In this document: positions 1 to 64,000 of the stretch, one piece after another
How the letters are laid out: each line of letters opens with the position of its first letter
Position numbering within the stretch: the stretch's first letter is position 1
NCBI RefSeq assembly: GCF_031456545.1
Contig: NZ_JAVDUV010000002.1
Span: 558,001-622,000 of the forward strand
Length of the DNA stretch: 64,000 bases
Source of the DNA: Agromyces sp. 3263
GTDB taxonomy: Bacteria; Actinomycetota; Actinomycetes; Actinomycetales; Microbacteriaceae
Direction: 5' to 3'
Notes under the pieces: model-generated
What the model was told of the DNA's origin: nothing
Database searches by the model: none
Seen by the model: the letters and a program-made list of their open reading frames with translations, nothing else
Translations under genes and position numbers: made by a program

Positions 1-465
1 AAGGGGGGTTTCACCGAATCCCCACGCCTCGACGATGTCGATTTCACCGGAGTTGTCGTTGCGCAGCCAGAACCCTGCGAGCGTGCCGAGGGTGTACTTG
101 CCGGTGGGCATTTTGGCGCGGATCTCCCACCGCCCGAACCGTTGCGAGTAGATGTCGGGTTTGCCGTTGCCCTGATCCATGTAGGCGCTGGTCACGTACC
201 GGTCGCCCACCGGGGCCGCCAACCATTGGCTGCGCATGTGGAGGACGCCGCCGGACACTGTGCACATGGTGCGTTCGATGACGCCCTTGTCGGGGATGCT
301 CCCGAACTCGTCGCTGTCGCGCACGTACCACTTCGCCGGATCGACGACAGTCCCGTCGAACTCGTCACGCCACACAGGCGCACCCCAGTACGGAAGTGCC
401 GCCGCGTCAGGCTCGTAATCCAGGTAGGCGGTCTCCCCCGCCGCCTGAACGGTGATCCGCGGCAT
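1..465 (-). CDS. GH16-type glycoside hydrolase, C-terminus beyond window
   Basis: The frame is open from an ATG at 465 to the window edge (155 codons seen). It shows an FDG..DPAKW segment (residues 36-46), a GRWEIRAKMPTG segment (111-122) and EIDIVE at 141-146, which fits the GH16 catalytic signature E-x-D-x-x-E. GH16 enzymes cleave beta-1,3 or beta-1,4 glucans and galactans by a retaining mechanism. No signal peptide is seen. The start overlaps the stop of the upstream gene (TGATG), so it is co-translated with the lysis and tail-end genes. It is probably a virion or lysis polysaccharide depolymerase. The substrate cannot be told from this part. Confidence 0.8.
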   Translation of the reverse strand, partial: MPRITVQAAGETAYLDYEPDAAALPYWGAPVWRDEFDGTVVDPAKWYVRDSDEFGSIPDKGVIERTMCTVSGGVLHMRSQWLAAPVGDRYVTSAYMDQGNGKPDIYSQRFGRWEIRAKMPTGKYTLGTLAGFWLRNDNSGEIDIVEAWGFGETPL

Positions 466-677
466 CAGCTCGACGTGTAAACCGTCGTCACACCGTCGTC
501 GGACTTCTTAGTCCATACCCGACCCGACGCGTCAGTGATCACCGGCACGGGAAACAGTGCAGTACCAACCGCTGTCTCACCAACAGAGAAAGCAGTCACC
601 TCCACCTTGCGGCGGTCCGACACAACCCGCAGCTCGATGGGCGTCTTCGTGAGATCAACGGTCGCAGTGAGAGCCAT
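465..677 (-). CDS. Small phage protein of unknown function (70 aa)
   Basis: Not recognised. It is a 70-residue, beta-rich looking protein with no membrane segment or Cys. It sits between the holin-like gene (stop 681) and the GH16 gene, with its stop overlapping the GH16 start by one base. Its position suggests a lysis-module or virion accessory protein. Confidence 0.75.
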   Translation of the reverse strand: MALTATVDLTKTPIELRVVSDRRKVEVTAFSVGETAVGTALFPVPVITDASGRVWTKKSDDGVTTVYTSS

Positions 678-680
678 CAG

Positions 681-917
681 TCACGCCTTCCGGGTGTTCG
701 CGGCAGCAAGACCACCAACGGGGATGCCCAGGTATGCGAGTACCGCAACGGATGCGACCAGCCACGGCGGGGCCGACAACTCGAGGGACGCATACGCCAC
801 CTGTGTTGCGCCCGCACCCACAAGGGCGAGCACATACAAGCCATAGATCCACTTACGGGCCTTCGCGGACGAGATGATCACGCCAAGATCGTTCGGGGTG
901 GGCACTGCGTCAGTCAT
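681..917 (-). CDS. Holin-like membrane protein (78 aa)
   Basis: The ATG at 917 is chosen because it overlaps the upstream stop by 8 bases (ATG..TGA). There is a short polar N-terminus, two hydrophobic segments (about residues 26-45 and 53-72) and a basic tail. Small two-helix proteins beside an endolysin are typical holins, which form the membrane lesions that release the endolysin. Assignment rests on topology and position, not on a motif. Confidence 0.7.
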   Translation of the reverse strand: MTDAVPTPNDLGVIISSAKARKWIYGLYVLALVGAGATQVAYASLELSAPPWLVASVAVLAYLGIPVGGLAAANTRKA

Positions 918-1365
918 GTTCGTTCTCCTCATTGCGGGTGTCCTCCACGCCGCGTCTCACTTCCAAGTCCAAACGGATCTTCGCGTCCGACGTCGCCAAC
1001 GCCTTCTTCGCATCCGCCAAATCCTCAGCAACCTCAGCGACCCTCAACGACAGGTCGGCAACACCAGACTCCACACGCGAAACGCCATCCTTCACAGACG
1101 ACCCGTTGTTGAAATGCACCTCATGGTGAATGTCAGCTATAGCCGCGTCCTGCGCCTTCAACGTTTCGTCCGTGCGGGCAATGAATGCGGGAAGCTCTTG
1201 TACTGCATCGACGATCTGAGCAAAATGGACAACGGCCGTGGCTGTCTTCCGCAGCCACGGCCACCCCTTCCAGAAGAAGAGGACGACACCAACCGCGCCG
1301 GCCGTCCAGCCGATGATCTGCCACAAGGAAACAGACTCAGCCCACTCTTGAAATCCAGGTGGCAT
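910..1365 (-). CDS. Membrane-anchored coiled-coil protein next to holin
   Basis: 151 aa. One transmembrane helix near residues 15-33 (WQIIGWTAGAVGVVLFFW) is followed by an Ala/Asp/Val-rich region (about 85-135) with heptad-like character. A GAGGAG Shine-Dalgarno precedes the ATG at 1365. Similar one-helix plus coiled-coil proteins (DUF2746-like) lie beside the endolysin in many actinobacteriophages, where a second holin or spanin-like role is proposed. Role here is inferred from place and topology. Confidence 0.7.
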   Translation of the reverse strand: MPPGFQEWAESVSLWQIIGWTAGAVGVVLFFWKGWPWLRKTATAVVHFAQIVDAVQELPAFIARTDETLKAQDAAIADIHHEVHFNNGSSVKDGVSRVESGVADLSLRVAEVAEDLADAKKALATSDAKIRLDLEVRRGVEDTRNEENEHD

Positions 1366-1399
1366 ATTTGATCCCTCCTCGGGGGAACGAGGGGGGAGA

Positions 1400-2251
1400 T
1401 TACTTGACAGTCAGCCCGGTCAACTGGGGGTTGTTCTTCGTGCCCAACCCATCCCACTGACGAAGCCCGACACCACGGACCAGTTCGCGGATCTGCTCGC
1501 CCGGCCACACGGCGACGCGGACAGGGAACACCTTGCCCGTCTTGTTGACCTTCGGGTCGGCGTTCGCGAAGTACATGTACGTGTTGTACTCGAGTTCCGA
1601 CAACGGCCGGAGCGGGCCTTCCGGCCCCTGAATGAAACTGAACCCCTTAGGGATCAGCCCGTCCTTAGACGCGCTTTCCGAAACGTAGATGATCATGTCG
1701 TCCTCCGTGGGTGGTTCAATGATTGGGCGGACGCCCAACCCCGCAGTGCCGCCGGAGCGGTAGGCGTTCGCCAGCGCGATCAGCTCGCCCTTGCGGCGTT
1801 GCAAATCGCCGGGGCACGCCGTCGCGTAGGAGTCCCCGTAGCGGGTGTACAACTCCTGGTGCGTCAACACTGTGTCGTCGTTCACGGGGAACCCGTACCG
1901 CAGCGACACATCCGCGATCAGCGCCGCGAGTTTTCGGAACGACGCATCTGAAACAGGCCACGGATCTCCCGCAACCGAGTTCGCAACCTCAATGGTCACC
2001 GCGCGGCCATCCCAATACTCCGAAGAGGAAGTCCACGCGCGACGGTCCTCGTCGACAGCCATGATCAGGGTGCCGTCGTTGCCGAGTGCATAGTTCGCGG
2101 ACACCGTACGGTCGCCTGGCTGGAACAGGGACAGGATCGCCTCGAGCGACGTCGTCGCCGCATGGTGGACGATGAACCGGTCGATGCGTGAGGGGCGGGG
2201 GGAAGAGTCCGACGTCAGCCGGAACCCGTTAGTCAGCGGCGAATGGGTCAT
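1400..2251 (-). CDS. Endolysin, N-acetylmuramoyl-L-alanine amidase
   Basis: 283 aa. The N-terminal domain (about 20-170) has amidase_2/PGRP features: HH at 29-30, H131 in THQELY and C146 in ACPGD, the expected zinc ligands. It would cut the amide between MurNAc and the peptide stem. Residues ~190-283 form a separate domain that I do not recognise, probably for wall binding. The ATG at 2251 overlaps the stop of the upstream tail gene (ATGA). Holin-like genes follow directly, so this is the lysis module. Confidence 0.9.
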   Translation of the reverse strand: MTHSPLTNGFRLTSDSSPRPSRIDRFIVHHAATTSLEAILSLFQPGDRTVSANYALGNDGTLIMAVDEDRRAWTSSSEYWDGRAVTIEVANSVAGDPWPVSDASFRKLAALIADVSLRYGFPVNDDTVLTHQELYTRYGDSYATACPGDLQRRKGELIALANAYRSGGTAGLGVRPIIEPPTEDDMIIYVSESASKDGLIPKGFSFIQGPEGPLRPLSELEYNTYMYFANADPKVNKTGKVFPVRVAVWPGEQIRELVRGVGLRQWDGLGTKNNPQLTGLTVK

Positions 2252-2916
2252 GACGACACCCACATCACGCACACAGACCCGAACACGCCCAACGCTACCC
2301 CGGCGTTATGCACCACATACGGGGTTGCCGTCGCACCAGGGGCGGTCACCAGAATGTACGTGTTCAAAATCTGCGACTCGGTCACACCCGAACCGGGGTG
2401 CGGTTCGAGGAACGACAGGCCCGGGCCAAGCACGGTGATGTCCGTACCCTCAATGCCAAGGTTGCGTTGTCCTGTGTCGTTCGGCTCCCACCCAACAATC
2501 AAGTCCACCCGGTAGATGCCGGTCGTCTCGAACGTCAAAGTGAAGTCGTCGCGGGTGATGCCCCGCGCATACGTTGTTGACGTGACGATGCCCTGATGCG
2601 CTGTCGACCCGTCAACGTCCGAGATGGAACGGTCCCCGAAGAAGTAGGGCAGTTTGCCGCCGTAGATGTACCAGCCCGTGCCGTCATGCACGTACAGCAT
2701 GTCGTTCTCTTCGACCATGATGACCCGGCCGGCCCAGTTGCCTGTGACGGGCAGATCGGCGATCGTCGCCACGGCGTCATCGTCCTTGTCCGCCTGTGCG
2801 GCGGCATCCAACGCCTCACCCAACGCGGTCGACTGTGCGTTATAGGCAATGTCCCAATCCGGCATCGGCTCCGAATCAGAGTAAATGGGCATCCCATGAT
2901 CGTCGGTGGTAGGCAT
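2248..2916 (-). CDS. Minor tail protein (222 aa)
   Basis: It has an N-terminal Asp/Ala-rich stretch, then a segment typical of phage tail and receptor-binding modules (AGRVIMVEENDMLYVHDGTG and a GIYRVDLIVGW motif). The C-terminal ~130 residues are predicted beta-rich. It is the last tail gene before the endolysin and lies just after a rho-independent terminator, so it may have its own promoter or rely on read-through. Likely a host-range or tail-tip component; no catalytic motif is seen. Confidence 0.75.
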   Translation of the reverse strand: MPTTDDHGMPIYSDSEPMPDWDIAYNAQSTALGEALDAAAQADKDDDAVATIADLPVTGNWAGRVIMVEENDMLYVHDGTGWYIYGGKLPYFFGDRSISDVDGSTAHQGIVTSTTYARGITRDDFTLTFETTGIYRVDLIVGWEPNDTGQRNLGIEGTDITVLGPGLSFLEPHPGSGVTESQILNTYILVTAPGATATPYVVHNAGVALGVFGSVCVMWVSS

Positions 2917-2931
2917 ATGTCCTCCGGGCAT

Positions 2932-2958
2932 CAAAAAAGCCACCCGTGCGGGGTGGCA
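2932..2958 (-). terminator. Rho-independent terminator
   Basis: On the minus strand GCCACCC and GGGTGGC pair (7 bp, 5-base loop) and are followed by six T. It separates the minor tail gene at 2982 from the tail and lysis genes to its left. Confidence 0.85.
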
Positions 2959-2981
2959 TAACGAACAACTGGTCGGACAAC

Positions 2982-3854
2982 CTAAGGCGTGTAAACGTTG
3001 GTCTCGTAGTACTCGTCGGAAAACGACGCCGTCACACCATCCCAAGACACCATCGGAGCTGCGACAGCCCCCCAGCCGTGCACGTTTCGAACAAACCATG
3101 CGGCTGCGAAACCCGAAGGCAAATTCCAAGGCTCCACCGCACCCAACACAGGTGTCAGCGTCCCCTCGTAGAACAAGGCCGTGTTCTCGATGTGGACGAC
3201 CGCGGAATGCGGGCCGACCACGGACAGGTCGAACGTGTAGAACGGAGAAGTCACACCCAACGAATTGTCAGACGTCGGCGGGTAGATAGTGAACTCCTCA
3301 TCGTCCGTCGAAGGGTTCACCTCCACATACAGGTGAATGGGCGACTGACCCTGACCGCCGAACCCGCCCACCGCATCCGGATAATTGCCGACCCCGATCG
3401 GAAGCATCGTCGTGCCACCATCGGCGAACTGCACCGGAGGGAGCAGCCGCAGGGAACGCGTCTCGTCCTCAGCCTCCGAGTTCAAGAGACTCATCGCGGA
3501 CACGTAGTAGGAACCGCCAGCAGACGACAAGGACACCCAATACTCGGGCATCAACCCCTGCCATTCGGTCGTCCACTGCGCCGCCCCCTCGGCAGACGAC
3601 GTCTTTCGGATCATTTGACCCGTCGTCCCCCCAGGGGGCATACCGTTCGTAGCCTCGACGGCCGCCGTGGTGTCAAGGTGGCGGTTGTTGATCACCGCCG
3701 TCTGCCGTGCGCCAGCAGAGGAGTCGCGGGCGGACCGGGCCATAAACGCGCGCACCTCAGCGTTGAACTTCTCCTGCTCGAGCGCACGCTTCTCCAACCA
3801 GCGGGCATGCTCAACACCCTCAAGGGGAAGGTTGATCTTCGGAACGTAACCCAA
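2982..3854 (-). CDS. Minor tail protein (290 aa)
   Basis: The TTG at 3854 is chosen because AGGGGG lies 5 bases upstream; no ATG gives a comparable signal. The N-terminus (about 5-55) is charged and helical. Residues ~60-90 contain NNRHLDTTAAVEATNG and TSSAEGAAQW, the kind of motif that joins tail proteins to trimeric fibres. The rest is beta-rich, with Gly/Ser-rich patches. It lies between two other minor tail genes. Probably a tail fibre or baseplate protein. Confidence 0.75.
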   Translation of the reverse strand: MGYVPKINLPLEGVEHARWLEKRALEQEKFNAEVRAFMARSARDSSAGARQTAVINNRHLDTTAAVEATNGMPPGGTTGQMIRKTSSAEGAAQWTTEWQGLMPEYWVSLSSAGGSYYVSAMSLLNSEAEDETRSLRLLPPVQFADGGTTMLPIGVGNYPDAVGGFGGQGQSPIHLYVEVNPSTDDEEFTIYPPTSDNSLGVTSPFYTFDLSVVGPHSAVVHIENTALFYEGTLTPVLGAVEPWNLPSGFAAAWFVRNVHGWGAVAAPMVSWDGVTASFSDEYYETNVYTP

Positions 3855-3864
3855 AGGAAACCCC

Positions 3865-4539
3865 CTACACCTGATAGATGGCGTGCAACAAAGAGCACGA
3901 AAACGATGAGCTGGAAGTGACACCAACCGACACGGTCGCACCAGTCGAGAGTGTCTGGCTGATCGCCTTCACATTCGTGCTGCCGGTGTGGTCCGTAGTC
4001 CAGCCCGACGCCGGTGTCGACGAAGTCGGAAGGGAGATTGTGCCGACACTGATCCACGAAGCGGCCGCGACAAACGAGCCGGCCGTCGCAGCAGTACCAG
4101 ACGTCGACCGCACTGTTCCCGCCACTGCCGCACCGAACGGCAGGGTCTGCGCATTGACTAGCGAAGACACCGCGCCATTGCTTGCCCGCAACACGTACAC
4201 GATCACATCACTGGGGCCGGTGCCCAGCCCGGTAACCGTGATCGTCCCGCCGCCCGTGATCCCCGTCGCGGACCAAATGTTCGTATCCGCCGTTGTTGTG
4301 AGGGCAGCATCGGCATTCCACGTCGCGCCAAGACCCGAGATGCCCGGGCCCGACGCAGTGTTCTGCTTCAACGACATGACCACGACACGGTCGGTCGGCA
4401 CCAGCGATGTCGTCACGGTCGGCGTAGCGTTGACGGATCCCGGCAGCGACGTATGCAGGACTTCGATCGCGCTGACGGTGACACCGCCGCCACCGACAAC
4501 CCGGTATCCGGAAGCGATAGCACCAACACCTGGGGTCAC
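3865..4539 (-). CDS. Minor tail protein, Ser/Thr/Gly-rich (224 aa)
   Basis: Composition is dominated by Ser, Thr, Gly, Val and Ala, with low charge and regular beta-strand-like alternation throughout, as in fibre or decoration proteins. It overlaps the upstream fibre gene by 4 bases (ATGA). No enzyme motif is seen. Likely a beta-structured tail surface protein. Confidence 0.75.
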   Translation of the reverse strand: MTPGVGAIASGYRVVGGGGVTVSAIEVLHTSLPGSVNATPTVTTSLVPTDRVVVMSLKQNTASGPGISGLGATWNADAALTTTADTNIWSATGITGGGTITVTGLGTGPSDVIVYVLRASNGAVSSLVNAQTLPFGAAVAGTVRSTSGTAATAGSFVAAASWISVGTISLPTSSTPASGWTTDHTGSTNVKAISQTLSTGATVSVGVTSSSSFSCSLLHAIYQV

Positions 4540-5765
4540 GCCAGATCACCCACGATCGTCCAAGTATTCGCCGCCCGCTTGATCGCCGTCACCGCAGACC
4601 ACTGCGCCCGCGTAACCGACGTCGGATTCACCGTCGCACCAGTACCAGCAGAGAACGTCGCCATACCCGCACCGATGACAAGGAAGTCGATGGTCGCGCC
4701 CACAGGGAACGCGGTAGCCGAGTCCTGCGGCATCGTAACCGTGATCGCCGAAGCGTTCGACAACGTCACCAACTTGCCCTCATCAGACAGAACCGGCGCG
4801 TACGTCGTGCCCGTCTGAGCGTTCACAGCCGAGTAACGGGCACGGGTCACGGCGACAACCGCGGCGACGTTAGCGGGCGTCACAGCGCGTGCCGTGTCCG
4901 TCCCGGTGACGGCCTCCGCATCCGTCGCCAACTCCAACGAGCCGGCAGCCGTATCCGAACCGGTCGTGGCGCGAACGGTCGTAGCAAAGTCGCTGATCGT
5001 CGAAGCCGTCTGCGAACCAGTGTGGTTCGCGCGCGCCAACAAGGTTGCGTCCGAGCTGTTCGCCGTCGCCGACGTTGCAATACCCGACAGCTTCGTCCGC
5101 TCGGTGGCGAGGAACGCCTTGTTTGTCGTCCCGTCCGTGAGCGTGTCCGCAGACTGGGTGCCGGTGTGGTTCGCCCTCGCAAGCAGAGTGGCATCAGACG
5201 AGTTCGCCGTCGCACCCGACGCGATACCCGCAAGCTTGGTCTTCTCCGTCGAGCTGTACTGCTTATACGTCGACCCGTCACCAATGTCATCCTGCGTGAC
5301 AGCCTCATTCACCCACTCCGTGCCGGTGTACCGGAGGAACTGGTTATCAGCAGGCGACGTGAGATCCACGTCGGACAGACCCTCAAGATCAGTCGCACCG
5401 CCACCACCGCCACCCGAGGCGGAAATGGTGATCGTGTCGCTGCCATCATTGACGCTGATAGACACGTTCGTCCCGGCAACCAACGCCGCACCGATCGTGT
5501 CCCGGACGCCCTCAGCATCCAGACCAGCCGCCGCAATCGTGATCGTATCCGAACCATCATTCGGGGTTATCGTCACATTCGTCCCCGCCACCAGGGCGGT
5601 ACCAATCGTGTCCCGGATCAGCTCGGGAGCGGCAGACGAATCCAGCTTCGCCGCAATCGCAGTCTCGTTGTCGTTAACACCATCAACGATCACGTCCAAC
5701 GCGGCGTTCAGCGTCACATCCCAGTTGGACTCGCCGTCAGCCGGCAGCGTAGGAGAAATGGGCAC
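4536..5765 (-). CDS. Tail fibre protein with internal repeats
   Basis: 409 aa. Two related blocks near the N-terminus share GTNVxIxxNDGSDTITI. Two more share ANSSDATLLARANHTG(T/S)Q, the phage tail-repeat type. A Gly-rich hinge (SASGGGGGG) lies between the two pairs. The C-terminal ~130 residues contain YAPVLSDEGKLVTLSNA and form a beta-rich tip. Such repeats build trimeric fibre shafts. Likely involved in adsorption. It starts two bases after the stop of the gene at 5768. Confidence 0.85.
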   Translation of the reverse strand: MPISPTLPADGESNWDVTLNAALDVIVDGVNDNETAIAAKLDSSAAPELIRDTIGTALVAGTNVTITPNDGSDTITIAAAGLDAEGVRDTIGAALVAGTNVSISVNDGSDTITISASGGGGGGATDLEGLSDVDLTSPADNQFLRYTGTEWVNEAVTQDDIGDGSTYKQYSSTEKTKLAGIASGATANSSDATLLARANHTGTQSADTLTDGTTNKAFLATERTKLSGIATSATANSSDATLLARANHTGSQTASTISDFATTVRATTGSDTAAGSLELATDAEAVTGTDTARAVTPANVAAVVAVTRARYSAVNAQTGTTYAPVLSDEGKLVTLSNASAITVTMPQDSATAFPVGATIDFLVIGAGMATFSAGTGATVNPTSVTRAQWSAVTAIKRAANTWTIVGDLA

Positions 5766-5767
5766 GT

Positions 5768-7264
5768 CTAACCTCCATAAGTCGGCGGACCGCCGTAAAC
5801 ACCAGACCCGTAACCCGTCACAGGCTCCGGCCCGCCACCAACACCAATCGGCGTCAAAGGGCGCAAGTTGAACTCGCTAATCGGACGACCAGCCCAAAAC
5901 GCGTTCCACTCCGCGATCGTGAACCCCTCGTTCACCGCGTTCGTGTCAGCAATAGTCGTGTCAACCTCGGCCTCATACGACACCGAAGACGGGGTAATCG
6001 TCGCAGACCGGATCCGGTACACGTTGAAGTCCTCGAAAATCCGGGCACCAGCAACGTTCCCGTACGCCTGCCCACTGAAATCAGCCGCGGACAACACATG
6101 CCACGCGGACCCCGAAATGCGTCGAGTCACACCGCCATGCCGGCGCGCCGAATGCAACAACACAAGATGCGCGTGACCCCACGACGACAAGAACTCGTTA
6201 TCAACCTCAGCGCCCACAATGTCAGTCGCGCGATCATCCGTTGAAGCCGGGAGAACATACTTCTTCCGCTCAAACGAAACACCAGTGCCGATCACACGCA
6301 GCGTCGAATACTCCGCACCCGAGATCGCCTTACCAGCCAACCTGTACGGGGCCAAGAAGCGGTTCTGAGACCCAACAACGGTCACATGCAGTGTCCGCGT
6401 ATCCTCGCCAATCTCGACCGTCACAGACCCGCCACCGGCCGTCCACGCGTCCGCCGGAACAGGGTTGTCAAACTGGTCGAGCACCGAATAGACCGACGCC
6501 GACGACTCACCGAACCCCACCGACGTGGCAGGGACCGGTTGCACCACCGACGACAAAGAAGCGTCCAACTGAATGTCGAACTCGAACACCTCACCCGCGT
6601 CAAGATTCGCCACAGGCGACAGCTCGTTGCCGACCACCAACGCGTCAGTGATTTCCTCCGCCGGGTAGTACCAGGCTTCAACGGTCTGCGCCAACTGTGA
6701 TTCGTCCAACGCCCACGAGAACGCGGACTCCTTCACGCGGTCAGCGGTGATCGTCCTCGGGGGCCGCGCCGCAATGTCAGTCCCAACCGGGATGATCTCG
6801 AACTGGTACGCCGCCGTCAGCTTCTTGAGCTGCTGCCACACATCCCCGTACCAACCCGGCACCACAACCTCAACGGCACCGACAGTCTCGTCGATGACAA
6901 TGCCGTCCGTGATGCCACACAAACCGAAGTAGTACAGCAGCAACGACTCGAGGGTGCCCACATGCGGGAGGGCTGTGCGGTCAGCGACCAACGCCGACAA
7001 CCTGGTTAGCGCGTCAACCTTCACGCTGCCGTTCTCGCCCGCCAGCGCCTTCACAACACCCTGCGTCGTCCCGCGGGCGGCGTCCGTGACAGTCACGTCA
7101 GCGTTCAACAACGACTTCGAACCGGCATTCTCCGGAATCGTGAACGCAACCGCACCGACACCGCCGAAATTGTCAGAGGGATCCAACGGGGTCGCATCCT
7201 CGCTGACAGTGATGCCCGAAGCGTTCCACTCCGCCTCACCACCAACGCGAATATCTACACCCAT
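5768..7264 (-). CDS. Minor tail protein / tail-hub-like protein (498 aa)
   Basis: A large protein following the distal tail gene, as expected for a siphovirus tail-hub or tail-associated protein. An early segment ending in FGGVGAVAFTIPE is followed by mixed alpha/beta sequence; the C-terminus is Gly/Pro-rich. It overlaps the upstream gene by 10 bases. No peptidase or hydrolase motif was recognised. Confidence 0.8.
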   Translation of the reverse strand: MGVDIRVGGEAEWNASGITVSEDATPLDPSDNFGGVGAVAFTIPENAGSKSLLNADVTVTDAARGTTQGVVKALAGENGSVKVDALTRLSALVADRTALPHVGTLESLLLYYFGLCGITDGIVIDETVGAVEVVVPGWYGDVWQQLKKLTAAYQFEIIPVGTDIAARPPRTITADRVKESAFSWALDESQLAQTVEAWYYPAEEITDALVVGNELSPVANLDAGEVFEFDIQLDASLSSVVQPVPATSVGFGESSASVYSVLDQFDNPVPADAWTAGGGSVTVEIGEDTRTLHVTVVGSQNRFLAPYRLAGKAISGAEYSTLRVIGTGVSFERKKYVLPASTDDRATDIVGAEVDNEFLSSWGHAHLVLLHSARRHGGVTRRISGSAWHVLSAADFSGQAYGNVAGARIFEDFNVYRIRSATITPSSVSYEAEVDTTIADTNAVNEGFTIAEWNAFWAGRPISEFNLRPLTPIGVGGGPEPVTGYGSGVYGGPPTYGG

Positions 7265-8097
7265 TCGCCAACCTCACCCAACTTCGCAGTAACGTTCACG
7301 AGATCCAACGTGGAAGTGTCATAAGGGACACGCATGGGCCGGCCAATGAACCGGCAACCCGAATGGCCCTGACCCGACACAAACCCACCAGTCGCAGGGG
7401 TGACACCGTCGCGGAGAACCTGCACGATCATCCCCGCCAACGTGAACGTCCCAGGCGTGGTGTTGTCCAACGACAGCTCGAGACCCGTCGCCCCGCCACC
7501 GACCTCCGTGTTCACACGCGTGGTCGTCGCCGTCGACAAGATCGTCGGATGCACCACAGTGCCCGCAGTTGAACCCGTGTACGGGGTGACCTTCACGCAC
7601 CCGGCCGCGTCGGACTCGCCGTGCACACCCACCCACGCCGAATAGCCGGTAGGGATCGGCACGAACACCGACCGCAACACCGAATCGCCGGCCAACGTGT
7701 ACGTCGCCAGCTCAGACGGGTAGCCCTGCGACGTCACCGAGTTCGTCGACAACGACGGGCGCACATCGCCCGCCAACGGCACACCGTCATACCCGCCAAT
7801 AGACGGGGTAGCCCACTGCTGCGGCAACGCATTCTGATCCGCAGCGACCGGGTCCAACCAATAGATCAGACCCGTCCCGTACACACCATCCGCAAAATCC
7901 GTGATCTTCCGGGCCTCAGCACGAGACATCATCCCGAAGTCAAGAAAATACTCACGGTGAGCGGCCACCGACTGGGAGACACCCAACCCACCATTCAGGT
8001 ACTGGGTTGAGTCCTCCCAGCCGACCGTCTCATAATCCGGGTTGATCTGCGGGTCGCGGACATCGAGCATGTACGAGCGTGTACCAAACCACATCAA
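7255..8097 (-). CDS. Distal tail protein-like minor tail protein (280 aa)
   Basis: This is the gene after the tape measure, the usual place of the distal tail (Dit) protein. The N-terminal half carries the HREYFLDFG and DFADGVYGTGLIYWLDP pattern common in actinobacteriophage minor tail proteins; the central part has a jelly-roll-like composition. It overlaps the tape measure stop by 4 bases. Expected to join the tube to the fibre-bearing tip. Confidence 0.8.
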   Translation of the reverse strand: MMWFGTRSYMLDVRDPQINPDYETVGWEDSTQYLNGGLGVSQSVAAHREYFLDFGMMSRAEARKITDFADGVYGTGLIYWLDPVAADQNALPQQWATPSIGGYDGVPLAGDVRPSLSTNSVTSQGYPSELATYTLAGDSVLRSVFVPIPTGYSAWVGVHGESDAAGCVKVTPYTGSTAGTVVHPTILSTATTTRVNTEVGGGATGLELSLDNTTPGTFTLAGMIVQVLRDGVTPATGGFVSGQGHSGCRFIGRPMRVPYDTSTLDLVNVTAKLGEVGEWV

Positions 8098-10832
8098 GCA
8101 CGACCCCTCGTAGTAGTAGCCACATTCCGCGAAGACAACGCACCCTGAACCGCCGGAACCGGAACGTCGAACCCGACCCGGTCACGGATCTCACGCAACA
8201 ACTGCAACCCGACAGCGGGGAACGGTGCCGGCGCGGGAGCCTGAGCGGCACCCGGACCATACGAAGCGCCCCCGTTGATCGCATGCAACACGTCAAGGTT
8301 CTTCTTCGTCGCGTCCGCGTTCACCACGAACTCACCAGGCGACAGCATCGCCCGGACGCGGTCGTCTCGAGGCCCACCCGGACCCTTCACAACACCGTCG
8401 CGCCACCACGCCGGGGAACCCTCCGACAGGTGCGGGACCAACAAACCACCCGTGTTGCCGTACGCCGCACCCACCTGACCGGCCGGCGCACCAGACGACT
8501 TCCGCTGCTCCTCGACATACAGGTAAACGGTCTTCGAGTTCGGGATGTCACGGATGAGCTGCGCCATTCGAAGCGCCGCGTCCATCGCCTCCTGCGAATA
8601 CAAATTCACCTGAGTGGACACGTCACCCGGAATCAACCCGAGCGAATCGGCGTACAACTCAGCCGCCGTCTGCGACAACCCGGCCGCAATGCCGGCATCA
8701 ATGACCGCCTGCCGCCCAGCCTCAATAACGGGGATCGCATCTTCCTGCTTACCCGTGTTCTCAACCGTCGCCGCAGCCGCTTCCTTGTACGCCTCAGCGA
8801 TACCGTCAAGCGCCGCCTGGTTATCGCGGCCCTCCTGAGTGGTGATATCGAGCGTCTGCCCGTTCTCCTCAATGGAGGCGGTGAAATCATCCAACGACTG
8901 CTGCACCTGACGGTTCGCGTCATTCACGCTGAGCTGGGTGTCACCGAACCCGCGGATCGTCTCTGCCAAGTCATCGACAGCATCCTTCGCCGTATCAGCG
9001 GCAGACTCGACGTCGCCCAAACCCTCCGACATCGCAGCCGATGAGACGGTCGCGTCCTCCTGCTCATTGGACACACCCGCGAGGGCGTTCTCATACTCAG
9101 GGAACAACTTCTTGAGTTCCTTGACAGAGATGCCCTGCTCCTCGGCCTTACGGGTGATCTCAGCGAAAATTGCAGCAGCCTTCTCGCCCTTACCGTCCTG
9201 CACCATCTGAGCCAAAGCCTGCGACAGCGAATCGAACCCCGTACGCGCCTCACCAACCGCACCGGTGATTCCGAACGGGCCAGCAATCGCCTCACCGAAC
9301 CGTTCCATCTGCGCATCAAACCCAGACCCGGCAACAAGCTCCAACGACTCCGCGAACTCATCAGCAGACTTAGACCCGTTCTTGAACGCAGCATCCAAGT
9401 CGCCGCCGTTCAACGCCTGCAACACCTTCTCGATACCAACCGCAGCCTTCGGGCCACCAGTAGCAAGCTTGTCCAGGATCGAAACAGCAACACCCAAACC
9501 GGCGATCAAACCGGCAGCCTTCGCGACATTCCCAATAACACCCGCGGCCCGCTGAGCGGCCGGCGACATCGTCGCCAACGCAGCCTTGAACGCCGCAATC
9601 TTCGGAACCGCCAGAAGGAACGCACCACCAGCCAAACCAACAGCCGCCGTCACCGCACCAATAGCCAACGCAGTCGCCTGCACCGGCTCCGGGGCCTTAC
9701 CGAACGCATCCACAACACCAGTGACACCCTGCGTCAAACCACGCAACGCGTCGTTCGCAGCAGAACCCGTCTTGATCAGCGCCGTGTCGAAAGCGCCACC
9801 CAACTTCTCCAAGTCGCCCGCGAGGTTATCCAACCGCAGCTCGGCAGTCTCAGCCGCATACCCGGAATCGTCAACAGCGGACGTCCACTTCGCGACTTCC
9901 TCAGCACCACCCTTGTACAGTTCGCGGGCGGTACGGATCGCGTCAGCACCGAAGATCGTCGCCAACGCCGCATCACGGGTCTCCTGCGTCAACGGAGACA
10001 GCTTGTCCTTCAACTGCCCCGCAACGGAACCCATGCCCACGAACTGGCCGGCCGCGTCGTACACGCTGATGCCCAACTGGTCCATGAGTTCCTTGGACTC
10101 TTCGGTGGGGTTCGACAGGCGCAACAACATCTGACGGAACGACGTGCCCGCATCCGACCCGGTGATACCGGCCGAAGCGAACAACGCCAGAGACCCGACA
10201 GTCTCCTCAAGGGAAATGCCCATGCCCGCGGCGACCGTACCCGACTGCTTCAACGCAGCCGACAAGTCATCGACGGAACCCTGAGCCTTACCCGCACCAG
10301 CAGCCAACACGTCAGCAACATGCGGCACATCCGCGCCAGCAAGGTTGAACACCGTCAACGCGTTCGCAGCAATCTCGGCCGCATCCGCGACCTCAAGACC
10401 ACCAGCAGCAGCAAGGTCCAGGGAACCCTTCAACCCGCCGCCCAAAGCGTCCGCCGTCGAAATGCCAGCCTTCGCCAACTCCTCGAGCGCCTGAGCCGAC
10501 TCCGACGCAGTAAACACCGTCGAAGCGCCAGCCTCAAGCGCGGCGTCACGCAGCAACGCCATGTTCTCGGTCGTCTCATGCGTTGCCGCCTGAACCGCCG
10601 ACATCGCCTTATCGAAATCAGCGAACTTCGAAACGGCCAAACCAACACCCGCGGCAGCAAGCGCCCCGAGCGCCAGAGACGCCTTGCCGACCGCGTCAAA
10701 TTCCTTCTTCGACTGGGTCAGCTTCTGAGCCGCGTTGGCGGTCTCCTTAGTTGCCCGGGCAGCCTTATCCATGCCAGCGACATAGTCACCAACCTGCGCG
10801 GTAAGGGTTACGCGTGTGATGCGCTCGGGCAT
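8094..10832 (-). CDS. Tape measure protein (912 aa)
   Basis: The longest prophage gene. The ATG at 10832 has GGAGG 6 bases upstream. Residues ~1-60 are polar and helical; ~40-250 and 300-700 are Ala-rich helical and coiled-coil, with hydrophobic Ala/Gly/Val segments around 340-420. The C-terminal part has the GGLLVPHLSEGSPAWWRDG and LSPGEFVVNADATKKN motifs typical of tape measures. It sets tail length and helps DNA entry. It follows the frameshifting chaperone genes, with one plus-strand gene in between. Confidence 0.95.
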   Translation of the reverse strand: MPERITRVTLTAQVGDYVAGMDKAARATKETANAAQKLTQSKKEFDAVGKASLALGALAAAGVGLAVSKFADFDKAMSAVQAATHETTENMALLRDAALEAGASTVFTASESAQALEELAKAGISTADALGGGLKGSLDLAAAGGLEVADAAEIAANALTVFNLAGADVPHVADVLAAGAGKAQGSVDDLSAALKQSGTVAAGMGISLEETVGSLALFASAGITGSDAGTSFRQMLLRLSNPTEESKELMDQLGISVYDAAGQFVGMGSVAGQLKDKLSPLTQETRDAALATIFGADAIRTARELYKGGAEEVAKWTSAVDDSGYAAETAELRLDNLAGDLEKLGGAFDTALIKTGSAANDALRGLTQGVTGVVDAFGKAPEPVQATALAIGAVTAAVGLAGGAFLLAVPKIAAFKAALATMSPAAQRAAGVIGNVAKAAGLIAGLGVAVSILDKLATGGPKAAVGIEKVLQALNGGDLDAAFKNGSKSADEFAESLELVAGSGFDAQMERFGEAIAGPFGITGAVGEARTGFDSLSQALAQMVQDGKGEKAAAIFAEITRKAEEQGISVKELKKLFPEYENALAGVSNEQEDATVSSAAMSEGLGDVESAADTAKDAVDDLAETIRGFGDTQLSVNDANRQVQQSLDDFTASIEENGQTLDITTQEGRDNQAALDGIAEAYKEAAAATVENTGKQEDAIPVIEAGRQAVIDAGIAAGLSQTAAELYADSLGLIPGDVSTQVNLYSQEAMDAALRMAQLIRDIPNSKTVYLYVEEQRKSSGAPAGQVGAAYGNTGGLLVPHLSEGSPAWWRDGVVKGPGGPRDDRVRAMLSPGEFVVNADATKKNLDVLHAINGGASYGPGAAQAPAPAPFPAVGLQLLREIRDRVGFDVPVPAVQGALSSRNVATTTRGRA

Positions 10833-10848
10833 GCCGTACCTCCAATAC

Positions 10849-10862
10849 AGGGGGTAACCCCT
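10849..10862. promoter_or_regulatory. Inverted repeat AGGGG-GTAA-CCCCT
   Basis: It lies in the 64-bp gap between the divergent tape measure and moron genes. The core GGGGTAACCC also occurs in the immunity region (36,455-36,464), again as a repeat with the GTAA spacer. The tape measure has its own GGAGG nearer its start, so this is not simply a ribosome site. Candidate repressor site; inference only. Confidence 0.35.
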
Positions 10863-10896
10863 ACGACAAACCACCCGCAGGCGGTACGGTTTCGAA

Positions 10897-11145
10897 ATGA
10901 CCGACACAAAGACGCCGACGCGTAGCGAGGCACCAATCGCGGCACTCGTCCTCGGCGCTGTGGGCCTCATCACGGCCCTACTGTCGTCAGCGCCAGGCTT
11001 CCCGCTCGTCGCAGGAACAATCGCCGTCCTAGCCGGCCTCTACACCATCGTGAAACGCGGCGACAAGCCGATCCCGAGCATGGCACCCATCGGACTAGTC
11101 CTCGCCATACTCGGAATCGCCATAGCCGTCATCCGCGCCTCGTAA
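10897..11145 (+). CDS. Plus-strand membrane protein, probable moron (82 aa)
   Basis: Three or four hydrophobic segments (about 14-30, 37-48, 62-80) are separated by a basic VKRGDKP loop, with a polar N-terminus. It is the only plus-strand gene in the structural region. It fills a gap that would otherwise be ~300 bases, and its end overlaps the end of the convergent chaperone gene by 17 bases. Independently transcribed genes placed like this are often lysogenically expressed (superinfection exclusion, host change). No clear promoter or Shine-Dalgarno was found, and the function is unknown. Confidence 0.7.
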   Translation: MTDTKTPTRSEAPIAALVLGAVGLITALLSSAPGFPLVAGTIAVLAGLYTIVKRGDKPIPSMAPIGLVLAILGIAIAVIRAS

Positions 11146-11907
11146 CACCGCCCCACTTGTGCCCGTTGCGGTTGATGTCCGGACGGCCCTTGTAGTAACC
11201 GTCGATCGCATCACGCAACGCCTTCTCAGCCCAGTCGATGCGCGGCTTATCCGGCCCCTTGAACGCGAACTGATTCTCAGCGTCCATCGCCTCAGACATG
11301 GGAATCCCATGCGGGCCGATCTCCAACGCCATGCGACGGCGAGCGAGCAGATACGTCACATCCTCACGGGTGAACTCCGGCTCCCTGGTGACAACAGTCA
11401 CCCCCGTGAACACCCCGTCAGCGTTGTAATGCTCGTGCCGTTCAACCGGTTCACGACCCAACAACCGCGACGGGGAAACCCCCATACTGTCGGCTAGCTC
11501 GACTTCCTCCGCGAACCGACCTTGGAGGCTTTTTTTGCCTTCTCGATCTCCTGCGCCGGGTTCCACTCGTTCAACGCCCAAATGGCGTCAGTCACAGCAC
11601 TGATCTCCGCACCGGCCAACGACGGAATCAGGTCAGCCCACGCCTCAGCAGGAATCGCCGTACCATCCGCGAGCGCACCCGTCCTCGGGGCCATCTCCAA
11701 CACCACCGCGTTGAAGTTGTACCCGTACCGCTTATCAATCAACGAATCCAAGCGGGCCGGATGGCGGGACACACACTCAGCCCACACGTCACCATCAGCA
11801 CGCTCAAACACCAGCTCATACAACGCCCCGTTCACGATCACCGGAACAGGCGACGACTTCGGCTTCGGCGCTGCCTTAGCAGCCGCCACATCCTCAAGAA
11901 AACCCAT
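11129..11907 (-). CDS. Tail assembly chaperone, long form by -1 frameshift
   Basis: A second frame (open 11,129-11,581) continues the short chaperone after a -1 slip on AAAAAAA at 11,530-11,536. The fused product would read ...KAKKSLQGRF... and be about 259 aa. It corresponds to the lambda gpG-T arrangement used to load tail protein on the tape measure. The downstream part is rich in Arg and Glu and has no start of its own with a good ribosome site. Conserved position between major tail and tape measure genes supports it. Confidence 0.85.
11494..11907 (-). CDS. Tail assembly chaperone, short form (137 aa)
   Basis: The zero-frame product. The ATG at 11907 is preceded by GGTGGGG; a GTG at 11919 is an alternative. 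A short Lys/Ala/Pro N-terminus is followed by a domain with LYELVFERADGD and a C-terminal WALNEWNPAQ motif, then a Lys-rich tail encoded after the slippery site. Equivalent to lambda gpG: it binds tail tube protein and tape measure before tail assembly and is absent from the virion. Confidence 0.85.
   Translation of the reverse strand: MGFLEDVAAAKAAPKPKSSPVPVIVNGALYELVFERADGDVWAECVSRHPARLDSLIDKRYGYNFNAVVLEMAPRTGALADGTAIPAEAWADLIPSLAGAEISAVTDAIWALNEWNPAQEIEKAKKASKVGSRRKSS
11530..11536 (-). other. Slippery site for -1 programmed frameshift
   Basis: On the minus strand the zero frame reads gcA AAA AAA gcc, a perfect A-AAA-AAA heptamer. A -1 slip enters the frame that is open to 11,129. The zero frame ends only 36 bases further, at 11,494. 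Confidence 0.85.
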
Positions 11908-11939
11908 GATCCCCACCACTCCCCACAGAAAAAGGTGAA

Positions 11940-11972
11940 GCCGGGGCGGGCGTGGGGGTTACCCGCCCCGGC
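11940..11972 (-). terminator. Strong hairpin after major tail gene
   Basis: An 11-bp perfect inverted repeat (GCCGGGGCGGG / CCCGCCCCGGC, 11-base loop) is followed on the minus strand by TTCACCTTTTT. It lies 7 bases past the major tail stop and would cut expression into the chaperone genes. Confidence 0.75.
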
Positions 11973-11979
11973 AGTCTGG

Positions 11980-12462
11980 TTAGGCAGCGAGCGTCGCGCC
12001 CTTGACCGTCACATCGGTGATGTAAAGGGTCTGCGACGTCGTGTCGACACCGTTCTCAACCGGTGCGTCAGGACGCTGAGCGCCAGCCTTGAACGTGATG
12101 ATGTCGGCCTTCTGAGCGGCAGCCCAAGCCGTCGAGTTCGCCACACCGCGGCGAACCACGAGGTAACCTTCGGTGCCCTCAACGAGCGTGAGCGAAGCCG
12201 AGTCGGCAGTGGTCGACGTGACGTACTTCACGTTCAACGTCTCCGACTTCTTACCGGGCTGCTCAAGGTTCTGCTCGAGGGTGAGGCGGCCGTCAGCGAC
12301 GACCGCCTGGGTGATCTGGTAGTCGAACCCGTCCGGGGTGAACGAGTACGTCAGGTCAACAAGAATGTCCGCAACAGACTGGGGGTCGTCGGCAAGCTCG
12401 ACGAACCCGATCCGCCAGCGGCCATCGGACTGGGAAGAGACAGGAACAGTTTCAGCAGCCAA
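11980..12462 (-). CDS. Major tail (tube) protein (160 aa)
   Basis: The TTG start at 12462 has a strong AAGGAG 7 bases upstream; no ATG fits. Beta-rich protein with N-terminal SDGRWRIGFVELADD and central DYQITQAVVADGR, matching the siphovirus tube-protein pattern. It lies between the tail terminator and the chaperones, flanked on both sides by terminators, as expected for a highly and separately expressed structural gene. Confidence 0.85.
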   Translation of the reverse strand: MAAETVPVSSQSDGRWRIGFVELADDPQSVADILVDLTYSFTPDGFDYQITQAVVADGRLTLEQNLEQPGKKSETLNVKYVTSTTADSASLTLVEGTEGYLVVRRGVANSTAWAAAQKADIITFKAGAQRPDAPVENGVDTTSQTLYITDVTVKGATLAA

Positions 12463-12542
12463 GGGATTCTCCTTCTAAATGAGTCCTGTCGGAGAACCCG
12501 CAGGACCGGGTTACCCGCGGGGTGCGGGCAGCTTTCGGGCAC

Positions 12543-12565
12543 AAAAAAAGCCCCTCAAGGGGGCT
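12543..12565 (-). terminator. Rho-independent terminator
   Basis: On the minus strand AGCCCC pairs with GGGGCT (6 bp, 5-base loop), followed by seven T. It lies directly after the tail terminator gene stop at 12,581, ending the head-connector transcript before the major tail gene. Confidence 0.85.
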
Positions 12566-12580
12566 TCCTTTCATGCGGCG

Positions 12581-12988
12581 TTAGACGGGTTCGGACAGAA
12601 TGTCGAACGCAATCGTCGCGAACGGCAACACAATCGGGCCGTCCTTATCAATCTGAATGGGACGCGAAATCCACGGGTCGGGGCAGAACGCCTGACGGCC
12701 GGCAACCGTCAACCGGTGATCCTTCATCTGCTCCGTAACCCACGTACCAACTTTGCGGGCAGCCGCCGAATTGTTGCCGACACAGTACAAAACGTGAGAC
12801 GTCAACAGCGCATCCTTCGACCCGGACAACCGGAGCTGATCCCAGTCGCCCAACGACGACGCCACAACCACATACCGGGCCGGCGGGTTCACGGTCGGCA
12901 CGGCACCCAACTCGAACACGGACGTGCCCAACTGTGAGTGAGCCTTCAAACGCGCCACAAGGGCGTCATGATGCGCCTCAGCGGTCAT
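12581..12988 (-). CDS. Tail terminator-like protein (135 aa)
   Basis: A small alpha/beta protein starting MTAEAHHDALVARLKAH, with a central NPPARYVVVASSLGDWD strand pattern seen in lambda gpU/minor capsid-tail joining families. The order adaptor, stopper, gp10-like, terminator, tube is canonical. It would cap the finished tail tube and join it to the head. It overlaps the upstream gene by 4 bases. Confidence 0.8.
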   Translation of the reverse strand: MTAEAHHDALVARLKAHSQLGTSVFELGAVPTVNPPARYVVVASSLGDWDQLRLSGSKDALLTSHVLYCVGNNSAAARKVGTWVTEQMKDHRLTVAGRQAFCPDPWISRPIQIDKDGPIVLPFATIAFDILSEPV

Positions 12989-13386
12989 ATCAGACCCTCC
13001 GTCGCCAACCCGATACCCTTCTCAAAGTCGGGTTCGTTCTTCTTCAACGCGGCAGCACCAAACCCGCGAGGCCCAGTGTTCGGCGTCCCATACTCGAGCA
13101 TGCCAACCACCGCACCCTGACCCTTCAACTCCGGGCCAATCTCCGCAGACATCGCAGACTTACCGAGGACCGCCGAAGACGCGCCCTCAATGTCGTACGA
13201 GATCGCCGCAGCACCACCAGGGACAGTCGACGAACCGGACCAGTCAGCCCGCCAGTCATCCTTGATATGCCTTGCGGACACCTCGAGCGCCTGACGGATC
13301 TTCGGCAATACCTTCACCGGGGCTGCGACAAGGTCAGCGGTCAACGTGTTCAGCTCCGAGAAATCGAAGGACACCCCGTCGCTCAC
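12985..13386 (-). CDS. HK97 gp10-like tail component (133 aa)
   Basis: GTG start overlapping the upstream stop (GTGA). It contains an amphipathic helix (LPKIRQALEVSARHIKDDWRA) and a MLEYGTPNTGPRGFG motif, the typical E-[FY]-G-T region of HK97 gp10-like connector proteins. It lies between stopper and tail terminator. Probably part of the head-tail junction. Confidence 0.85.
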   Translation of the reverse strand: MSDGVSFDFSELNTLTADLVAAPVKVLPKIRQALEVSARHIKDDWRADWSGSSTVPGGAAAISYDIEGASSAVLGKSAMSAEIGPELKGQGAVVGMLEYGTPNTGPRGFGAAALKKNEPDFEKGIGLATEGLI

Positions 13387-13784
13387 GACACCACCTCAAC
13401 GGGCAGGCGGCGGGCAGTCGAGTAGGTCTGCGGGAACATGCCCGACACGAACCCTTCGAGACCCACCGACTCGGGGTCAGTGGCTGACGAAAGGATCACA
13501 AACCGGTCCGCGTTCTTCACACCACCAGTGCCCTCAACTGGCACATCCAGGCGCGGCGACTGCACGGCCAACAACTGCGACTGCGCGTCCACATCACGGA
13601 TAGCAGCAGCGGACCGCAGCACCAGCCGTGCCGGCCCCGACCACACATCCGTGTCCGTGAACTCCGGGTTACCGTCATCATCTGCGGTATCCAGATAGGC
13701 CCGCCGAAAGATCCGCACCGTGTCCGTCATCAACGACTCCGCGACACCACGCCCCATACTCAACGCGCCGCGGGCGATGCTCAC
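13383..13784 (-). CDS. Head-tail stopper-like protein (133 aa)
   Basis: GTG start with a 4-base overlap with the adaptor gene. The small beta-barrel-like sequence has DTVRIFRRAYLD near residue 22 and RFVILSSATDPE near 93, the pattern of DUF6093/stopper proteins in actinobacteriophages. It would close the connector channel after DNA packaging. Assigned from gene order and pattern. Confidence 0.8.
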   Translation of the reverse strand: MSIARGALSMGRGVAESLMTDTVRIFRRAYLDTADDDGNPEFTDTDVWSGPARLVLRSAAAIRDVDAQSQLLAVQSPRLDVPVEGTGGVKNADRFVILSSATDPESVGLEGFVSGMFPQTYSTARRLPVEVVS

Positions 13785-14347
13785 CGAGAACCCCCAACAT
13801 GCACGTCCGTCGAGTACTGCCGGCGAATCAACGCGATGTTCCGGTCAGACAACGACATCCCGGTACCCTCGCCACCATCAGCGAACGCAGCCTTGAAATC
13901 GTCAATCGCAACCGACGACAGGCCGCCGACAGTCAAACCAAGGTTCAACTCGAGCGGCACCAACGCCTGCGACACCAACACACACGCCCAACGCTTCAAC
14001 CCCTCAGGGGCCACCGCGTAACCATACGTGAACGTGATATCCACCGGCTCACACTCATCGACATACACGACCCCATCACGAAGCGTGTACTCGACCGGGT
14101 CACCCTCGAACTCCACCGCATCAACCGAAATCACAGGCTGCTGCGGCAACACCACAGCCCCCGTACCATCCGGCCACCCAGAGAACGTCGCCGACGACTG
14201 CGGAAACACCTGCTGCCCAATAACGTCCTCACGAAGATAAGTGGACGCATCCTCAAGCAGCGTAATGATCCAAGCTTCCTCCTCCGCGGTGAAGGTCCGG
14301 TTCAACCGGGCCGCCAGATCATCTGCTGTTGCGAATGCGTCCACCAT
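13781..14347 (-). CDS. Head-tail adaptor protein (188 aa)
   Basis: The ATG at 14347 has GAGGAG just upstream; a GTG one codon earlier is possible. The N-terminus (FATADDLAARLNRTFTAEEEAWIITLLEDASTYLR, read as two helices) is typical of gp6/adaptor proteins that bind the portal. It follows the capsid gene directly. Role: first ring added under the portal after packaging. Confidence 0.85.
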   Translation of the reverse strand: MVDAFATADDLAARLNRTFTAEEEAWIITLLEDASTYLREDVIGQQVFPQSSATFSGWPDGTGAVVLPQQPVISVDAVEFEGDPVEYTLRDGVVYVDECEPVDITFTYGYAVAPEGLKRWACVLVSQALVPLELNLGLTVGGLSSVAIDDFKAAFADGGEGTGMSLSDRNIALIRRQYSTDVHVGGSR

Positions 14348-14358
14348 CACTCCTCTAC

Positions 14359-15219
14359 TTACGGGGTAGCGTCGAACTCAGCCACGGCAAGCGCGGTCGG
14401 ACGAACAACCTTCGCACCGTAAACGTGAAGACCCTTGAGGCCATCAGCGAAGCGCTTCTCGAGGCGCACAGCCTCAACCGACGTGATCTGCTCAGCGAAC
14501 GTGGTCGCGATGCCGTGACCAGCGATAGCAAGGCCACCGGTAGCGGCGGCGTCAGTGACAGCCGGAAGGTTGTTCGACTTGAACAGCGACAGGCCAGCGA
14601 TCTCACCGATGAAGCCGTTCAAACGAGCGAGAGGCGACGCGGAGTCGCCAGCCTGAATGAACGAGTCCAGCTTGAGCAGACGGCCGTGCAGCGAAGGCGA
14701 AACGACCGACCAGCGGCCCTCCTCGGGAACGTTGTCCTCATCGAGCGTGACCGAAAGGTCAACGAACGCGTCGTACAGGTTCTGCTTCGTGGTGTGAATC
14801 GCGACAGTGCCAAGGTCGTTCGACGTGCCCTGGATCGCGGTGTTCATCGCGGCCAGCAGGAACGCGTCGGACACGTCCCGAAGCTGGTAGGTCGCGTTGT
14901 CCAACGCCTGGTTCATCACAGCACCGCCGTTGACCGACTGCGCACGCTCAATGTCGTCCAGCTCGAAAGCAAAGTACTTCTGCTGGTCGATCACGAGCGA
15001 ACGGGTCGCGTCGTCGATGTCTTCGAACGTGATGTCCGTGTGAGCGGTGTAGGTGCCGATGGTCACGTCATTGATTGACGTGATCTTCACCGAGTCACCC
15101 TGGCGCTTGATCTCGCCCTCATAGTCGCGGTTCACAAGACCGCCAGCGACGGCCTTCTTCCGAAGCGCGACGAGGATCTTTGCAGTCCACAGGTCAGGAA
15201 CAAAATTGGTAACAGCCAT
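14359..15219 (-). CDS. Major capsid protein, P22 coat-like (286 aa)
   Basis: It starts MAVTNFVPDLW and contains VNRDYEGEIKRQGDSVKI and TFEDIDDATRSLVIDQQKYF, all features of the P22 coat/gp5 family with HK97 fold. A good GGAGG lies ahead of the ATG. It comes between the scaffold and adaptor genes. Length is within the family range. It forms the icosahedral shell. Confidence 0.95.
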   Translation of the reverse strand: MAVTNFVPDLWTAKILVALRKKAVAGGLVNRDYEGEIKRQGDSVKITSINDVTIGTYTAHTDITFEDIDDATRSLVIDQQKYFAFELDDIERAQSVNGGAVMNQALDNATYQLRDVSDAFLLAAMNTAIQGTSNDLGTVAIHTTKQNLYDAFVDLSVTLDEDNVPEEGRWSVVSPSLHGRLLKLDSFIQAGDSASPLARLNGFIGEIAGLSLFKSNNLPAVTDAAATGGLAIAGHGIATTFAEQITSVEAVRLEKRFADGLKGLHVYGAKVVRPTALAVAEFDATP

Positions 15220-15237
15220 TAGATAGCCCTCCTAGGC

Positions 15238-15840
15238 TTAGCTCTTACCCCCGAGCAAGTCCGCGAGCCGGCCAGCGGCCTCAGCCTCAACGATCTCGTC
15301 AGGGGTCATGCGTGAGAGTTCTTCGCGCGAGCGGATCTGAACCGGCTTACCGTCACCCTTCGGCCCCGTATCTGCGTCGCCGTCGAAACGGCGCGCCTTA
15401 TCGGCTCCAAGATGGGGTTTGCGGGCGATCAGGTCATCAATCGCAGCGTTCAATGCGTCGGCGTCAACGTCGCCGTTCTCTGACACGTCAAAATTGGAAA
15501 GCTGGATGAACAGCGCCGCGTCAGTAGGGTCAGCAAGCCGCCCCTTAGCCGCAGCCTTCAACTCAGCCCGAAGGATCGCTTCGTTCTGGGTCTTGCGCTT
15601 CTCAACCTCGGCGGCAAACTCCGCCTCGCGTCCCTGCAACTTCGCCTCAAGCTCGGCAGCACGGGCCTCGGCATCACGGGCACGGGCACGCTCAGCATTG
15701 CGCTCAGCCTTCATTGTGTCCAAAGCCTTCTTGCCCGCATCACCCAAGGCCTCGGCACCCTCAACGGGCGCATCGACCTCAGCGGAGGCGTCAACAGCAG
15801 TGTCAGTGTCGACAGAATCGACGTTCGCTTCATCCGACAT
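15238..15840 (-). CDS. Capsid scaffolding protein (200 aa)
   Basis: Very acidic N-terminus (residues 1-35), then a long charged Ala/Glu/Arg/Lys coiled-coil (about 42-110), then a helical C-terminus ending LADLLGGKS. This is the composition of phage scaffolds that are lost on maturation. It lies directly upstream of the capsid gene. No separate protease motif is visible. Confidence 0.9.
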   Translation of the reverse strand: MSDEANVDSVDTDTAVDASAEVDAPVEGAEALGDAGKKALDTMKAERNAERARARDAEARAAELEAKLQGREAEFAAEVEKRKTQNEAILRAELKAAAKGRLADPTDAALFIQLSNFDVSENGDVDADALNAAIDDLIARKPHLGADKARRFDGDADTGPKGDGKPVQIRSREELSRMTPDEIVEAEAAGRLADLLGGKS

Positions 15841-15907
15841 GGGAATTGCTCCTAGTTGGTTGGTCGCCGCGTTGCGCGGCACTATCTCCCGCGAGGAGCG
15901 GGAAGCT
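15841..15907 (-). other. Intergenic hairpins before scaffold gene
   Basis: The 67-bp gap contains GCCGCG-TTG-CGCGGC (15,866-15,880) and a second short CCCGC/GCGGG repeat. No T-run follows on either strand. It may affect mRNA stability or expression of the scaffold; nothing else is seen. Confidence 0.4.
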
Positions 15908-16798
15908 TCATCGCCCGAAGGCCGGGAGGACGTAACCCTCCGTAGTGAGCAGCCGGATAGCGTTCTCACGCGTACCCGCCACCCGGTAAATGTCGTCAAC
16001 GGTCAGACGCGAAGGCGTCCCGTACTTACGTGCAGCCTTCGCCGTACCCAAGCCACGACCGCGGATGTTCTCCACGCGACCGACGTCGGCACCGTCACGG
16101 ATTGCCCGCGCCTCGGCCCTGCCAAACGTCTTGTCCTGGGCTTCCTTCGACAACGAATCGAAATAGTCACGCGGGTTGATCGCCATACCCTCACCCAGCG
16201 CCTCAGACGCCGGAATGTGCATGCAGTCGCACCGCGGATGACGGAGGAAACCCTTGTTCCACCCAAACCACTTACCCGCGAGAATCACGCACCGCGAACA
16301 CGACGGCGTATTCAACATGCGGGCGTAACCACCCAGCTTCGGGCGCTGAATGATGTCCGCGTGGTACACCTGCCGGCGCGTATCAGCCATGACCGTCAGA
16401 ACGTCGCGTGTCAGATGCGTTCCGCCCGTTGCGAGCGCTTCGCGAACCGACGCGCCACCCTTGATAGACGTCTTCACGCTGATAAGCGACTGATCCAACA
16501 AGGTGCCCATCGGGCGGCCATCGGGGGCGGTAGCGACGAACCGGGGAGGGTTCAACCGCCCCGCAGGGTCACCCACCTGGTTCGTCTCCGCCAACACCGC
16601 ATCCGTGTACGGCAACGCGGCACGCACAGACGCCACACGCCCCCGCTCAACGACCGCAGACAACTCCGACCGCACACCGACCCACTGAGACGAAAAATCG
16701 TCACCCAGGCGACGCCACAGTTTCGCCGTACTAGCCGACGTCACCGCCGCTATCTTCTGCTGCGTCCGGTACTGCTCCTGAGCCGCCCGCGGAATCAT
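15908..16798 (-). CDS. MuF-like minor head protein (296 aa)
   Basis: The C-terminal half holds a Cys-rich segment CSRCVILAGKWFGWNKG followed by HPRCDCMH, characteristic of VG15/MuF-like head morphogenesis proteins in actinobacteriophages. It overlaps the 3' end of the portal gene by 68 bases, with AGGGGG before its ATG. Such proteins are injected or bound to the portal in the procapsid. No toxin domain is obvious. Confidence 0.85.
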   Translation of the reverse strand: MIPRAAQEQYRTQQKIAAVTSASTAKLWRRLGDDFSSQWVGVRSELSAVVERGRVASVRAALPYTDAVLAETNQVGDPAGRLNPPRFVATAPDGRPMGTLLDQSLISVKTSIKGGASVREALATGGTHLTRDVLTVMADTRRQVYHADIIQRPKLGGYARMLNTPSCSRCVILAGKWFGWNKGFLRHPRCDCMHIPASEALGEGMAINPRDYFDSLSKEAQDKTFGRAEARAIRDGADVGRVENIRGRGLGTAKAARKYGTPSRLTVDDIYRVAGTRENAIRLLTTEGYVLPAFGR

Positions 16799-18218
16799 CC
16801 AGCCCCCTCATAGCAGCCGCGATCTGCGGGTCGTTCAACTCGTCCTCACGCATCTGCATGACGCGCTCAACCTCAACCGGGTCCAACCCGTCAAGCTCGA
16901 GGATGTATTCGAACGGGTAACCGATATTGCGCTTCTTCACCAACGCATCAGCCAACTGCGCCTCGGAACGAATCTCCGGGTTCATCCACGCAATCGTCGC
17001 CAACCGTGTCTGCCGAGCAAGGGCCTTATCACCCATCGCCAACGCAACAAGCCGGTACACCTCACGCAAAGCAGGCGTCGCGAACGTCTGGAACTCGAGG
17101 GTCTTCTTGACGAGACCAATCTCCGACGCCTTCAACCCCTCACCGTTCACGTTCGACATGCCAGCAGTCGTCACCAGGTACGTCGGAGGCGTTCGCGTCT
17201 GAGCTGCGATATGCCCGACAGCCTTCTCAATGACCTTCGTGAACTGCTCGAGCGACGCGGAAGGGAACGAGTCGATCTTCGCGTTTTCACCCGTCAACCA
17301 CAGGAAACGCTTCTCCTGCAAGTCGCGCATGTCGACGACCTTTTCGCCGATCTTCTCCCCGTTCTCATTGAGAATGGGGATCTTCGGCGGCTCCTGACCC
17401 AGGATCACGCGCGCATCCATCGACGCATAATCCGCAGCCAAGAACATGTACGCCCACAACAAGTTGATGGCGTCCTGCATCGGAATGACACCCTGAATCT
17501 CAGAGATCGGGTCGCCCTTCAACGTCGGCCGGTTCGGCACCTCAACAACCGGCACCACACCCATAGGGTTCTCCAACGGCCACGTATTGTCAGCCTTACC
17601 CCGGCGAGCCTCCCAGCCACCAGGCGCGGCGGACTGAACCTTCGACTGCGCCGACTGCGACTCACGCTCAGACGCCGTCTTGAACCGCGAACGCTCAAAC
17701 TTCCACACCGCATCCGGCGTGTACAACGTCGCGTACTCGTTCGACTCGTCAACCCACGTCTTCAACGCAGCAACACGCTCACGCGGGTTCGCCCAGTCGT
17801 ACTCAATCTCGACGTCGGAACCGTGCTCCCACGAAATCAGCGGCTCATCATCCGAGTTGCCCCAAACGATCACAAACGACCGCGACGTCGTCAACGAAGC
17901 AACAAACCCCTGAGATGACTGCATCTCCATCTCATTGAGCAACCACTGCTCCCACAGCTTCTTGCCCGCATCAACGGACTCGCCAATCTTGATACCCGTA
18001 TGACGAAGACGCTCGGCCTCAGCATCAACCACCGGCCGCGTCCAGTTATCCGAGAACCCCGCATAACGGGCAGCATTCGCCTTACGCCACTCATCAGTCG
18101 CGAAAGACAACGGCTGCAACCCGTTGTAATAGTCCTCACGCGTCTGAAAGACGCTACGACGACCATCAAGACGGGCATAAATACGGTTCACCATTCGGAG
18201 GGCTTCATCTGCATCCAA
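16731..18218 (-). CDS. Portal protein (495 aa)
   Basis: The TTG at 18218 is chosen because GGAGG lies 5 bases upstream; a TTG four codons earlier would place that site inside the gene. It starts LDADEALRMVNRIYARLDGRR and includes YYNGLQPLSFA and later QTRTPPTYLV, as in SPP1/gp6-like portals. It forms the dodecameric DNA channel at one vertex. Located between the large terminase and MuF genes. Confidence 0.95.
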   Translation of the reverse strand: MDADEALRMVNRIYARLDGRRSVFQTREDYYNGLQPLSFATDEWRKANAARYAGFSDNWTRPVVDAEAERLRHTGIKIGESVDAGKKLWEQWLLNEMEMQSSQGFVASLTTSRSFVIVWGNSDDEPLISWEHGSDVEIEYDWANPRERVAALKTWVDESNEYATLYTPDAVWKFERSRFKTASERESQSAQSKVQSAAPGGWEARRGKADNTWPLENPMGVVPVVEVPNRPTLKGDPISEIQGVIPMQDAINLLWAYMFLAADYASMDARVILGQEPPKIPILNENGEKIGEKVVDMRDLQEKRFLWLTGENAKIDSFPSASLEQFTKVIEKAVGHIAAQTRTPPTYLVTTAGMSNVNGEGLKASEIGLVKKTLEFQTFATPALREVYRLVALAMGDKALARQTRLATIAWMNPEIRSEAQLADALVKKRNIGYPFEYILELDGLDPVEVERVMQMREDELNDPQIAAAMRGLDDSAGGSGAVPDAAEDSGGDVG

Positions 18219-18239
18219 CGGAGCCTCCAAAGGGGGTAA

Positions 18240-19829
18240 TCAGTAGTAGACGTATTCGTCTGCCTCAGGTGTGTACCCGGCAGCGATCACATCCCCCGCA
18301 GCCTCATGCGCGAGAACAGAACTCATTGCCAGGTCGATCTTCTGCGTCTCAGACGCCTTGAAAATCAGATAAGTCGGGTACGGGTTACGGGCCATCTCAA
18401 CCGCATTACGAACATGCGTAGACACCGTCTCGTTACCGTCATGCGTGAACGTCGACTCAGCCAAAGACACATCCGTCTTCAACCGCTCCAACGCCGCATA
18501 CATCTGCTTCGGCCGGTACGTCTCCCACCGAAAAACCCGCTTCGGATACCGGCCCTCGAGATCATCAATCTCCGACTGCCAATACGGCGGGTCACAGTAC
18601 GCGCGCACCACGTCGTACCGTTCGAACAGCTCATGGAACGCGGCCATCACCTCGAGCCGGGGCACACGCCCAGACCACTCAGCAGGGTTCCAAATCGTCG
18701 GCCGGCCGTCATGATACGTCGGCGTGAACTGGTAGCCGTCCAGGGTCTCCGCACGGATACCCGTCCAGTCGTTCACATCCGAACCGTCAAACCCCAACAC
18801 AATCGGAGTCTTACGGGGCACATCGCGGGGGGCCTTCTTCTGCTCCCACTTCGACATGTCCATCCACGCACCAGTACCAGCAACAATGCGGTTCCCGAAG
18901 AAGCGCTCCGCATCCGCCGGATCCTTCTCCATCAACTCCGCAGCCTCAGCCTCAATAGCGTCAATCGACACCCACGGGGCAGCCCGATAGTTGAACACGA
19001 AAATCTTGTGACGCTCAGCCTTGTTCTTGAACGACAAGTGAGCGGGCGGCTGCTGGAAATCCTTATTGATATCCGCCGCGCGCGCCTCAAACGTGCGCTG
19101 CGCAACCGAATCCTGCGACGGATCCCACGAGTTCGTCGTCTCAATCGAACGACCACCCATACCAGCCAAACCACGCCGCTGAGTCTTCGACAACTTATGG
19201 CCGCCGTTCGACTCCAACCACAACCCGGTCTCATCCTGAGCTGCGAACGTGATGCGCTGACCCAGCCTCGAGTTAGCCTTCGACGTCACCACATCAATAC
19301 GGCCACCACCAGGCAGACGAATGAACTCCTCACCCGTCTTCGGAATCAGCTCAGCCAACGGCCCCTTATCAATCATCGGCCGCAACGCGTCATACGTGTT
19401 ATCCGTCTGATCCTCAGACGTCGCCGTGATCTGAATCAACGGAGTAGTCCACGGACGCCCCTTAGGCTCGCCCGCGTCGTACTCGTACCACCAACCACAA
19501 CCACACCCGAAGTCGCGGCAGTCATACACGTCGCCTGCCTCAGCGAACCCGTCGAACACGACAGGCCCGACACCCTCAGCGCACACGAACGCAGCAATCA
19601 GCGGAGACTTGCCCCACTTCTGCGCCCGCACCAACTGCGAACGACGAAACACGAACGCATCCGCCGGCTTCACGATCTTGTCCAGCCGCGTACCCGACTT
19701 CACCCGGTAATGAGCGGCGACAAACGACAACTGCTCATCACCCAGCACAAACGCGCGCCCAATGTCATCACCATCAGGGATCACACAATGCGCTTCGATC
19801 CACTCGGGAACCAGCGAAAACTCAGCCAT
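18240..19829 (-). CDS. Terminase large subunit (529 aa)
   Basis: The ATP-driven packaging motor and nuclease. The ATG at 19829 overlaps the small ORF before it by 8 bases. The ATPase region has QKWGKSPLIAAF (about residues 70-81) as a Walker-A-like loop and FAAQDETGLW as Walker B (about 191-200). The nuclease region shows LGFDGSDVNDWTGI (about 345-358), with the usual acidic residues. Length is normal for phage TerL. Confidence 0.95.
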   Translation of the reverse strand: MAEFSLVPEWIEAHCVIPDGDDIGRAFVLGDEQLSFVAAHYRVKSGTRLDKIVKPADAFVFRRSQLVRAQKWGKSPLIAAFVCAEGVGPVVFDGFAEAGDVYDCRDFGCGCGWWYEYDAGEPKGRPWTTPLIQITATSEDQTDNTYDALRPMIDKGPLAELIPKTGEEFIRLPGGGRIDVVTSKANSRLGQRITFAAQDETGLWLESNGGHKLSKTQRRGLAGMGGRSIETTNSWDPSQDSVAQRTFEARAADINKDFQQPPAHLSFKNKAERHKIFVFNYRAAPWVSIDAIEAEAAELMEKDPADAERFFGNRIVAGTGAWMDMSKWEQKKAPRDVPRKTPIVLGFDGSDVNDWTGIRAETLDGYQFTPTYHDGRPTIWNPAEWSGRVPRLEVMAAFHELFERYDVVRAYCDPPYWQSEIDDLEGRYPKRVFRWETYRPKQMYAALERLKTDVSLAESTFTHDGNETVSTHVRNAVEMARNPYPTYLIFKASETQKIDLAMSSVLAHEAAGDVIAAGYTPEADEYVYY

Positions 19830-19956
19830 CGAAAACGTCCCCGTGCGATAGCAACCTACGCAGCCCCTCGAGGACGCGCGGCTCAGGCGGGTTCTCAAGC
19901 ATCGAGCGCAACTGCTCAACCTCGCGCGGAGTAAGCCACAGGATGTCGTCATCCAT
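19822..19956 (-). CDS. Small protein between terminase genes (44 aa)
   Basis: An acidic start (MDDDILWLTPREVEQLRSMLE) then a helical middle. It overlaps the stop of the small terminase gene and the start of the large one by 8 bases each, so it is translationally coupled to both. Unknown; perhaps a packaging accessory. Confidence 0.65.
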   Translation of the reverse strand: MDDDILWLTPREVEQLRSMLENPPEPRVLEGLRRLLSHGDVFDG

Positions 19957-20479
19957 TGAGTGCACGCAACCGATCCTTAGCCGAAACACCACCAGACGAA
20001 CGAACAGGCTCAGAACGACGGGCGCCCAACTCATCCTCGGCGAACTTCCAACGCAACGAATGCATACCCGGCAGCGACAAACCGATCTCCGCAGCCATAC
20101 GCAGTGCAGCGGTCTTCAACCCCGAGTTGGAATCCGGGCCGGTCGACTCGATGAACGCCCGAACATAAGCGGCCACCTCATACTCAAGGCCCAACTTCGA
20201 CCACATGTGAGCCTGCGGCTTCGACCACAGCGCTTCCCAAAGGGCAAGCTCACGGTCACGCAGCGAGTCGGTGCCGTCAGGGTCAAACACCTTGACCCGC
20301 TTCTTGTCCTCGAAGTAAATGTCGTAGACGGGGATCCGCTCAAGCGGGAACGCGGGCACATCGCCCTGAAACCCTTCGGCCGGCAGAGTCACCCAGGCCG
20401 CATCGCCCGCACGATCACGCCGAAGCGCATTCGGATCAGCAGGCGGACCACTACTACGCCGAGCACCACCAGAAGTCAT
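19949..20479 (-). CDS. Terminase small subunit (176 aa)
   Basis: It starts MTSGGARRSSGPPADPN and continues with RDRAGDAAWVTLPAEG, a pattern of actinobacteriophage small terminases, followed by a helical domain with ALWEALWSKPQAHMW. It recognises the packaging site and passes DNA to TerL. It precedes the large subunit gene and follows a 175-bp non-coding gap that probably contains the packaging site. Confidence 0.85.
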   Translation of the reverse strand: MTSGGARRSSGPPADPNALRRDRAGDAAWVTLPAEGFQGDVPAFPLERIPVYDIYFEDKKRVKVFDPDGTDSLRDRELALWEALWSKPQAHMWSKLGLEYEVAAYVRAFIESTGPDSNSGLKTAALRMAAEIGLSLPGMHSLRWKFAEDELGARRSEPVRSSGGVSAKDRLRALNG

Positions 20480-20654
20480 ACCCGTCACCCCCGCCAGCAT
20501 TGCGCCGACATAGAAAAGGGGCCACATTGCGCGACCCAAAGGCTTACCCAGAAAGTGTTTGAACCCGGCGCACCAAAAAACGCCCTCCCCGGCGGTCTAG
20601 AGCGCTGTCACGTTTGGGGGTCTCCCCCCACCCATGTTGTGCCCTCGCCGGCTG
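20480..20654. other. Non-coding gap, probable cos/packaging region
   Basis: No convincing gene lies here. It sits between an HNH gene and the small terminase gene, the usual place of cos in such phages. It holds short G/C runs (GGGGGTCTCCCCCC at 20,614-20,627) and, on the minus strand, a weak CGCC/GGCG hairpin followed by T6 near 20,575-20,595. The exact cut site cannot be told from sequence. Confidence 0.45.
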
Positions 20655-21005
20655 TCAGGTGGCGTGCCAGCCTCCTGGTTGGTTGTGTGCGGTCTCGCTG
20701 TTGTGACATGACTCGCATAGTCCGCGGCCGTACTGTGCATCATCAGCGTTCAACCCAAGCGTGAGTAGTTCTTTGCGTGAGCGTGGGTGATGGTCAGCTA
20801 CTGTGCTCTCTCGTAGGTGGCACAGCACACAGATGGGGTCTCGTTCTAGGGTTTGGTTGCGGAAGTGTTGGTGTCCGCGTGAGTTGTACCCACGTTCGGT
20901 AGCGCTACCCCTTGCCTTGTCCGCTGCACGCCTGTGTGCTTGGCATCGGCTGCCCTCGTCGCGGGGGAAGATAGCGGGGCATCCACTCACTGAGCAGACA
21001 CGCAT
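20655..21005 (-). CDS. HNH endonuclease beside terminase (116 aa)
   Basis: Metal-binding pairs CVLCH (about 58-62) and CESCH (about 97-101), with VADHH (about 69-73) supplying the catalytic His, give a complete HNH core. HNH genes next to the terminase are common in cos phages and are needed for cos cleavage in some (HK97 gp74-like). The N-terminus has an additional CSVSGCP..C segment. The start overlaps the previous stop by one base. Confidence 0.9.
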   Translation of the reverse strand: MRVCSVSGCPAIFPRDEGSRCQAHRRAADKARGSATERGYNSRGHQHFRNQTLERDPICVLCHLRESTVADHHPRSRKELLTLGLNADDAQYGRGLCESCHNSETAHNQPGGWHAT

Positions 21006-21145
21006 CAGTCTTTGCGGTGGAAGTCGTAGCGTTTAGTCCAACCCCGGGTGTTGGAATCCCTCTCCCGGTCGTCGTCTTCGCATACCCCTGCTGCTAGGGC
21101 TGACGTGTATTCTGCACCGCATCCTGGGTACTCACATGCGTACAA
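21005..21145 (-). CDS. Small zinc-finger-like protein, TTG start (46 aa)
   Basis: The TTG at 21145 follows GGAG by 8 bases. The N-terminus has CEYPGCGAEY, then a later Cys, and the C-terminus is rich in Arg, Asp and His (RYDFHRKD). It is coupled to the HNH gene (TGATG). It may be a DNA-binding accessory; function unknown. Confidence 0.55.
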   Translation of the reverse strand: MYACEYPGCGAEYTSALAAGVCEDDDRERDSNTRGWTKRYDFHRKD

Positions 21146-21147
21146 CG

Positions 21148-21333
21148 TCAGTGCTCCAAGCGTTGTTCGATGTGGTCTGCTGCGTTCTCTACCTCGAGCA
21201 CGTCGACTGTTTCACCGTGCACATCTACCGTCCAACCGTGCATCTCGCCGAACTGTTGCAGGGCGTCAGCGAATCCCGGCTCGCACATGGCGTCTGCGAT
21301 GCTGTCCCAGAACGCCAGATCATTCGTCGTCAT
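21148..21333 (-). CDS. Small acidic phage protein (61 aa)
   Basis: Unknown. Acidic, with a WTVDVHGETVDVLEVENAADHIEQ segment (split beta plus helix). It lies in a run of overlapping small genes and overlaps the upstream gene by 14 bases. Confidence 0.65.
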   Translation of the reverse strand: MTTNDLAFWDSIADAMCEPGFADALQQFGEMHGWTVDVHGETVDVLEVENAADHIEQRLEH

Positions 21334-21565
21334 CGTGGTGCCACCTCAAGGTCTGCTCGTAGCAGTCAATGTCGCCGCAGTAGTTCGTCGCGATGATGAC
21401 CCGCCCGGTGATCGTCCAGCCGAACAGCAACGTCTCTCGCGAGAACTCATCATGGCCGCGCAGAAACGGGACCAGGGTGCGCCATCCGAACCAGTACCAT
21501 TGCGGCTTCCAGAACCACACCCGAGACGCCTTGACCGCGCGCACCTGCGCTTCGATGTCAGTCAT
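21320..21565 (-). CDS. Small Trp-rich phage protein (81 aa)
   Basis: Unknown. The ATG at 21565 overlaps the upstream stop by 8 bases. It has clustered aromatic residues (VWFWKPQWYWFGW near 18-30) and a CGDIDCYEQ motif near the end. The aromatic cluster might be a membrane-interface or nucleic-acid-binding patch. Confidence 0.65.
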   Translation of the reverse strand: MTDIEAQVRAVKASRVWFWKPQWYWFGWRTLVPFLRGHDEFSRETLLFGWTITGRVIIATNYCGDIDCYEQTLRWHHDDDE

Positions 21566-21809
21566 CGTCTTCAACTCCCCCGTACAACGGCAGATCCTGG
21601 TACTCGGCGGCCAGCATGCGAACCAACCCGACAGTGGAGTGCCATGGTTGCGACTCGGGCACCAACGAGTCGTAATAACTGGACGTGGTCGTGTGCATGG
21701 ATTCGGAGTACACGAACGCAACCCAACCGGCGGCAATGTTCCCCTGGTTTTCGTCGGCGATGTGCGCTTGGATGGCGTCTTCAACAGCACGCAACGTTTC
21801 GGTGCTCAT
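21558..21809 (-). CDS. Small phage protein (83 aa)
   Basis: Unknown. N-terminal amphipathic helix (ETLRAVEDAIQAHIADENQ), then WVAFVYSE and an acidic C-terminus. The ATG at 21809 overlaps the upstream stop by 4 bases (ATGA). Confidence 0.7.
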   Translation of the reverse strand: MSTETLRAVEDAIQAHIADENQGNIAAGWVAFVYSESMHTTTSSYYDSLVPESQPWHSTVGLVRMLAAEYQDLPLYGGVEDDD

Positions 21810-22084
21810 CGGATGTGTACCGGTGTCCAATCCAGTTCGTCGTAGTCGTGTACCGCCGTGCAACCACCCGTAACTTCGGGTGTGCACTGCCAGCCCCCGT
21901 CACGAAGGCACTTACGTTTCCGGTCTTCGCACACCGCGATCAACGACATGCACGGGGCTGCTGCGTACCAGTGCGCTTCGTGTGGTGGCAGTTTCCACTC
22001 TTGGTGGAGGACGGATTCGCAGCAGGGAATCTCGAACTCTTCGACGAGCAGTACCAGCGACGTGTCTTCTAGCAGGTCAGACAT
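21806..22084 (-). CDS. Small Cys-rich phage protein (92 aa)
   Basis: Unknown. Seven Cys, including a CC pair near residue 21, and a HEAHWYAA segment. The later Cys (CEDRKRKC, CTPEVTGGC) could bind zinc or form an Fe-S site. It follows the papain-like hydrolase gene. Confidence 0.7.
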   Translation of the reverse strand: MSDLLEDTSLVLLVEEFEIPCCESVLHQEWKLPPHEAHWYAAAPCMSLIAVCEDRKRKCLRDGGWQCTPEVTGGCTAVHDYDELDWTPVHIR

Positions 22085-22096
22085 GACCGGGCCGTC

Positions 22097-22588
22097 TCAT
22101 GGGATGTCCGTCCAACCTCTTGCGATGAACACACGCGCGAACGACGCGGGAATGACTGCGCCTGCTGGCCTGTGGTCGAAGAACACATGAACCCCGCCGG
22201 CCTGCAACGCCAGGTCGCACAGCTGCGAGCACACCAGCCGTGACGTGTCTGCCACGTAGGACCGCAACCATTCTGGTGTTGACCGGCCTGTGATCAGGGC
22301 GGCCCCGACAGCGAAGTAGTCCGACCAGGCATACGGTGTGCCAACCCTTGTGCGGGCGAACACGGCGATGCGGCGTCGTTGTGCACGGCGTAGCGGGAAT
22401 TGTGACCACACAATGCCGGGGTAGTAGTCGATGGGTCGGATTCGTGCGCCGCCTGGTTCGGCGGACACAACTTCGTGTTCGTTGATGGCGACGATCATGT
22501 GCGTCCAGTTTGATTTCGACGCCCATGCCACAACCCCGGAAGCCCAGCCGCCGTCTGTGGGGACCAACCCGACTTGTCCTGTGAGCAT
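22097..22588 (-). CDS. Permuted papain-like (YiiX/NlpC-type) hydrolase (163 aa)
   Basis: Early His in WTHMIVAINEHEVVSAEPGG (about 28-47) and a later catalytic Cys in RLVCSQLCDLAL (about 116-127) follow the His-before-Cys order of circularly permuted NlpC/P60 enzymes. These cut amide bonds in peptidoglycan or lipids. There is no signal peptide. It may help DNA entry or modify the cell wall. Position is outside the lysis module, so it is not the main endolysin. Confidence 0.65.
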   Translation of the reverse strand: MLTGQVGLVPTDGGWASGVVAWASKSNWTHMIVAINEHEVVSAEPGGARIRPIDYYPGIVWSQFPLRRAQRRRIAVFARTRVGTPYAWSDYFAVGAALITGRSTPEWLRSYVADTSRLVCSQLCDLALQAGGVHVFFDHRPAGAVIPASFARVFIARGWTDIP

Positions 22589-22605
22589 GTTCGGCCCTCG
22601 AAGTT

Positions 22606-22695
22606 TCAGCTCTTTTTGAACAGTGCTGCGAGGAGCACTTTCAACGCCAACAGGAACCCGTTCAGCGGGCGCTTATCGTGGTGCGGCTCACTCAA
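22606..22695 (-). CDS. Very small hydrophobic protein, TTG start (29 aa)
   Basis: A short frame (LSEPHHDKRPLNG then a helix of Leu/Ala/Val ending FKKS). The TTG overlaps the upstream stop by 8 bases. One membrane helix is likely. No strong ribosome site is seen; weak call. Confidence 0.35.
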   Translation of the reverse strand: MSEPHHDKRPLNGFLLALKVLLAALFKKS

Positions 22696-22840
22696 CGTCA
22701 TCACCCACATGACAGTCGTCGGCGGCAGGCAGTTGAAGTTCTGTGTCTAGGGGCAACTCGATGCGCGCATACATGGTTCCGTCTTTCGTGAAAAGGAAAT
22801 CAATGTGGCGTCTCGTCACCGAAATGACCCGGCGCATCAT
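22688..22840 (-). CDS. Small phage protein (50 aa)
   Basis: Unknown. It starts MMRRVISVTRRHIDFLF and has an acidic C-terminus. It overlaps the previous gene by 4 bases (ATGA). Beta-strand pattern; no Cys pair. Confidence 0.55.
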   Translation of the reverse strand: MMRRVISVTRRHIDFLFTKDGTMYARIELPLDTELQLPAADDCHVGDDVE

Positions 22841-22989
22841 TCAATGAGTTCTGCGAAATCAGCCCACTCCGTGGCGACCTCGGCGGCGTGCGCCCGCAGG
22901 TAATGTTCCGAGAGCGCAGCTCGCAGCGCGTTCACGCCACGTCGACTGACCGCCGCTTGGCAATACCGGCACCTGACTTCAAGGGCCAT
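22837..22989 (-). CDS. Small C2H2-like zinc-finger protein (50 aa)
   Basis: CRYC at residues 7-10 is followed 18 residues later by HYLRAH, matching C-x2-C...H-x4-H. It may be a small DNA- or protein-binding regulator. It is coupled to the DUF7455-like gene upstream by a one-base overlap. Confidence 0.6.
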   Translation of the reverse strand: MALEVRCRYCQAAVSRRGVNALRAALSEHYLRAHAAEVATEWADFAELIE

Positions 22990-23219
22990 CAGACGGCCCA
23001 CGACTCGTCAATGTGGTACACGGCTTTTGTCAGCAGCGAATCCGGTGCGGCCTCGAAGTGGTGGTTACACAGGTCGAGTGCACCACTCGAGAAGATGACC
23101 CGGTGGAACGCGGCCGCAGCACATTCGCCTTTGTCGCAACGGTCGGTGGCTTTCAGAATCCGGCGCGGCACCTCAACGGGCACCGACGCAGGATCAACCG
23201 TCCAGCCCACGACGCTCAC
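22989..23219 (-). CDS. DUF7455-like zinc-ribbon protein (76 aa)
   Basis: It has the family core ATDRCDKGECAAAAFHRV and, later, LDLCNHHFE: two Cys and two Cys/His, probably binding zinc. Related short proteins are common in Actinobacteria and their phages; their role is unknown. The usual first CxxC is here C-x4-C. Confidence 0.75.
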   Translation of the reverse strand: MSVVGWTVDPASVPVEVPRRILKATDRCDKGECAAAAFHRVIFSSGALDLCNHHFEAAPDSLLTKAVYHIDESWAV

Positions 23220-23421
23220 CGCCCAGGATCACGGCCGGCTCAGCATCCATCTGCCGGTGAACACGCCTCGCGGCACGAGCACGCTGCACGGCGTACGGGG
23301 CACCGACCAGTGCAGGGGCCGCCAGTGCGACACCCCACAGACCCGCTGCACCGCAGAGGGCGTACGCCGACACACTTATCGCCGCGGCAGCCGCCAGACG
23401 GACCACATTCCGGGTTGTCAT
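23194..23421 (-). CDS. Small membrane protein (75 aa)
   Basis: One or two hydrophobic segments (about 8-45; VRLAAAAAISVSAYALCG), then a basic stretch (QRARAARRVHRQ) and a polar tail. It overlaps the DUF7455-like gene by 26 bases. Unknown function. Confidence 0.65.
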   Translation of the reverse strand: MTTRNVVRLAAAAAISVSAYALCGAAGLWGVALAAPALVGAPYAVQRARAARRVHRQMDAEPAVILGGERRGLDG

Positions 23422-23437
23422 GAGTCACCACGCCTCC

Positions 23438-23647
23438 TCAGTCCTTCGTGAGTCGCCGAATGGCAAGAACGTTCGTGCATGCGCCGCCGTCGTACTCGAA
23501 CTCAACTTCCGCGAGCACGTCGCCCCGGTGGTCTTCGATCTGCCAGTGCACCCAATTGGCCACCGACAGCCTCCAGTCGCGAATGCGTTGCGCAAGTTGG
23601 TTGAGGGTTATGACCTCGCGCTGCGAACTCATGACCAGCCCCTTCAC
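23438..23647 (-). CDS. Small phage protein (69 aa)
   Basis: Unknown. GTG at 23647 overlaps the methyltransferase stop by 4 bases; an ATG at 23632 is an alternative start. Contains NQLAQRIRDWRLSVANWVHW and an acidic beta segment (HRGDVLAEVEFEYDGG). Confidence 0.65.
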   Translation of the reverse strand: MKGLVMSSQREVITLNQLAQRIRDWRLSVANWVHWQIEDHRGDVLAEVEFEYDGGACTNVLAIRRLTKD

Positions 23648-24459
23648 GCGGCCTCAACCGCAGAGAGCCGGCGTCTGCTCATTTCCACGTACTCTTCGAC
23701 CGCGTCGATACCGATGTAATCCCAGCCGTTACGGATCGCGGCAACACCGGTCGAGGCGCTGCCGCTGAACGGGTCTAGGACGGTTCCACCGGGAGGGCAT
23801 ACCAGCTTGCCGACCCAGGCCGCCAAGGCGGGCGGGTACGGGGCGGGGTGCGCGACGCCGTTACTGCGGTCCGACTCGGTAGGGCGTCCGAGATTGATCT
23901 CCGCGACGTCCATACATCTTGCGATCGTGGGTTGCTTGTTGCTGCCCGCGAAGGAATGCTCCCAGCCGTTATTCTTCGCGTTCTCGCTCAAGAACCAGCC
24001 CTTCTTGTTTGTGGGCGGGACAGTCTTTATGCCGAGCGCCTTCGCGTCGCTCCACGGTTGCCCGTGCTTAGCGAACCAATGCAATGACTCCCACGACCTC
24101 CGCGGCTTCCGCGGGCTTCCTGTGGGAGGAGACGACCGCTTGAACCAGATGAGTTCGTCGACTTCGTTCCAACCGACCTCGCGGAGCGCGAGGCGCGTTC
24201 GTAGCACGTAGTCGCTGATCTGACCGTTCTTGATGTGTGGTCGGATGTTGATAATCGCGGACCCGTCGGGCTTCAACAGCCTGCGGACCTCAGCCATCCA
24301 CGCAACAGTCCACGCCGGATACTCCGACTCGGGAACGCCCCCGTACGTCGACCTCCGCTGCATTGCATACGGCGGCGACGTGATAACCGCATCAACAGAC
24401 TCGGCGGGAAGCGTCTGCATCACCTCAATGCAATCCCCGTGCAACACCTGAAACGACAA
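23644..24459 (-). CDS. DNA methyltransferase, beta-class (271 aa)
   Basis: The TTG at 24459 has GAGGGGG 5 bases upstream. TSPPY at residues 27-31 is catalytic motif IV; DPFSGSASTG (about 237-246) is the AdoMet-binding motif I. Motif IV before motif I marks a beta-class N4-cytosine or N6-adenine DNA methyltransferase. No partner nuclease is nearby, so it is an orphan, probably protecting phage DNA from host restriction. Target unknown. Confidence 0.9.
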   Translation of the reverse strand: MSFQVLHGDCIEVMQTLPAESVDAVITSPPYAMQRRSTYGGVPESEYPAWTVAWMAEVRRLLKPDGSAIINIRPHIKNGQISDYVLRTRLALREVGWNEVDELIWFKRSSPPTGSPRKPRRSWESLHWFAKHGQPWSDAKALGIKTVPPTNKKGWFLSENAKNNGWEHSFAGSNKQPTIARCMDVAEINLGRPTESDRSNGVAHPAPYPPALAAWVGKLVCPPGGTVLDPFSGSASTGVAAIRNGWDYIGIDAVEEYVEMSRRRLSAVEAA

Positions 24460-24551
24460 AGGTTTCCCCCTCAACGGCAACAACCTGCCGAAACACACCA
24501 AAGGCAGCGCCCGAAGACGCTAGAAGCGCGCGAACGGCAACAACGCGCCGG

Positions 24552-25811
24552 TCACAGAATCTCCTCGAAACGGACACGCTTACCCTCGAACACAAACGCA
24601 TTCATGCCCGACGACGAACGCTCACCCTTCAAATTCGAGAACCACGACGAACCAGGATCAGACGCCGGCCCAACAATGACCCAACGCTTATCACCCGACT
24701 GATACTTGCGGTACGAATGCCAATGCCCGACAAGCAGGTAGTCGGCATCCCATGTGGGCATGCGCCCATGATCCTGCTTCGACCACCACTCACCCATACG
24801 GTCAGCACCCGACGACTGGTGACCATGCACCATGCCCACAGACACCGTGTCAAGCTTCACCGTCATCGACTCCATCAGAGCCTGAGGGAACTCGAACCGC
24901 ACGTTGGGGAGCACATCAAGGATGCGTTGGGTGTCCTCGAGCTGACGGCCCACAGCGATACCGAAATCGGCGTGCGGGTTGCCCGCGTCAGCTTTCAACC
25001 CGGTACGCCAACGCCCATGGTTCGACGTGACCCGCGCATCAACAACCTCACCCACGAGAGGGGCGATGATTTTGAGCGACTGCAAATCCATTTTGAACGA
25101 CTGCACCAGCATGTGCGGCACATCAAGGTCGTTCGTGTCACGCTGCGAGTTCGTCGAACAGGTGTTCTCGATACCGTCGCCCGTGCGTGCGAGAAGCACT
25201 TGCCGGGGCCGGTACTCACGAATGTAGTCAGCGAACCTGGCGTACGAGTTCAACACCCGAGCCTCAGTCTCAGGCGTACCACCATCGAAGTCCGTCTTGC
25301 CCCACTGCTCATCGGTGGGCTGCAACACGGCAGAGTCCACCAGGAACTCACGCTTCGCCGGCACGTACGTGAAACCCTCAACGAACTTCGACGCCGCAAC
25401 CCAATCAACGGAACCGACAGCGTCAGACGCGGACTTGGGGCGAACATTGTTGAGCTTGTTCCAGAACCCACCAAGCGGGTTCGAAGTCCAACCCCACGTG
25501 AACGACACTTCGTCAGGGTTCTGACCCTTTGAGCGGATGAAGTCGCAGTAGTCTTCGAACCCCCACGCCGTCTCACTGAACCGAACATACGAGGCGGAAC
25601 CGTCATGGTTGTGAGTCTCGGACTCGCCAGACGACACGGTCGAAGTGGAACGTTCGAGGAGCGGCGCACCAGTGGTAAGACGCGACCGGTACTTGTTCAC
25701 AGCCGACTTGGCGATCCCCCACTTGCGGGAAACCTCACCACCCGACAATGCCAGGTCTTTCAGGTCAACCATAAAATCGGGGTTATCGAGCAGGGGGGAA
25801 CGCTGAGACAC
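24552..25811 (-). CDS. Calcineurin-like metallophosphoesterase with HTH N-terminus (419 aa)
   Basis: The GTG start at 25811 has GGGG 6 bases upstream. Residues ~15-45 (LALSGGEVSRKWGIAKSAVNK) look like a helix-turn-helix. The C-terminal half has GDGIENT (211-217), TSNHGRW (262-268), VHGHQS (328-333) and VGHWHS (361-366), the metal-binding pattern of calcineurin-like phosphoesterases. It may be a phage nuclease or phosphatase that binds DNA through its N-terminus. Such genes are common upstream of the terminase in actinobacteriophages. Confidence 0.8.
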   Translation of the reverse strand: MSQRSPLLDNPDFMVDLKDLALSGGEVSRKWGIAKSAVNKYRSRLTTGAPLLERSTSTVSSGESETHNHDGSASYVRFSETAWGFEDYCDFIRSKGQNPDEVSFTWGWTSNPLGGFWNKLNNVRPKSASDAVGSVDWVAASKFVEGFTYVPAKREFLVDSAVLQPTDEQWGKTDFDGGTPETEARVLNSYARFADYIREYRPRQVLLARTGDGIENTCSTNSQRDTNDLDVPHMLVQSFKMDLQSLKIIAPLVGEVVDARVTSNHGRWRTGLKADAGNPHADFGIAVGRQLEDTQRILDVLPNVRFEFPQALMESMTVKLDTVSVGMVHGHQSSGADRMGEWWSKQDHGRMPTWDADYLLVGHWHSYRKYQSGDKRWVIVGPASDPGSSWFSNLKGERSSSGMNAFVFEGKRVRFEEIL

Positions 25812-26004
25812 GATTGGCCCCTTTCGGGGAGTCCGTTTTACGAGCTGAGCCCTGTTGAGTTGTTGGGCCGGCCGCACCTTTACGTGGCTCCGGTGTGTTG
25901 AGTTGTGTGGGTGTGTTGTTGCCGTCAACCCCACACGGGTGGCAACATTTCCGGGCTATAGCGTGTGGCACTGGTCCCGTCCGGACAACACCCGTTGCCC
26001 GTTG
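25812..26004 (-). promoter_or_regulatory. Leader region of phosphoesterase gene
   Basis: A 193-bp non-coding gap between tRNA-Leu and the phosphoesterase. It holds a CCCC-GAAA-GGGG hairpin (25,818-25,829) that includes the Shine-Dalgarno of the GTG start. A TTGACG lies at about 25,931-25,936 on the minus strand, but without a good -10 box. Translational control by the hairpin is inferred. Confidence 0.4.
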
Positions 26005-26087
26005 TGGGGGCGGTGGGGATCGAACCCACTTGTGCAATGCACACGCGATTTTGAGTCGCGACCCTGAACCAAGATCGGAACGCCCCC
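26005..26087 (-). tRNA. tRNA-Leu (anticodon CAA), phage-encoded
   Basis: A 7-bp acceptor stem (GGGGGCG, 26,081-26,087, with CGCCCCC, 26,006-26,012). T arm GTGGG-TTCGATC-CCCAC. Anticodon arm CGCGA-CTCAAAA-TCGCG with CAA at 26,051-26,053. A long variable arm TGTGC-ATT-GCACA marks a type II tRNA. The D arm pairs poorly and CCA is not encoded. It reads TTG. It lies 7 bases after the HNH gene. Confidence 0.85.
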
Positions 26088-26094
26088 ATGCGGC

Positions 26095-26637
26095 CTACGC
26101 CGCTTTTGCCGCCTTGCGTTCACGTTCTCTACGTGAGTTCGCAGCGCGGCAAAGATCACACCGACAGCCCCGCGTGCAACTCAGCGGGTCGCCGTGGTCG
26201 ACACTTCGCCCGTACGGCTTGCGCGGGCCTCGTGCCAAAGCCTGGTACTCCTCGCGCCGGCGAGCGTTGCGCTCGTCGTACCACTCCCGCCTAGCGGACA
26301 GGCAGACATCACAACGGCACCGGCGCTTCATCCAGGCGTAGACGTGGCCGTGACGAAACCCGATCTCGAGTTGCTCCGCGCGGGTCTTCTCAATGTGGCA
26401 GTCGCGGCACAGCAACTGGCACTTGTCCAGCTCTGCGCGCACGTCAGCGTTGTTGACAGTCATGTTCGACCCTATGTCGAACGACTTCTGGTCGGGGTCG
26501 ATGTGGTCGAACTGTAGATCGTCCTTCGTGTGGCACCATGCGCACGAGTCGCCTAGGTAGGCGATCAGGTCGGCGCGTCGCTTGTAGTAATAGGCGCGGT
26601 GATACTCACGGACGGAAAGACCCGCTATCATTGCCAT
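26095..26637 (-). CDS. HNH endonuclease with two extra Cys motifs (180 aa)
   Basis: The ATG at 26637 has AAGGAG 6 bases upstream; an ATG at 26661 is possible but its ribosome site is weaker. HNH core: CAWC (32-35), FDHID (43-47), CQLLCRDCH (73-81). After this come two further Cys motifs, CRCDVC (107-112) and CRCDLC (158-163), each preceded by an HG pair, probably zinc binding. Free-standing HNH proteins nick DNA, and some are homing enzymes. It is flanked by a possible structured leader and by tRNA-Leu. Confidence 0.9.
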   Translation of the reverse strand: MAMIAGLSVREYHRAYYYKRRADLIAYLGDSCAWCHTKDDLQFDHIDPDQKSFDIGSNMTVNNADVRAELDKCQLLCRDCHIEKTRAEQLEIGFRHGHVYAWMKRRCRCDVCLSARREWYDERNARRREEYQALARGPRKPYGRSVDHGDPLSCTRGCRCDLCRAANSRRERERKAAKAA

Positions 26638-26980
26638 ATCGACTCCTTGAAAGTCGGTCATGACCCCGGCCTGTTGACGCAGGCGCGGGGTTTCTCTTTT
26701 GAGTTTGTGGGCCGCTGATTTGCATGCGCTGGCTCAGCGGCCGAGGCCTCGATAGCGCCCCTGCTGATAAGCAGGCGCGTCGAATACGTCGGTAGTTAGC
26801 CGACGATCACTCACCACAGGCTCGTAGTCCAGGCGAGGAGTAATGCCCCGGTCAACTGCGCGCTTGTTCTCTACGCTCAGCCTCTATTTGCTGGCCCGAA
26901 TGAAGACGATCGTGCGTGCCGGGGACGACAAAAGCAGCCCTTCATGCCGTTTTCGGGCGCGATAGGACTGCTTACCGATA
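26638..26980 (-). ncRNA. Possible structured leader RNA upstream of HNH gene
   Basis: A 354-bp stretch without a convincing gene (26,662-27,015). On the minus strand, four hairpins follow one another: CGTCGG/CCGACG (26,787-26,805), CCTGC/GCAGG (26,760-26,775), GGCCGCTGA/TCAGCGGCC (26,710-26,742) and CCCCG..CCTG/CAGG..CGGGG (26,664-26,690). A good promoter stands at its 5' end. Alternatively part of it is a short coding frame (stop at 26,734) that lacks an ATG. Covariation data would decide. Confidence 0.35.
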
Positions 26981-27009
26981 ATTGTAGCGGGTTTTGTGTT
27001 ACACCGCAA
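26981..27009 (-). promoter_or_regulatory. Sigma-70/SigA-type promoter, leftward
   Basis: Minus strand: -35 TTGCGG (27,004-27,009), 17-bp spacer, -10 TACAAT (26,981-26,986). It starts just past the stop of the preceding gene (27,016) and points to the leader and HNH/tRNA-Leu. It is the best promoter by eye in the prophage. Confidence 0.65.
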
Positions 27010-27015
27010 CATGTG

Positions 27016-27234
27016 CTATGGGCGGGTTGGCAGCCACAGTTCCTGATCGGGGTAGGGCGGGCCGTCCGGGTCGCCGACAAGGAGGTACCACGAGTTGTGA
27101 TAGTTCGGCAGCCTGTCGGTTCCGTCAGCCCACACGCCGATCGGTTCCGAGATCACACCGTCATCGTTAATGTAGAGTCGCCGGCCACCCAGAAGTGCCC
27201 GCGCGGTGGCCTGCTCGTCCTCATCTTCATCCAT
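27016..27234 (-). CDS. Small acidic phage protein (72 aa)
   Basis: Unknown. Starts MDEDEDEQATARAL and has a GGRRLYINDDG and NYHNSWYLLVGDPDG pattern, suggestive of a small beta fold. It overlaps the preceding gene by 8 bases. Confidence 0.65.
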   Translation of the reverse strand: MDEDEDEQATARALLGGRRLYINDDGVISEPIGVWADGTDRLPNYHNSWYLLVGDPDGPPYPDQELWLPTRP

Positions 27235-27841
27235 GGTCTGCCTCGCTCATCTCTTCGACCAATTCTTCCACCGAGTCTGCCCCAACCCATTCGGCGTCGC
27301 ATGTTTCCACACGACACATAGCCCGCACAGACCGGTAAGGGTTCGCGTGGTCGTACATCACCGCAACCGGGGAGGCACGCAACGTGTCGTCAGGGCCAAC
27401 CCAGTTGACTGCTTTGCACACCGGGCATGCGCCGGCGAGCGGGACGGTTTTGGGCGGGTCCAACAGTTCGACGATCGTGTACGCCCAACCCCGCAACGCT
27501 TTAACGTAGAAGTCCGCCTCACCGGTGCCGCCCAGGAACGCAACATGCCACCGCCTGAGCGATTGCACCGCGTCCTGCCGATCGTGTTTTACGTTGACGA
27601 GCCGGCACCAGTCACCCAACTGTGTGCGAATGACTGTCAGCCGGTACAGGGCTTCGTCGTTCAACACCGACCCTGTCGCGCTACCTCCCCCGCCACCGTT
27701 GCCGATTGCGGACGTAACCGCCTGCTCGAGCTGCGCCAACAGCGGGTCGTGGTGGACGGTGACGGTGGTGTTGTCGTCGCGGATGACTTTGGTGCGTGAC
27801 GGTTTGGTGAGCGCGTTGACAGCATCCGACAGGTCAGTCAT
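27227..27841 (-). CDS. Phage protein with zinc-ribbon C-terminus (204 aa)
   Basis: Unknown. A helical N-terminal half (residues ~30-130, LTVIRTQLGDWCRLVNVKHDR) with a Gly-rich linker (GNGGGGGS) is followed by CPVC (about 139-142) and CRVETC (about 176-181), a probable zinc ribbon. It follows the methyltransferase gene with a 4-base overlap. Similar proteins are widespread in actinobacteriophages, without known role. Confidence 0.75.
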   Translation of the reverse strand: MTDLSDAVNALTKPSRTKVIRDDNTTVTVHHDPLLAQLEQAVTSAIGNGGGGGSATGSVLNDEALYRLTVIRTQLGDWCRLVNVKHDRQDAVQSLRRWHVAFLGGTGEADFYVKALRGWAYTIVELLDPPKTVPLAGACPVCKAVNWVGPDDTLRASPVAVMYDHANPYRSVRAMCRVETCDAEWVGADSVEELVEEMSEADHG

Positions 27842-28725
27842 GCGATGCCTTCCAAGTTGAGTACGGGCTGCGCGAATCGGGTACGCAGCGACAAGTCGAG
27901 GTAATCGCGGTTGAGGTCGATGCCGATGTACTTGCGGCCTTCCTGCGTTGCGACCATGCCGGTCGTTCCCGAACCCGAGAACGGGTCAAGCACGGTGTCG
28001 CCGGGTGCGCTGCCCGCGAGGATGCACGGGCGGATCAGCTCGGGCGGGTAGACCGCGAAATGCGCGCCTGAAAATGGGACAGGGGCGATCTCCCAGACTG
28101 TGCGCTTGTTCCGCGTAGACAGGTCCGCGCGCCCGAATCCTGCCTGCGACGCCTCGACCCCTCCCGCGTCATTTCGGTTCGGGTTCGCGCGGATAGAGTG
28201 CCGCTTGGTGGCGCTGTACCGCTCAGCGTGGGCGCGGTTCTCGGGTCGCACCTGATCCGCGACCGCGACTGCGTCGTAGTAGTACCGGGGTGACTTCGCA
28301 AGGAGGAACAGGTATTCGTGAGCCTTTGTCGGACGGTCGGTCACGGACTCGGGCATAGGGTTCGGCTTCGCCCAGATGATGTCCGAGCGGAGAACCCACC
28401 CGTCGTCCTGCAACGCGAACGCGACACGCCACGGAACGCCAAGGAGTTGCTTCCCCGCTCCGTACGAATCCCCGAGGTTCAGCCACAACGTGCCGTCATC
28501 GGTGAGGACTTCCCGGAGATCACGAAACAGGAACAGCAGGCGTGTGATGTACTCCTCAAGAGACCGTTCCGCGCCGATCTGCCCGTCTTCGCCGTAGTCG
28601 CGAAGACCGAAGTACGGCGGCGACGTCACGATCGTCCGCACCATGCCACCCTCAAGTTTTTCGGCCACACGCTCCGCGTCTCCGTGGTACAGCGTCACCG
28701 CGTCATCCGTGTAGTACGGCTTCAC
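27838..28725 (-). CDS. DNA methyltransferase, beta-class (295 aa)
   Basis: The GTG at 28725 overlaps the upstream stop by 4 bases and has GGGAGG upstream, so it is preferred to the ATG at 28737. TSPPY at 34-38 (motif IV) and DPFSGSGTTG near residue 255 (motif I, AdoMet) mark a beta-class N4-cytosine/N6-adenine DNA methyltransferase. It is distinct in length and sequence from the one at 23,644. No restriction partner is nearby. Probably anti-restriction or a role in the phage cycle. Confidence 0.9.
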   Translation of the reverse strand: MKPYYTDDAVTLYHGDAERVAEKLEGGMVRTIVTSPPYFGLRDYGEDGQIGAERSLEEYITRLLFLFRDLREVLTDDGTLWLNLGDSYGAGKQLLGVPWRVAFALQDDGWVLRSDIIWAKPNPMPESVTDRPTKAHEYLFLLAKSPRYYYDAVAVADQVRPENRAHAERYSATKRHSIRANPNRNDAGGVEASQAGFGRADLSTRNKRTVWEIAPVPFSGAHFAVYPPELIRPCILAGSAPGDTVLDPFSGSGTTGMVATQEGRKYIGIDLNRDYLDLSLRTRFAQPVLNLEGIA

Positions 28726-28910
28726 TTCGCCTCCCATTGGATGTTTGAACGCCAATACGTCGGCCCGCCCCAAGGAGCAAACCCGAGAGCGTTCAAAACG
28801 TCGCGGGCATCGGCGGAATACGCCCTCCACGCGTTCGGATGCATGTCGATGTCAGACATGGACAGATGGCGCGCAACCTTTTCGATGAGCCATTCCGGGT
28901 ACTCGTTCAT
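28722..28910 (-). CDS. Small phage protein (62 aa)
   Basis: Unknown. It reads MNEYPEWLIEKVARHLSMSD then WRAYSADARDVLNALGF, two amphipathic helices, and is coupled to the methyltransferase. Confidence 0.65.
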   Translation of the reverse strand: MNEYPEWLIEKVARHLSMSDIDMHPNAWRAYSADARDVLNALGFAPWGGPTYWRSNIQWEAK

Positions 28911-28938
28911 TCGGTTTCCTCCACCGGGTATGAGAAGA

Positions 28939-28962
28939 GCCGCACCCCCGAAAGAGTGCGGC
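28939..28962 (-). terminator. Possible weak terminator after ssb
   Basis: GCCGCAC and GTGCGGC pair (7 bp) and are followed by TCTTCTC on the minus strand. It stands in the 68-bp gap between ssb and the next gene. The T-run is poor. Confidence 0.45.
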
Positions 28963-28978
28963 CAAAGAGATGGTCAGA

Positions 28979-29311
28979 TCAGAACGGGGTGTTGTCCGAG
29001 TAGTCAGCAGGGGTCGTCCAGGTATCCGCCGCCGGCGCAGACACAACCGGCGCGGCACCCTCGAGCACCTTCGCCTGGTTCAACGTGTGATCCACGAACC
29101 GCGCATCACGCTCACTGACCTTCGTACCCAGGAACCCGCTGGCCTTGATCCGGTCGCCCTCCGACACCGTACGAGCTGCATCCTTCGGCGGGAACACCGA
29201 CCAATACGTGGTCCGCGTCTTCCCCTGATACTCGTTCTCCTCACGCAAACCGAAACCGTTACCCCGCGAATTGATCCGCGAAACCGTACCCTCAACCGTC
29301 GTGTAAGCCAT
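28979..29311 (-). CDS. ssb: Single-stranded DNA-binding protein (110 aa)
   Basis: A short OB-fold-like sequence (VEGTVSRINSRGNGFGLREEN, then KTRTTYWSVFPP) with a flexible tail ending DYSDNTPF, like the acidic tip (DDxPF) through which SSB binds partners. It would protect ssDNA in phage replication and recombination. Its ATG overlaps the upstream stop (TAATG). Shorter than the host SSB family (about 160-190 aa), which is usual for phage versions. Confidence 0.75.
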   Translation of the reverse strand: MAYTTVEGTVSRINSRGNGFGLREENEYQGKTRTTYWSVFPPKDAARTVSEGDRIKASGFLGTKVSERDARFVDHTLNQAKVLEGAAPVVSAPAADTWTTPADYSDNTPF

Positions 29312-29490
29312 TACTTTCTGCCCTTCTCGTATGCCTGAATCGCGGACTCCACAGCCCGCATAACCAACTGCCCCGGATGCTTCTCGAAATACCGGTACAT
29401 CGCCAACTCGTCGTCGTACATGCGCTTCGGCCGAACACCCGCAAGGAACGCGGTGAACGCATGATCCGAAGTCATCTCCTCATAGGACAT
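29311..29490 (-). CDS. Small phage protein (59 aa)
   Basis: Unknown. The ATG at 29490 follows GAAGAGG closely; a GTG at 29508 is possible. It contains MTSDHAFTAFLAGVRPKRMYDDE and a C-terminal helix. Placed before ssb. Confidence 0.65.
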   Translation of the reverse strand: MSYEEMTSDHAFTAFLAGVRPKRMYDDELAMYRYFEKHPGQLVMRAVESAIQAYEKGRK

Positions 29491-29497
29491 GTCCTCT

Positions 29498-29611
29498 TCA
29501 CGATTCACGCCGAAACTCCATCCATGACGCGATTGCCAGCATGTAGAGCCAGCCTCCAAATGCTTGGATGATGAGGAAGTCGCCCAGCGAGATACTGAAT
29601 TGGAAGGTCAT
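29498..29611 (-). CDS. Tiny membrane protein (37 aa)
   Basis: Mostly one hydrophobic helix (SLGDFLIIQAFGGWLYMLAI). It overlaps the replication gene stop by one base. Unknown. Confidence 0.5.
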   Translation of the reverse strand: MTFQFSISLGDFLIIQAFGGWLYMLAIASWMEFRRES

Positions 29612-30411
29612 CAGAACGGCCTCTCCGCGCATCGGTGGCACGGCAACGGATAACCCAAATGCACATCGCACATGACACCCTCCGCACCCAACGCCGGGGC
29701 AGCAGGCGGACCAGAACGGGCAGACGAATAGTCGTCCTCCCACTTCCGATCGTTCAACCACCCAGCCGGCAACTTCACAAACTGCTTCTCCTTGCCAAGA
29801 CACATGAGCGTGTACGCCTGAGTGGCCTTCGCCAACGTCCCCTGGTCAACGAGCTTCCGCGCCTTCTCCCACGCCCTCAAAGCAGCACCCTTCGATTCCT
29901 TCCGCGGGTACAACACCCACCACTCTTCGAAGGCCTTCGGGTACACAGACTTTGGTTCAGCCGCAGGCTGGACAAGAGAACTACTGTTCCCCTGTTCCCC
30001 TGTTCCAGTCCCCACACTCTCCGTAGAGTCTCCGTAGAGTTCGGGTACATGCTCCGTAACAGACCCAACTTCCGCGTCAGGACGCGGGTAACGGGCCTTG
30101 TTTGGGTTCTTCACCAGTTGGTGTTTGTCCCAGTTCGCGACGAACAGAAACGGTCTACCATCCACCCGATATCGGACGATCTGACCACCCTTGGAGAGCA
30201 CTTTCAAGGACCGGGAGACTCTACGTAGAACCTCCGTAGGATCTCCCTCGAGCGCGAACAGGTCCGCCGTGATTAGCTTTTCCACGTCCCGCCCGACACC
30301 GTTATCGTCCACGTACGACCACAGGCCGATGAAGACGAGTCGGGTTTCCCAGTCGAGAGCTGCGATGTCCTCGGAGCGGTAGAACTCCGGTTTGATGCTT
30401 CGAATCCTCAC
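29611..30411 (-). CDS. Phage replication initiator-like protein (266 aa)
   Basis: GTG at 30411, 4 bases after the preceding stop. The N-terminus IRSIKPEFYRSEDIAALDWETRL..GLWSYVDDNGVG is the conserved start of phage replisome-organiser proteins (winged-helix). A helical domain (SVYPKAFEEWWVLYPRKESKG..ALRAWEKA), as in DnaD/O-like partners, follows a variable linker. It probably binds the origin and loads a host helicase. No phage helicase gene is seen. Confidence 0.8.
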   Translation of the reverse strand: MRIRSIKPEFYRSEDIAALDWETRLVFIGLWSYVDDNGVGRDVEKLITADLFALEGDPTEVLRRVSRSLKVLSKGGQIVRYRVDGRPFLFVANWDKHQLVKNPNKARYPRPDAEVGSVTEHVPELYGDSTESVGTGTGEQGNSSSLVQPAAEPKSVYPKAFEEWWVLYPRKESKGAALRAWEKARKLVDQGTLAKATQAYTLMCLGKEKQFVKLPAGWLNDRKWEDDYSSARSGPPAAPALGAEGVMCDVHLGYPLPCHRCAERPF

Positions 30412-30415
30412 CCGC

Positions 30416-30529
30416 TCACCTCCGTATCGCTTCGTATTCGGTTGCGTTGCACACACACCCGCGGCAAAACACATCCGTCACATCAGTGCGCGCACCACAA
30501 CCAGGGATCGGGCATTCGGTGGCGGTCAT
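30416..30529 (-). CDS. Tiny four-Cys protein (37 aa)
   Basis: CPIPGC near residue 6 and CRGCVC near 22: enough Cys for one zinc site in 37 residues. It overlaps the HTH gene by 4 bases and precedes the replication gene. Unknown. Confidence 0.5.
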   Translation of the reverse strand: MTATECPIPGCGARTDVTDVFCRGCVCNATEYEAIRR

Positions 30530-31158
30530 GCTGCCTCCCGTTTTGCGGCCCTGTTGAAGAACGATGTGAGATCGCCGCGCCCATGCCGCCACGCGTTCTG
30601 TTCCAAACTCACCGCGGTCCGGCCGAGTGCTTTGGCGATGCTGTCTGGTGATTCGCCCAACGACACAAGATGGTCGATTTCAGCCATCAGCTCCGGCCCA
30701 CGGAATGCGATTTCGCGTTGGATGGTCACGGGTGCTTCGTCGTCGTCGAGGTTTTCCCAGGCGAGGAGCGACACCCACCCTTTGCGGAGCGCCCGTTGCG
30801 CGGTGACGGTTGATGGTCCGCGGCCTCGGCGTACGAGGCGGTCGGTTGCGGCGGCGAACCGGTCGCGGGTTTCGGGGGTGATGTACTTTTGCCGGAGCAT
30901 GCGGAACAGTGCGGGCGGGTGTGTTAGCCCGAGTTCGGCGGCCATGTCTTCGGCACGCCATCCCATGACCTGCAACCCCTGGAACCTGCGGATGGTGCCG
31001 GTCAATGTGACCCGGCCCACGTACCGGCCGTACGCTTTCTGCCGGTATCGTTCGCGGGTGCGCCGTGTCATGTTTGCCCGGCATTCGTCGCAGCGGCAGG
31101 CGTGGTCGTGGTAGCAGGTTGTTGTTGCGCCGTGTTTGTGGTGGGGTGGGCAAATCAT
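30526..31158 (-). CDS. HTH DNA-binding protein with Cys motif (210 aa)
   Basis: The ATG at 31158 overlaps the whiB stop by 4 bases. The N-terminus has HG..TTTCYHDHACRCDEC (about 9-26), a probable zinc site also seen twice in the HNH protein at 26,095. HTH-like segments follow (MGWRAEDMAAELGLTHPPALFRML at ~70-93, GESPDSIAKALGRTAVSLEQNAW at ~180-200). Probably a phage regulator, co-transcribed with whiB. Confidence 0.8.
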   Translation of the reverse strand: MICPPHHKHGATTTCYHDHACRCDECRANMTRRTRERYRQKAYGRYVGRVTLTGTIRRFQGLQVMGWRAEDMAAELGLTHPPALFRMLRQKYITPETRDRFAAATDRLVRRGRGPSTVTAQRALRKGWVSLLAWENLDDDEAPVTIQREIAFRGPELMAEIDHLVSLGESPDSIAKALGRTAVSLEQNAWRHGRGDLTSFFNRAAKREAA

Positions 31159-31400
31159 GATGCTCGTTTCCCGAGGATGCGTCGGGTGCGGAGGGTTTCG
31201 CCTCCCCAGACGCCGTGTTGGATGTCGTTGTTGATGGCGTATTTGAGGCATTGTTCGCGGACGTTGCAGTTGGTTTTGCAGTAGTCGCGTGCTTTTTCGA
31301 CGTCGTGCCATTCGGTTTGGAAGAACATGTCTGGGTCGACTTGGGTGCAGGCGGCGTCGGACATCCACGGGTGAAAACCGGGCATACCAAGATCAGTCAT
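31155..31400 (-). CDS. WhiB-family transcription factor (81 aa)
   Basis: Cys18, Cys41, Cys45 and Cys51 plus GVWGG (63-67) fit the [4Fe-4S] WhiB family, which acts with SigA in Actinobacteria. The middle spacing is C-x3-C instead of the common C-x2-C. A basic tail (RTRRILGKRAS) would bind DNA. Phage WhiB proteins (e.g. TM4 WhiBTM4) can down-regulate host whiB2 and block superinfection. The start overlaps the upstream stop by 8 bases. Confidence 0.88.
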   Translation of the reverse strand: MTDLGMPGFHPWMSDAACTQVDPDMFFQTEWHDVEKARDYCKTNCNVREQCLKYAINNDIQHGVWGGETLRTRRILGKRAS

Positions 31401-31638
31401 CGTCGCCCTCCGAAACATCGGTTTCAGGCACTGTCGCCGTGAGCATCTCGCGGAGCTTGTCGATCTGGTGCGAAAGGCGCAACGCCTCGAGATCCTCGTC
31501 GTCCGCCAGCCCGCGCAGCCGCTCGGCGACATCGGCGTGCACCGTTCGCTCTGCATCGATCTCCGCGATGCGCCCGTTCACCTTCGCCGGGTCATACTTC
31601 AAGCGCTCAGCCACGGTCGGCCCCTTCCCCGGAGACAT
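31393..31638 (-). CDS. Helical phage protein (81 aa)
   Basis: Unknown. Charged coiled-coil-like sequence (VNGRIAEIDAERTVHADVAERLRGL) with an acidic tail. The ATG at 31638 overlaps the upstream gene by 32 bases. Possibly a partner of the recombination protein upstream. Confidence 0.65.
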   Translation of the reverse strand: MSPGKGPTVAERLKYDPAKVNGRIAEIDAERTVHADVAERLRGLADDEDLEALRLSHQIDKLREMLTATVPETDVSEGDDD

Positions 31639-32182
31639 GCGTTGCAGCCCGCTTTGCGTCTTCGTAGGCTTTGCGGATGACGGCGAGCGCTTCGGGTTGT
31701 GCGCCTGCCGCACGTGCGGCCTTGCCAAGTGCGGCGATCAAGTCCAGGTCGCCTTCCGTGTCGGCCAGTTCGCCCAGCCAGTCGCGTGCAGGTGCGACCT
31801 TGAGCGGTTCGACGGTGAACGGTGCACGCTTGCCCCTGGTCACCGTAAGAGCGACCGTCAGGGGCTTGTCGAGGTGCGACAGGTGGGAGATGCGGATGCC
31901 GCCCACAGCCTGCCCTGCGAAGCGCACGTCGGGGTCGCCGTAGAGGGTCATTGACCGGCCGGCGTACACGCTCGAGTCGGTGCCCCAAGCTGCGACGAGT
32001 ACGCGCCTCATCGATTTGCTGGGTTTGAAGGGTCGTCCGGGGAACTCGACAAGGTGGATTTCGACGGGCTGCTCCGTCGACCCGGCCTTGACTTCGCTGA
32101 CGGTCACCGTTTTGGGGCCGCCGAGGTAGTCGTCGAAGTTCTGCTGGTCGCTCCTGGGGGCCGTCGTTTCGCTCATGTCCAT
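31607..32182 (-). CDS. Conserved phage protein in recombination module (191 aa)
   Basis: It has the actinobacteriophage pattern DDYLGGPKTVTVSEVKAG, PGRPFKPSKSMRRVLVAAWG and ISHLSHLDKPLTVALTVTRGKR. Its place directly after a Cas4/RecE-like exonuclease suggests the ssDNA-annealing or accessory part of a two-component recombinase, but it has no recognisable RecT or Erf signature. ATG overlaps the exonuclease stop (TAATG). Confidence 0.7.
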   Translation of the reverse strand: MDMSETTAPRSDQQNFDDYLGGPKTVTVSEVKAGSTEQPVEIHLVEFPGRPFKPSKSMRRVLVAAWGTDSSVYAGRSMTLYGDPDVRFAGQAVGGIRISHLSHLDKPLTVALTVTRGKRAPFTVEPLKVAPARDWLGELADTEGDLDLIAALGKAARAAGAQPEALAVIRKAYEDAKRAATHVSGEGADRG

Positions 32183-32997
32183 TAGAGCTGGATCTCTTTC
32201 TCATAGCGGGTTTCGTGTTCGTAGACCACGTAGGTGGGGCATGAGAGGGTCATCGACCCGTATCCGGGCCACACGCCGGTTTCGGTGCAGGTCAGCCACG
32301 TCTCGCGGGCGGTTGCTGCTCGTTCACGGCCGATGTCGCGCCACATGATGTCGAGGTCGTAGACGCCGACGAGGTAGGGTGCGGTCTTTTCGACGACGAC
32401 GAACTTGAACCAGTCGAGGCCTTCGCCGGTTTCGGCGGTGCGCACGTCTCGGTACCAGGCCTCTTGGACGTGTAGTCCGTGCGCGGCGACGGCCCGGTTG
32501 AATCCGTCCGGTGACGCGTCGGCTGCGGTTTTGACGTCCGCGCCCGTGGTGGCACCGTAGATGTCGTAGCGCGCCCGTGCGGGTACACCGGCGACGTCGG
32601 CGAAGATGCTCACTTCGCGTCCGGTGGCGGTCTCGAGGATTTCGCGCGCTTCCGTGTGTGCGAGGAGCGCTTCGGACATTGCCTTGACCGGGGCCAGGTC
32701 GGATGCCTTCATCGGGATGAGGCCGTCAGCCCGTGCCGCTTCTGCCCACTCTCGAGCGGCCGCAGTTGACGCGGCACCGTTCGACGCGAGGACATCGTCC
32801 GGGTATGCGACGGCTTGTGCGCCGACGCCGAGGACTCGCGCGTGTACTGCTTTGCCGATGTCGAAGGCGTGGCTGTGGGTTTCGTGTCCTAGCCGGTACT
32901 TGTACTTCGCGGGTGAGTCGAGAATGAGTCGCGCCCCGGTGCTCGAAAGCTCGGGGCGACGATGATATTCGGCGTCTGAAAGATCGTGGACAATCAC
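32182..32997 (-). CDS. Cas4/RecE-like PD-(D/E)xK exonuclease (271 aa)
   Basis: The GTG at 32997 overlaps the upstream stop by 4 bases (GTGA). YHRRPELSSTGARLILDSPAKYKY near the start, FDIGKAVHARVLG (about 44-56), ARYDIYGATTGADVKTA (D..DVK, about 140-157) and VQEAWYRD (Q..Y) fit the YqaJ/RecE-type exonuclease core. It degrades dsDNA 5'-to-3' for phage recombination. It lies near a resolvase-like nuclease and SSB. Confidence 0.8.
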   Translation of the reverse strand: MIVHDLSDAEYHRRPELSSTGARLILDSPAKYKYRLGHETHSHAFDIGKAVHARVLGVGAQAVAYPDDVLASNGAASTAAAREWAEAARADGLIPMKASDLAPVKAMSEALLAHTEAREILETATGREVSIFADVAGVPARARYDIYGATTGADVKTAADASPDGFNRAVAAHGLHVQEAWYRDVRTAETGEGLDWFKFVVVEKTAPYLVGVYDLDIMWRDIGRERAATARETWLTCTETGVWPGYGSMTLSCPTYVVYEHETRYEKEIQL

Positions 32998-33170
32998 TCT
33001 TCCCACTCCCCCGCCTCAACAACAGTCCAGCCGGCGCGCTTCCATGTGGTTGTGTACCAGCGGGTGGTGTTGACGGTGATGGTGTCGGGTTCGTCTGACC
33101 GGCCGACGTGTTGGACGCCGCGGTGGTGGTCGCCGAATTCGTCCTCGAGAACAACGTTGCGGTGAGTCAT
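32994..33170 (-). CDS. Small phage protein (58 aa)
   Basis: Unknown. It has HHRGVQHVGR and RWYTTTWKRAGWTVVEAGEWEE. Coupled on both sides by 4-base overlaps between the resolvase-like and exonuclease genes, so probably part of that module. Confidence 0.6.
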   Translation of the reverse strand: MTHRNVVLEDEFGDHHRGVQHVGRSDEPDTITVNTTRWYTTTWKRAGWTVVEAGEWEE

Positions 33171-33529
33171 GGCCGTTCTCCCTGGATGAGCGCAATGAGA
33201 TCGTCAACGGTCATGAGCACCCACTGTTCGCCCGGCTTCGTTGTGCCCTTGCGCTTGGCAACAACGATCCCGGCAACAGCGTCGTCGTTGCCCATTTCGG
33301 TGTGCGCTTCTTTGATCCATTCGCCGGCTTTGATGGTGCCGCCGTAGTCTTTGCATTCGAGGACTACCCGGTTGCCGAGGACTCGCACACCGCCGATGTC
33401 GCCGCGGTCGTTTGCGCCGTGTTTGACGCGTCGTTCGATGCGGTCGTCTACTTCGAAGGAGAGGTAGTTGGCGATGGACAGTTCAAATGCTGTCCCGGCT
33501 GCTGCGGCGGACTTCCTGTTGCGTGTCAT
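33167..33529 (-). CDS. Resolvase-like PD-(D/E)xK nuclease (120 aa)
   Basis: RGDIGGVRVLGNRVVLECKDY (about 43-63) gives the D...ExK catalytic pattern of RecU/Hjc- and VRR-like nucleases, after a short helical N-terminus with FELSIANYLS. A C-terminal helix-strand pattern (MTVDDLIALIQ) is also typical. Such phage enzymes resolve branched DNA before packaging. Small but complete for this family. Confidence 0.75.
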   Translation of the reverse strand: MTRNRKSAAAAGTAFELSIANYLSFEVDDRIERRVKHGANDRGDIGGVRVLGNRVVLECKDYGGTIKAGEWIKEAHTEMGNDDAVAGIVVAKRKGTTKPGEQWVLMTVDDLIALIQGERP

Positions 33530-33686
33530 GCCATCTCCTGAAATCGCGGCATAGCGGGCATGCGCAGTCCTTTAGGAACCGTGTGTACGCTTTGTCGCAG
33601 TTGTGTTCGAATGGCCGCACGTTGAATGCGCGGCAGGTGCAGACGTAGTAGGTGACACGCCCGTACTGGTAGGTGTGGAGAGTCAA
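33483..33686 (-). CDS. Small Cys-rich phage protein (67 aa)
   Basis: TTG start. CTC (16-18), C30 and CACPLC (about 41-46) could form a zinc site. It overlaps the nuclease gene by 47 bases. Unknown; perhaps a DNA-binding partner. Confidence 0.6.
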   Translation of the reverse strand: MTLHTYQYGRVTYYVCTCRAFNVRPFEHNCDKAYTRFLKDCACPLCRDFRRWHDTQQEVRRSSRDSI

Positions 33687-33689
33687 GAG

Positions 33690-33854
33690 TCAGTCGGCTC
33701 CGATTTCCATTGCTCGCCACCGGGTCGAACCCTCAACAACCGGGTAGTCGTCGGTGCGCCACCGGACCCACCCGAAGACATCGAGGTATGCGGACTGGTG
33801 ACGCATGCGGGCTGCTACATCGTCGGGAACCTCGAACACGATCCGCTTCGTCAT
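33690..33854 (-). CDS. Small phage protein (54 aa)
   Basis: Unknown. It reads MTKRIVFEVPDDVAARMRHQ, then VFGWVRWRTDDYPVVEG; alpha/beta, basic N-terminus. Overlaps the upstream gene by 4 bases. Confidence 0.6.
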   Translation of the reverse strand: MTKRIVFEVPDDVAARMRHQSAYLDVFGWVRWRTDDYPVVEGSTRWRAMEIGAD

Positions 33855-34033
33855 GGCTTCACCTTTTCTTCAATCAGTAGTTCGATTGCCCGTCCGACAG
33901 CGATGACACCTAACCCGATCGCGTAGACGATGACCCAGCCGACGTCTCCTGCTTTCGCGGATGCGATGATGCCGAGGATGAGCACACATGCGGCGACGAG
34001 TGATAGGGCGGACAGGAACTTCGGCCACGTCAT
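33851..34033 (-). CDS. Small two-helix membrane protein (60 aa)
   Basis: The ATG at 34033 overlaps the preceding stop by 4 bases. Two hydrophobic helices (about 6-26 and 32-52) separated by AGDVG, then a charged end (ELLIEEKVKP). Early membrane proteins can act in superinfection exclusion; unknown here. Confidence 0.65.
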   Translation of the reverse strand: MTWPKFLSALSLVAACVLILGIIASAKAGDVGWVIVYAIGLGVIAVGRAIELLIEEKVKP

Positions 34034-34218
34034 GACGGTTCGCCTTGTGCGGCGAGAAGTTCGTTGACGATGCGGTCGAGTTCGCGGTCCGCTCCGATCA
34101 GCTCGAGGTGTGCCTGATGCTTTTCGGAGTCGTGGTAGTTGCGGCGTTCGGTGAGGATGCGTACTTGTTCGCATGCCGCTGCGAGATCGGCGGTTAGGTC
34201 TTCAATGGTCTTAATCAC
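34030..34218 (-). CDS. Small coiled-coil protein, GTG start (62 aa)
   Basis: GTG at 34218 overlaps the preceding stop by 8 bases (GTGATTAA). Almost wholly helical and charged (TADLAAACEQVRILTERRNYHD). Unknown. Confidence 0.6.
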   Translation of the reverse strand: MIKTIEDLTADLAAACEQVRILTERRNYHDSEKHQAHLELIGADRELDRIVNELLAAQGEPS

Positions 34219-34372
34219 GTTCGATGTCTCCTTCGTCGTGGTGCCCGCAGTCGGGGCAGTCCCAGGTGAGCGAGAAGCGTTCGTAGTCTTCGATGGCGGG
34301 GACCATGCCTTGGTAGCCGCAGTCGCATTCGATGAGTAGGTCGGCTGATGCACGCCAAAACCCGGAACTCAT
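34211..34372 (-). CDS. Small zinc-ribbon protein (53 aa)
   Basis: CDCG at 16-19 and CPDCGHH at 39-45: a four-Cys zinc ribbon, with an acidic C-terminus. It may contact DNA or RNA polymerase. Overlaps its upstream neighbour by 4 bases. Confidence 0.6.
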   Translation of the reverse strand: MSSGFWRASADLLIECDCGYQGMVPAIEDYERFSLTWDCPDCGHHDEGDIERD

Positions 34373-34701
34373 GCGGGCACCAACGACCAGCAGTCACGCG
34401 CAGGGGTGCCGCATTCGCAGATGTGACCGCTGAGCATGCGACGCCGTGCGGAGACGACATGTGCGTTGCACACGGTCGGCACTTGGTCGTTGCACTTCGC
34501 TGAGATGCGGTGTGTGACTTTGACGGAGCAGTGTTCGTTGCCGGGGAACTCGTGACCGGATTCGCAGGGCACGTCGTCGTTTAGCCACCGTTCGAGCATG
34601 CGTTGTTCGTCGGTCATGTTGGCGATGGCGTCACGTGTTTGCTGTTCGACGGGTTGCGACCAGTGCATGCGGCGCATGTCCTCAATGCTGAAATCGCTCA
34701 T
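34369..34701 (-). CDS. Phage protein with four to six Cys (110 aa)
   Basis: Unknown. N-terminus SDFSIEDMRRMHWSQPVEQQTRDAIANM is helical. Cys at ~46, 58, 69 and 77, then CECG..C near the end. Two metal sites are possible. In the early gene run, with 4-base overlaps on both sides. Confidence 0.65.
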   Translation of the reverse strand: MSDFSIEDMRRMHWSQPVEQQTRDAIANMTDEQRMLERWLNDDVPCESGHEFPGNEHCSVKVTHRISAKCNDQVPTVCNAHVVSARRRMLSGHICECGTPARDCWSLVPA

Positions 34702-34991
34702 GATGCCTCCCCCAGGATCGCGTCAGCGAGCATTTCGGCCACTTCGCGCTCTGGTGCGACCGACGTGAGGCCGCGATACAGAATCGTGAGTTGCGCGTCG
34801 ATCGTGCGATGCAACGTCACGATGATCTCGTCGTTCGTGATCGGGATGAACGGCTCGGGCGGCTCGAGGAATCCGCCGCGGTCGTTGGGGTTCTCCTCGA
34901 CGAGCCACCCGCTGTGCTCGATGTAACCGCGCTCGTTCCTGAGGCGTTCGAGCTTTTCGATTGCGGCCTGCAACCGTTCGACCGCGTTCAC
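34698..34991 (-). CDS. Phage protein (97 aa)
   Basis: Unknown. N-terminal helix (VERLQAAIEKLERLRNER), an acidic loop with NPNDRGGFLEPPEPF and a C-terminal helix (EREVAEMLADAILG). Similar to short helical proteins seen in actinobacteriophage early regions. Confidence 0.7.
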   Translation of the reverse strand: MNAVERLQAAIEKLERLRNERGYIEHSGWLVEENPNDRGGFLEPPEPFIPITNDEIIVTLHRTIDAQLTILYRGLTSVAPEREVAEMLADAILGEAS

Positions 34992-35146
34992 GGGATCAGC
35001 CCGAGCATTGCGAGGAGTTCCGGGTCGCGGTCCGCATACCTGCGTGCCACCGTCAACGCGGCCGACAACTGTTCGGGCGTGTTCTCGTACGCGCCGTCCT
35101 CATCAACCAACGGGTCACGACCCGTCCACGTACCCAAGTTGTTCAT
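34988..35146 (-). CDS. Small phage protein (52 aa)
   Basis: Unknown. Contains MNNLGTWTGRDPLVDEDGAY and a helix LSAALTVARRYADRDPE. ATG overlaps the preceding stop by 4 bases. Confidence 0.6.
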   Translation of the reverse strand: MNNLGTWTGRDPLVDEDGAYENTPEQLSAALTVARRYADRDPELLAMLGLIP

Positions 35147-35280
35147 GACTCCTCCAACAGTTCGTATTCGTCGGGCGCAAACCAGACGTCATGCACCAAC
35201 ACCCACACCCGGTTACCGACGCCCACCTTGTGGACGCGGGCCGTAAACGAAATGGCGACAAGATCACCCGCCTTGACCAT
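35143..35280 (-). CDS. Small beta-rich phage protein (45 aa)
   Basis: Unknown. MVKAGDLVAISFTARVHKVG then VWVLVHDVWFAPDEYELLEES: SH3-like strand pattern. TGATG overlap with the preceding gene. Confidence 0.6.
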   Translation of the reverse strand: MVKAGDLVAISFTARVHKVGVGNRVWVLVHDVWFAPDEYELLEES

Positions 35281-35450
35281 CACGACTCCGCAGCGATCGC
35301 CGGCAGTCTCCGCAACCGGACCAGGTCATTCACGAGCACCGCAGTAACCTGCTCGCCCGTAGGCAGAAACACCTTGACCGCGAAACCCTCCGCGGCCTCG
35401 AGCGCGTTCGACCACACACGACCGTGATACGCGCGAAACTCGTCATCCAT
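35280..35450 (-). CDS. Small phage protein (56 aa)
   Basis: Unknown. MDDEFRAYHGRVWSNALEAAEG followed by KVFLPTGEQVTAVLVNDLVRL, a small alpha/beta fold. First gene of the early run after the 510-bp gap. Confidence 0.6.
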   Translation of the reverse strand: MDDEFRAYHGRVWSNALEAAEGFAVKVFLPTGEQVTAVLVNDLVRLRRLPAIAAES

Positions 35451-35960
35451 GACGGCACCAAACCCATCCCAATTGAGAAGCCTTTATGCCGGTTCGAGCG
35501 GGCGACAGCCCCGCAGGGTTCCACCTGCCATCCCGCTCGAACCGGGTTCTGCGCTTCATAAGTCCGGACCGGGTCGGTAATAGGAGACCCCTTCGGACAC
35601 GAGCAATCGCGGCGCATGCGCGACCTGCTCCGAGCGCGCCGAGGGAGTCGAACCCTCGCGAAGACCATCCGCGCAACCAAACCAATGCAGACCCCATGTC
35701 TGCTTCCGCACCTCCACGGGGACATACCCGTGTGTGCGTCTCTCAAATGACGTGATGGTCAAGGGGCCTATCCGGAGCCTGCCTCGTTACCGAGTCCCAC
35801 CCGCCACCCCACAGTTCATCGGGGGCGTCCTCATGGGTCATCACGTCTGTGTAGTTGCTCCCCGGGCATAGCCGGGTAGGGGCCTAGGCAGGAATCGAAC
35901 CCGCTGTTTCCCAGAAGTCCCCGGGGTTATCCGCCGGGTATCAAGGCCCAAGAAAGGTGA
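35451..35960. other. 510-bp gap with tRNA-like T-arm sequences
   Basis: No gene is convincing here; open frames on both strands have non-coding composition. On the minus strand, GAGGG-TTCGACT-CCCTC (about 35,640-35,655) and GCGGG-TTCGATT-CCTGC (about 35,889-35,905) look like T arms, the second followed by a CTAGGCC that nearly pairs with GGCCTTG 50 bases earlier. Neither folds into a full cloverleaf. There is also a 14-bp inverted repeat CCGGTTCGAGCGGG (35,489-35,502 and 35,532-35,545). Confidence 0.5.
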
Positions 35961-36131
35961 CTACGCCTCGGGAAGTTGCTCGAGGAACGTTTCGTAGTCG
36001 TCGGCGAGCACCAGGGTTGTGCGGCCGACCTTGCGGGCGGCGATCCGGTTCTCACGGATGAGACCTTCGATGTATGACTCGGACTTGCCCAGCTCGTCAG
36101 CGAGCGCCGGCACCGTATACGCCCTACGCAT
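35961..36131 (-). CDS. Excisionase-like small HTH protein (56 aa)
   Basis: MRRAYTVPALADELGKSESY is followed by LIRENRIAARKVGRTTLVLADD, the HTH_17/AlpA-MerR-like fold of small excisionases. It is expected to bend DNA at attP and favour excision. The ATG overlaps the stop of the Cro-like gene by 8 bases, so it is expressed with it from the leftward promoter. Confidence 0.75.
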   Translation of the reverse strand: MRRAYTVPALADELGKSESYIEGLIRENRIAARKVGRTTLVLADDYETFLEQLPEA

Positions 36132-36366
36132 GGTCGGCTCCGATCAGCGCGTCGGGTGCAACCTCGAGGTAGAAGGCAAGGTCGAAGAGGAGCCACGTGT
36201 CAACGCGCTCACCGAACGCCTTCAAGATGGTGTGGGGGCTGATGCCGATCTCAGCGGCAAGCCAGTCCATGTTGCGTCCCCGCTCAGCGAGGAGGGCCTT
36301 CGTGTTCGTTCCTACTGTCCGCGCAACCTCTTCGGTGCTTCGGAGGGGAACTGCTGTGTTGGTCAT
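36124..36366 (-). CDS. Cro-like HTH repressor (80 aa)
   Basis: Residues ~15-60 (VGTNTKALLAERGRNMDWLAAEIGISPHTILKAFGER) are a lambda-repressor-type HTH. The ATG lies about 7 bases from the -10 box of the leftward promoter, so its mRNA is probably leaderless. Divergent from the plus-strand repressor-like gene across an operator region; it probably acts as the lytic-side regulator. Confidence 0.75.
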   Translation of the reverse strand: MTNTAVPLRSTEEVARTVGTNTKALLAERGRNMDWLAAEIGISPHTILKAFGERVDTWLLFDLAFYLEVAPDALIGADHA

Positions 36367-36508
36367 GTAGACCAGTATTGCTTGGTCTCGGAGACCAATA
36401 CAAGACCAAAAGGCCACTGAAATCAGGGAAAACCCTTAGATTGTGAATACCTCAGGGGTAACCCTGAATTGGTCTGGTAAACCTACAAAGATTGGTCTTT
36501 ATCCAGAT
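36367..36508. promoter_or_regulatory. Divergent control region with repeated operators
   Basis: A perfect 17-bp palindrome TTGGTCTCGGAGACCAA (36,382-36,398) lies between a leftward -35 (TTGTAT, 36,398-36,403) and -10 (AATACT, 36,374-36,379). The 7-mer TTGGTCT or its complement recurs at 36,403, 36,469 and 36,492. A second family, AGGG-N4-CCCT, occurs at 36,425-36,436 and 36,454-36,465 (the latter extended to TCAGGG/CCCTGA). These are likely sites for the repressor and Cro. Confidence 0.7.
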
Positions 36509-36793
36509 ATGCTTGGCACCGTGAACAAACAGCAAGCGCAAATGCAGGCAACCCGAGAAACGTTGCGCGCGCTCGTAAAGGACTCCCCCTACACAGCCAA
36601 GTACGTTGCGTCGCAAGTGGGCGAGGAGTACACGACTTTCGTCCACCGCCTAAGGGGCGAACGGCCCACCTACAAACTGTTGGACACAGCTTTCGTCGTG
36701 AACGTGCTGGCGGTACTCGACGTACCGCTCAGTGTGTTCTTCACACAAGTTGAGGAACGATCCGAGGAGCTTCTTCGCTCAACTCAGGCATGA
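36509..36793 (+). CDS. Repressor-like HTH protein (94 aa)
   Basis: Residues ~15-60 (TRETLRALVKDSPYTAKYVASQVGEEYTTFVHRL) fit an HTH of the Cro/CI type. It is divergent from the Cro-like gene. The start is uncertain: ATG 36,509 has no ribosome site; GTG 36,521 and 36,443 are in frame. Likely one of two plus-strand immunity genes. The small size lacks a CI-type oligomerisation domain. Confidence 0.65.
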   Translation: MLGTVNKQQAQMQATRETLRALVKDSPYTAKYVASQVGEEYTTFVHRLRGERPTYKLLDTAFVVNVLAVLDVPLSVFFTQVEERSEELLRSTQA

Positions 36794-36911
36794 GGGCACG
36801 CAGCTCCTCAAGGAACTCAGGCACAGTCGGGCAGATGCGCCCCATTAGCATCACCGGGCAGGTGTTCTCGCATGCTGCCCCTTTGCCGCACACGAGTCGG
36901 GTTTCGGTCAT
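36741..36911 (-). CDS. Small four-Cys protein, antisense to repressor 3' end (56 aa)
   Basis: Cys8, Cys14, Cys18 and Cys27 lie in the first half (VCGKGAACENTCPVMLMGRIC); the rest is an acidic helix. Its last 53 bases overlap the convergent repressor-like gene. TGGGGGC lies upstream of the ATG. Four close Cys could bind Zn or Fe-S. Coding is likely but not certain. Confidence 0.5.
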   Translation of the reverse strand: MTETRLVCGKGAACENTCPVMLMGRICPTVPEFLEELRALMPELSEEAPRIVPQLV

Positions 36912-37004
36912 GAGTATCGCCCCCAGGCTGGATTCGGGTTATCGTTTTCCGCTTATAGGCAGACAGTAACCCGGCCCACCGACCCGTCGTAACAGCAACC
37001 CCCC

Positions 37005-37069
37005 AAGTGGCACGCGAAACGGTCCGCTAAACTGAGTTTTACCCCCGCACTGGGGGCGAAAGTGGCACG
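37005..37069 (+). promoter_or_regulatory. Direct repeat AAGTGGCACG upstream of second repressor
   Basis: Two 10-bp copies (37,005-37,014 and 37,060-37,069), 55 bases apart; the first is placed 17 bases before TAAACT (37,028-37,033), so it could overlap a -35. A CCCCC/GGGGG hairpin lies between them (37,042-37,056). They may be autoregulatory sites for the gene at 37,091. Confidence 0.4.
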
Positions 37070-37090
37070 TCCGCATAAAGGGGGACCATT

Positions 37091-37474
37091 GTGGATGACA
37101 CGGGATGGTTGCGGTGGCTGCGGGAGGTGACCCGCGAGGAGTCCATTCGCGGGATCGCCCGGGCCGCGGAGGTTTCGCATACGACGGTGCAGCGTTGGGT
37201 TGGTAAGGGTGTGCCGGCTGAGACGGTTTGGGAGTTGACGTTGCGGTTCCGTGGGGATCCGATCAAGGCGTTGATGGTGTTGGGTCGGGTCACCATTGAG
37301 CAGGTGCCGCAGTTGAACTTCCCGAAGATTGTTGAGTACGCGCCTGAGGAGACGTTGACGGCTGAGCTGCATAGGCGCGCTCTGGAACGTCATGTTGCTA
37401 CGCGTACACCCCTGGTGCCGTTGGGGCGGTCGGATAATTTGGCGCGGACCTCATTCCGGCTGACCGGGAAGTAG
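37091..37474 (+). CDS. Immunity repressor-like HTH protein (127 aa)
   Basis: GTG start. Residues ~8-45 (LREVTREESIRGIARAAEVSHTTVQRWVGKG) form a clear HTH. The C-terminal ~60 residues are basic with RRALERHVATRT. Size and position beside the integrase match known actinobacteriophage immunity repressors. It converges on the integrase operon, ending two bases before that operon's last gene. Probably the main lysogeny regulator, or a partner of the gene at 36,509. Confidence 0.75.
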   Translation: MDDTGWLRWLREVTREESIRGIARAAEVSHTTVQRWVGKGVPAETVWELTLRFRGDPIKALMVLGRVTIEQVPQLNFPKIVEYAPEETLTAELHRRALERHVATRTPLVPLGRSDNLARTSFRLTGK

Positions 37475-37476
37475 TG

Positions 37477-37632
37477 CTAGGCGCGGTCGGCTTCCTCGAT
37501 CATCGCAATCAGTTCATCGCGGGTCGGTAGCGGCGGCTCGCACTCCGGGTCGCGCAGTACAGGCCCGCCCCGAAGGGTCTCGGGGAAGTACCAACCCGTA
37601 GCACGGTGAGAAACGTGCGGTGGCCTAGGCAT
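37477..37632 (-). CDS. Small protein coupled to integrase (51 aa)
   Basis: Unknown. MPRPPHVSHRATGWYFPETLRG, then an acidic helix (TRDELIAMIEEADRA). Its ATG overlaps the integrase stop by 8 bases (ATGCCTAG), so it is translated with it. It could be a recombination directionality or regulatory partner. Confidence 0.6.
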   Translation of the reverse strand: MPRPPHVSHRATGWYFPETLRGGPVLRDPECEPPLPTRDELIAMIEEADRA

Positions 37633-38797
37633 GGTCGGTCTCCTTCTTTTCGAGCATTGCGGAGAACCGTTCCATCGCGTCTGTGAGTCGCGGACGGTTG
37701 CCCTTGGTTTTGTACGCCTGTGTCATGGACCGGTTCGAATGTCCGACGATTTCTATTTTCACGTCATCGTCGACACCGGCCGCGTACAACAAGTCAACGG
37801 CCGTGTGCCGCAGGAAGTGGAGTGGCACGTGCTTGTCGGTCAGGCCAACATCCGTGTACCAGGTCTTCCACGCCGCAGACGCCCGTGACGGTTCGATGGG
37901 TTGCCCGTCAGCCCTGGCGAACACGAGACCGTACGGGTTCGACGGTGAACGACGACGGTGCGCCTCGAGCATCGACTTGAGCGGGTCGACCAACGGGATG
38001 ATGCGCCAGCCTGATTTCGACTTGGGTCGGGTCAGGTACAGCTTCCCGGTGAGGTGTCGTGCTTCGAAGGTGCCGTCCATGTCTTTGATGCGTTGCAACT
38101 GCCATGACAGGTCGATGACGTCGGTTACGCGGTCCCATTCGAGGGCGAGCAGTTCGGAGCGTCGAATGCCGGTGAGTAGGTAGGTTGCCCAGAGGACGGG
38201 GGCGGGGTCGTATGCGTCGGACTCGAGTGATGCGCGCGCGTAGTCGAGTACGGTGATCGCTTCGTCTACGGTGAGCGCTTCACCATCGGAGCGTCCCAAC
38301 TTTGGTGCGTCTACGAGCGTCGCAACATTGCGGCCCACCCGACCCTCGCGTACCGCATCCGTTAGGGCTTTAGAGAGGAGCCTGTGGGTTGTGAGGGCGT
38401 ACGTGGATGACAGGCCGGCGTCGTTCATGTGGTCGTGTAGGCGTCGGATGTGCGCCGCCGTCAACTTGTCGAGACGCACCTTGCCGAGTACGGGGATGAC
38501 CTGCTTCTCGAGCTGGCGACGGTACGTGTACAACGTGGACGGGCGCACACGTTTCGCGGCGACTTTGTCGAGCCAGTACGTCAACCATGACTCAAGGGAC
38601 TGCGATGCCGTAGGCAGGTCTCCCGTGCGCTCGAGTTCCCTTCGGATCTCCGCGAGCTTCTTGAGCACGACCGCCTTCGACTTCGACGTGACGATCTTCT
38701 TCCGGCGCTTCCCGTTGTGCGGGGGCAGTTCGATCGCCGCGCACCACATGCCATCCTGGGCGCGCTGGTACACGCTGCCCTCACCGCGACCGCGCAT
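37625..38797 (-). CDS. int: Tyrosine integrase (390 aa)
   Basis: The ATG at 38797 overlaps the HNH stop by one base (TGATG). Residues 1-60 are the arm-type DNA-binding domain (GEGSVYQRAQDGMWC, NGKRRKK); ~65-165 the core-binding SAM-like domain; ~175-390 catalytic, with Arg212/213, Lys259-261, His327-x2-Arg330, His353 and Tyr362. It recombines phage attP with the tRNA-Gly gene. It lies close to attR and is oriented leftwards. Full length for the family. Confidence 0.95.
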   Translation of the reverse strand: MRGRGEGSVYQRAQDGMWCAAIELPPHNGKRRKKIVTSKSKAVVLKKLAEIRRELERTGDLPTASQSLESWLTYWLDKVAAKRVRPSTLYTYRRQLEKQVIPVLGKVRLDKLTAAHIRRLHDHMNDAGLSSTYALTTHRLLSKALTDAVREGRVGRNVATLVDAPKLGRSDGEALTVDEAITVLDYARASLESDAYDPAPVLWATYLLTGIRRSELLALEWDRVTDVIDLSWQLQRIKDMDGTFEARHLTGKLYLTRPKSKSGWRIIPLVDPLKSMLEAHRRRSPSNPYGLVFARADGQPIEPSRASAAWKTWYTDVGLTDKHVPLHFLRHTAVDLLYAAGVDDDVKIEIVGHSNRSMTQAYKTKGNRPRLTDAMERFSAMLEKKETDHA

Positions 38798-39285
38798 CAG
38801 TCCCACCATCCTTGTCGTTGCGGCAGGGGCGACAACGGTCGCGGTTCCGTGCCTTCGTACACATAGTCGGTTCGGTTGCCCTTGGCGTTGTTGCACTCCC
38901 AGCAGATGATCTGGATGTTCTCGATCGCGTCGGACCCTCCGAGCGCGACGGGCACGATGTGATCTTGGACACAGTTGAACGTGTCGAGGGGAGTCTTGCA
39001 GTACCGGCAATGGGAGGTCGACCGCAGCAGCGCGATTGCCTCAGCGCGGGAGTGGGTTCCTAGTTCGCGTGCAGCGGCCATGTATTCGGCGCGCGTCCCA
39101 ACGGGGCGAAGGTCAAGCTCGGAGCGCCACTGCTCGAGCACGGCTGCGGCTTCTTCGCGGGCGCTCTTGACTGCCATGCGACGCCGGCGCTTGCCGTTCT
39201 CCTTGGGCATTGCCATGCTCACGCACCACCGCCCGTCTGCCGCCCGCTGGTACAGAGACCCTGCCCCTTTGCGTCGTTCTCGCAT
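38797..39285 (-). CDS. HNH nuclease fused to integrase-like arm-binding domain (162 aa)
   Basis: Residues 6-55 (GAGSLYQRAADGRWC, NGKRRRR) align with the first 55 residues of the integrase encoded next in the operon: GxGSxYQRAxDGxWC, then P..NGKRR and a helix ending in R.EL. Residues 90-140 are an HNH core: Cys93/Cys96, Asp108-His109, Asn123, Cys128/Cys131 and Asn132. GGGGGAG lies before the ATG. It is the first gene next to attR. A nuclease directed to integrase arm sites is inferred; I know of no described family with this fusion, but could not search. Confidence 0.85.
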   Translation of the reverse strand: MRERRKGAGSLYQRAADGRWCVSMAMPKENGKRRRRMAVKSAREEAAAVLEQWRSELDLRPVGTRAEYMAAARELGTHSRAEAIALLRSTSHCRYCKTPLDTFNCVQDHIVPVALGGSDAIENIQIICWECNNAKGNRTDYVYEGTEPRPLSPLPQRQGWWD

Positions 39286-39303
39286 GTTCTCCCCCGCCTG
39301 TCC

Positions 39304-39324
39304 ACTTAACCCGCAACTTAACCC
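39304..39324. repeat. Direct repeats ACTTAACCC, candidate integrase arm sites
   Basis: Two exact 9-mers (39,304-39,312 and 39,316-39,324), 12 bp apart, between attR and the HNH-int operon. Closely spaced direct repeats beside the core are typical arm-type integrase sites. They could bind both proteins that carry the shared N-terminal domain. Confidence 0.45.
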
Positions 39325-39333
39325 CGACCGTTC

Positions 39334-39402
39334 AGGGATATACCCCTACAGTATGTGCCAGTCTCCCGGAATCATGCGGAACGCCCTTGGTTTCTAGACC
39401 AA
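39334..39402. promoter_or_regulatory. Operator-like repeats between attR and int operon
   Basis: TTGGTTT-CT-AGACCAA (39,387-39,402) resembles the immunity palindrome TTGGTCT-CGG-AGACCAA, with a spacer one base shorter. AGGG-N6-CCCT (39,334-39,347) resembles the second operator family. Their presence suggests the HNH-int operon is under immunity control. No clear promoter boxes were found. Confidence 0.5.
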
Positions 39403-39414
39403 TTCTATCATAAT

Positions 39415-39465
39415 CCTCAGTCTTCCAAACTGATTACGCGGGTTCGATTCCCGTCATCCGCTCCA
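39415..39465 (+). other. attR: 3' part of tRNA-Gly (TCC)
   Basis: The sequence runs from the anticodon arm TCAGT-CTTCCAA-ACTGA (anticodon TCC, 39,424-39,426) through the T arm GCGGG-TTCGATT-CCCGT to the acceptor strand CATCCGC, discriminator T and CCA (39,463-39,465). The D arm and 5' acceptor strand are missing; upstream sequence is phage. This is the right junction of an integration into tRNA-Gly. The intact gene should be at attL, left of the window. Confidence 0.93.
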
Positions 39466-39632
39466 CACGACCTTCCCCACGGCTGCCGGCGACGTCGATC
39501 CGGCGTTCCGCCACGGCATCCGAACCCATTCAGTGCCCCGGTCAGCCGAGCCTTCCCTTCCTTGAAATACGCGGGCACCTGCGTAGCGTTGAACACGACG
39601 CACGACAGACGCCGAACGGGAAGGGTGAACGA

Positions 39633-40130
39633 ATGACCGACACGAAGACCGCACCGAAGAGCACGAAGACCGGAGACCACGCCGACGTCGCGGCGGGCGT
39701 CGCGCAGTACCTCACGCCCGTCGTCCACGAACTCGTCGCGCTCGTCGTCAACGGAAAGCAGGCGCACTGGCATGTGCGCGGCGTGAACTTCATCGCCGTG
39801 CACGAGCTCATCGACGACGTCGTGGCGCACGCCCAGGAGTGGGCCGACCTCGCCGCCGAGCGGGTCGTCGCGCTCGGCCTGCCGATCGACGGGCGCCTCG
39901 CCACCGTCGCCTCGAAGAGCGGCGCGGCGAACCCGAAGCTGGGCTTCCAGCCGTACGAGGAGGCCATCTCCGACGTGGTCGCGCAGATCGACCTCGCGAT
40001 CGAGAAGGTGAACGCCGCGATCGAAGGGCTCGACGAGCTCGACCCCGCGAGCCAGGACGTCGTCATCGAGATCCGCCGCGGCCTCGACAAGGACCGCTGG
40101 TTCCTCTTCTCCCACATCGCCGTCAAGTAG
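39633..40130 (+). CDS. dps: Dps, DNA-protection ferritin (165 aa)
   Basis: The Dps pattern is clear: NGKQAHWHVRGVNFIAVHELIDDVVAHAQEWADLAAERVVALG, with the inter-subunit ferroxidase His/Asp/Glu residues (HWH..H..D..E). It stores iron, removes peroxide and shields DNA in stationary phase. AAGGGTG precedes the ATG. It is the first host gene right of the prophage, 167 bp from attR, so its promoter region is intact but now borders the prophage. Confidence 0.95.
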   Translation: MTDTKTAPKSTKTGDHADVAAGVAQYLTPVVHELVALVVNGKQAHWHVRGVNFIAVHELIDDVVAHAQEWADLAAERVVALGLPIDGRLATVASKSGAANPKLGFQPYEEAISDVVAQIDLAIEKVNAAIEGLDELDPASQDVVIEIRRGLDKDRWFLFSHIAVK

Positions 40131-40172
40131 TCGACGATGGCGGGCCGACGGGCCCGGGTGCAGAATGCCGCT

Positions 40173-40880
40173 ATGACGGCGGATGCACCCGGGCCCGTCC
40201 CGTTCCCGGACGACGGCCTCGAGCGACTCACCGACGCGCAGCGCTCGTTGCGCGCGCAGATGCTCGCGACCGAGCACTGGAGCCTCCTCGCGAGCCGCAG
40301 CACGACGCAGAGCGAGGTGCTCACGCGCATCGCGATCTTCCTCACGCTCGTGTCCGCGGGTCTCGTCACACTCGGTGTGCTGGGCAACGCGACGGAGTTC
40401 CGCGGCTGGTTCGGCATCGCGGCGCTCGGCGTCCTCTTCCTCCTGGTACTGCTGGGCCTCATCACCCTGCTGCGCGCCTACAACACGGCGACCGAGGACC
40501 TCATGTACGTGCTCGCCATGAACCGTCTGCGCGGCGCCTACCTCGACCTCGACCCCGGCATCGAGCGCTACTTCCTCATGTCCGCCGACGACGACCGGCT
40601 CGGCGCGGAACGCACCTACCACTACTTCTTCGCCCGTGGCCCGAGCCAGGTGTTCGCGAGCTCGATGATGATCATCACGGTCGTCACCGCGGCCGTCGCC
40701 GGACTGTTCGCCGGGAGCCTCGCCGGTGCGCTCGGCGTACCGGTGGGAGTCGCCGTCACGATCGGCATCGTGGTGGGACTCGCGCTCTTCGTCGGCTTCC
40801 TGGTGCGGGGGTACCGGCTGTACCTGCGGTCGTATGCTTCGCACGTGCCGCTGCGGACCACCCCGCCGGCGTCGTCCTAG
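40173..40880 (+). CDS. Membrane protein of unknown function (235 aa)
   Basis: The ATG at 40173 is preferred to 40137 because the sequence before it has no coding look. Four transmembrane helices in two pairs (about 52-72, 80-103; 168-190, 196-217), with a cytosolic or external loop of about 65 residues between the pairs. The N-terminus is polar. Ends overlapping the convergent response-regulator gene by 4 bases. Unknown role. Confidence 0.8.
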   Translation: MTADAPGPVPFPDDGLERLTDAQRSLRAQMLATEHWSLLASRSTTQSEVLTRIAIFLTLVSAGLVTLGVLGNATEFRGWFGIAALGVLFLLVLLGLITLLRAYNTATEDLMYVLAMNRLRGAYLDLDPGIERYFLMSADDDRLGAERTYHYFFARGPSQVFASSMMIITVVTAAVAGLFAGSLAGALGVPVGVAVTIGIVVGLALFVGFLVRGYRLYLRSYASHVPLRTTPPASS

Positions 40881-41539
40881 CGTTGCAGCCAGGTGAGCAC
40901 GGCGAGCACCCGGCGGTGGTCGCTGCCCGAGTCCTCGAGTCCCAGCTTCTGGAAGATCGACGTCACGTTCTTCTCCACGGCGCCCACGCCGATGAACAAC
41001 TGCGTGGCGATGCCGGCGTTCGTGCGCCCCTCGGCCATGAGCGCCATGACCTCGCGCTCACGGGGGGTGAGCGACTCGAGCGGGTCGCTGCGACGCGACA
41101 GGAGCTCGCGCACCACCTGCGGGTCGAGCACCGTGCCGCCCTCGCTGACGCGTTGCACCGCGTCCTCCAGCTCGTCGAGCGACGCCACCCGGTCTTTCAG
41201 CAGATAGCCCATGCCGCCCTCGCCCGACGACAGCAGCTCGTGCGCATAGGTGCCCTCGACGTACTGGCTGAGCAGCAGCACGCCGAGCTTCGGATGCCGC
41301 CGGCGAATCTCGATCGCAGCCCGCACGCCCTCGTCGCGGAACGTGGGCGGCATCCGCACGTCGAGCACGGCGACGTCGGGCCCGATCGCGTCGATCTCCG
41401 CGAGCAGGGCGTCGGCGTCGCCGAACGAGCCGACCGTCTCGAACCCGGCCTCGTCGAAGAGCCGCACGAGGCCCTCGCGCAGCAGCACGGAGTCCTCGGC
41501 GAGCACGATGCGCAATGGGCGGCGGGCGGCATCCGTCAT
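40877..41539 (-). CDS. NarL/LuxR-type response regulator (220 aa)
   Basis: Receiver domain (1-125) with AEDS near 16-19 and the phosphorylation site in AVLDVRMPP (Asp ~61), and Lys in YLLKDR. C-terminal LuxR HTH with LTPREREVMALMAEGRTNAGIA. It pairs with the histidine kinase upstream (41,607), separated by a 67-bp gap that holds a hairpin. Targets unknown; the oxidase gene nearby suggests metal or redox stress. Confidence 0.92.
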   Translation of the reverse strand: MTDAARRPLRIVLAEDSVLLREGLVRLFDEAGFETVGSFGDADALLAEIDAIGPDVAVLDVRMPPTFRDEGVRAAIEIRRRHPKLGVLLLSQYVEGTYAHELLSSGEGGMGYLLKDRVASLDELEDAVQRVSEGGTVLDPQVVRELLSRRSDPLESLTPREREVMALMAEGRTNAGIATQLFIGVGAVEKNVTSIFQKLGLEDSGSDHRRVLAVLTWLQR

Positions 41540-41566
41540 GGACTTCACCCTATCGGCGCCCGCGGC

Positions 41567-41594
41567 GACGGCCCCGGCGCGAACCGGGGCCGTC
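41567..41594. terminator. Hairpin without T-run between kinase and regulator
   Basis: GACGGCCCCGG pairs with CCGGGGCCGTC (11 bp, 6-base loop). It lies in the gap between kinase stop and regulator start. As an actinobacterial hairpin lacking a U-tract it may terminate or only attenuate. Confidence 0.5.
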
Positions 41595-41606
41595 GTTCGG
41601 CGATGC

Positions 41607-43052
41607 TCAGACCACGCCGGGGGTCGTGCCCGCCTCGATTCCGGATGCCGCGAGCGGCACGTACGGCACGTGCGCTCCGATCGTGGTCGGCCCGCCCACG
41701 GGGCTGTCGAGCACGAGCATGCCGCGGAGACCGCGCACGCGCTCATCGAGCCCGGCGAGGCCGTGCCCCGGCGTCGCCGTGGCGCCGCCCCGACCGTTGT
41801 CGGTCACCCAGATGTCGATCCAGCGACCGGCGATCCCCTCGTCGCGGGTCGTGACCCGCAGGCGGATGGCCGTCGCCTCGGCATGCTTCGCCGCGTTGGT
41901 CAGCAGCTCGGCGGCGATGAAGTACGCGTTGCGTTCGATGGGAGCGGGCAGGGCGGCGTCGGCGAGTTCGACCTCGACGATGACCGATACGGGGCTGCGC
42001 GAGGCCAGCGACTCGAGCCCGGCGGCGAGTCCGCGGTCCTGCAGGATCGGCGGCGCGAAGCCGCGTGAGAGGGCGCGCAGTTCGTCGAGCGCCTCGCGGG
42101 CCTGGTCGCGGGCCTCGCCGACGAGGACCTTCGCCGACTCGGGGTCGTGCTCGAGGCGGCGTTCGATCGTCGCGAGGTCCATCTGCAGGCGCACGAGCCG
42201 CTGCTGGGGGCCGTCGTGGATGTCGCGCTCGAGGCGGCGGAGCGAGGCATCCTCGGCCTGCACCGCGGCGCCGCGGGAGGCGGCGAGCTGGGCGACCTCG
42301 ACCTCGAGCGCCTCGGAGCGCCAGGCCCCGAGTACGCCCCGGGCGATGACGTCGTGCAGCAGCGTGAGGCCGCGGAACACGAACGGCAGGGTCGCGAGGA
42401 AGGCGAGGCCGAGGACGACCTCCAGGATGCGCTCGCCGGCGACGAGGTCGTAGGTGAAGTCGTTGCCGGGGAAGATCCGGTCGACCAGCCACTCGTTCAG
42501 CCAGAACGTGCGGTCGCCGTCGGGAATGTACCCCTGCCAGATCCAGCCGGTCGTGCCCGCCAGCGCGACCGAGGTCCACGCGATGGTGATGCTCCACGTG
42601 ACGACGCTCACGATGGGGTTGATGACGAGCGTGTGCAGCAGGTACAGCCAGTAGTGGCCGTCGATGAACGGCGCGAACGCGCTGCGCCAGAAGCCCTCCT
42701 CACGACCGTCGCGGGCCCAGTTCGGCCGGCGGATCTCGGGGCGTCCTGCCCAGCGCAGTCGGATGAGCTCGAGCGTGCCGAACCCGCGGGCGATGAAGAA
42801 CCCCGCGATCATGAGGAAGATGCCGACGAACACCGTCACGAGGCCGACGCCCGTGAAGAACACGGTCGCCAGCACGCTGAGCCCGATGATCGCGATCGGC
42901 ATGGTGAGGATGAGGAACCCGAACTCGCGGGGCACGGATGCCCAGAGGGCACCATAGCCGCGGCGCTCGGACGCGGCATCCGGAGCCGTCGGCGCAGCGG
43001 GGGTCGTGCTGCTCGTCGTGGTCGTCATCGTGGTCATCGTCTCAGTGCTCAT
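41607..43052 (-). CDS. Sensor histidine kinase with membrane sensor (481 aa)
   Basis: A Thr-rich N-terminus (1-30), then four membrane segments (about 45-65, 70-92, and a second pair near 140-200), as in the actinobacterial putative-sensor domain. HisKA_3 with RRLERDIHDGPQQRL (His ~285), then HATPase with N (ELLTNAAKHAEA) and G-box (DNGRGG). The C-terminus is normal. It overlaps the multicopper oxidase stop by 11 bases, so it is co-expressed. Confidence 0.92.
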   Translation of the reverse strand: MSTETMTTMTTTTSSTTPAAPTAPDAASERRGYGALWASVPREFGFLILTMPIAIIGLSVLATVFFTGVGLVTVFVGIFLMIAGFFIARGFGTLELIRLRWAGRPEIRRPNWARDGREEGFWRSAFAPFIDGHYWLYLLHTLVINPIVSVVTWSITIAWTSVALAGTTGWIWQGYIPDGDRTFWLNEWLVDRIFPGNDFTYDLVAGERILEVVLGLAFLATLPFVFRGLTLLHDVIARGVLGAWRSEALEVEVAQLAASRGAAVQAEDASLRRLERDIHDGPQQRLVRLQMDLATIERRLEHDPESAKVLVGEARDQAREALDELRALSRGFAPPILQDRGLAAGLESLASRSPVSVIVEVELADAALPAPIERNAYFIAAELLTNAAKHAEATAIRLRVTTRDEGIAGRWIDIWVTDNGRGGATATPGHGLAGLDERVRGLRGMLVLDSPVGGPTTIGAHVPYVPLAASGIEAGTTPGVV

Positions 43053-44583
43053 GGTGCGTTCCTCCAGTAATCGTGGCAGATTGCCCGGGCTCGACGACGG
43101 CGAACTGGCCCATCATGCCCTGGTCCTCGTGCCACAGCAGGTGGCAGTGATACATGTACGGGGTATCGGGGTCGGCGTAGTCCTCGAAGCGGAGGAGGAG
43201 TTCGAACTCCGTCTCCGGGCGGGCGAAGATGGTGTCCTTCCAGCCCGCGAGCTCAGGGGGCGGCGGTGCGCCGTCGATGGACGCGATCCGGAACTGCACG
43301 TCGTGCACGTGGAAGCTGTGCGGCATCTGGCTCGTGTTCTGGACGATCCAGCGCTCGGTCGTGTCGACGGTCACGGTCTCGTCGATCCGTCCCAGGTCCA
43401 TCTCGTGGCCGTTGATCTCGAAGCCGTCGAGGGTGAACGTGCGGGTGGTCACGGCCTGCGAGGCGTCGACGGACGGCAGCGTGGCGAAGTGGTCCGGCAC
43501 GTCTGGCGAGGGACCGAGCGAATCGGCCGCCCGCAGCTCGAGCACGTCGAACGAGTCGGTGCCGCCGTTCATCGCAGCGATCGCGTCGATCATGCCCGCC
43601 GCGTCGGCGGTCATCTCCGAGCGGAGCACGAGCCGCTCCCCCGGCGTGACGCGCACGAGCACCTCGGCGCGTTCGCCGGGCGACAGCAGCACGCGGTCGA
43701 GGTCGACGGATGCCTCGAGCAGGCCGCCGTCGGTGGCGATGAGCTCGACGGGGCGGCCGTCGCTCCAGGTGAAGGCATAGCTGCGCGCGGTCGACGCGTT
43801 CAGCAGGCGGAGCCGGACCAGCTCGTCGTGGACGTCGAGGAACGGGCCGCGCGTGCCGTTGACGAGGAGCTGGTCACCGAGCCCGCCCGCGAACCCGTGC
43901 GCCGGGTCCTCGCGGAGCCCCTCGGCCGAGAAGCCGGCGTCCTGCACGATGACGGGCACGTCGTCGACGCCGTACTCGCGGGGCAGCGGCAGCGCGGACT
44001 CGACGTCGTCCTGCACGAGGAACATGCCCGCGAGGCCGCGGCGGACGTGGTCCTCGGTCTCGCCGTGCGGATGCGGGTGGTACCAGAGCGTGGCCGCCGG
44101 CTGGTCCACGTCCCACTCGGGCGACCACGTGGCATCCGGCTCGACCATCTGGTGGGGGCCGCCGTCCATCTCGGCGGGGAGGTGCATGCCGTGCCAGTGC
44201 ACCGTGGTCGGCTCGTCGAGCGAGTTCGTGACGTCGACGCGCACGTGCTCGCCGCGCTTCGCGACGATGGTCGGGCCGAGGTAGGAGCCGTTGAAGCCCC
44301 ATGTGTCGCTCGGAACGCCCGGCGTGAACTCGGTCGTGCCCGCCTGCGCGTCGAGGGCGAACACCCGGGTGCCGTCGGCGGTGACCGTCGATTCGGCGAG
44401 CGGCGGGATGGCGAGCGGGCTGTCGAAGTCGACCTTCCCGATGGTCGAGACCGGCGCGGGGCCGACGACGCCGCATCCGGCGAAGGCGACGGCGATGAGT
44501 GCGCCGGCGGCGACTGCGGCGAGGGCGCCGACGGCGGCACGGGGACGGCGGATGCCGAGGGGGTTGGAACGTGTGGCTGGCAT
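43042..44583 (-). CDS. Multicopper oxidase lipoprotein (513 aa)
   Basis: Lipobox VAFAGC (Cys ~37) after a basic N-terminus and hydrophobic helix. Copper motifs: HWHGMH, WYHPHPHGET, PHSFHVHDVQF and the C-terminal MYHCHLLWHEDQGMM, including the type-1 Cys. This is the CueO/bilirubin-oxidase-like class: it oxidises metals or phenolics with O2 reduction to water outside the cell. It is the first gene of an operon with the kinase. A role in copper tolerance is likely but not proven. Confidence 0.93.
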   Translation of the reverse strand: MPATRSNPLGIRRPRAAVGALAAVAAGALIAVAFAGCGVVGPAPVSTIGKVDFDSPLAIPPLAESTVTADGTRVFALDAQAGTTEFTPGVPSDTWGFNGSYLGPTIVAKRGEHVRVDVTNSLDEPTTVHWHGMHLPAEMDGGPHQMVEPDATWSPEWDVDQPAATLWYHPHPHGETEDHVRRGLAGMFLVQDDVESALPLPREYGVDDVPVIVQDAGFSAEGLREDPAHGFAGGLGDQLLVNGTRGPFLDVHDELVRLRLLNASTARSYAFTWSDGRPVELIATDGGLLEASVDLDRVLLSPGERAEVLVRVTPGERLVLRSEMTADAAGMIDAIAAMNGGTDSFDVLELRAADSLGPSPDVPDHFATLPSVDASQAVTTRTFTLDGFEINGHEMDLGRIDETVTVDTTERWIVQNTSQMPHSFHVHDVQFRIASIDGAPPPPELAGWKDTIFARPETEFELLLRFEDYADPDTPYMYHCHLLWHEDQGMMGQFAVVEPGQSATITGGTHHEH

Positions 44584-44641
44584 GGTTCCAGCCTCGCGAT
44601 CGCCGCCCGCCTGCCCCATCCGGCGGCCGACCGGATCGACG

Positions 44642-44657
44642 CGGGGGTTATCCCCCG
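44642..44657 (-). terminator. Short G/C hairpin after amidohydrolase
   Basis: CGGGGG-TTAT-CCCCCG, 6 bp, five bases past the amidohydrolase stop on the minus strand, ahead of the oxidase gene. No T-run. Confidence 0.4.
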
Positions 44658-44661
44658 GGCA

Positions 44662-46152
44662 TCAGCGGATCGTGTCGTGCGTGAGGCGTCCGCCCATGAG
44701 CGTGGCCGCCACCGGCATCGTGCGGAGTCGCTCGACGGATGCCGCGTACGGATCGAGCTCGACGACGGTGAGGTCCGCGCGGGCCCCGACCCGGACCTCG
44801 GCGCCGGTGCCGCCGGTGGAGGCGGCGAGCGCGGCGCGCACGTCGATCGCCTGCTCGGGATGCCAGGGCTCGCGACCGTCGCGCGTCCGGCCGACAGCCG
44901 CGGCGATCGCGACCCACGGGTCGAGCGGGGCGACCGGCGCGTCGGAGCCGAGAGCGAGCTCGACGCCCGCCGCCTGCAGCTCGGCGAGCATGAAGGCGCG
45001 ATCGGTGCGTCCGGTCCAGTAGCGGTCGGCGACGTCGCGATCGTCCATGGCGTGCTCGGGCTGCACGCTCGCGATGATGCCGAGGCGGGCGAAGCGCGCG
45101 ACGTCGTCGTGGCGGAGGAGCTGGGCGTGCTCGACCGAGCCGCGGCATCCGACCTCCTCGAACGCGTCGAGCACGCGGGCGTTCGCCTGGTCGCCGATGG
45201 CATGCACCGCGGGGATGAGCCCGCCCTCGTGCGCGCGTCGCATCAGCGGCACGAGCTCGTCGTACGGCACGGTCGCGATGCCGAACGGGTGCTCGTCATC
45301 CTCGAGGCCCGGATAGGGGTCGAAGCACCAGGCGGTGCGGGTGTTCAGCGATCCGTCGGTGATGACCTTGGCGCCGCCGACGGTCACGAGGCCACCGGTG
45401 CCGCCCACGATCGCGCCGGTGCGGAGTCCCTCGTCGATCGCCCGGTCCAGGTGCTGCGGGTACACGCCGAAGGCGACGCGCAGCGGGAACCGGCCGTCGG
45501 CCGCTCGACGAGCCCAGTCGTCGCGGTTCCACCGCATCTCGTAGTCGGTCACGCCCACCACGCCACGCGCGGCGGCCGCGACGGCGGCGTCGGCGACCCA
45601 GCCGTCGAGCATGTCATCGGCGACGTCGTCGAGCTCGCGCACCAATCGGAAGCAGTCGCCCTCACGCAGGATGCCGTCGCCCGGCACGTCCACCCCGTGC
45701 CGCCGCGCGGCCGCGGTGTTGATCCAACACGCGTGGAGGTCGGCCGCGACGAGGACGACGGGCACGTCGCCCGACACCGCATCGAGCGCAGCGCTCGTCG
45801 TGGCATCCGCCCACAACCCGTCGCGGTAGCCGAACCCGATCACCTCGGGCGCACCGGCATCGATCGCGGTCCGCACGAGCTCGACCGCCGCCGCCGCGGA
45901 CCCGACGCCCGCGAGATCGACTCGGCGCGTCACCATCGCCCACTGCGAGAGGTGCACGTGCCGATCATGCAGGCCGGGCACGATCCAGCGGCCGGAGACT
46001 GGGATGCGCTCGACGCGCGGGCCGTCGCCGTCGGGCGGCGTGGTCGGTGCGCCGTGGGGCACGACCTCGGCGACGACGCCGTCTGCGACGAGCACGTCCA
46101 CGGCCTCGGGCGCGCCGGGCAGCCGCGCGCCCTCGAGGAGCAGGCGGCTCAC
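44662..46152 (-). CDS. Amidohydrolase family protein, YtcJ-like (496 aa)
   Basis: GTG at 46152 overlaps the preceding stop by 4 bases (GTGA). N-terminal beta-sandwich ending VPGLHDRHVHLSQW (metal His-x-His, ~60-73), later ADLHACWINTAAARRHGVD, KVITDGSLNTRTAW, HAIGDQAN, and the Asp site LGSDAPVAPLDPW (~402-414). This is the amidohydrolase_3 subgroup. Its substrate is unknown. Co-directional with paiB-like and nei genes. Confidence 0.9.
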   Translation of the reverse strand: MSRLLLEGARLPGAPEAVDVLVADGVVAEVVPHGAPTTPPDGDGPRVERIPVSGRWIVPGLHDRHVHLSQWAMVTRRVDLAGVGSAAAAVELVRTAIDAGAPEVIGFGYRDGLWADATTSAALDAVSGDVPVVLVAADLHACWINTAAARRHGVDVPGDGILREGDCFRLVRELDDVADDMLDGWVADAAVAAAARGVVGVTDYEMRWNRDDWARRAADGRFPLRVAFGVYPQHLDRAIDEGLRTGAIVGGTGGLVTVGGAKVITDGSLNTRTAWCFDPYPGLEDDEHPFGIATVPYDELVPLMRRAHEGGLIPAVHAIGDQANARVLDAFEEVGCRGSVEHAQLLRHDDVARFARLGIIASVQPEHAMDDRDVADRYWTGRTDRAFMLAELQAAGVELALGSDAPVAPLDPWVAIAAAVGRTRDGREPWHPEQAIDVRAALAASTGGTGAEVRVGARADLTVVELDPYAASVERLRTMPVAATLMGGRLTHDTIR

Positions 46153-46793
46153 GCGCGCGCCGCCCGGAGCGCCTCGTGCGTCCGCCGCATCTCGCCGGCG
46201 AGCGCGGGGTTCGCGTAGGGACCGTCGCCCTCGAGCTCGGCGATGATCCGGTCGACGGTCTCGGCCGGGCGGTTCTGGCTCATCTTGTTCTTCGCGACGA
46301 ACCGCGTGATCGGGATGCGAAGCCCCACCGTGCCCGTGGCGATGCGGTCGGCATAGGCCGAGTTCTCGGCGGTGCCCCGCATGCGCCGCGGCTCGGGCAT
46401 CGGGTCCTCGAAGTGGTCGACCAGCGCCTCGAGCACGCGGAGGTTCTCGTCGGCGCCGAGCACCTCGGGCGTGCCGTAGAGGTGCGCCGTGACGAAGTTC
46501 CACGTGGGCACGGCAGGGTTCGCGTCGTACCACCCCGGCGAGATGTACCCGTGCGGACCCTGCACGATGGCCATGACCTCGTGGCGTCCGAGCTCGTGGA
46601 CGACCTCGTCGGGCCGGCCGACGTGGGTGAGCAGCTCGATCCCTGAGGCGTCCTCGTCGAGGAGCACGGGGTAGTGCGAGGCCACGAGCCCTGCGGCATC
46701 CGTCATGCTGACGATCGTCATCCACGGGTGCTCGCGGATGAGGCGCTTGACGCCCTCCTCGCTCGCGAGGGTGAAGCTCGGGTTCTGTCGCAT
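46149..46793 (-). CDS. PaiB-like FMN-binding protein (214 aa)
   Basis: PaiB pattern: YPVLLDEDASGIELLTHVGRPDEV.., IVQGPHGYISPGWYD, PTWNFVTAHLYG and KNKMSQNRP near 173-181. PaiB-type proteins bind FMN and, in Bacillus, repress sporulation and protease genes; here the target is unknown. Full length for the family. It follows the Nei gene after a 9-bp gap and is coupled to the amidohydrolase. Confidence 0.9.
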   Translation of the reverse strand: MRQNPSFTLASEEGVKRLIREHPWMTIVSMTDAAGLVASHYPVLLDEDASGIELLTHVGRPDEVVHELGRHEVMAIVQGPHGYISPGWYDANPAVPTWNFVTAHLYGTPEVLGADENLRVLEALVDHFEDPMPEPRRMRGTAENSAYADRIATGTVGLRIPITRFVAKNKMSQNRPAETVDRIIAELEGDGPYANPALAGEMRRTHEALRAARA

Positions 46794-46802
46794 CGGTTCT
46801 CC

Positions 46803-47807
46803 TCAGGCCTGGCAGTAGGGGCACCAGTAGAGCTTGCGGCCGGCCATCTCCTCGAGCACGATGTTCGTGCCGCACACCCGGCAGGGCAGGCCCTCGCGCT
46901 TGTACACCCAGTGGCGGTCGGCCCGGTTCGCCATGGCCGCGCGCCATGCCTCGGGGTCGAGGTCGTCCATGGTCATCATCTGGCCGGTCTCCACGCCGAT
47001 CGCGAGGAGCTTCGTCCAGTCGCGCCAGAGGTGGCGCACGTGCTCCTCGGGCACCGACCGACCCGGTGCGTGCGGGTTCTGGCGGGCGCGGAAGAGCAGC
47101 TCGGCACGGTAGACGTTGCCGATGCCGGCGACGACGTTCTGGTCCATGAGCAGGAGGCCGATCGGGGTGGCGCGCTTGCGGACGGCGCGCGTGAACCGCT
47201 CCTCGGCCTCGGGGCCGCCGTCGATGAGCGGGTCGGGGCCGAGCTTCGCGACCACCCGCTCGACCTGCGCCGGGTCGAGCACCTCGCACGCCGTCGGGCC
47301 GCGCAGGTCGGCGCAGATCGTGTCGGTCAGCAGGCGCACGCGCACCTGGCCCACCGGCTCGGGCGGGAAGGTCTCGAGGCCGTTCCCCTCCTTCTCGGAC
47401 TCCGACATGCGCAGCCGGGTGCGACGCGGGGCGCCGATCGACGTGAGCGAGTTCTCGCCCGCCGAGTCGAACACCACCGCGTCGGGGTTCGGGCCGTCGA
47501 GGAAGGTGCCCCGCTGGTTCGTCTGCCCCATGCGCCCGTTCGCCGACGCGATCGTCGCATCCATGCGGATGTCGCCCGCGAAGTCCCATGCCCCGTACAT
47601 GCCGAGGTGCACGCGCAGCCACACGTCGCCCTCGAAGCCGAGGAACATCTGCTTGCCCACCGCGCGCGCGTCCGTCATCCGTCGCCCGTCGAGCTCGGCT
47701 GCGCCCATGGCGAAGCGGCCCTGCGGGCTCGACGCGTGCACCACGTGCCCGACGAAGTTGCGCTCGAACTGACGGGTGATGCGGTGGACGGAGTGTCCCT
47801 CGGGCAC
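46803..47807 (-). CDS. nei: Fpg/Nei-family DNA glycosylase (334 aa)
   Basis: MPEGHSVHRI gives the catalytic Pro2/Glu3 of Nei-type enzymes. The helix-two-turn-helix region LLLMDQNVVAGIGNVYRAELLF (~213-234) and the C-terminal zinc finger CRVCGTN..YWCPYC are complete. It removes oxidised bases and cuts the abasic site. There is an unusual 40-residue insertion of SGENSLTSIGAPRRTRLRMSE type in the middle, common in actinobacterial Nei2. In an operon with rpiB. Confidence 0.93.
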   Translation of the reverse strand: MPEGHSVHRITRQFERNFVGHVVHASSPQGRFAMGAAELDGRRMTDARAVGKQMFLGFEGDVWLRVHLGMYGAWDFAGDIRMDATIASANGRMGQTNQRGTFLDGPNPDAVVFDSAGENSLTSIGAPRRTRLRMSESEKEGNGLETFPPEPVGQVRVRLLTDTICADLRGPTACEVLDPAQVERVVAKLGPDPLIDGGPEAEERFTRAVRKRATPIGLLLMDQNVVAGIGNVYRAELLFRARQNPHAPGRSVPEEHVRHLWRDWTKLLAIGVETGQMMTMDDLDPEAWRAAMANRADRHWVYKREGLPCRVCGTNIVLEEMAGRKLYWCPYCQA

Positions 47808-47815
47808 CGGACCCC

Positions 47816-48328
47816 CTAGGCCTCGTTCGCCGACGCGGCGACGTGGTCGACGCCCTTGCCGGCGATGTCACCCGTCGTCTCGTACTCGGCGAGCTGGGCG
47901 ATGCGCCGCACGTGACGCTCGTCGCCCGAGAACGGCTCGGCGATGAACGCGTCGATGTACCGGATGGCCTCCTGCACGGTGTGCTGACGCGCGCCGATCG
48001 AGATGACGTTCGCGTCGTTGTGCTGGCGGGCGAGCATCGCCGTGTCCATGCTCCACACGAGGGCCGCACGGATGCCCCGCACCTTGTTCGCGGCGATCTG
48101 CTCGCCGTTGCCCGATCCGCCGAACACGATGCCCAGCGTGCGGACGCCCGCGGCCTGGTCGCGTGCGACCGCCTGCGCCGCGTTGATGCAGAACGCGGGG
48201 TAGTCGTCGAGCGGGTCGTACTCGGTGGGGCCGTGGTCGACGACCTCGTGACCGGCGTTGGTCAGGTGATCGACGAGCGTGCGGCTGAACTCGAGGCCGG
48301 CGTGGTCGGTCGCGATGTGGATGCGCAT
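47816..48328 (-). CDS. rpiB: Ribose-5-phosphate isomerase B (170 aa)
   Basis: RpiB/LacAB features: MRIHIATDHAGLEFS at the start, DYPAFC, GIVFGGSGNGEQIAANKVRGIRAALVW and ARQHNDANVISIG. Actinobacterial enzymes use Glu in GSGNGE instead of Cys, as here. It converts ribose-5-P and ribulose-5-P in the pentose phosphate pathway. First gene of the operon with nei (8-bp gap). Confidence 0.95.
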   Translation of the reverse strand: MRIHIATDHAGLEFSRTLVDHLTNAGHEVVDHGPTEYDPLDDYPAFCINAAQAVARDQAAGVRTLGIVFGGSGNGEQIAANKVRGIRAALVWSMDTAMLARQHNDANVISIGARQHTVQEAIRYIDAFIAEPFSGDERHVRRIAQLAEYETTGDIAGKGVDHVAASANEA

Positions 48329-48338
48329 GGGGCCAAGT

Positions 48339-49331
48339 CTAGGGATTCGCGATCCACCGGATGGCGCGCCCGTGCGGCTGCGCCCAGGCCAGCTGCAGGC
48401 CGTCGAGCGCGAGCACGAGGTCGCTGCTCTCGTTGTCGACGTCGTCGCGCACCCGGATGCCCGGCGTGACCGACCGCGCCTCGATCGACAGCCAGTGGCC
48501 GGGCAGCTCGCGCACCAGGTCGGCGAACCGCTGCCGTCCTGAGGAGTCGAGGTACATGAGCACGGCGGTGTGGAACACCACGAGGGTCGCCTCAGCCGGC
48601 ACGTCGGCCGCGAGCGTCGTCAGCTGCTCGTTGAGGTCGCCGGCGACGATCCGGGGCGGGTCGGATGCCGCGATGGCGGCTGCCGCGCGAAGCCGCTCAC
48701 GGCGGTCCTCGTGCTCGGGCCAGACCAGGGCGTCGAGCCATGCGACATCCTCGGGCCGGCGCACGTCGAGCGGGTTGAGGTCGATCCCGCCGCGCCAGGC
48801 GACGTTCGGCAGGTGGTCGGGAATCGGAGGCGGCACCGGCCCCCGGGTCTCGCACCTGAGCACCACCTCGCTCGGCCCGCCGGGAGGGTCGAGCTGCGGA
48901 TGCCCCGAGTAGCGGTAGCTGTAGCGGTCGGGATACAGGCAGAGGCCGGCGGATGCCCCGACCTCGAGCAGCGCGATCGGCCCCTCGATCGCCGCGAGCA
49001 CCGGAACCTGGAGCGCGCAGCGTCCGGCCTCGTTCGTCTGGGTGGCGTGGGAGAGGGCCGTCTCGCGCACGGCGGGCCAGTTCGCCGTGAGCCACTCGCG
49101 AAAGGCGGAGTACGGCCCGACGGGCGCCCCGTGGAACCGCGCGGCGGAGAAGACGAGGTTCGGCTGGCGCTTCGGCGATGGGAGCTCGTCGATGAGCGCG
49201 ATCGCGGTGGGGTCGTCGGCGACGCCGGCAGCCCATGCCTCATAGGTCGCCGACATGCCGCGCGCCTCGACGTCGGCGAACACGCGGTATCGCTCGCAGG
49301 TCGATGCCGCGGCATCCGTGCTCTCGGCCAT
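48339..49331 (-). CDS. DUF2332 protein (330 aa)
   Basis: DUF2332 signatures: ANWPAVRETALSHATQTNEAGRC, LEVGASAGLCLYPDRYSYRYSG and WLDALVWPEHEDRRERLRAAAAIA. The LEVGASAGL loop resembles an AdoMet-binding motif I, so a methyltransferase-like fold is probable. Function unknown. Divergent from pepN, with 156 bp between them for two promoters. Confidence 0.9.
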   Translation of the reverse strand: MAESTDAAASTCERYRVFADVEARGMSATYEAWAAGVADDPTAIALIDELPSPKRQPNLVFSAARFHGAPVGPYSAFREWLTANWPAVRETALSHATQTNEAGRCALQVPVLAAIEGPIALLEVGASAGLCLYPDRYSYRYSGHPQLDPPGGPSEVVLRCETRGPVPPPIPDHLPNVAWRGGIDLNPLDVRRPEDVAWLDALVWPEHEDRRERLRAAAAIAASDPPRIVAGDLNEQLTTLAADVPAEATLVVFHTAVLMYLDSSGRQRFADLVRELPGHWLSIEARSVTPGIRVRDDVDNESSDLVLALDGLQLAWAQPHGRAIRWIANP

Positions 49332-49487
49332 GGGGCCACCGTAGGGCGGCGGGCGACGTGGGGTCAACGCCGCACTGCACGCGCTCGAGGACCGCACGAG
49401 GGGCTGCGGGGGCGGAGGCCTGCAGGGCTAGGCTGGGACACGTTGCCTGCGGCCACGAGCCGCATCGATGACTGCAAAGGAGCGCAC

Positions 49488-52037
49488 GTGCCCGGAGAGA
49501 ACCTCACCCGTATCGAAGCTGAGGAGCGCGCGGCGCTCGTCACGGTGCACGACTACGACGTCGTGCTCGATGTGACCACCGGTCCGGAGGTGTTCCTCAG
49601 CCGGACGACGGTGCGCTTCGCCGCGACCGAGGGTGCTTCGACGTTCATCGACGCCATCACGGCCGAGGTGCACTCGGTGACGCTGAACGGCGTCGCGCTC
49701 GATCCGGCCGAGGTCAGCGACGGCGTTCGCATCGAGCTGTCGGGCCTCGCGGCCGAGAACGAGCTCGTGGTCGTCGCCGACGGCCGCTACATGCACACGG
49801 GCGAGGGCCTGCACCGCTTCGTCGACCCCGTGGACGACGAGGCCTACCTCTACACCCAGTTCGAGGTGCCCGACTCCCGACGCATGTTCGCCGTGTTCGA
49901 GCAGCCCGACCTCAAGGCCTCGTTCCGCTTCACGGTGACGGCGCCGGCGCACTGGGAGGTCGTGTCGAACTCCCCCACGCCCGAGCCCGTCGACGCCCAC
50001 GAGGGCGCGAAGACCTGGGCGTTCGAGCCCACCCCCCGCATCTCGAGCTACATCACGGCGCTCATCGCCGGCCCGTATGCGGTCGTGCGCGACGAGCTCA
50101 CCTCGGCCGACGGCCGCACCATCCCGCTCGGCGTCTTCAGCCGCAAGAGCCTCTCGCAGTTCCTCGACGCCGACTACATCTTCGAGAAGACCAAGCAGGG
50201 CTTCGAGTACTTCGAAGCGAAGTTCGGCGTGCCCTACCCGTTCGCGAAGTACGACCAGCTGTTCGTGCCCGAGTACAACGCGGGCGCCATGGAGAATGCG
50301 GGCGCGGTGACGTTCACCGAGTTCTACGTGTTCCGCTCGAAGGTCACGGACGCCGTGCGTGAGCGCCGCGTCGTCACGATCCTGCACGAGCTCGCGCACA
50401 TGTGGTTCGGCGACCTCGTCACCATGAAGTGGTGGAACGACCTCTGGCTCAACGAGTCCTTCGCGGAGTGGGCGTCGACCATCGCCACCGCCGAGGCGAC
50501 CGAGTGGACCGAGGCATGGACGACGTTCAACTCGATGGAGAAGAGCTGGGCGTACCGCCAGGACCAGCTGCCCTCGACCCACCCGGTGGTCGCGACGATC
50601 AACGACCTCGAGGACGTGCTCGTCAACTTCGACGGCATCACCTACGCCAAGGGCGGCTCGGTGCTGAAGCAGCTCGTGGCCTGGGTGGGCGTCGACGCGT
50701 TCTTCCAGGGCGTCTCGGCGTACTTCCAGAAGCACGCCTGGGGCAACACGACCCTCGCCGACCTGCTCGCCGAGCTCGAGACGGCGAGCGGCCGCGACCT
50801 GTCCGACTGGTCCGGGCTCTGGCTCGAGACGGCAGGGGTGAACACGCTGCGTCCGGCCATCGAGACCGACGACGACGGCGTCATCTCGTCGTTCGCGGTG
50901 CTCCAGTCGGCGACCGAGGAGCACCCGACGATCCGTCCGCACCGGCTGGCCATCGGCTTCTACAACCTCAGCGAAGGCAAGCTCGTGCGCGACCACCGCG
51001 TCGAGCTCGACGTCGACGGCGAGCGCACGGAGGTCGCGGAGCTCGTCGGCCTGCGCCGCCCCGACCTCGTGCTCCTCAACGATGACGACCTCGCCTACGC
51101 GAAGATCCGCCTCGACGAGGCCTCGCACGGCGTCGCCCTCGCGAACCTGTCCGAGATCGAGAGCCCGCTCGCGCGCGCCCTGGTCTGGAGCTCGGTGTGG
51201 GATGCCACGCGCGACGGCGAGACCCGGGCGAGCGACTACCTCGCCCTCGTGCTCGGCAACATCGCCAGTGAGACCGAGTCCACGACGCTGCGCATCGTGC
51301 TCGCGAACGCCGTGCTCGCCGCGAGCGCCTACGTCGCGCCCGAGCGTCGTGCCGACGCCCGCCGGTCCCTGGCCGACGGCTTCTGGCGCCTCGCGCAGGA
51401 GGCCGAGGGCGGCAGCGATGCCCAGTTCCAGTTCGTCATGAACTTCGCCGCGATCGCCGAGGCCGGCTCGCACGTCGACGAGCTCGCCGCACTGTACGAC
51501 GGCTCGCTCGAGCTCGACGGCCTGGAGATCGACACCGACCTCGGCTGGGAGCTGCTCATCGCGCTCGTGGCCGCCGGTCGTGCCGGCGACGCCGAGATCG
51601 ACGAGCGCCTGGCCGGCGACAACACCGCCACCGGACAGCAGTCCGCCGCGCACGCCCGCGCCGCGATCCAGACGATCGAGGGCAAGGAGCGCGCGTGGGC
51701 GTCGCTCGTCGACGTCGACACCGCGACCAACACGGTGGTGCGCGAGACGGCCGAGGGCTTCCTCCGTGCGAACGACGCCGCGCTGCTCGAGGCGTTCGTG
51801 GAGCGGTACTTCGCCATGCTCGAGCGCATCTGGGAGGAGCGCAGCTACGCGATCGCCGAGAAGCTCGTCGACGGGCTCTACCCGTCGCCGCTCGCGAACC
51901 GCGCCCTCGCGGACGCGAGCCGCGCCTGGCTCGACGCGCACCCCGACGTGCCCGCGCTGCGGCGCCTCGTGATCGAGCGCCTCGCCGGCGTCGACCGCGC
52001 CCTCGTCGCGCAGGAGCGTGACGCGCAGGACGCGTAG
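49488..52037 (+). CDS. pepN: Aminopeptidase N, M1 family (849 aa), copy 1
   Basis: GTG at 49,488 with AAGGAG 7 bases upstream. GAMEN (268-272), HELAHMWFGD (about 301-310) and NESFAEW (about 322-328) are the substrate-binding and zinc motifs HExxH-x18-E. The C-terminal ERAP1-like helical domain fills the rest. It trims N-terminal residues from peptides in the cytosol. Length is normal. A paralogue lies 3.9 kb downstream. Confidence 0.96.
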   Translation: MPGENLTRIEAEERAALVTVHDYDVVLDVTTGPEVFLSRTTVRFAATEGASTFIDAITAEVHSVTLNGVALDPAEVSDGVRIELSGLAAENELVVVADGRYMHTGEGLHRFVDPVDDEAYLYTQFEVPDSRRMFAVFEQPDLKASFRFTVTAPAHWEVVSNSPTPEPVDAHEGAKTWAFEPTPRISSYITALIAGPYAVVRDELTSADGRTIPLGVFSRKSLSQFLDADYIFEKTKQGFEYFEAKFGVPYPFAKYDQLFVPEYNAGAMENAGAVTFTEFYVFRSKVTDAVRERRVVTILHELAHMWFGDLVTMKWWNDLWLNESFAEWASTIATAEATEWTEAWTTFNSMEKSWAYRQDQLPSTHPVVATINDLEDVLVNFDGITYAKGGSVLKQLVAWVGVDAFFQGVSAYFQKHAWGNTTLADLLAELETASGRDLSDWSGLWLETAGVNTLRPAIETDDDGVISSFAVLQSATEEHPTIRPHRLAIGFYNLSEGKLVRDHRVELDVDGERTEVAELVGLRRPDLVLLNDDDLAYAKIRLDEASHGVALANLSEIESPLARALVWSSVWDATRDGETRASDYLALVLGNIASETESTTLRIVLANAVLAASAYVAPERRADARRSLADGFWRLAQEAEGGSDAQFQFVMNFAAIAEAGSHVDELAALYDGSLELDGLEIDTDLGWELLIALVAAGRAGDAEIDERLAGDNTATGQQSAAHARAAIQTIEGKERAWASLVDVDTATNTVVRETAEGFLRANDAALLEAFVERYFAMLERIWEERSYAIAEKLVDGLYPSPLANRALADASRAWLDAHPDVPALRRLVIERLAGVDRALVAQERDAQDA

Positions 52038-52053
52038 CGCTCCCCGTTCCGGC

Positions 52054-52103
52054 TTCCGGGGCGGTGGCGGTGGTACTCCGGTACCACTGCCGCCGCCCCG
52101 GAA
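52054..52103. terminator. Long hairpin after pepN copy 1
   Basis: A 23-base stem (52,054-52,076 with 52,081-52,103) closed by TCCG; only two positions are not Watson-Crick, and one strand reads both as G-U. It lies 16 bases past the pepN stop, without a T-run, as in I-shaped actinobacterial terminators. Confidence 0.65.
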
Positions 52104-52153
52104 CCGTTCCCGGGGCCGATGCGTGCCCGGCGCGGCATCCGTAGCGTCGAGGC

Positions 52154-53065
52154 ATGATCACTGCAGCAGGACTCACCAAGCGATTCGGGGCGAAGACCGC
52201 CGTCGACGACCTCCACTTCACCGTCCACCCGGGCCGCGTCACCGGGTTCCTCGGCCCGAACGGCGCCGGCAAGTCGACCACGATGCGCATGATCGTGGGC
52301 CTCGACCGGCCGACGGGCGGATCGGTCACGGTCAACGGCCGGCCCTTCGCGGAGCACCGCGCCCCGCTCCACGAGGTCGGCGCCCTCCTCGACGCGAAGG
52401 CCGTGCACACGGGCCGAACCGCCGAGAACCACCTGCTCGCCATGGCCGCCACGCACGGCATCGGTCGCCGGCGTGTGCGCGAGGTCATCGAGCTGACCGG
52501 GCTCGAGTCGGTCGCGCGCAAGCGCGTGGGCGGCTTCTCGCTCGGCATGGGCCAGCGGCTCGGCATCGCCGCGGCGCTCCTCGGCGATCCGGCGACGCTG
52601 CTCCTCGACGAACCCGTGAACGGGCTCGACCCCGAGGGTGTCCTGTGGGTGCGGCGCCTCGTGCGCCATCTCGCGGGCGAGGGCCGCACCGTCTTCCTCT
52701 CCTCGCACCTGATGAGCGAGATGGCGATGACCGCCGACCACCTCATCGTCGTCGGCAAGGGCCGCATCATCACGGATGCCCCCGTCGCCGACGTCATCGC
52801 GAACGGCACGAGTCCCCGCGTGCAGGTGCGCTCGCCGCACGCGTCGCGCCTGGCCGACCTGCTCGCCGGCCCGGGCGTCACGGTCGTGCGGTCGGAGGCC
52901 GGCCTCCTCGAGGTGACCGGCATCGAAGCAGCCGGCATCGGAGACCTCGCCGCCGCGCACGCCCTCGCCATCCATGAACTCACCCCCAAGAGCGCGTCGC
53001 TCGAGGAGGCCTATATGGCCCTCACCGCCGACGCCGTCGAATACCGCACGGAGGCACTCCGATGA
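52154..53065 (+). CDS. ABC transporter ATP-binding protein (303 aa)
   Basis: Walker A GPNGAGKST (36-44), signature FSLGMGQRL (~131-139), Walker B LLLDEPVNGLDPEG and H-loop SSHLMSE. The C-terminal ~80 residues are the DUF4162-like extension of BcrA/NatA exporters. Pairs with the permease encoded next (4-base overlap). Substrate unknown; peptide antibiotics or small toxic molecules are typical. Confidence 0.94.
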   Translation: MITAAGLTKRFGAKTAVDDLHFTVHPGRVTGFLGPNGAGKSTTMRMIVGLDRPTGGSVTVNGRPFAEHRAPLHEVGALLDAKAVHTGRTAENHLLAMAATHGIGRRRVREVIELTGLESVARKRVGGFSLGMGQRLGIAAALLGDPATLLLDEPVNGLDPEGVLWVRRLVRHLAGEGRTVFLSSHLMSEMAMTADHLIVVGKGRIITDAPVADVIANGTSPRVQVRSPHASRLADLLAGPGVTVVRSEAGLLEVTGIEAAGIGDLAAAHALAIHELTPKSASLEEAYMALTADAVEYRTEALR

Positions 53066-53919
53066 TCACCATCACCGCACCGACTCGGACCGGCTCGACG
53101 CCGGCCGACCCCACGACCGGCCTGACGTTCGGAGGCGTGCTCCGTTCCGAGTGGATCAAGCTCCGCAGCCTCCGCTCGACGGTCTGGTCGTATGGGCTCG
53201 TCGTCGCCATCTCGCTCGGCATGGCCCTGCTCATGTCGCTCAGCATGGTCAACGGCATGAGCGGCGGTGCGGATGCCGCGTCCGCACCGGCCGACCAGCA
53301 GGCGAGCTTCGTCGTCGACGCCTCGGTGTTCGGCGTGTACTTCGGGCAGCTCGTCGCGGCGGTGCTCGGCGTGCTCGTGATCAGCGGCGAGTACTCCACC
53401 GGAATGATCCGCTCGACGCTCACCGCGGTGCCCCGGCGACTGCCGGCGCTCGCCGCCAAGGCCGTGATCCTGGGCGCGGCGACCTTCGTGGTCGGCGTGA
53501 TCGCGACCTTCAGCGCGTTCGCGGTGTCATCGGCGGTCTTCGCCGGCATCGACGTGTCGGCGAGCCTCGTCGACCCCGCGGTGTTCCTCCCGCTGCTCGG
53601 CGGCGCGCTCTACCTGTCGCTCGTGTCCCTCTTCGCGCTCGGCGTCGGCACGATCCTGCGCAGCAGCGCGGGCGGCATCGCCGCCGTCCTCGGCATCCTG
53701 CTCCTCCTCCCCACGGTGCTGCAGATGATCCCCGCCGACTGGGCGCAGGACCTCGTGCCGTACCTGATCTCGATCGCCGGCATGAACTCGTTCACCTCCA
53801 CGACGGCGGAGGCGACCGCCGACGGCTTCGGCGTCTGGCTGAACCTCGCCATCGTGCTCGGATGGGTGGCCGCCGCCGGCATCGGCGCCGCCACGACGCT
53901 CACGAAACGCGACGCGTAG
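53062..53919 (+). CDS. ABC-2 type permease (285 aa)
   Basis: Cytosolic N-terminus with FGGVLRSEWIKLRSLRST, typical of ABC-2 permeases, then six hydrophobic segments (about 50-75, 95-115, 130-160, 175-200, 205-225, 255-280). The first external loop is Ala/Asp-rich. Forms an exporter with the ATPase upstream. A two-component system follows after 10 bp, which suggests stimulus-dependent regulation of export. Confidence 0.92.
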   Translation: MITITAPTRTGSTPADPTTGLTFGGVLRSEWIKLRSLRSTVWSYGLVVAISLGMALLMSLSMVNGMSGGADAASAPADQQASFVVDASVFGVYFGQLVAAVLGVLVISGEYSTGMIRSTLTAVPRRLPALAAKAVILGAATFVVGVIATFSAFAVSSAVFAGIDVSASLVDPAVFLPLLGGALYLSLVSLFALGVGTILRSSAGGIAAVLGILLLLPTVLQMIPADWAQDLVPYLISIAGMNSFTSTTAEATADGFGVWLNLAIVLGWVAAAGIGAATTLTKRDA

Positions 53920-53929
53920 AGTCCTGTCC

Positions 53930-55270
53930 ATGACCGCGTCACGGCCCGCCCCCGACCACCAGGACCCGGTGGCCGGGGGCGAGCTGCGTCTGCCGCGAGC
54001 GCCGGGGGTCGCCCGACGGTACTGGGCGCGGCATCCGCGACTCGTCGACGGTCTCATCGCCGGGGTCTACGGCGTTCCCACCATCGTCATCACGATCGTC
54101 TCGGCGGCCCAGCAGCAGTTGCCGCCGGGGCTGGCCGTCGCGATCGCGGCTGCGGCGCTGGCCGCGAGCCTCGGCCTGCTCGTCGCCCGGCGGACTCATC
54201 CGAGGCTGGTGCTCGCCCTCGCCTGGCTGGCCTGCCTCGCCTCGATCTGGGCTCCTTCGGTCGACGTGGTCGCCATCCTCCTCGCCCTCTACGGGCTCGC
54301 CGTCTACGGCACCTCTCGTGCGGCATGGATCGGCTTCGGCACATCCGCGGCGGTGGGCGCGGCGGCGGCCTACCTGTCGGCGGCGATCAGGCGGGCCGCC
54401 GGGGTGGTGCCGCTCGACGGCGACGCGTTGAGCGCCGCGCTCTCCTTCGCCGTGCTCATGCTCCTGGCGACCCTCATCGGTGTCACGGTCGGCAATCGGC
54501 GGCGCTACCTGGACGCGCTGATCGCCCGTGCGCACGACCTGGCCCGAGAGCGCGATCAGCAGTCGCAGCTCGCCGCCGCAGCGGAGCGCGCCCGCATCGC
54601 CCGGGAGATGCACGACATCGTGTCGCACGGGCTCACCGTCATGATCACGCTCGCGGAGGGATCGGCGGCGACCGCCCCGAAGGACCCCGAGCGCGCTGCG
54701 GCGACGATGCGTCACGTCGCGGAGGCCGGCCGCGACGCGCTCGGCGAGATGCGTCGCATGCTGGGCGTGCTCGAGGGGCCGACGGATGCCGCCGGCTCCG
54801 CCGATCGGGCGCCGCAGCCCGGCGTCGATGCGATCCCGGCGCTCGTCGATGGTTTCCGCGACGCCGGCCTGCCCGTGCGCCTCACCACCGCCGGTGCGCC
54901 GATCACGGAGCCGACGCTCGAGCTCGCGGTCTACCGGCTCGTGCAGGAGGGCCTCACGAACGCGCTGCGGCACGCCGACGGCGCGCAGCAGGTCGACGTC
55001 CGAATCGTCCACGGCGACGACGCGGTCGAGGTGGTCGTGGAGGACGACGGCCACGCCCACGGCATGCCCGGGATCGTCGGCTCCGGTCGGGGCTTGCCCG
55101 GCCTTCGCGAGCGGGTCGGGCTCTACGGCGGCACCCTCGATGCGGGCCCACGGTCGACCGGCGGCTGGCGCATGCACGCGACGCTGCACGCGACGCTGGA
55201 GGCGGCGTATGACCGACGTTCCACCGATGCCGCCGTGGACGCGGCGGCACGGACGGAGGACCCGGCGTGA
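53930..55270 (+). CDS. Sensor histidine kinase, HisKA_3 (446 aa)
   Basis: Four or five membrane segments (about 35-58, 65-85, 90-107, 112-150, 165-185). Dimerisation helix with RARIAREMHDIVSHGLTVMI (His ~226), N-box EGLTNALRHADGA and G-boxes EDDGHAHG and GRGLPGLRERV. The last 30 residues are a variable tail. It overlaps the response regulator by 4 bases and follows the ABC genes. Likely senses cell-envelope or antibiotic stress, by analogy with similar loci. Confidence 0.93.
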   Translation: MTASRPAPDHQDPVAGGELRLPRAPGVARRYWARHPRLVDGLIAGVYGVPTIVITIVSAAQQQLPPGLAVAIAAAALAASLGLLVARRTHPRLVLALAWLACLASIWAPSVDVVAILLALYGLAVYGTSRAAWIGFGTSAAVGAAAAYLSAAIRRAAGVVPLDGDALSAALSFAVLMLLATLIGVTVGNRRRYLDALIARAHDLARERDQQSQLAAAAERARIAREMHDIVSHGLTVMITLAEGSAATAPKDPERAAATMRHVAEAGRDALGEMRRMLGVLEGPTDAAGSADRAPQPGVDAIPALVDGFRDAGLPVRLTTAGAPITEPTLELAVYRLVQEGLTNALRHADGAQQVDVRIVHGDDAVEVVVEDDGHAHGMPGIVGSGRGLPGLRERVGLYGGTLDAGPRSTGGWRMHATLHATLEAAYDRRSTDAAVDAAARTEDPA

Positions 55271-55968
55271 CGGACGACCGGTGGGACATCCGCGTCGCCA
55301 TCGTCGACGACCAGGCGCTCGTGCGCACCGGATTCCGGATGGTGCTCGACGCGGAACCCGACCTCGTCGTGGTCGGCGAAGCCGGAGACGGTGCCGCCGC
55401 CATCGAGCTGGCACGGTCGACGCCCATCGACGTGATGCTCATGGACGTGCGCATGCCCGGGGTCGACGGCATCGCCGCCACCGCCGAGGTGACCGCGGGG
55501 CCCGCCTCGCCGCGGGTCATCGTGCTCACCACCTTCGACCTCGACGAGTACGCGTTCGCGGCGATCCGGGCGGGCGCCAGCGGCTTCCTCCTGAAGGATG
55601 CCCGGCCGCAGGAGCTGACCACCGCGATCCGCACGGTGCACGCCGGCGAGGCCGCGCTCGCGCCCCGCGTCACCCGCCGGATGATCGAGCTGTTCGCCGC
55701 CGACCTCCCGGCTTCGGGAGCCGCCGATGCGCGAGCCGAGCTGTTCGACCGGCTGTCACCCCGAGAACGCGAGATCCTCGTCGCCATCGCCGAGGGCCTC
55801 AACAACAGCGAGCTCGCATCGAGGTTCTTCCTCTCCGAATCGACGGTGAAGACGCACGTCGGACGCATCCTGCAGAAGCTCGACGCCCGCGACCGCGTGC
55901 ACCTTGTCATCCTCGCCTACGAGCACGGGCTCCTCAGCGGGCCAGGAACATCCCCCGAGCGTCGGTAG
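55267..55968 (+). CDS. LuxR-type response regulator (233 aa)
   Basis: Receiver domain with VDDQ (15-18), phospho-Asp in VMLMDVRMPG (~62) and Lys in FLLKDA (~112). LuxR HTH with LSPREREILVAIAEGLNNSELA. Encoded with the kinase upstream; probably controls the ABC exporter. Its stop is 35 bases from the second pepN start. Confidence 0.94.
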   Translation: MTDDRWDIRVAIVDDQALVRTGFRMVLDAEPDLVVVGEAGDGAAAIELARSTPIDVMLMDVRMPGVDGIAATAEVTAGPASPRVIVLTTFDLDEYAFAAIRAGASGFLLKDARPQELTTAIRTVHAGEAALAPRVTRRMIELFAADLPASGAADARAELFDRLSPREREILVAIAEGLNNSELASRFFLSESTVKTHVGRILQKLDARDRVHLVILAYEHGLLSGPGTSPERR

Positions 55969-56002
55969 GCTGTCTGGGCACACCGACACGGAGGGCCCAT
56001 CG

Positions 56003-58576
56003 ATGGCAGCTGCACACCTCACCCGACTCGAGGCAGAGGAGCGCGTCGGCATCGTGCACGCGCCGAGCTACGAGGTCGACCTCGACCTCACGGGCGACGG
56101 CGGAACGTTCCGGTCCACCACGGTGGTGCGGTTCGGCGCGACGCCCGGCGCGTCCACCTTCATCGAGTCGACAACCCTCGAGGTGCACGAGCTCGTGCTG
56201 AACGATCGGCCGCTCGACCCGGCAGCGGTCATCGACGGCGACCGCATCCGCCTCGTCGCCCTCGAGGCGCAGAACGAGCTCGTGGTGCGGTCGACGCGCG
56301 CCTATTCGAACACCGGCGAGGGCCTGCACCGCTTCGTCGATCCCGTCGACGAAGCCGTGTACCTCTACACCGAGTTCGCGGTGGCCGAGGCGAACCGGGT
56401 CTACGCCGTCTTCGACCAGCCCGATCTCAAGGCGTCGGTGCGGTTCACCATCACGGCGCCCGCCGCGTGGCAGGTGCTGAGCAACGCGCCCACGCCCGAC
56501 CCGGTGCCGGCAGGCACTGACGGCACGACCGCGACGTGGGCGTTCGAGACCGGCCCGGTCATCTCGAGCTACATCGTCGCCATCATCGCCGGCCCGTATG
56601 CGGCCTGGCGCGGCGCGGCTCGCAGCATCGACGGCCGCGACGTTCCGCTCGGCCTCTTCACCCGCGCCTCGCTCGCGCAGTACGCCGAGCCCGACGTCAT
56701 GTTCGAGACGGTGCAGGCGGGACTCGCGTTCTACGAACGGGCCTTCGGCGTCCCCTATCCCTTCGGCAAGTACGACCAGGTCTTCGTGCCCGAGTACAAC
56801 TGGGGCGCCATGGAGAACGTCGGCGCCGTCACGTTCAACGAGGGCTACCTGTTCCGGTCGCGCGTCTCGGACGCCCGGCGCGAGCAGCGCGCCATCGTGG
56901 TGCTGCACGAGCTCAGCCACATGTGGTTCGGCAACTCGGTGACCATGCGCTGGTGGAACGACCTCTGGTTGAACGAGTCGTTCGCCACGTGGGCGTCGAC
57001 GCTGGCCACGTCGCAGGTCACGGAGTTCACGGGCGTCTGGGCGACGTTCGCGAGCGACGAGAAGACCCACGCGGCCGAGCAGGACCAGCTTCCCTCGACG
57101 CACCCGATCGTCGCCGAGATCCGCGACCTCGGCGACGTCGAGGTGAACTTCGACGCCATCACGTACGACAAGGGCGCCTCGGTCTTGAAGCAGCTCGTCG
57201 CGTGGGTCGGCCTCGAGGCGTTCCAGCGGGGCGTCGGCGCCTACCTGACGGCGCACGGCGGTGGCAACGCCACCCTGCGCGACCTCCTCGACGAGCTCGA
57301 GCGGGCGAGCGGGCGGGACCTCACCCGGTGGTCCGAGCTCTGGCTCGAGACCGCCGGCGTGAACACCCTGCGAGCGATCGTCGAGACGGATGCCGCGGGC
57401 ACGATCACCGCGGCGCGCATCGAGCAGACCGCGGCGGCGGCACATCCGACCCTCCGCCCGCATCGTGTCGCGATCGGCTGCTATTCCGCCGACGAGCACG
57501 GCGCCCTCGTGCGCACGCACCGCCTCGAGCTCGACGTCGACGGCGCCGTCACCGACGTTCCCGACCTCGTGGGCGTCCAGCGCCCCGACCTGCTGCTCGT
57601 GAACGACGACGACCTCACCTACGCGAAGGTGCGGCTCGACGATGCCTCCTTCGCCGCCGCGATCGCGGGCCTGGCTGAACTCGCCGACCCCGTCGCGCGG
57701 GCGGTCGTTCTCGGCTCGGCGTGGGATGCGGTGCGCGACGCCGAACTGCCCGCGAGCGAGTTCGTGCGGCTCGTGCTCGGCAGCGTCGGCCACGAGACGC
57801 AATCCGCCGCGCGGGGCCTCGCCCTCTCCCGACTCGAGCTCGCCGTCGGCCGCTACCTGGCCGACGAGCACCGCGAGCGGATCGCGGCCGAGACGGGCGA
57901 CGCGGTGTGGGCGCTCGCGGAGCTCGCGCAGGCGGGCAGCGACACCCAGCTGCAGTTCGTGAAGGCGTTCACCCGGCTTGCGGCGACGCAGGCCCACGCC
58001 GACGTGCTCGGCAGCCTCCTGGACGGCTCCATCAAGCTGCCCGGGCTCGACGTCGACCTCGACCTGCGGTGGGAGCTCGTGATCGCGCGCTCGGCCCTCG
58101 GCGCGGCATCCGACGAGGAGATCGACGCGGCGCTCGCGCTCGACGAGACCGCCAAGGGCCGCCAGCTCGCGGAGACCGCCCGTGCGGCTCGCCCCGACCA
58201 GGCGGTGAAGGATGCCGCGTGGCGTCGCGTCGCGACCGACGCGAGCCTCTCGAACGACCTCGCCCGCGCCATCGCCGAGGGATGGCGTCGCACGACGGCA
58301 CCCGAGCTGCTCGCCACGACCGCCACCGCCTACTTCGAGATGCTCCAGCGCACCTGGTCGGAGCGGAGCTTCACGATGGCCTCGCTCATCGTGTCGCGGC
58401 TCTTCCCGTCGCCGCTCGTCGACGAGGAGCTCGCCGCCATGGCCCGCGAGTGGCTCGCCGCGAACGTGTCGCCGGCGCCGTTGCACCGGCTCGTCTCCGA
58501 GCAGCTCGATGAGCTCGAGCGTGCGCTGGCGGCTCGCGCGTGCGATGCCAGCATGCTCTCGGGCGCGGCTCAGTAG
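56003..58576 (+). CDS. pepN: Aminopeptidase N, M1 family (857 aa), copy 2
   Basis: The same architecture as copy 1: GAMEN (written WGAMENVG), HELSHMWFGNS and NESFATW. The zinc motif HExxH is intact. Sequence is clearly related along the whole length, but diverged (HELAH against HELSH, NAGAMEN against NWGAMEN). The ATG at 56,003 has a GGAGGG upstream. Broadly the same activity is expected; different peptide preference is possible. Confidence 0.95.
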   Translation: MAAAHLTRLEAEERVGIVHAPSYEVDLDLTGDGGTFRSTTVVRFGATPGASTFIESTTLEVHELVLNDRPLDPAAVIDGDRIRLVALEAQNELVVRSTRAYSNTGEGLHRFVDPVDEAVYLYTEFAVAEANRVYAVFDQPDLKASVRFTITAPAAWQVLSNAPTPDPVPAGTDGTTATWAFETGPVISSYIVAIIAGPYAAWRGAARSIDGRDVPLGLFTRASLAQYAEPDVMFETVQAGLAFYERAFGVPYPFGKYDQVFVPEYNWGAMENVGAVTFNEGYLFRSRVSDARREQRAIVVLHELSHMWFGNSVTMRWWNDLWLNESFATWASTLATSQVTEFTGVWATFASDEKTHAAEQDQLPSTHPIVAEIRDLGDVEVNFDAITYDKGASVLKQLVAWVGLEAFQRGVGAYLTAHGGGNATLRDLLDELERASGRDLTRWSELWLETAGVNTLRAIVETDAAGTITAARIEQTAAAAHPTLRPHRVAIGCYSADEHGALVRTHRLELDVDGAVTDVPDLVGVQRPDLLLVNDDDLTYAKVRLDDASFAAAIAGLAELADPVARAVVLGSAWDAVRDAELPASEFVRLVLGSVGHETQSAARGLALSRLELAVGRYLADEHRERIAAETGDAVWALAELAQAGSDTQLQFVKAFTRLAATQAHADVLGSLLDGSIKLPGLDVDLDLRWELVIARSALGAASDEEIDAALALDETAKGRQLAETARAARPDQAVKDAAWRRVATDASLSNDLARAIAEGWRRTTAPELLATTATAYFEMLQRTWSERSFTMASLIVSRLFPSPLVDEELAAMAREWLAANVSPAPLHRLVSEQLDELERALAARACDASMLSGAAQ

Positions 58577-58587
58577 ACTCTCTCACC

Positions 58588-59700
58588 ATGTTCCGAGCCG
58601 CAGAGACCCCCACCGACCCTGCCGACGAGACCCCGCTCAGCGGCAACTTCTGGGCGGGCGTGGCGCAGTTCTGGGCCGACAACTGGGACGTCATCGTCGG
58701 CAAGCTCATCGCGATCCTGTTCATCATCGCGATCGCGTTCCTCATCCGATGGATCCTCCACTTCGTCATCGACCGCACCGTGAACCGCGTGGTGTCGGGC
58801 GTCAAGAAGAAGCAGGACGTCACCGACACGCAGGCCCTGCAGGCGTCGCCGCTCGCCGCCGTGCGCGTCGTGCAGCGCACCCGCACGCTCGGCACCGTGC
58901 TCACGAACATCGTGAACGTGACGCTGTTCATCGTCGTCACGCTCATGATCGTGAGCACCATCGACCCCTCCATCCTCGGCTCCTTCGCGCTGCTCTCCGC
59001 AGCGATCGGCGCCGGCCTCGGCTTCGGCGCGCAGAACATCGTGAAGGACGCGCTGAACGGCATCTTCATGGTCGTGGAGGACCAGCTCGGCGTCGGCGAC
59101 GTCGTCGACCTCGGCCCCGCGACCGGCATCGTCGAGGAGGTGCGCATCCGCGTCACGACGGTGCGCGACGTGAACGGCACGCTCTGGTTCGTGCGCAACG
59201 GCGAGATCCTCAGAGTCGGCAACATGTCCCAGGGCTGGGCGCGGGTCATCCTCGACCTCGCGGTGCCGTACGATGCCGACGTGGAAGCCGTCGAGAGCGA
59301 GATGCTCCGCACCGCCACCGAGCTCGCACAGTCGGGCAAGTGGCGTTCGCGCGTACTCGAGAAGCCCGAGATCTGGGGCCTCGAGTCGATCTCCGATGAG
59401 GCGATGGTCATCCGCATCGTCATGAAGGTGCGCACGTCGTCGAAGGACGACGTGGCCCGCGAGCTCCGCACCCGCCTGAAGCACGCGATGGACGCCATGG
59501 GCGTGACACTCCCGAGCCTCTCGAGCGTCGTGCTCAGCGGCTTCGACGGCGCGACCCGGGTCAAGGGCGCGAAGCCCCCGAGGACCGGGCCCAGCAGCGT
59601 GGTGACGACGGATGCCTCGCGCACGGCGATCGCCACGAAGCCGAAGGTTCCCCGCGCCCCCCGCGCCCCGAAGCCGCCGACCACGGGAGGCGCCGAGTGA
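58588..59700 (+). CDS. MscS-type mechanosensitive channel (370 aa)
   Basis: Membrane segments ~35-60, 105-130 and the pore helix ~128-150 with [20 protein letters not shown], as in MscS TM3. The beta domain has [21 protein letters not shown], then [16 protein letters not shown]. The C-terminus (about 330-370) is Lys/Pro/Ala-rich and likely disordered. It releases solutes on osmotic downshock. It overlaps the globin gene by 4 bases. Confidence 0.93.
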
Positions 59701-60161
59701 CCGACCAGGCGAACCCCGCGGCATCCGGGCCCGTGCAGCCGGCGGGCGTGCCGCTGCGCGGCAGCGAGCACGGCCCGGCGCTCGGACCCTCGTTCTACGA
59801 GACCGTCGGCGGTCGCGCCACGTTCGAGCGGCTCGTCGCCGAGTTCTACCGCGGCGTCGCCGACGATCCCGTGCTCCGGCCGATGTACCCCGAGGAGGAC
59901 CTCGGGCCGGCCGCCGAACGGCTCACCATGTTCCTCGAGCAGTACTGGGGCGGTCCCGGCACGTACAGCGAGCAGCGCGGGCACCCGCGCCTGCGCATGC
60001 GCCACCTCCCGTTCAAGGTGAACCCCGACGCGCGCGACCGCTGGCTCGCGCACATGCGCGCGGCGGTCGACTCCCTCGACCTGCCGCCGCTCGCCGAGGA
60101 GACGCTCTGGGACTACCTGCAGCGCGCCGCGTTCGCGATGGTCAACACCTTCGAGGACTGA
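59697..60161 (+). CDS. glbO: Truncated haemoglobin, group II (GlbO-like) (154 aa)
   Basis: Group II trHb features: [40 protein letters not shown] and [10 protein letters not shown] with proximal His (~101), then RWLAHM. It binds O2 or NO at a haem. The first ~30 residues are an extension rich in Pro/Ala. It is coupled to mscS by a 4-base overlap. Confidence 0.93.
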
Positions 60162-60202
60162 ACGCCCCACCCACCCCGCACCACCCAGACGAAGGAGTCC
60201 AC

Positions 60203-61903
60203 GTGGCCGCCACCCCCGCGCCCTCATCCCCCGCATCACCCGCGTCCCGGTACTCGATGCACGAGCCCGACGCGATCATCGTCGGTGCGGGCCTCTCGGG
60301 CCTCGTCGCCGCGGCCGAACTGGTCGACGCGGGCAAGCGCGTGGTGATCGTCGAGCAGGAGCCTGAGGCGAGCCTCGGCGGGCAGGCGCACTGGTCGTTC
60401 GGCGGACTCTTCCTCGTCGATTCGCCCGAGCAGCGTCGGATGGGAGTGAAGGACTCCCTTGAGCTGGCGAAGCAGGACTGGTCGGGCACGGCCGGATTCG
60501 ACCGCGAGGAGGACGAGTGGGGCCGGCGCTGGGCCGAGGCGTATGTCGAGTTCGCGGCCGGCGAGAAGCGCGCGTGGCTGCATGAGAAGGGCGTCCGGTT
60601 CTTCCCGGTCGTCGGCTGGGCCGAGCGCGGCGGCTACAACGCCATCGGCCACGGCAACTCGGTTCCCCGCTTCCACATCACGTGGGGCACCGGGCCCGGC
60701 GTGCTCGCGCCGTTCATCGCCCGGGTGCAGGCCGGGGCTGCGGCCGGACTCGTCGAGTTCCGGCACCGGCACCGTGTCGACGAGGTCGTCGTCGAGTCGG
60801 GCGTCGTGGTGGGCGTCCGAGGGGCCGTGCTCGCCCCCGACGCCGCCGGGCGCGGCGAGCCGAGCAACCGCGAGGTCGTCGGCGACTTCGACCTGCGGGC
60901 GCCGGCCGTGGTCGTGGCATCCGGTGGCATCGGCGGCAATCACGACCTGGTACGGGAGTTCTGGCCCGAGCGCATGGGCGTCGCGCCCGAGAGCCTGCTC
61001 TCGGGGGTTCCCACGCATGTCGACGGCCGGATGCTGCCCATCGCCGAGCGCGCGGGCGCCCGGCTCGTCAACGGCGACCGCATGTGGCACTACACCGAGG
61101 GCATCACGAACTGGGATCCGGTGTGGCCCATGCATGGCATCCGTATCCTGCCCGGTCCCTCGTCGCTGTGGTTCGACGCCGAGGGCCGCCGCCTGCCCGT
61201 GCCGCTCTTCCCCGGCTTCGACACCCTCGGCACGCTGGAGCACATCGTGGCCACCGGCCACGCCCACTCGTGGTTCGTGCTGACGCAGAAGATCATCGAG
61301 AAGGAGTTCGCGCTGTCGGGCAGCGAGCAGAACCCCGACCTCACCGGCAAGGACCTGAAGCTGCTCGCCGACCGGCTCGGCTCGGGCGCTCCGGGCCCCG
61401 TGGAGGCGTTCAAGCAGCACGGCGTGGACTTCGTGGTCGCCGACACCCTGCCCGAGCTCTTCGACGGCATGCGTGCGCTCTCCCCCGACGTGCCGATCGA
61501 CACCGACAACATCGAGCGCGAGATCGTGGCGCGCGACCGCGAGCTCGAGAACGAGTTCTCGAAGGACCTGCAGCTCACCGCCGTGCGAGGGGCCCGCAAG
61601 TACCGGGGCGACAAGCTCATCCGGGTGGCGACGCCCCACCGGATCCTCGATCCGAAGGCGGGCCCGCTCATCGCCGTGAAGCTGCACGTGCTCACGCGCA
61701 AGAGCCTCGGCGGCATCCAGACCGACCTCGATTCGCGGGCCCTCGCATCCGACGGCACGGTCGTGCCCGGGCTCTACGCGGTCGGCGAGGCCGCAGGGTT
61801 CGGCGGCGGCGGCGTGCACGGGTATCGCGCGCTCGAGGGCACCTTCCTCGGCGGATGCCTCTTCACGGGTCGTGCGGCCGGGCGCGCGATCGCCCGGGGC
61901 TGA
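60203..61903 (+). CDS. FAD-dependent dehydrogenase, fumarate-reductase-like family (566 aa)
   Basis: GTG at 60,203 with GAAGGAG upstream. FAD-binding DAIIVGAGLSGLVAAAEL (~24-41) and VVASGGIGGN in the middle; C-terminal VPGLYAVGEAAGFGGGGVHGYRALEGT is the second FAD contact. This fits the COG3573 oxidoreductase group related to ketosteroid dehydrogenases and fumarate reductases. Substrate unknown. Cytosolic, with a low-complexity N-terminus (Pro/Ala/Ser). Confidence 0.9.
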   Translation: MAATPAPSSPASPASRYSMHEPDAIIVGAGLSGLVAAAELVDAGKRVVIVEQEPEASLGGQAHWSFGGLFLVDSPEQRRMGVKDSLELAKQDWSGTAGFDREEDEWGRRWAEAYVEFAAGEKRAWLHEKGVRFFPVVGWAERGGYNAIGHGNSVPRFHITWGTGPGVLAPFIARVQAGAAAGLVEFRHRHRVDEVVVESGVVVGVRGAVLAPDAAGRGEPSNREVVGDFDLRAPAVVVASGGIGGNHDLVREFWPERMGVAPESLLSGVPTHVDGRMLPIAERAGARLVNGDRMWHYTEGITNWDPVWPMHGIRILPGPSSLWFDAEGRRLPVPLFPGFDTLGTLEHIVATGHAHSWFVLTQKIIEKEFALSGSEQNPDLTGKDLKLLADRLGSGAPGPVEAFKQHGVDFVVADTLPELFDGMRALSPDVPIDTDNIEREIVARDRELENEFSKDLQLTAVRGARKYRGDKLIRVATPHRILDPKAGPLIAVKLHVLTRKSLGGIQTDLDSRALASDGTVVPGLYAVGEAAGFGGGGVHGYRALEGTFLGGCLFTGRAAGRAIARG

Positions 61904-61918
61904 GCGGCGGCGGCGCGC

Positions 61919-62599
61919 CTACGCCTTGAGCGTCCAGGGCTTGCGCCGCACGAGCACGTGCCCGCGCCGCGACGTGAGGCGCGTCCACGGGCCCGTCTCG
62001 AAGAGCCGCACCGGGTCGTCGCCGAGGAACCCGAGGCTGTAAGCACCGAATGCCGCACCGGCGGGCACGTACTCGAGTCCCTGCACGCCACGTCCCCACA
62101 CCTCGGAGCGCACGCGCTGCACCAGCTGCTCGCCGGTGCCCTCGGGGATGGCCGTCGCGACCTCGTCGATGCCCGCGCGTGCGGCGGCCTCGAGGGTCGC
62201 GGCATCCGTCTCGCCGAGGGGGCGCCAGCCACCCCTGGGCGGTGAGATGCCCGCCCACGTGACCGTGTTCACCTCGGGCGGCCGGGTCATCGTGACCGGA
62301 CGCGATTCGTCGTCGTCCGCGAGTTCGGAGCGTGCGCGAACGATGCGCTCGACGAGCGACCGCATCGGCACGACCACGTCGAAGTCCTCGGTCTCGAAGA
62401 GGGCGAAGGTGCGCAGCCCGAGGACCGTCGGGCTCTCGTCGAGGATGCCGCGCGGATACAGGATCGCCGTGTAGACCGCGAGGATGCCGGAACCGGCGAC
62501 GAGGCGCACCGAACCGTCCTCGACGCGCCCGGCGCGCTGCAGGTAGGTGTGCAGGTCACCGAGCGACAGGCTGTCGGCGAGCGTGAGTTGTTGAACCAT
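61919..62599 (-). CDS. Conserved protein of unknown function (226 aa)
   Basis: Not recognised. A mixed alpha/beta sequence starting VQQLTLADSLSLGDLHTYLQRAGRV, with a beta-rich middle and a basic C-terminus (RRGHVLVRRKPWTLKA). No signal peptide or membrane helix. It is convergent with the dehydrogenase and divergent from tesB. Probably a real gene, judged by coding composition. Confidence 0.8.
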   Translation of the reverse strand: MVQQLTLADSLSLGDLHTYLQRAGRVEDGSVRLVAGSGILAVYTAILYPRGILDESPTVLGLRTFALFETEDFDVVVPMRSLVERIVRARSELADDDESRPVTMTRPPEVNTVTWAGISPPRGGWRPLGETDAATLEAAARAGIDEVATAIPEGTGEQLVQRVRSEVWGRGVQGLEYVPAGAAFGAYSLGFLGDDPVRLFETGPWTRLTSRRGHVLVRRKPWTLKA

Positions 62600-62691
62600 C
62601 TGCTGTCTAAACTACCAAGGGAGCGCCGGCGCCCCCTGACGTCGGCGTCTTCGGCGTCGTCCCGCGGCCGCCCCCATGACACGGAGGAACG

Positions 62692-63573
62692 ATGAACGGT
62701 CCCATCGACGGCCTGCTGAGCACCCTCAACCTCACCGACACGGGCGCCCGCACCACCGAGGACATCTTCACGGGGCCGTCGCAGTGGATGCCGCTCGGCC
62801 GGGTCTTCGGCGGGCAGGTGCTCGCTCAGTCCATCGTGGCCGCCATGCACACCGTGCCGTCCGACCGCACCGTGCATTCGATGCACGGCTACTTCCTGCG
62901 GCCCGGCGACGTGCAGCACCCGATCACCTTCTCCGTCGACCGCATCCACGACGGGCGGTCGTTCTCGACGCGCCGCACGCAGGCGTACCAGCACGGCGAG
63001 CCGATCCTGTCGCTCATCGCCTCGTTCCAGACGCACGACGACGGCGTCGAGCACCAGGTCGACATGCCGCACGACCTCCCCGAGCCCGAATCGCTGCCGT
63101 CGACCGCCGACGTGCTCGGCCACGTCGACCACGACGTCGCGCGATACTGGTCGAGCGAGCGGGCGTTCGACGTGCGCCACATCCCGTCTCCCGTGTACCT
63201 CAGGGTCGACGGCGACCGCGTGCCGCGCCAGGCCGTGTGGATGAAGGCGGTCGGCACCCTCTCCGACGACCCGAAGCAGCACCGCGCCGCTCTCGCCTAC
63301 GCGAGCGACTACACGATCCTCGAGCCGGTGCTGCGGGCGCACGGCGTGGCCTGGGCCACTCCCGGCCTGAAGGTGGCGAGCCTGGACCACGCGATGTGGT
63401 GGCACCGCGACGCGCGGGTCGACGAATGGCTGCTGTACACGCAGGAGTCGCCCTCGGCCAGTGGCGGACGCGGGCTCTCGCTCGGCCGGATCTACACGCG
63501 CGACGGCGTGCTGATCGCGAGCGTCGCCCAGGAGGGCATGATCCGTGTCCCCGAGTCCGACCCGCGCGGCTGA
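62692..63573 (+). CDS. tesB: Acyl-CoA thioesterase II (293 aa)
   Basis: Two hot-dog domains: N-terminal VFGGQVLAQSIVAAMHTV and SMHGYFLRPGD, C-terminal LKVASLDHAMWWHRDARVDEWLLY with RGLSLGRIYTRDGVLIASVAQEGMIR. The catalytic Asp (SLDHAMW), a Ser/Thr and the Gln (VAQEG) of TesB are present. It hydrolyses medium- and long-chain acyl-CoA. CGGAGGAACG precedes the ATG. Confidence 0.95.
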   Translation: MNGPIDGLLSTLNLTDTGARTTEDIFTGPSQWMPLGRVFGGQVLAQSIVAAMHTVPSDRTVHSMHGYFLRPGDVQHPITFSVDRIHDGRSFSTRRTQAYQHGEPILSLIASFQTHDDGVEHQVDMPHDLPEPESLPSTADVLGHVDHDVARYWSSERAFDVRHIPSPVYLRVDGDRVPRQAVWMKAVGTLSDDPKQHRAALAYASDYTILEPVLRAHGVAWATPGLKVASLDHAMWWHRDARVDEWLLYTQESPSASGGRGLSLGRIYTRDGVLIASVAQEGMIRVPESDPRG

Positions 63574-63608
63574 CGCCCGAGTCACTCGACCGAACGAAGG
63601 AGCAGGCC

Positions 63609-64000
63609 ATGACGACGTCCTCACACCTCACCCGGCGCACCGTCCTGACCGTCGGATCGACCGGAGCGCTCGGCGGCGTGCTTGCGCTCGCGGCGTGTGC
63701 TCCCGGCGATCCCGATGCCAGCTCGTCGAAGCCGACATCGGCGGCGCCGAGCGTGACCGACGAGCCGGTGACCGGAACGACCGGCGCCCCAGACGCGCCC
63801 GCCGTCGGTGAGGACATCGCGGCCCTTGCCGACGTGCCGGTCGGCGGCAGCATCGATGCCACCATCAACGGGGAGCCCGCCCTCATCGCGCAGCCGACCG
63901 CAGGTCAGGTCGTGGCGTTCAGCGCGGTGTGCACGCACCAGGGCTGCATCGTGGCCGCTTCCGGCGATGAGTTCGACTGCCCCTGCCACGGGTCGAAGTT
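63609..64000 (+). CDS. Rieske [2Fe-2S] lipoprotein, cut by window end
   Basis: 130 codons are visible. TRRTVLTVGSTGALGGVLALAAC (Arg9-Arg10, Cys30) is a Tat-type signal with lipobox. A Ser/Thr/Pro linker (31-65) follows. The Rieske domain has CTHQGC (108-113) and CPCHGS (124-129): cluster ligands Cys108, His110, Cys124 and His127, with a disulphide Cys113-Cys126. Role: electron transfer outside the membrane. The end lies past base 64,000. Confidence 0.92.
   Translation, partial: MTTSSHLTRRTVLTVGSTGALGGVLALAACAPGDPDASSSKPTSAAPSVTDEPVTGTTGAPDAPAVGEDIAALADVPVGGSIDATINGEPALIAQPTAGQVVAFSAVCTHQGCIVAASGDEFDCPCHGSK

Follow-up and report, generated by a model that had tools for sequence, protein, structure and literature searches.

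A predicted arm-directed HNH nuclease beside a prophage integrase, and separate arm–nuclease fusions at the same place in other phages

What does a nuclease gene that carries an integrase-type DNA-binding domain do at the attachment end of a prophage? The question is raised by a 162-aa protein encoded in the 64,000-nt stretch of DNA analysed here (the window). Its gene (38797..39285, minus strand, ATG start) comprises codons for an N-terminal arm-type domain (residues about 5–58; 39112..39273, minus strand), located by BLASTP and by an HMM built from integrase arms only (residues 3–58), and for an HNH_5 core (residues 93–140; CxxC, DH, CxxC, N; 38866..39009, minus strand), located with Pfam. 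The surrounding prophage (∼41.5 kb) is inserted in tRNA-Gly, and its terminase, portal, tape measure and tail genes lie in the window. The neighbouring tyrosine integrase (390 aa; 37625..38797, minus strand) was recognised by Pfam (Phage_integrase, 1.6e-16) and PHROGs (integrase, 4e-58). The nuclease TGA overlaps the integrase ATG, as the TGATG junction in the initial annotation had it. The attR core (49 bp, the 3′ part of tRNA-Gly(TCC); 39415..39463, plus strand) is identical to the left att copy (attL, G000:C2:555896-555944), which completes tRNA-Gly(TCC). Counted inward from attR, the nuclease gene comes first, with the att core on one side of it and the integrase on the other.

The 129 bp from the core to the nuclease start (39286..39414, plus strand) were designated the P-arm region by position; putative arm-type sites and a promoter are placed here. 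A repeat search returned two copies of ACTTAACCC in this region (39304..39312 and 39316..39324, both plus strand, the second 12 bp from the first) and no others within the 64-kb window; they form a tandem pair at distances of 18 and 30 bp before the start codon of the nuclease. A 9-mer repeat arose by chance in 3.1 % of shuffled arms. The copies may be arm-type sites or else int-operon operators, and the other prophage end gave a chance-level match only. Further features of the surroundings were recorded. The sequence at G000:C1:1758960-1759007 is 88 % identical to the att core, and is possibly a further tRNA of the same kind. Two small overlapping HTH genes, one HTH_17/excisionase-like (35961-36131, minus strand; PHROG 6.5e-4) and one weakly repressor-like (36124-36417, minus strand), are perhaps an excisionase and a lysogeny switch. 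An exonuclease and a DNA methyltransferase of the prophage were assigned by PHROGs (24552-25934 and 27838-28830, both minus strand). The first host gene to the right of attR (39633-40130, plus strand) presumably encodes a Dps-like protein, from a motif recognised by eye.

Both halves of the protein were verified separately. Residues 93–140 matched Pfam HNH_5 (6.4e-14) and HNH (1.7e-11), and the CxxC...DH...CxxC-N core exceeds the curated HNH_5 cut-off. In an alignment of 29 nuclease sequences of the family, 18 columns are invariant, among them the HNH residues C93, C96, D108, H109, C128, C131, N132 and K135; the full HNH core read from the sequence at the outset is therefore confirmed. The N-terminal half (residues 4–58) aligned with residues 2–56 of the integrase (BLASTP, 22/55 identical, E 1e-12), a range that contains the match of residues 6–55 to 4–53 first noticed by eye. 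Structure prediction, which the initial annotation had proposed, was carried out for the nuclease with AlphaFold2 and gave a model of high confidence (mean pLDDT 92.4), in which the N-domain consists of three strands and one helix. Integrase arm domains and AP2 domains have a common fold; Pfam AP2 remained below its curated cut-off in the window nuclease (13.6 vs 33.3 bits). PADLOC gave no family match across most of the protein and only weak matches in the HNH part (best 5.1e-05, residues 90–143).

Homology of the arm domain was assessed with profiles from which the neighbouring gene was left out. The integrase-only arm HMM, built without the window's own integrase, scored the nuclease at 53.4 bits; of 2000 shuffled N-domains, 1402 scored at all, with a maximum of 4.5 bits, so the match is not due to chance. 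The reverse HMM, built from the 29 nuclease N-domains alone, picked up the window's integrase at 4e-22. The homology to integrase-type arms is thus beyond chance without any contribution from the adjoining integrase. Among 139 ORFs with the HNH part, 136 lacked the arm N-domain in the HMM check, and the three that had it are copies of the window gene. Two ordinary HNH_3 homing-type nucleases, Nappy gp90 and Watermelon gp6, gave no match to the arm HMM (1.9 and -2.7 bits). Taken from its sequence, the 162-aa protein is a real, conserved fusion of an arm-type domain and an intact HNH_5 domain.

The arm was described at the outset as the integrase's own arm-binding domain. This was not borne out. 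When the nuclease arm was compared with 98 distinct integrase arms, the own integrase (40 % identity) ranked 7th, and the nearest arm of all was that of another nuclease, P0002 (37/59 identical; the database's copy of the window gene aside). Identity of 40 % does not prove a site preference common to the nuclease and its own integrase. A recent copy of the own integrase's arm was considered as well, and the same two results do not support it. The arm–HNH fusion is an older unit, one that travels as a nuclease.

A family of such proteins was gathered by single-sequence and profile searches of a large protein set. Among 120 proteins (P0002–P0121), the integrase-only arm HMM gave 38 a score of more than 15 bits; apart from P0113, which is a fragment of an integrase, these are nucleases with the arm (37 proteins). 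Their sources (ena, lgn, jgi) are mostly short contigs and therefore probably metagenomic. The initial annotation had allowed for a broken integrase remnant found only here, and the 37 further proteins led to the rejection of that hypothesis. Two scans of viral contigs, from which 19 loci and 80 of 135 loci were kept, showed no arm–HNH_5 gene besides that of the window in the kept loci, and two further viral-contig scans gave none. The window gene was likewise the only one in a collection of genomes from 84,980 species (no hit in one search, 18 loci in another), and 398 genomes of the same bacterial family yielded no further arm–HNH_5 gene among the matches listed. The genomic context of arm–HNH_5 genes is known for the window gene alone.

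The history of the family was examined in arm trees. In a tree of 142 arms, which took in the integrase fragment P0113 labelled as a nuclease, nuclease and integrase arms are interspersed, and the HNH5 label changes eight times, of which at least three changes are forced. A single origin of the HNH_5 arms was not rejected (AU p 0.141 without P0113). A thinned tree, the thinning of which was chosen after the first tree had been seen, gave ten changes, five of them forced (AU p 0.194). For 16/39 nuclease arms an integrase arm is closer than the arms of family members with HNH parts ≤55 % identical, and for 9/39 it is closer than any nuclease arm. Arm and HNH similarities within the family correlate (Spearman 0.44), as expected if the two parts were largely inherited together. 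Repeated arm capture from, or exchange with, integrases is only suggested within the HNH_5 family.

The same kind of fusion was found in other, unrelated phages. Through its arm, the window protein matches PHROG 16880 ("endonuclease"), a GIY-YIG nuclease with a C-terminal arm. It is encoded by the mycobacteriophages ThetaBob (gp46), Yoshi (gp55) and Demsculpinboyz, where its gene immediately precedes, and overlaps, that of a tyrosine integrase. Three distinct phages (6/50,697 phage records) have ≥80 % of this GIY-YIG–arm nuclease in one place. Identity between its arms and those of the adjoining integrases is about 60 %, and these integrases rank 2, 4 and 5 among the 98. By scanning every ORF in integrase loci, a third kind was identified on IMG/VR contig 3300031953_000093 (locus L149), an HNH_3 nuclease with a C-terminal arm (49.3 bits) just before the integrase; that scan added no other HNH ORF with an arm, and the arm of this one is unlike that of its own integrase (rank 78). 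The proposal to look for arm–HNH architectures beside integrases elsewhere was thus answered in part: HNH_3–arm was found in addition to GIY-YIG–arm, and a second arm–HNH_5 gene was not. Across the five fusions the own integrase is never the best arm match (ranks 7, 2, 4, 5 and 78 of 98), with small score differences for the first four and not for L149. Where position was examined, the nuclease is placed after the attP core and before the integrase.

Several details of these loci were noted in passing. The nuclease gene overlaps the integrase gene in each of the three GIY-YIG loci (L138–L140) and in the window, and the Yoshi junction is TGATG, as in the window. In the RefSeq records of ThetaBob and Yoshi (NC_048788.1, NC_042030.1) the integrase itself is annotated "endonuclease", a label that was perhaps transferred via the common arm domain; the GenBank versions have integrase. 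Arthrobacter phage Hestia (L142) has two tyrosine integrases in opposite orientation, one gene apart (genes 36 and 38). Contig IMGVR 3300032125_000010 (L335, 98-463, plus strand) has a 122-aa ORF of little beyond an integrase-type arm (61.9 bits), ∼2 kb upstream of an integrase, which is possibly a natural competitor for arm sites.

The frequency of nucleases at this position was estimated from 214 loci with an integrase ORF (160 distinct integrases, 123 of them with ≥400 nt upstream). A stricter selection, which required a recognised arm and 400 nt of upstream sequence, left 93 distinct integrases; for 76 of these, an ORF of ≥70 aa on the same strand ends beside the integrase. Pfam assigned three of the 76 ORFs to GIY-YIG, one to HNH_5 and one to HNH_3, and no other DNA nuclease family appeared among the best 25 of 35 Pfam families (single-member families outside these 25 rank below 7e-4); PHROGs were in agreement (best 25 of 81 families). 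Nucleases, the window gene included, thus make up 5/76 upstream ORFs, and all five have the arm (best 25 of 35 Pfam families). Since the GIY-YIG genes all belong to one family, the five nucleases amount to three kinds of fusion; one has the arm at the N-terminus and two have it at the C-terminus. The loci were fetched through this integrase group, and the count applies to that group and is silent on other integrases.

A comparison of near-identical genomes was possible for the GIY-YIG gene. Yoshi (L202) and the nuclease-less locus L206 are 96–97 % identical over 863 nt to the left and 1332 nt to the right of the site, and differ more beyond 863 nt to the left. The GIY-YIG–arm gene (L202 2704-3171, 468 nt) stands in place of 16 nt (L206 2950-2965), an insertion of ∼0.45 kb. 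Identity in 60-nt steps falls to 92, 77 and 70 % over the last ∼140 nt before the insertion (the P arm beside the tRNA-like core) and to 77 and 82 % in the 120 nt with which the integrase gene begins (arm-domain codons); the remaining steps are at 95–100 %, except for 81 % at the far right edge of the alignment. RitSun and L206 have 99.8 % identity in a 554-nt piece across the site, where RitSun has no annotated gene. The gene is consequently present or absent at an otherwise intact site, and it seems that the integrase can do without the nuclease. The Yoshi/L206 pattern would be expected after homing with co-conversion, or after exchange of a cassette made up of P arm, nuclease and arm domain. 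A gene-less relative of the window prophage was not found among 60 genomes of the genus (nearest integrase 47 %), and homing of the window gene therefore rests on analogy with the GIY-YIG case.

The best reading of these data is a homing-type or rival-directed nuclease, predicted to be aimed at attP arm sites, because separate arm–nuclease fusions occur in the same place beside integrases. The chances are judged about even that the protein is a chimeric endonuclease whose integrase-type arm domain steers the HNH nuclease to the arm-type repeats of attP regions; targeting of attP arms as such is likely. Other integrases match the arms better than the own one does in 5/5 fusions, so targets in other phages fit better than service to the own integrase, and we infer a preference for the former. 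Of the roles considered in the initial annotation, a homing element that copied the domain and a nuclease that cuts attP of competing phages would be the best-supported versions.

The predicted course of events would begin when a related temperate phage without the gene enters the same cell by co-infection or superinfection. The nuclease would bind the arm sites in the attP of the other phage and would cut or nick near its attP–int junction, and the break would disable the rival's integration module. In homing of this kind, the break would be repaired from the carrier, and the rival would acquire the nuclease gene together with the arm-domain codons of the integrase and a portion of the P arm. 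The carrier would be spared if the insertion separates its arm sites from the cut site, or if its own arms have diverged. Translation coupled to that of the integrase would time expression to integration or excision.

Three other explanations were weighed against this reading. The gene might be an ordinary free-standing homing-type HNH gene, with an AP2- or arm-like domain that recognises something else and a place beside the integrase that is due to chance or to insertion-tolerant phage ends. HNH–AP2 homing nucleases are indeed known (PMC10448857), and the arm of the window protein resembles that of another nuclease more than that of its own integrase; yet AP2 itself falls below the Pfam cut-off, the arm HMM passes over the two ordinary HNH_3 homing-type nucleases, and three nuclease types have the arm at the same place, with no arm-less DNA nuclease seen there (5/5, best 25 of 35 Pfam families). 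This explanation appears unlikely, though it is the strongest of the three.

More improbable is a role in the recombination of the phage itself, as an accessory or regulator that occupies or nicks the phage's arm sites, and so tunes integration or excision or autoregulates the int operon. The overlap with the integrase start would suit such a role, as would the tandem repeats that precede the nuclease start codon by 18 and 30 bp, but the own integrase is never the best arm match in the five fusions (by small differences in the first four), double-strand cutting of the own arms would do harm, and the GIY-YIG counterpart is absent from the near-identical sisters RitSun and L206, which keep the integrase; assistance to the phage's own excision, as proposed initially, received no specific support. 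That the gene is a functionless relic, in which the remains of a broken integrase became attached to an HNH gene by accident, is scarcely credible: nothing specific speaks for it beyond the look of the arm, a duplicate-like piece adjoining the integrase, and it is opposed by the 37 further proteins with the same arm, the 18 invariant columns in 29 sequences, HNH residues included, and the high-confidence AlphaFold2 model.

For the attP-directed reading, the recurrence of arm and nuclease suggests a recurring way to aim nucleases at phage integration sites. A broader proposal, put forward tentatively and at somewhat less than even chances, is that arm domains serve repeatedly as an aiming module: three or more nuclease types, unrelated to each other, would separately have become attP-directed, homing into and disarming the integration modules of rivals and driving joint change of arm sites and arm domains. 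If this is true, temperate phages gain a direct weapon, or a selfish element, against each other's integration, a reason is given for integrase arm sites and arm domains changing together (of which the Yoshi P arm–nuclease–arm-domain cassette would be an instance), and nucleases directed at recombination sites become available as a natural toolkit.

In titles and the opening parts of abstracts, with subscription journals mostly outside this coverage, no description was found of a nuclease fused to an integrase arm domain, nor, in titles and abstract openings, of the fusion in PHROG 16880. That family (ThetaBob gp46, Yoshi gp55) resembles the window gene as a nuclease with an arm directly upstream of an integrase, in Yoshi with the same TGATG, and differs in having GIY-YIG instead of HNH_5 and a C-terminal arm. 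The arm-binding domain of tyrosine integrases is homologous to the nuclease over ∼55 residues, whereas the nuclease is devoid of the recombinase domains. The HNH–AP2 homing endonucleases (IPA-HNH), which have HNH N-terminal and AP2 C-terminal (PMC10448857), are likewise small HNH nucleases with a single DNA-binding domain; the window protein has the reverse order, with its arm N-terminal, AP2 below the cut-off, and integrase arms as close relatives. The nearest tested precedent is the origin-directed nuclease Odn of phage ICP1 (gp88). The N-domain of Odn and the RepA_N domain of a rival element are 42 % identical, and purified Odn cuts the replication origin of that element (PMC8263062). Both are chimeric phage nucleases with a targeting domain that resembles the DNA-binding domain of a mobile element (42 % in Odn, 40 % in the window), and the targeting domain of the window nuclease is homologous to the DNA-binding domain of the machinery of its presumed target. 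Odn combines RepA_N with T5orf172 and acts at a replication origin, whereas the window protein combines an arm with HNH_5 beside an integrase, and its cutting is only predicted. The known kinds are homing-type or chimeric directed nucleases, and the arm–nuclease fusion is a variant of them.
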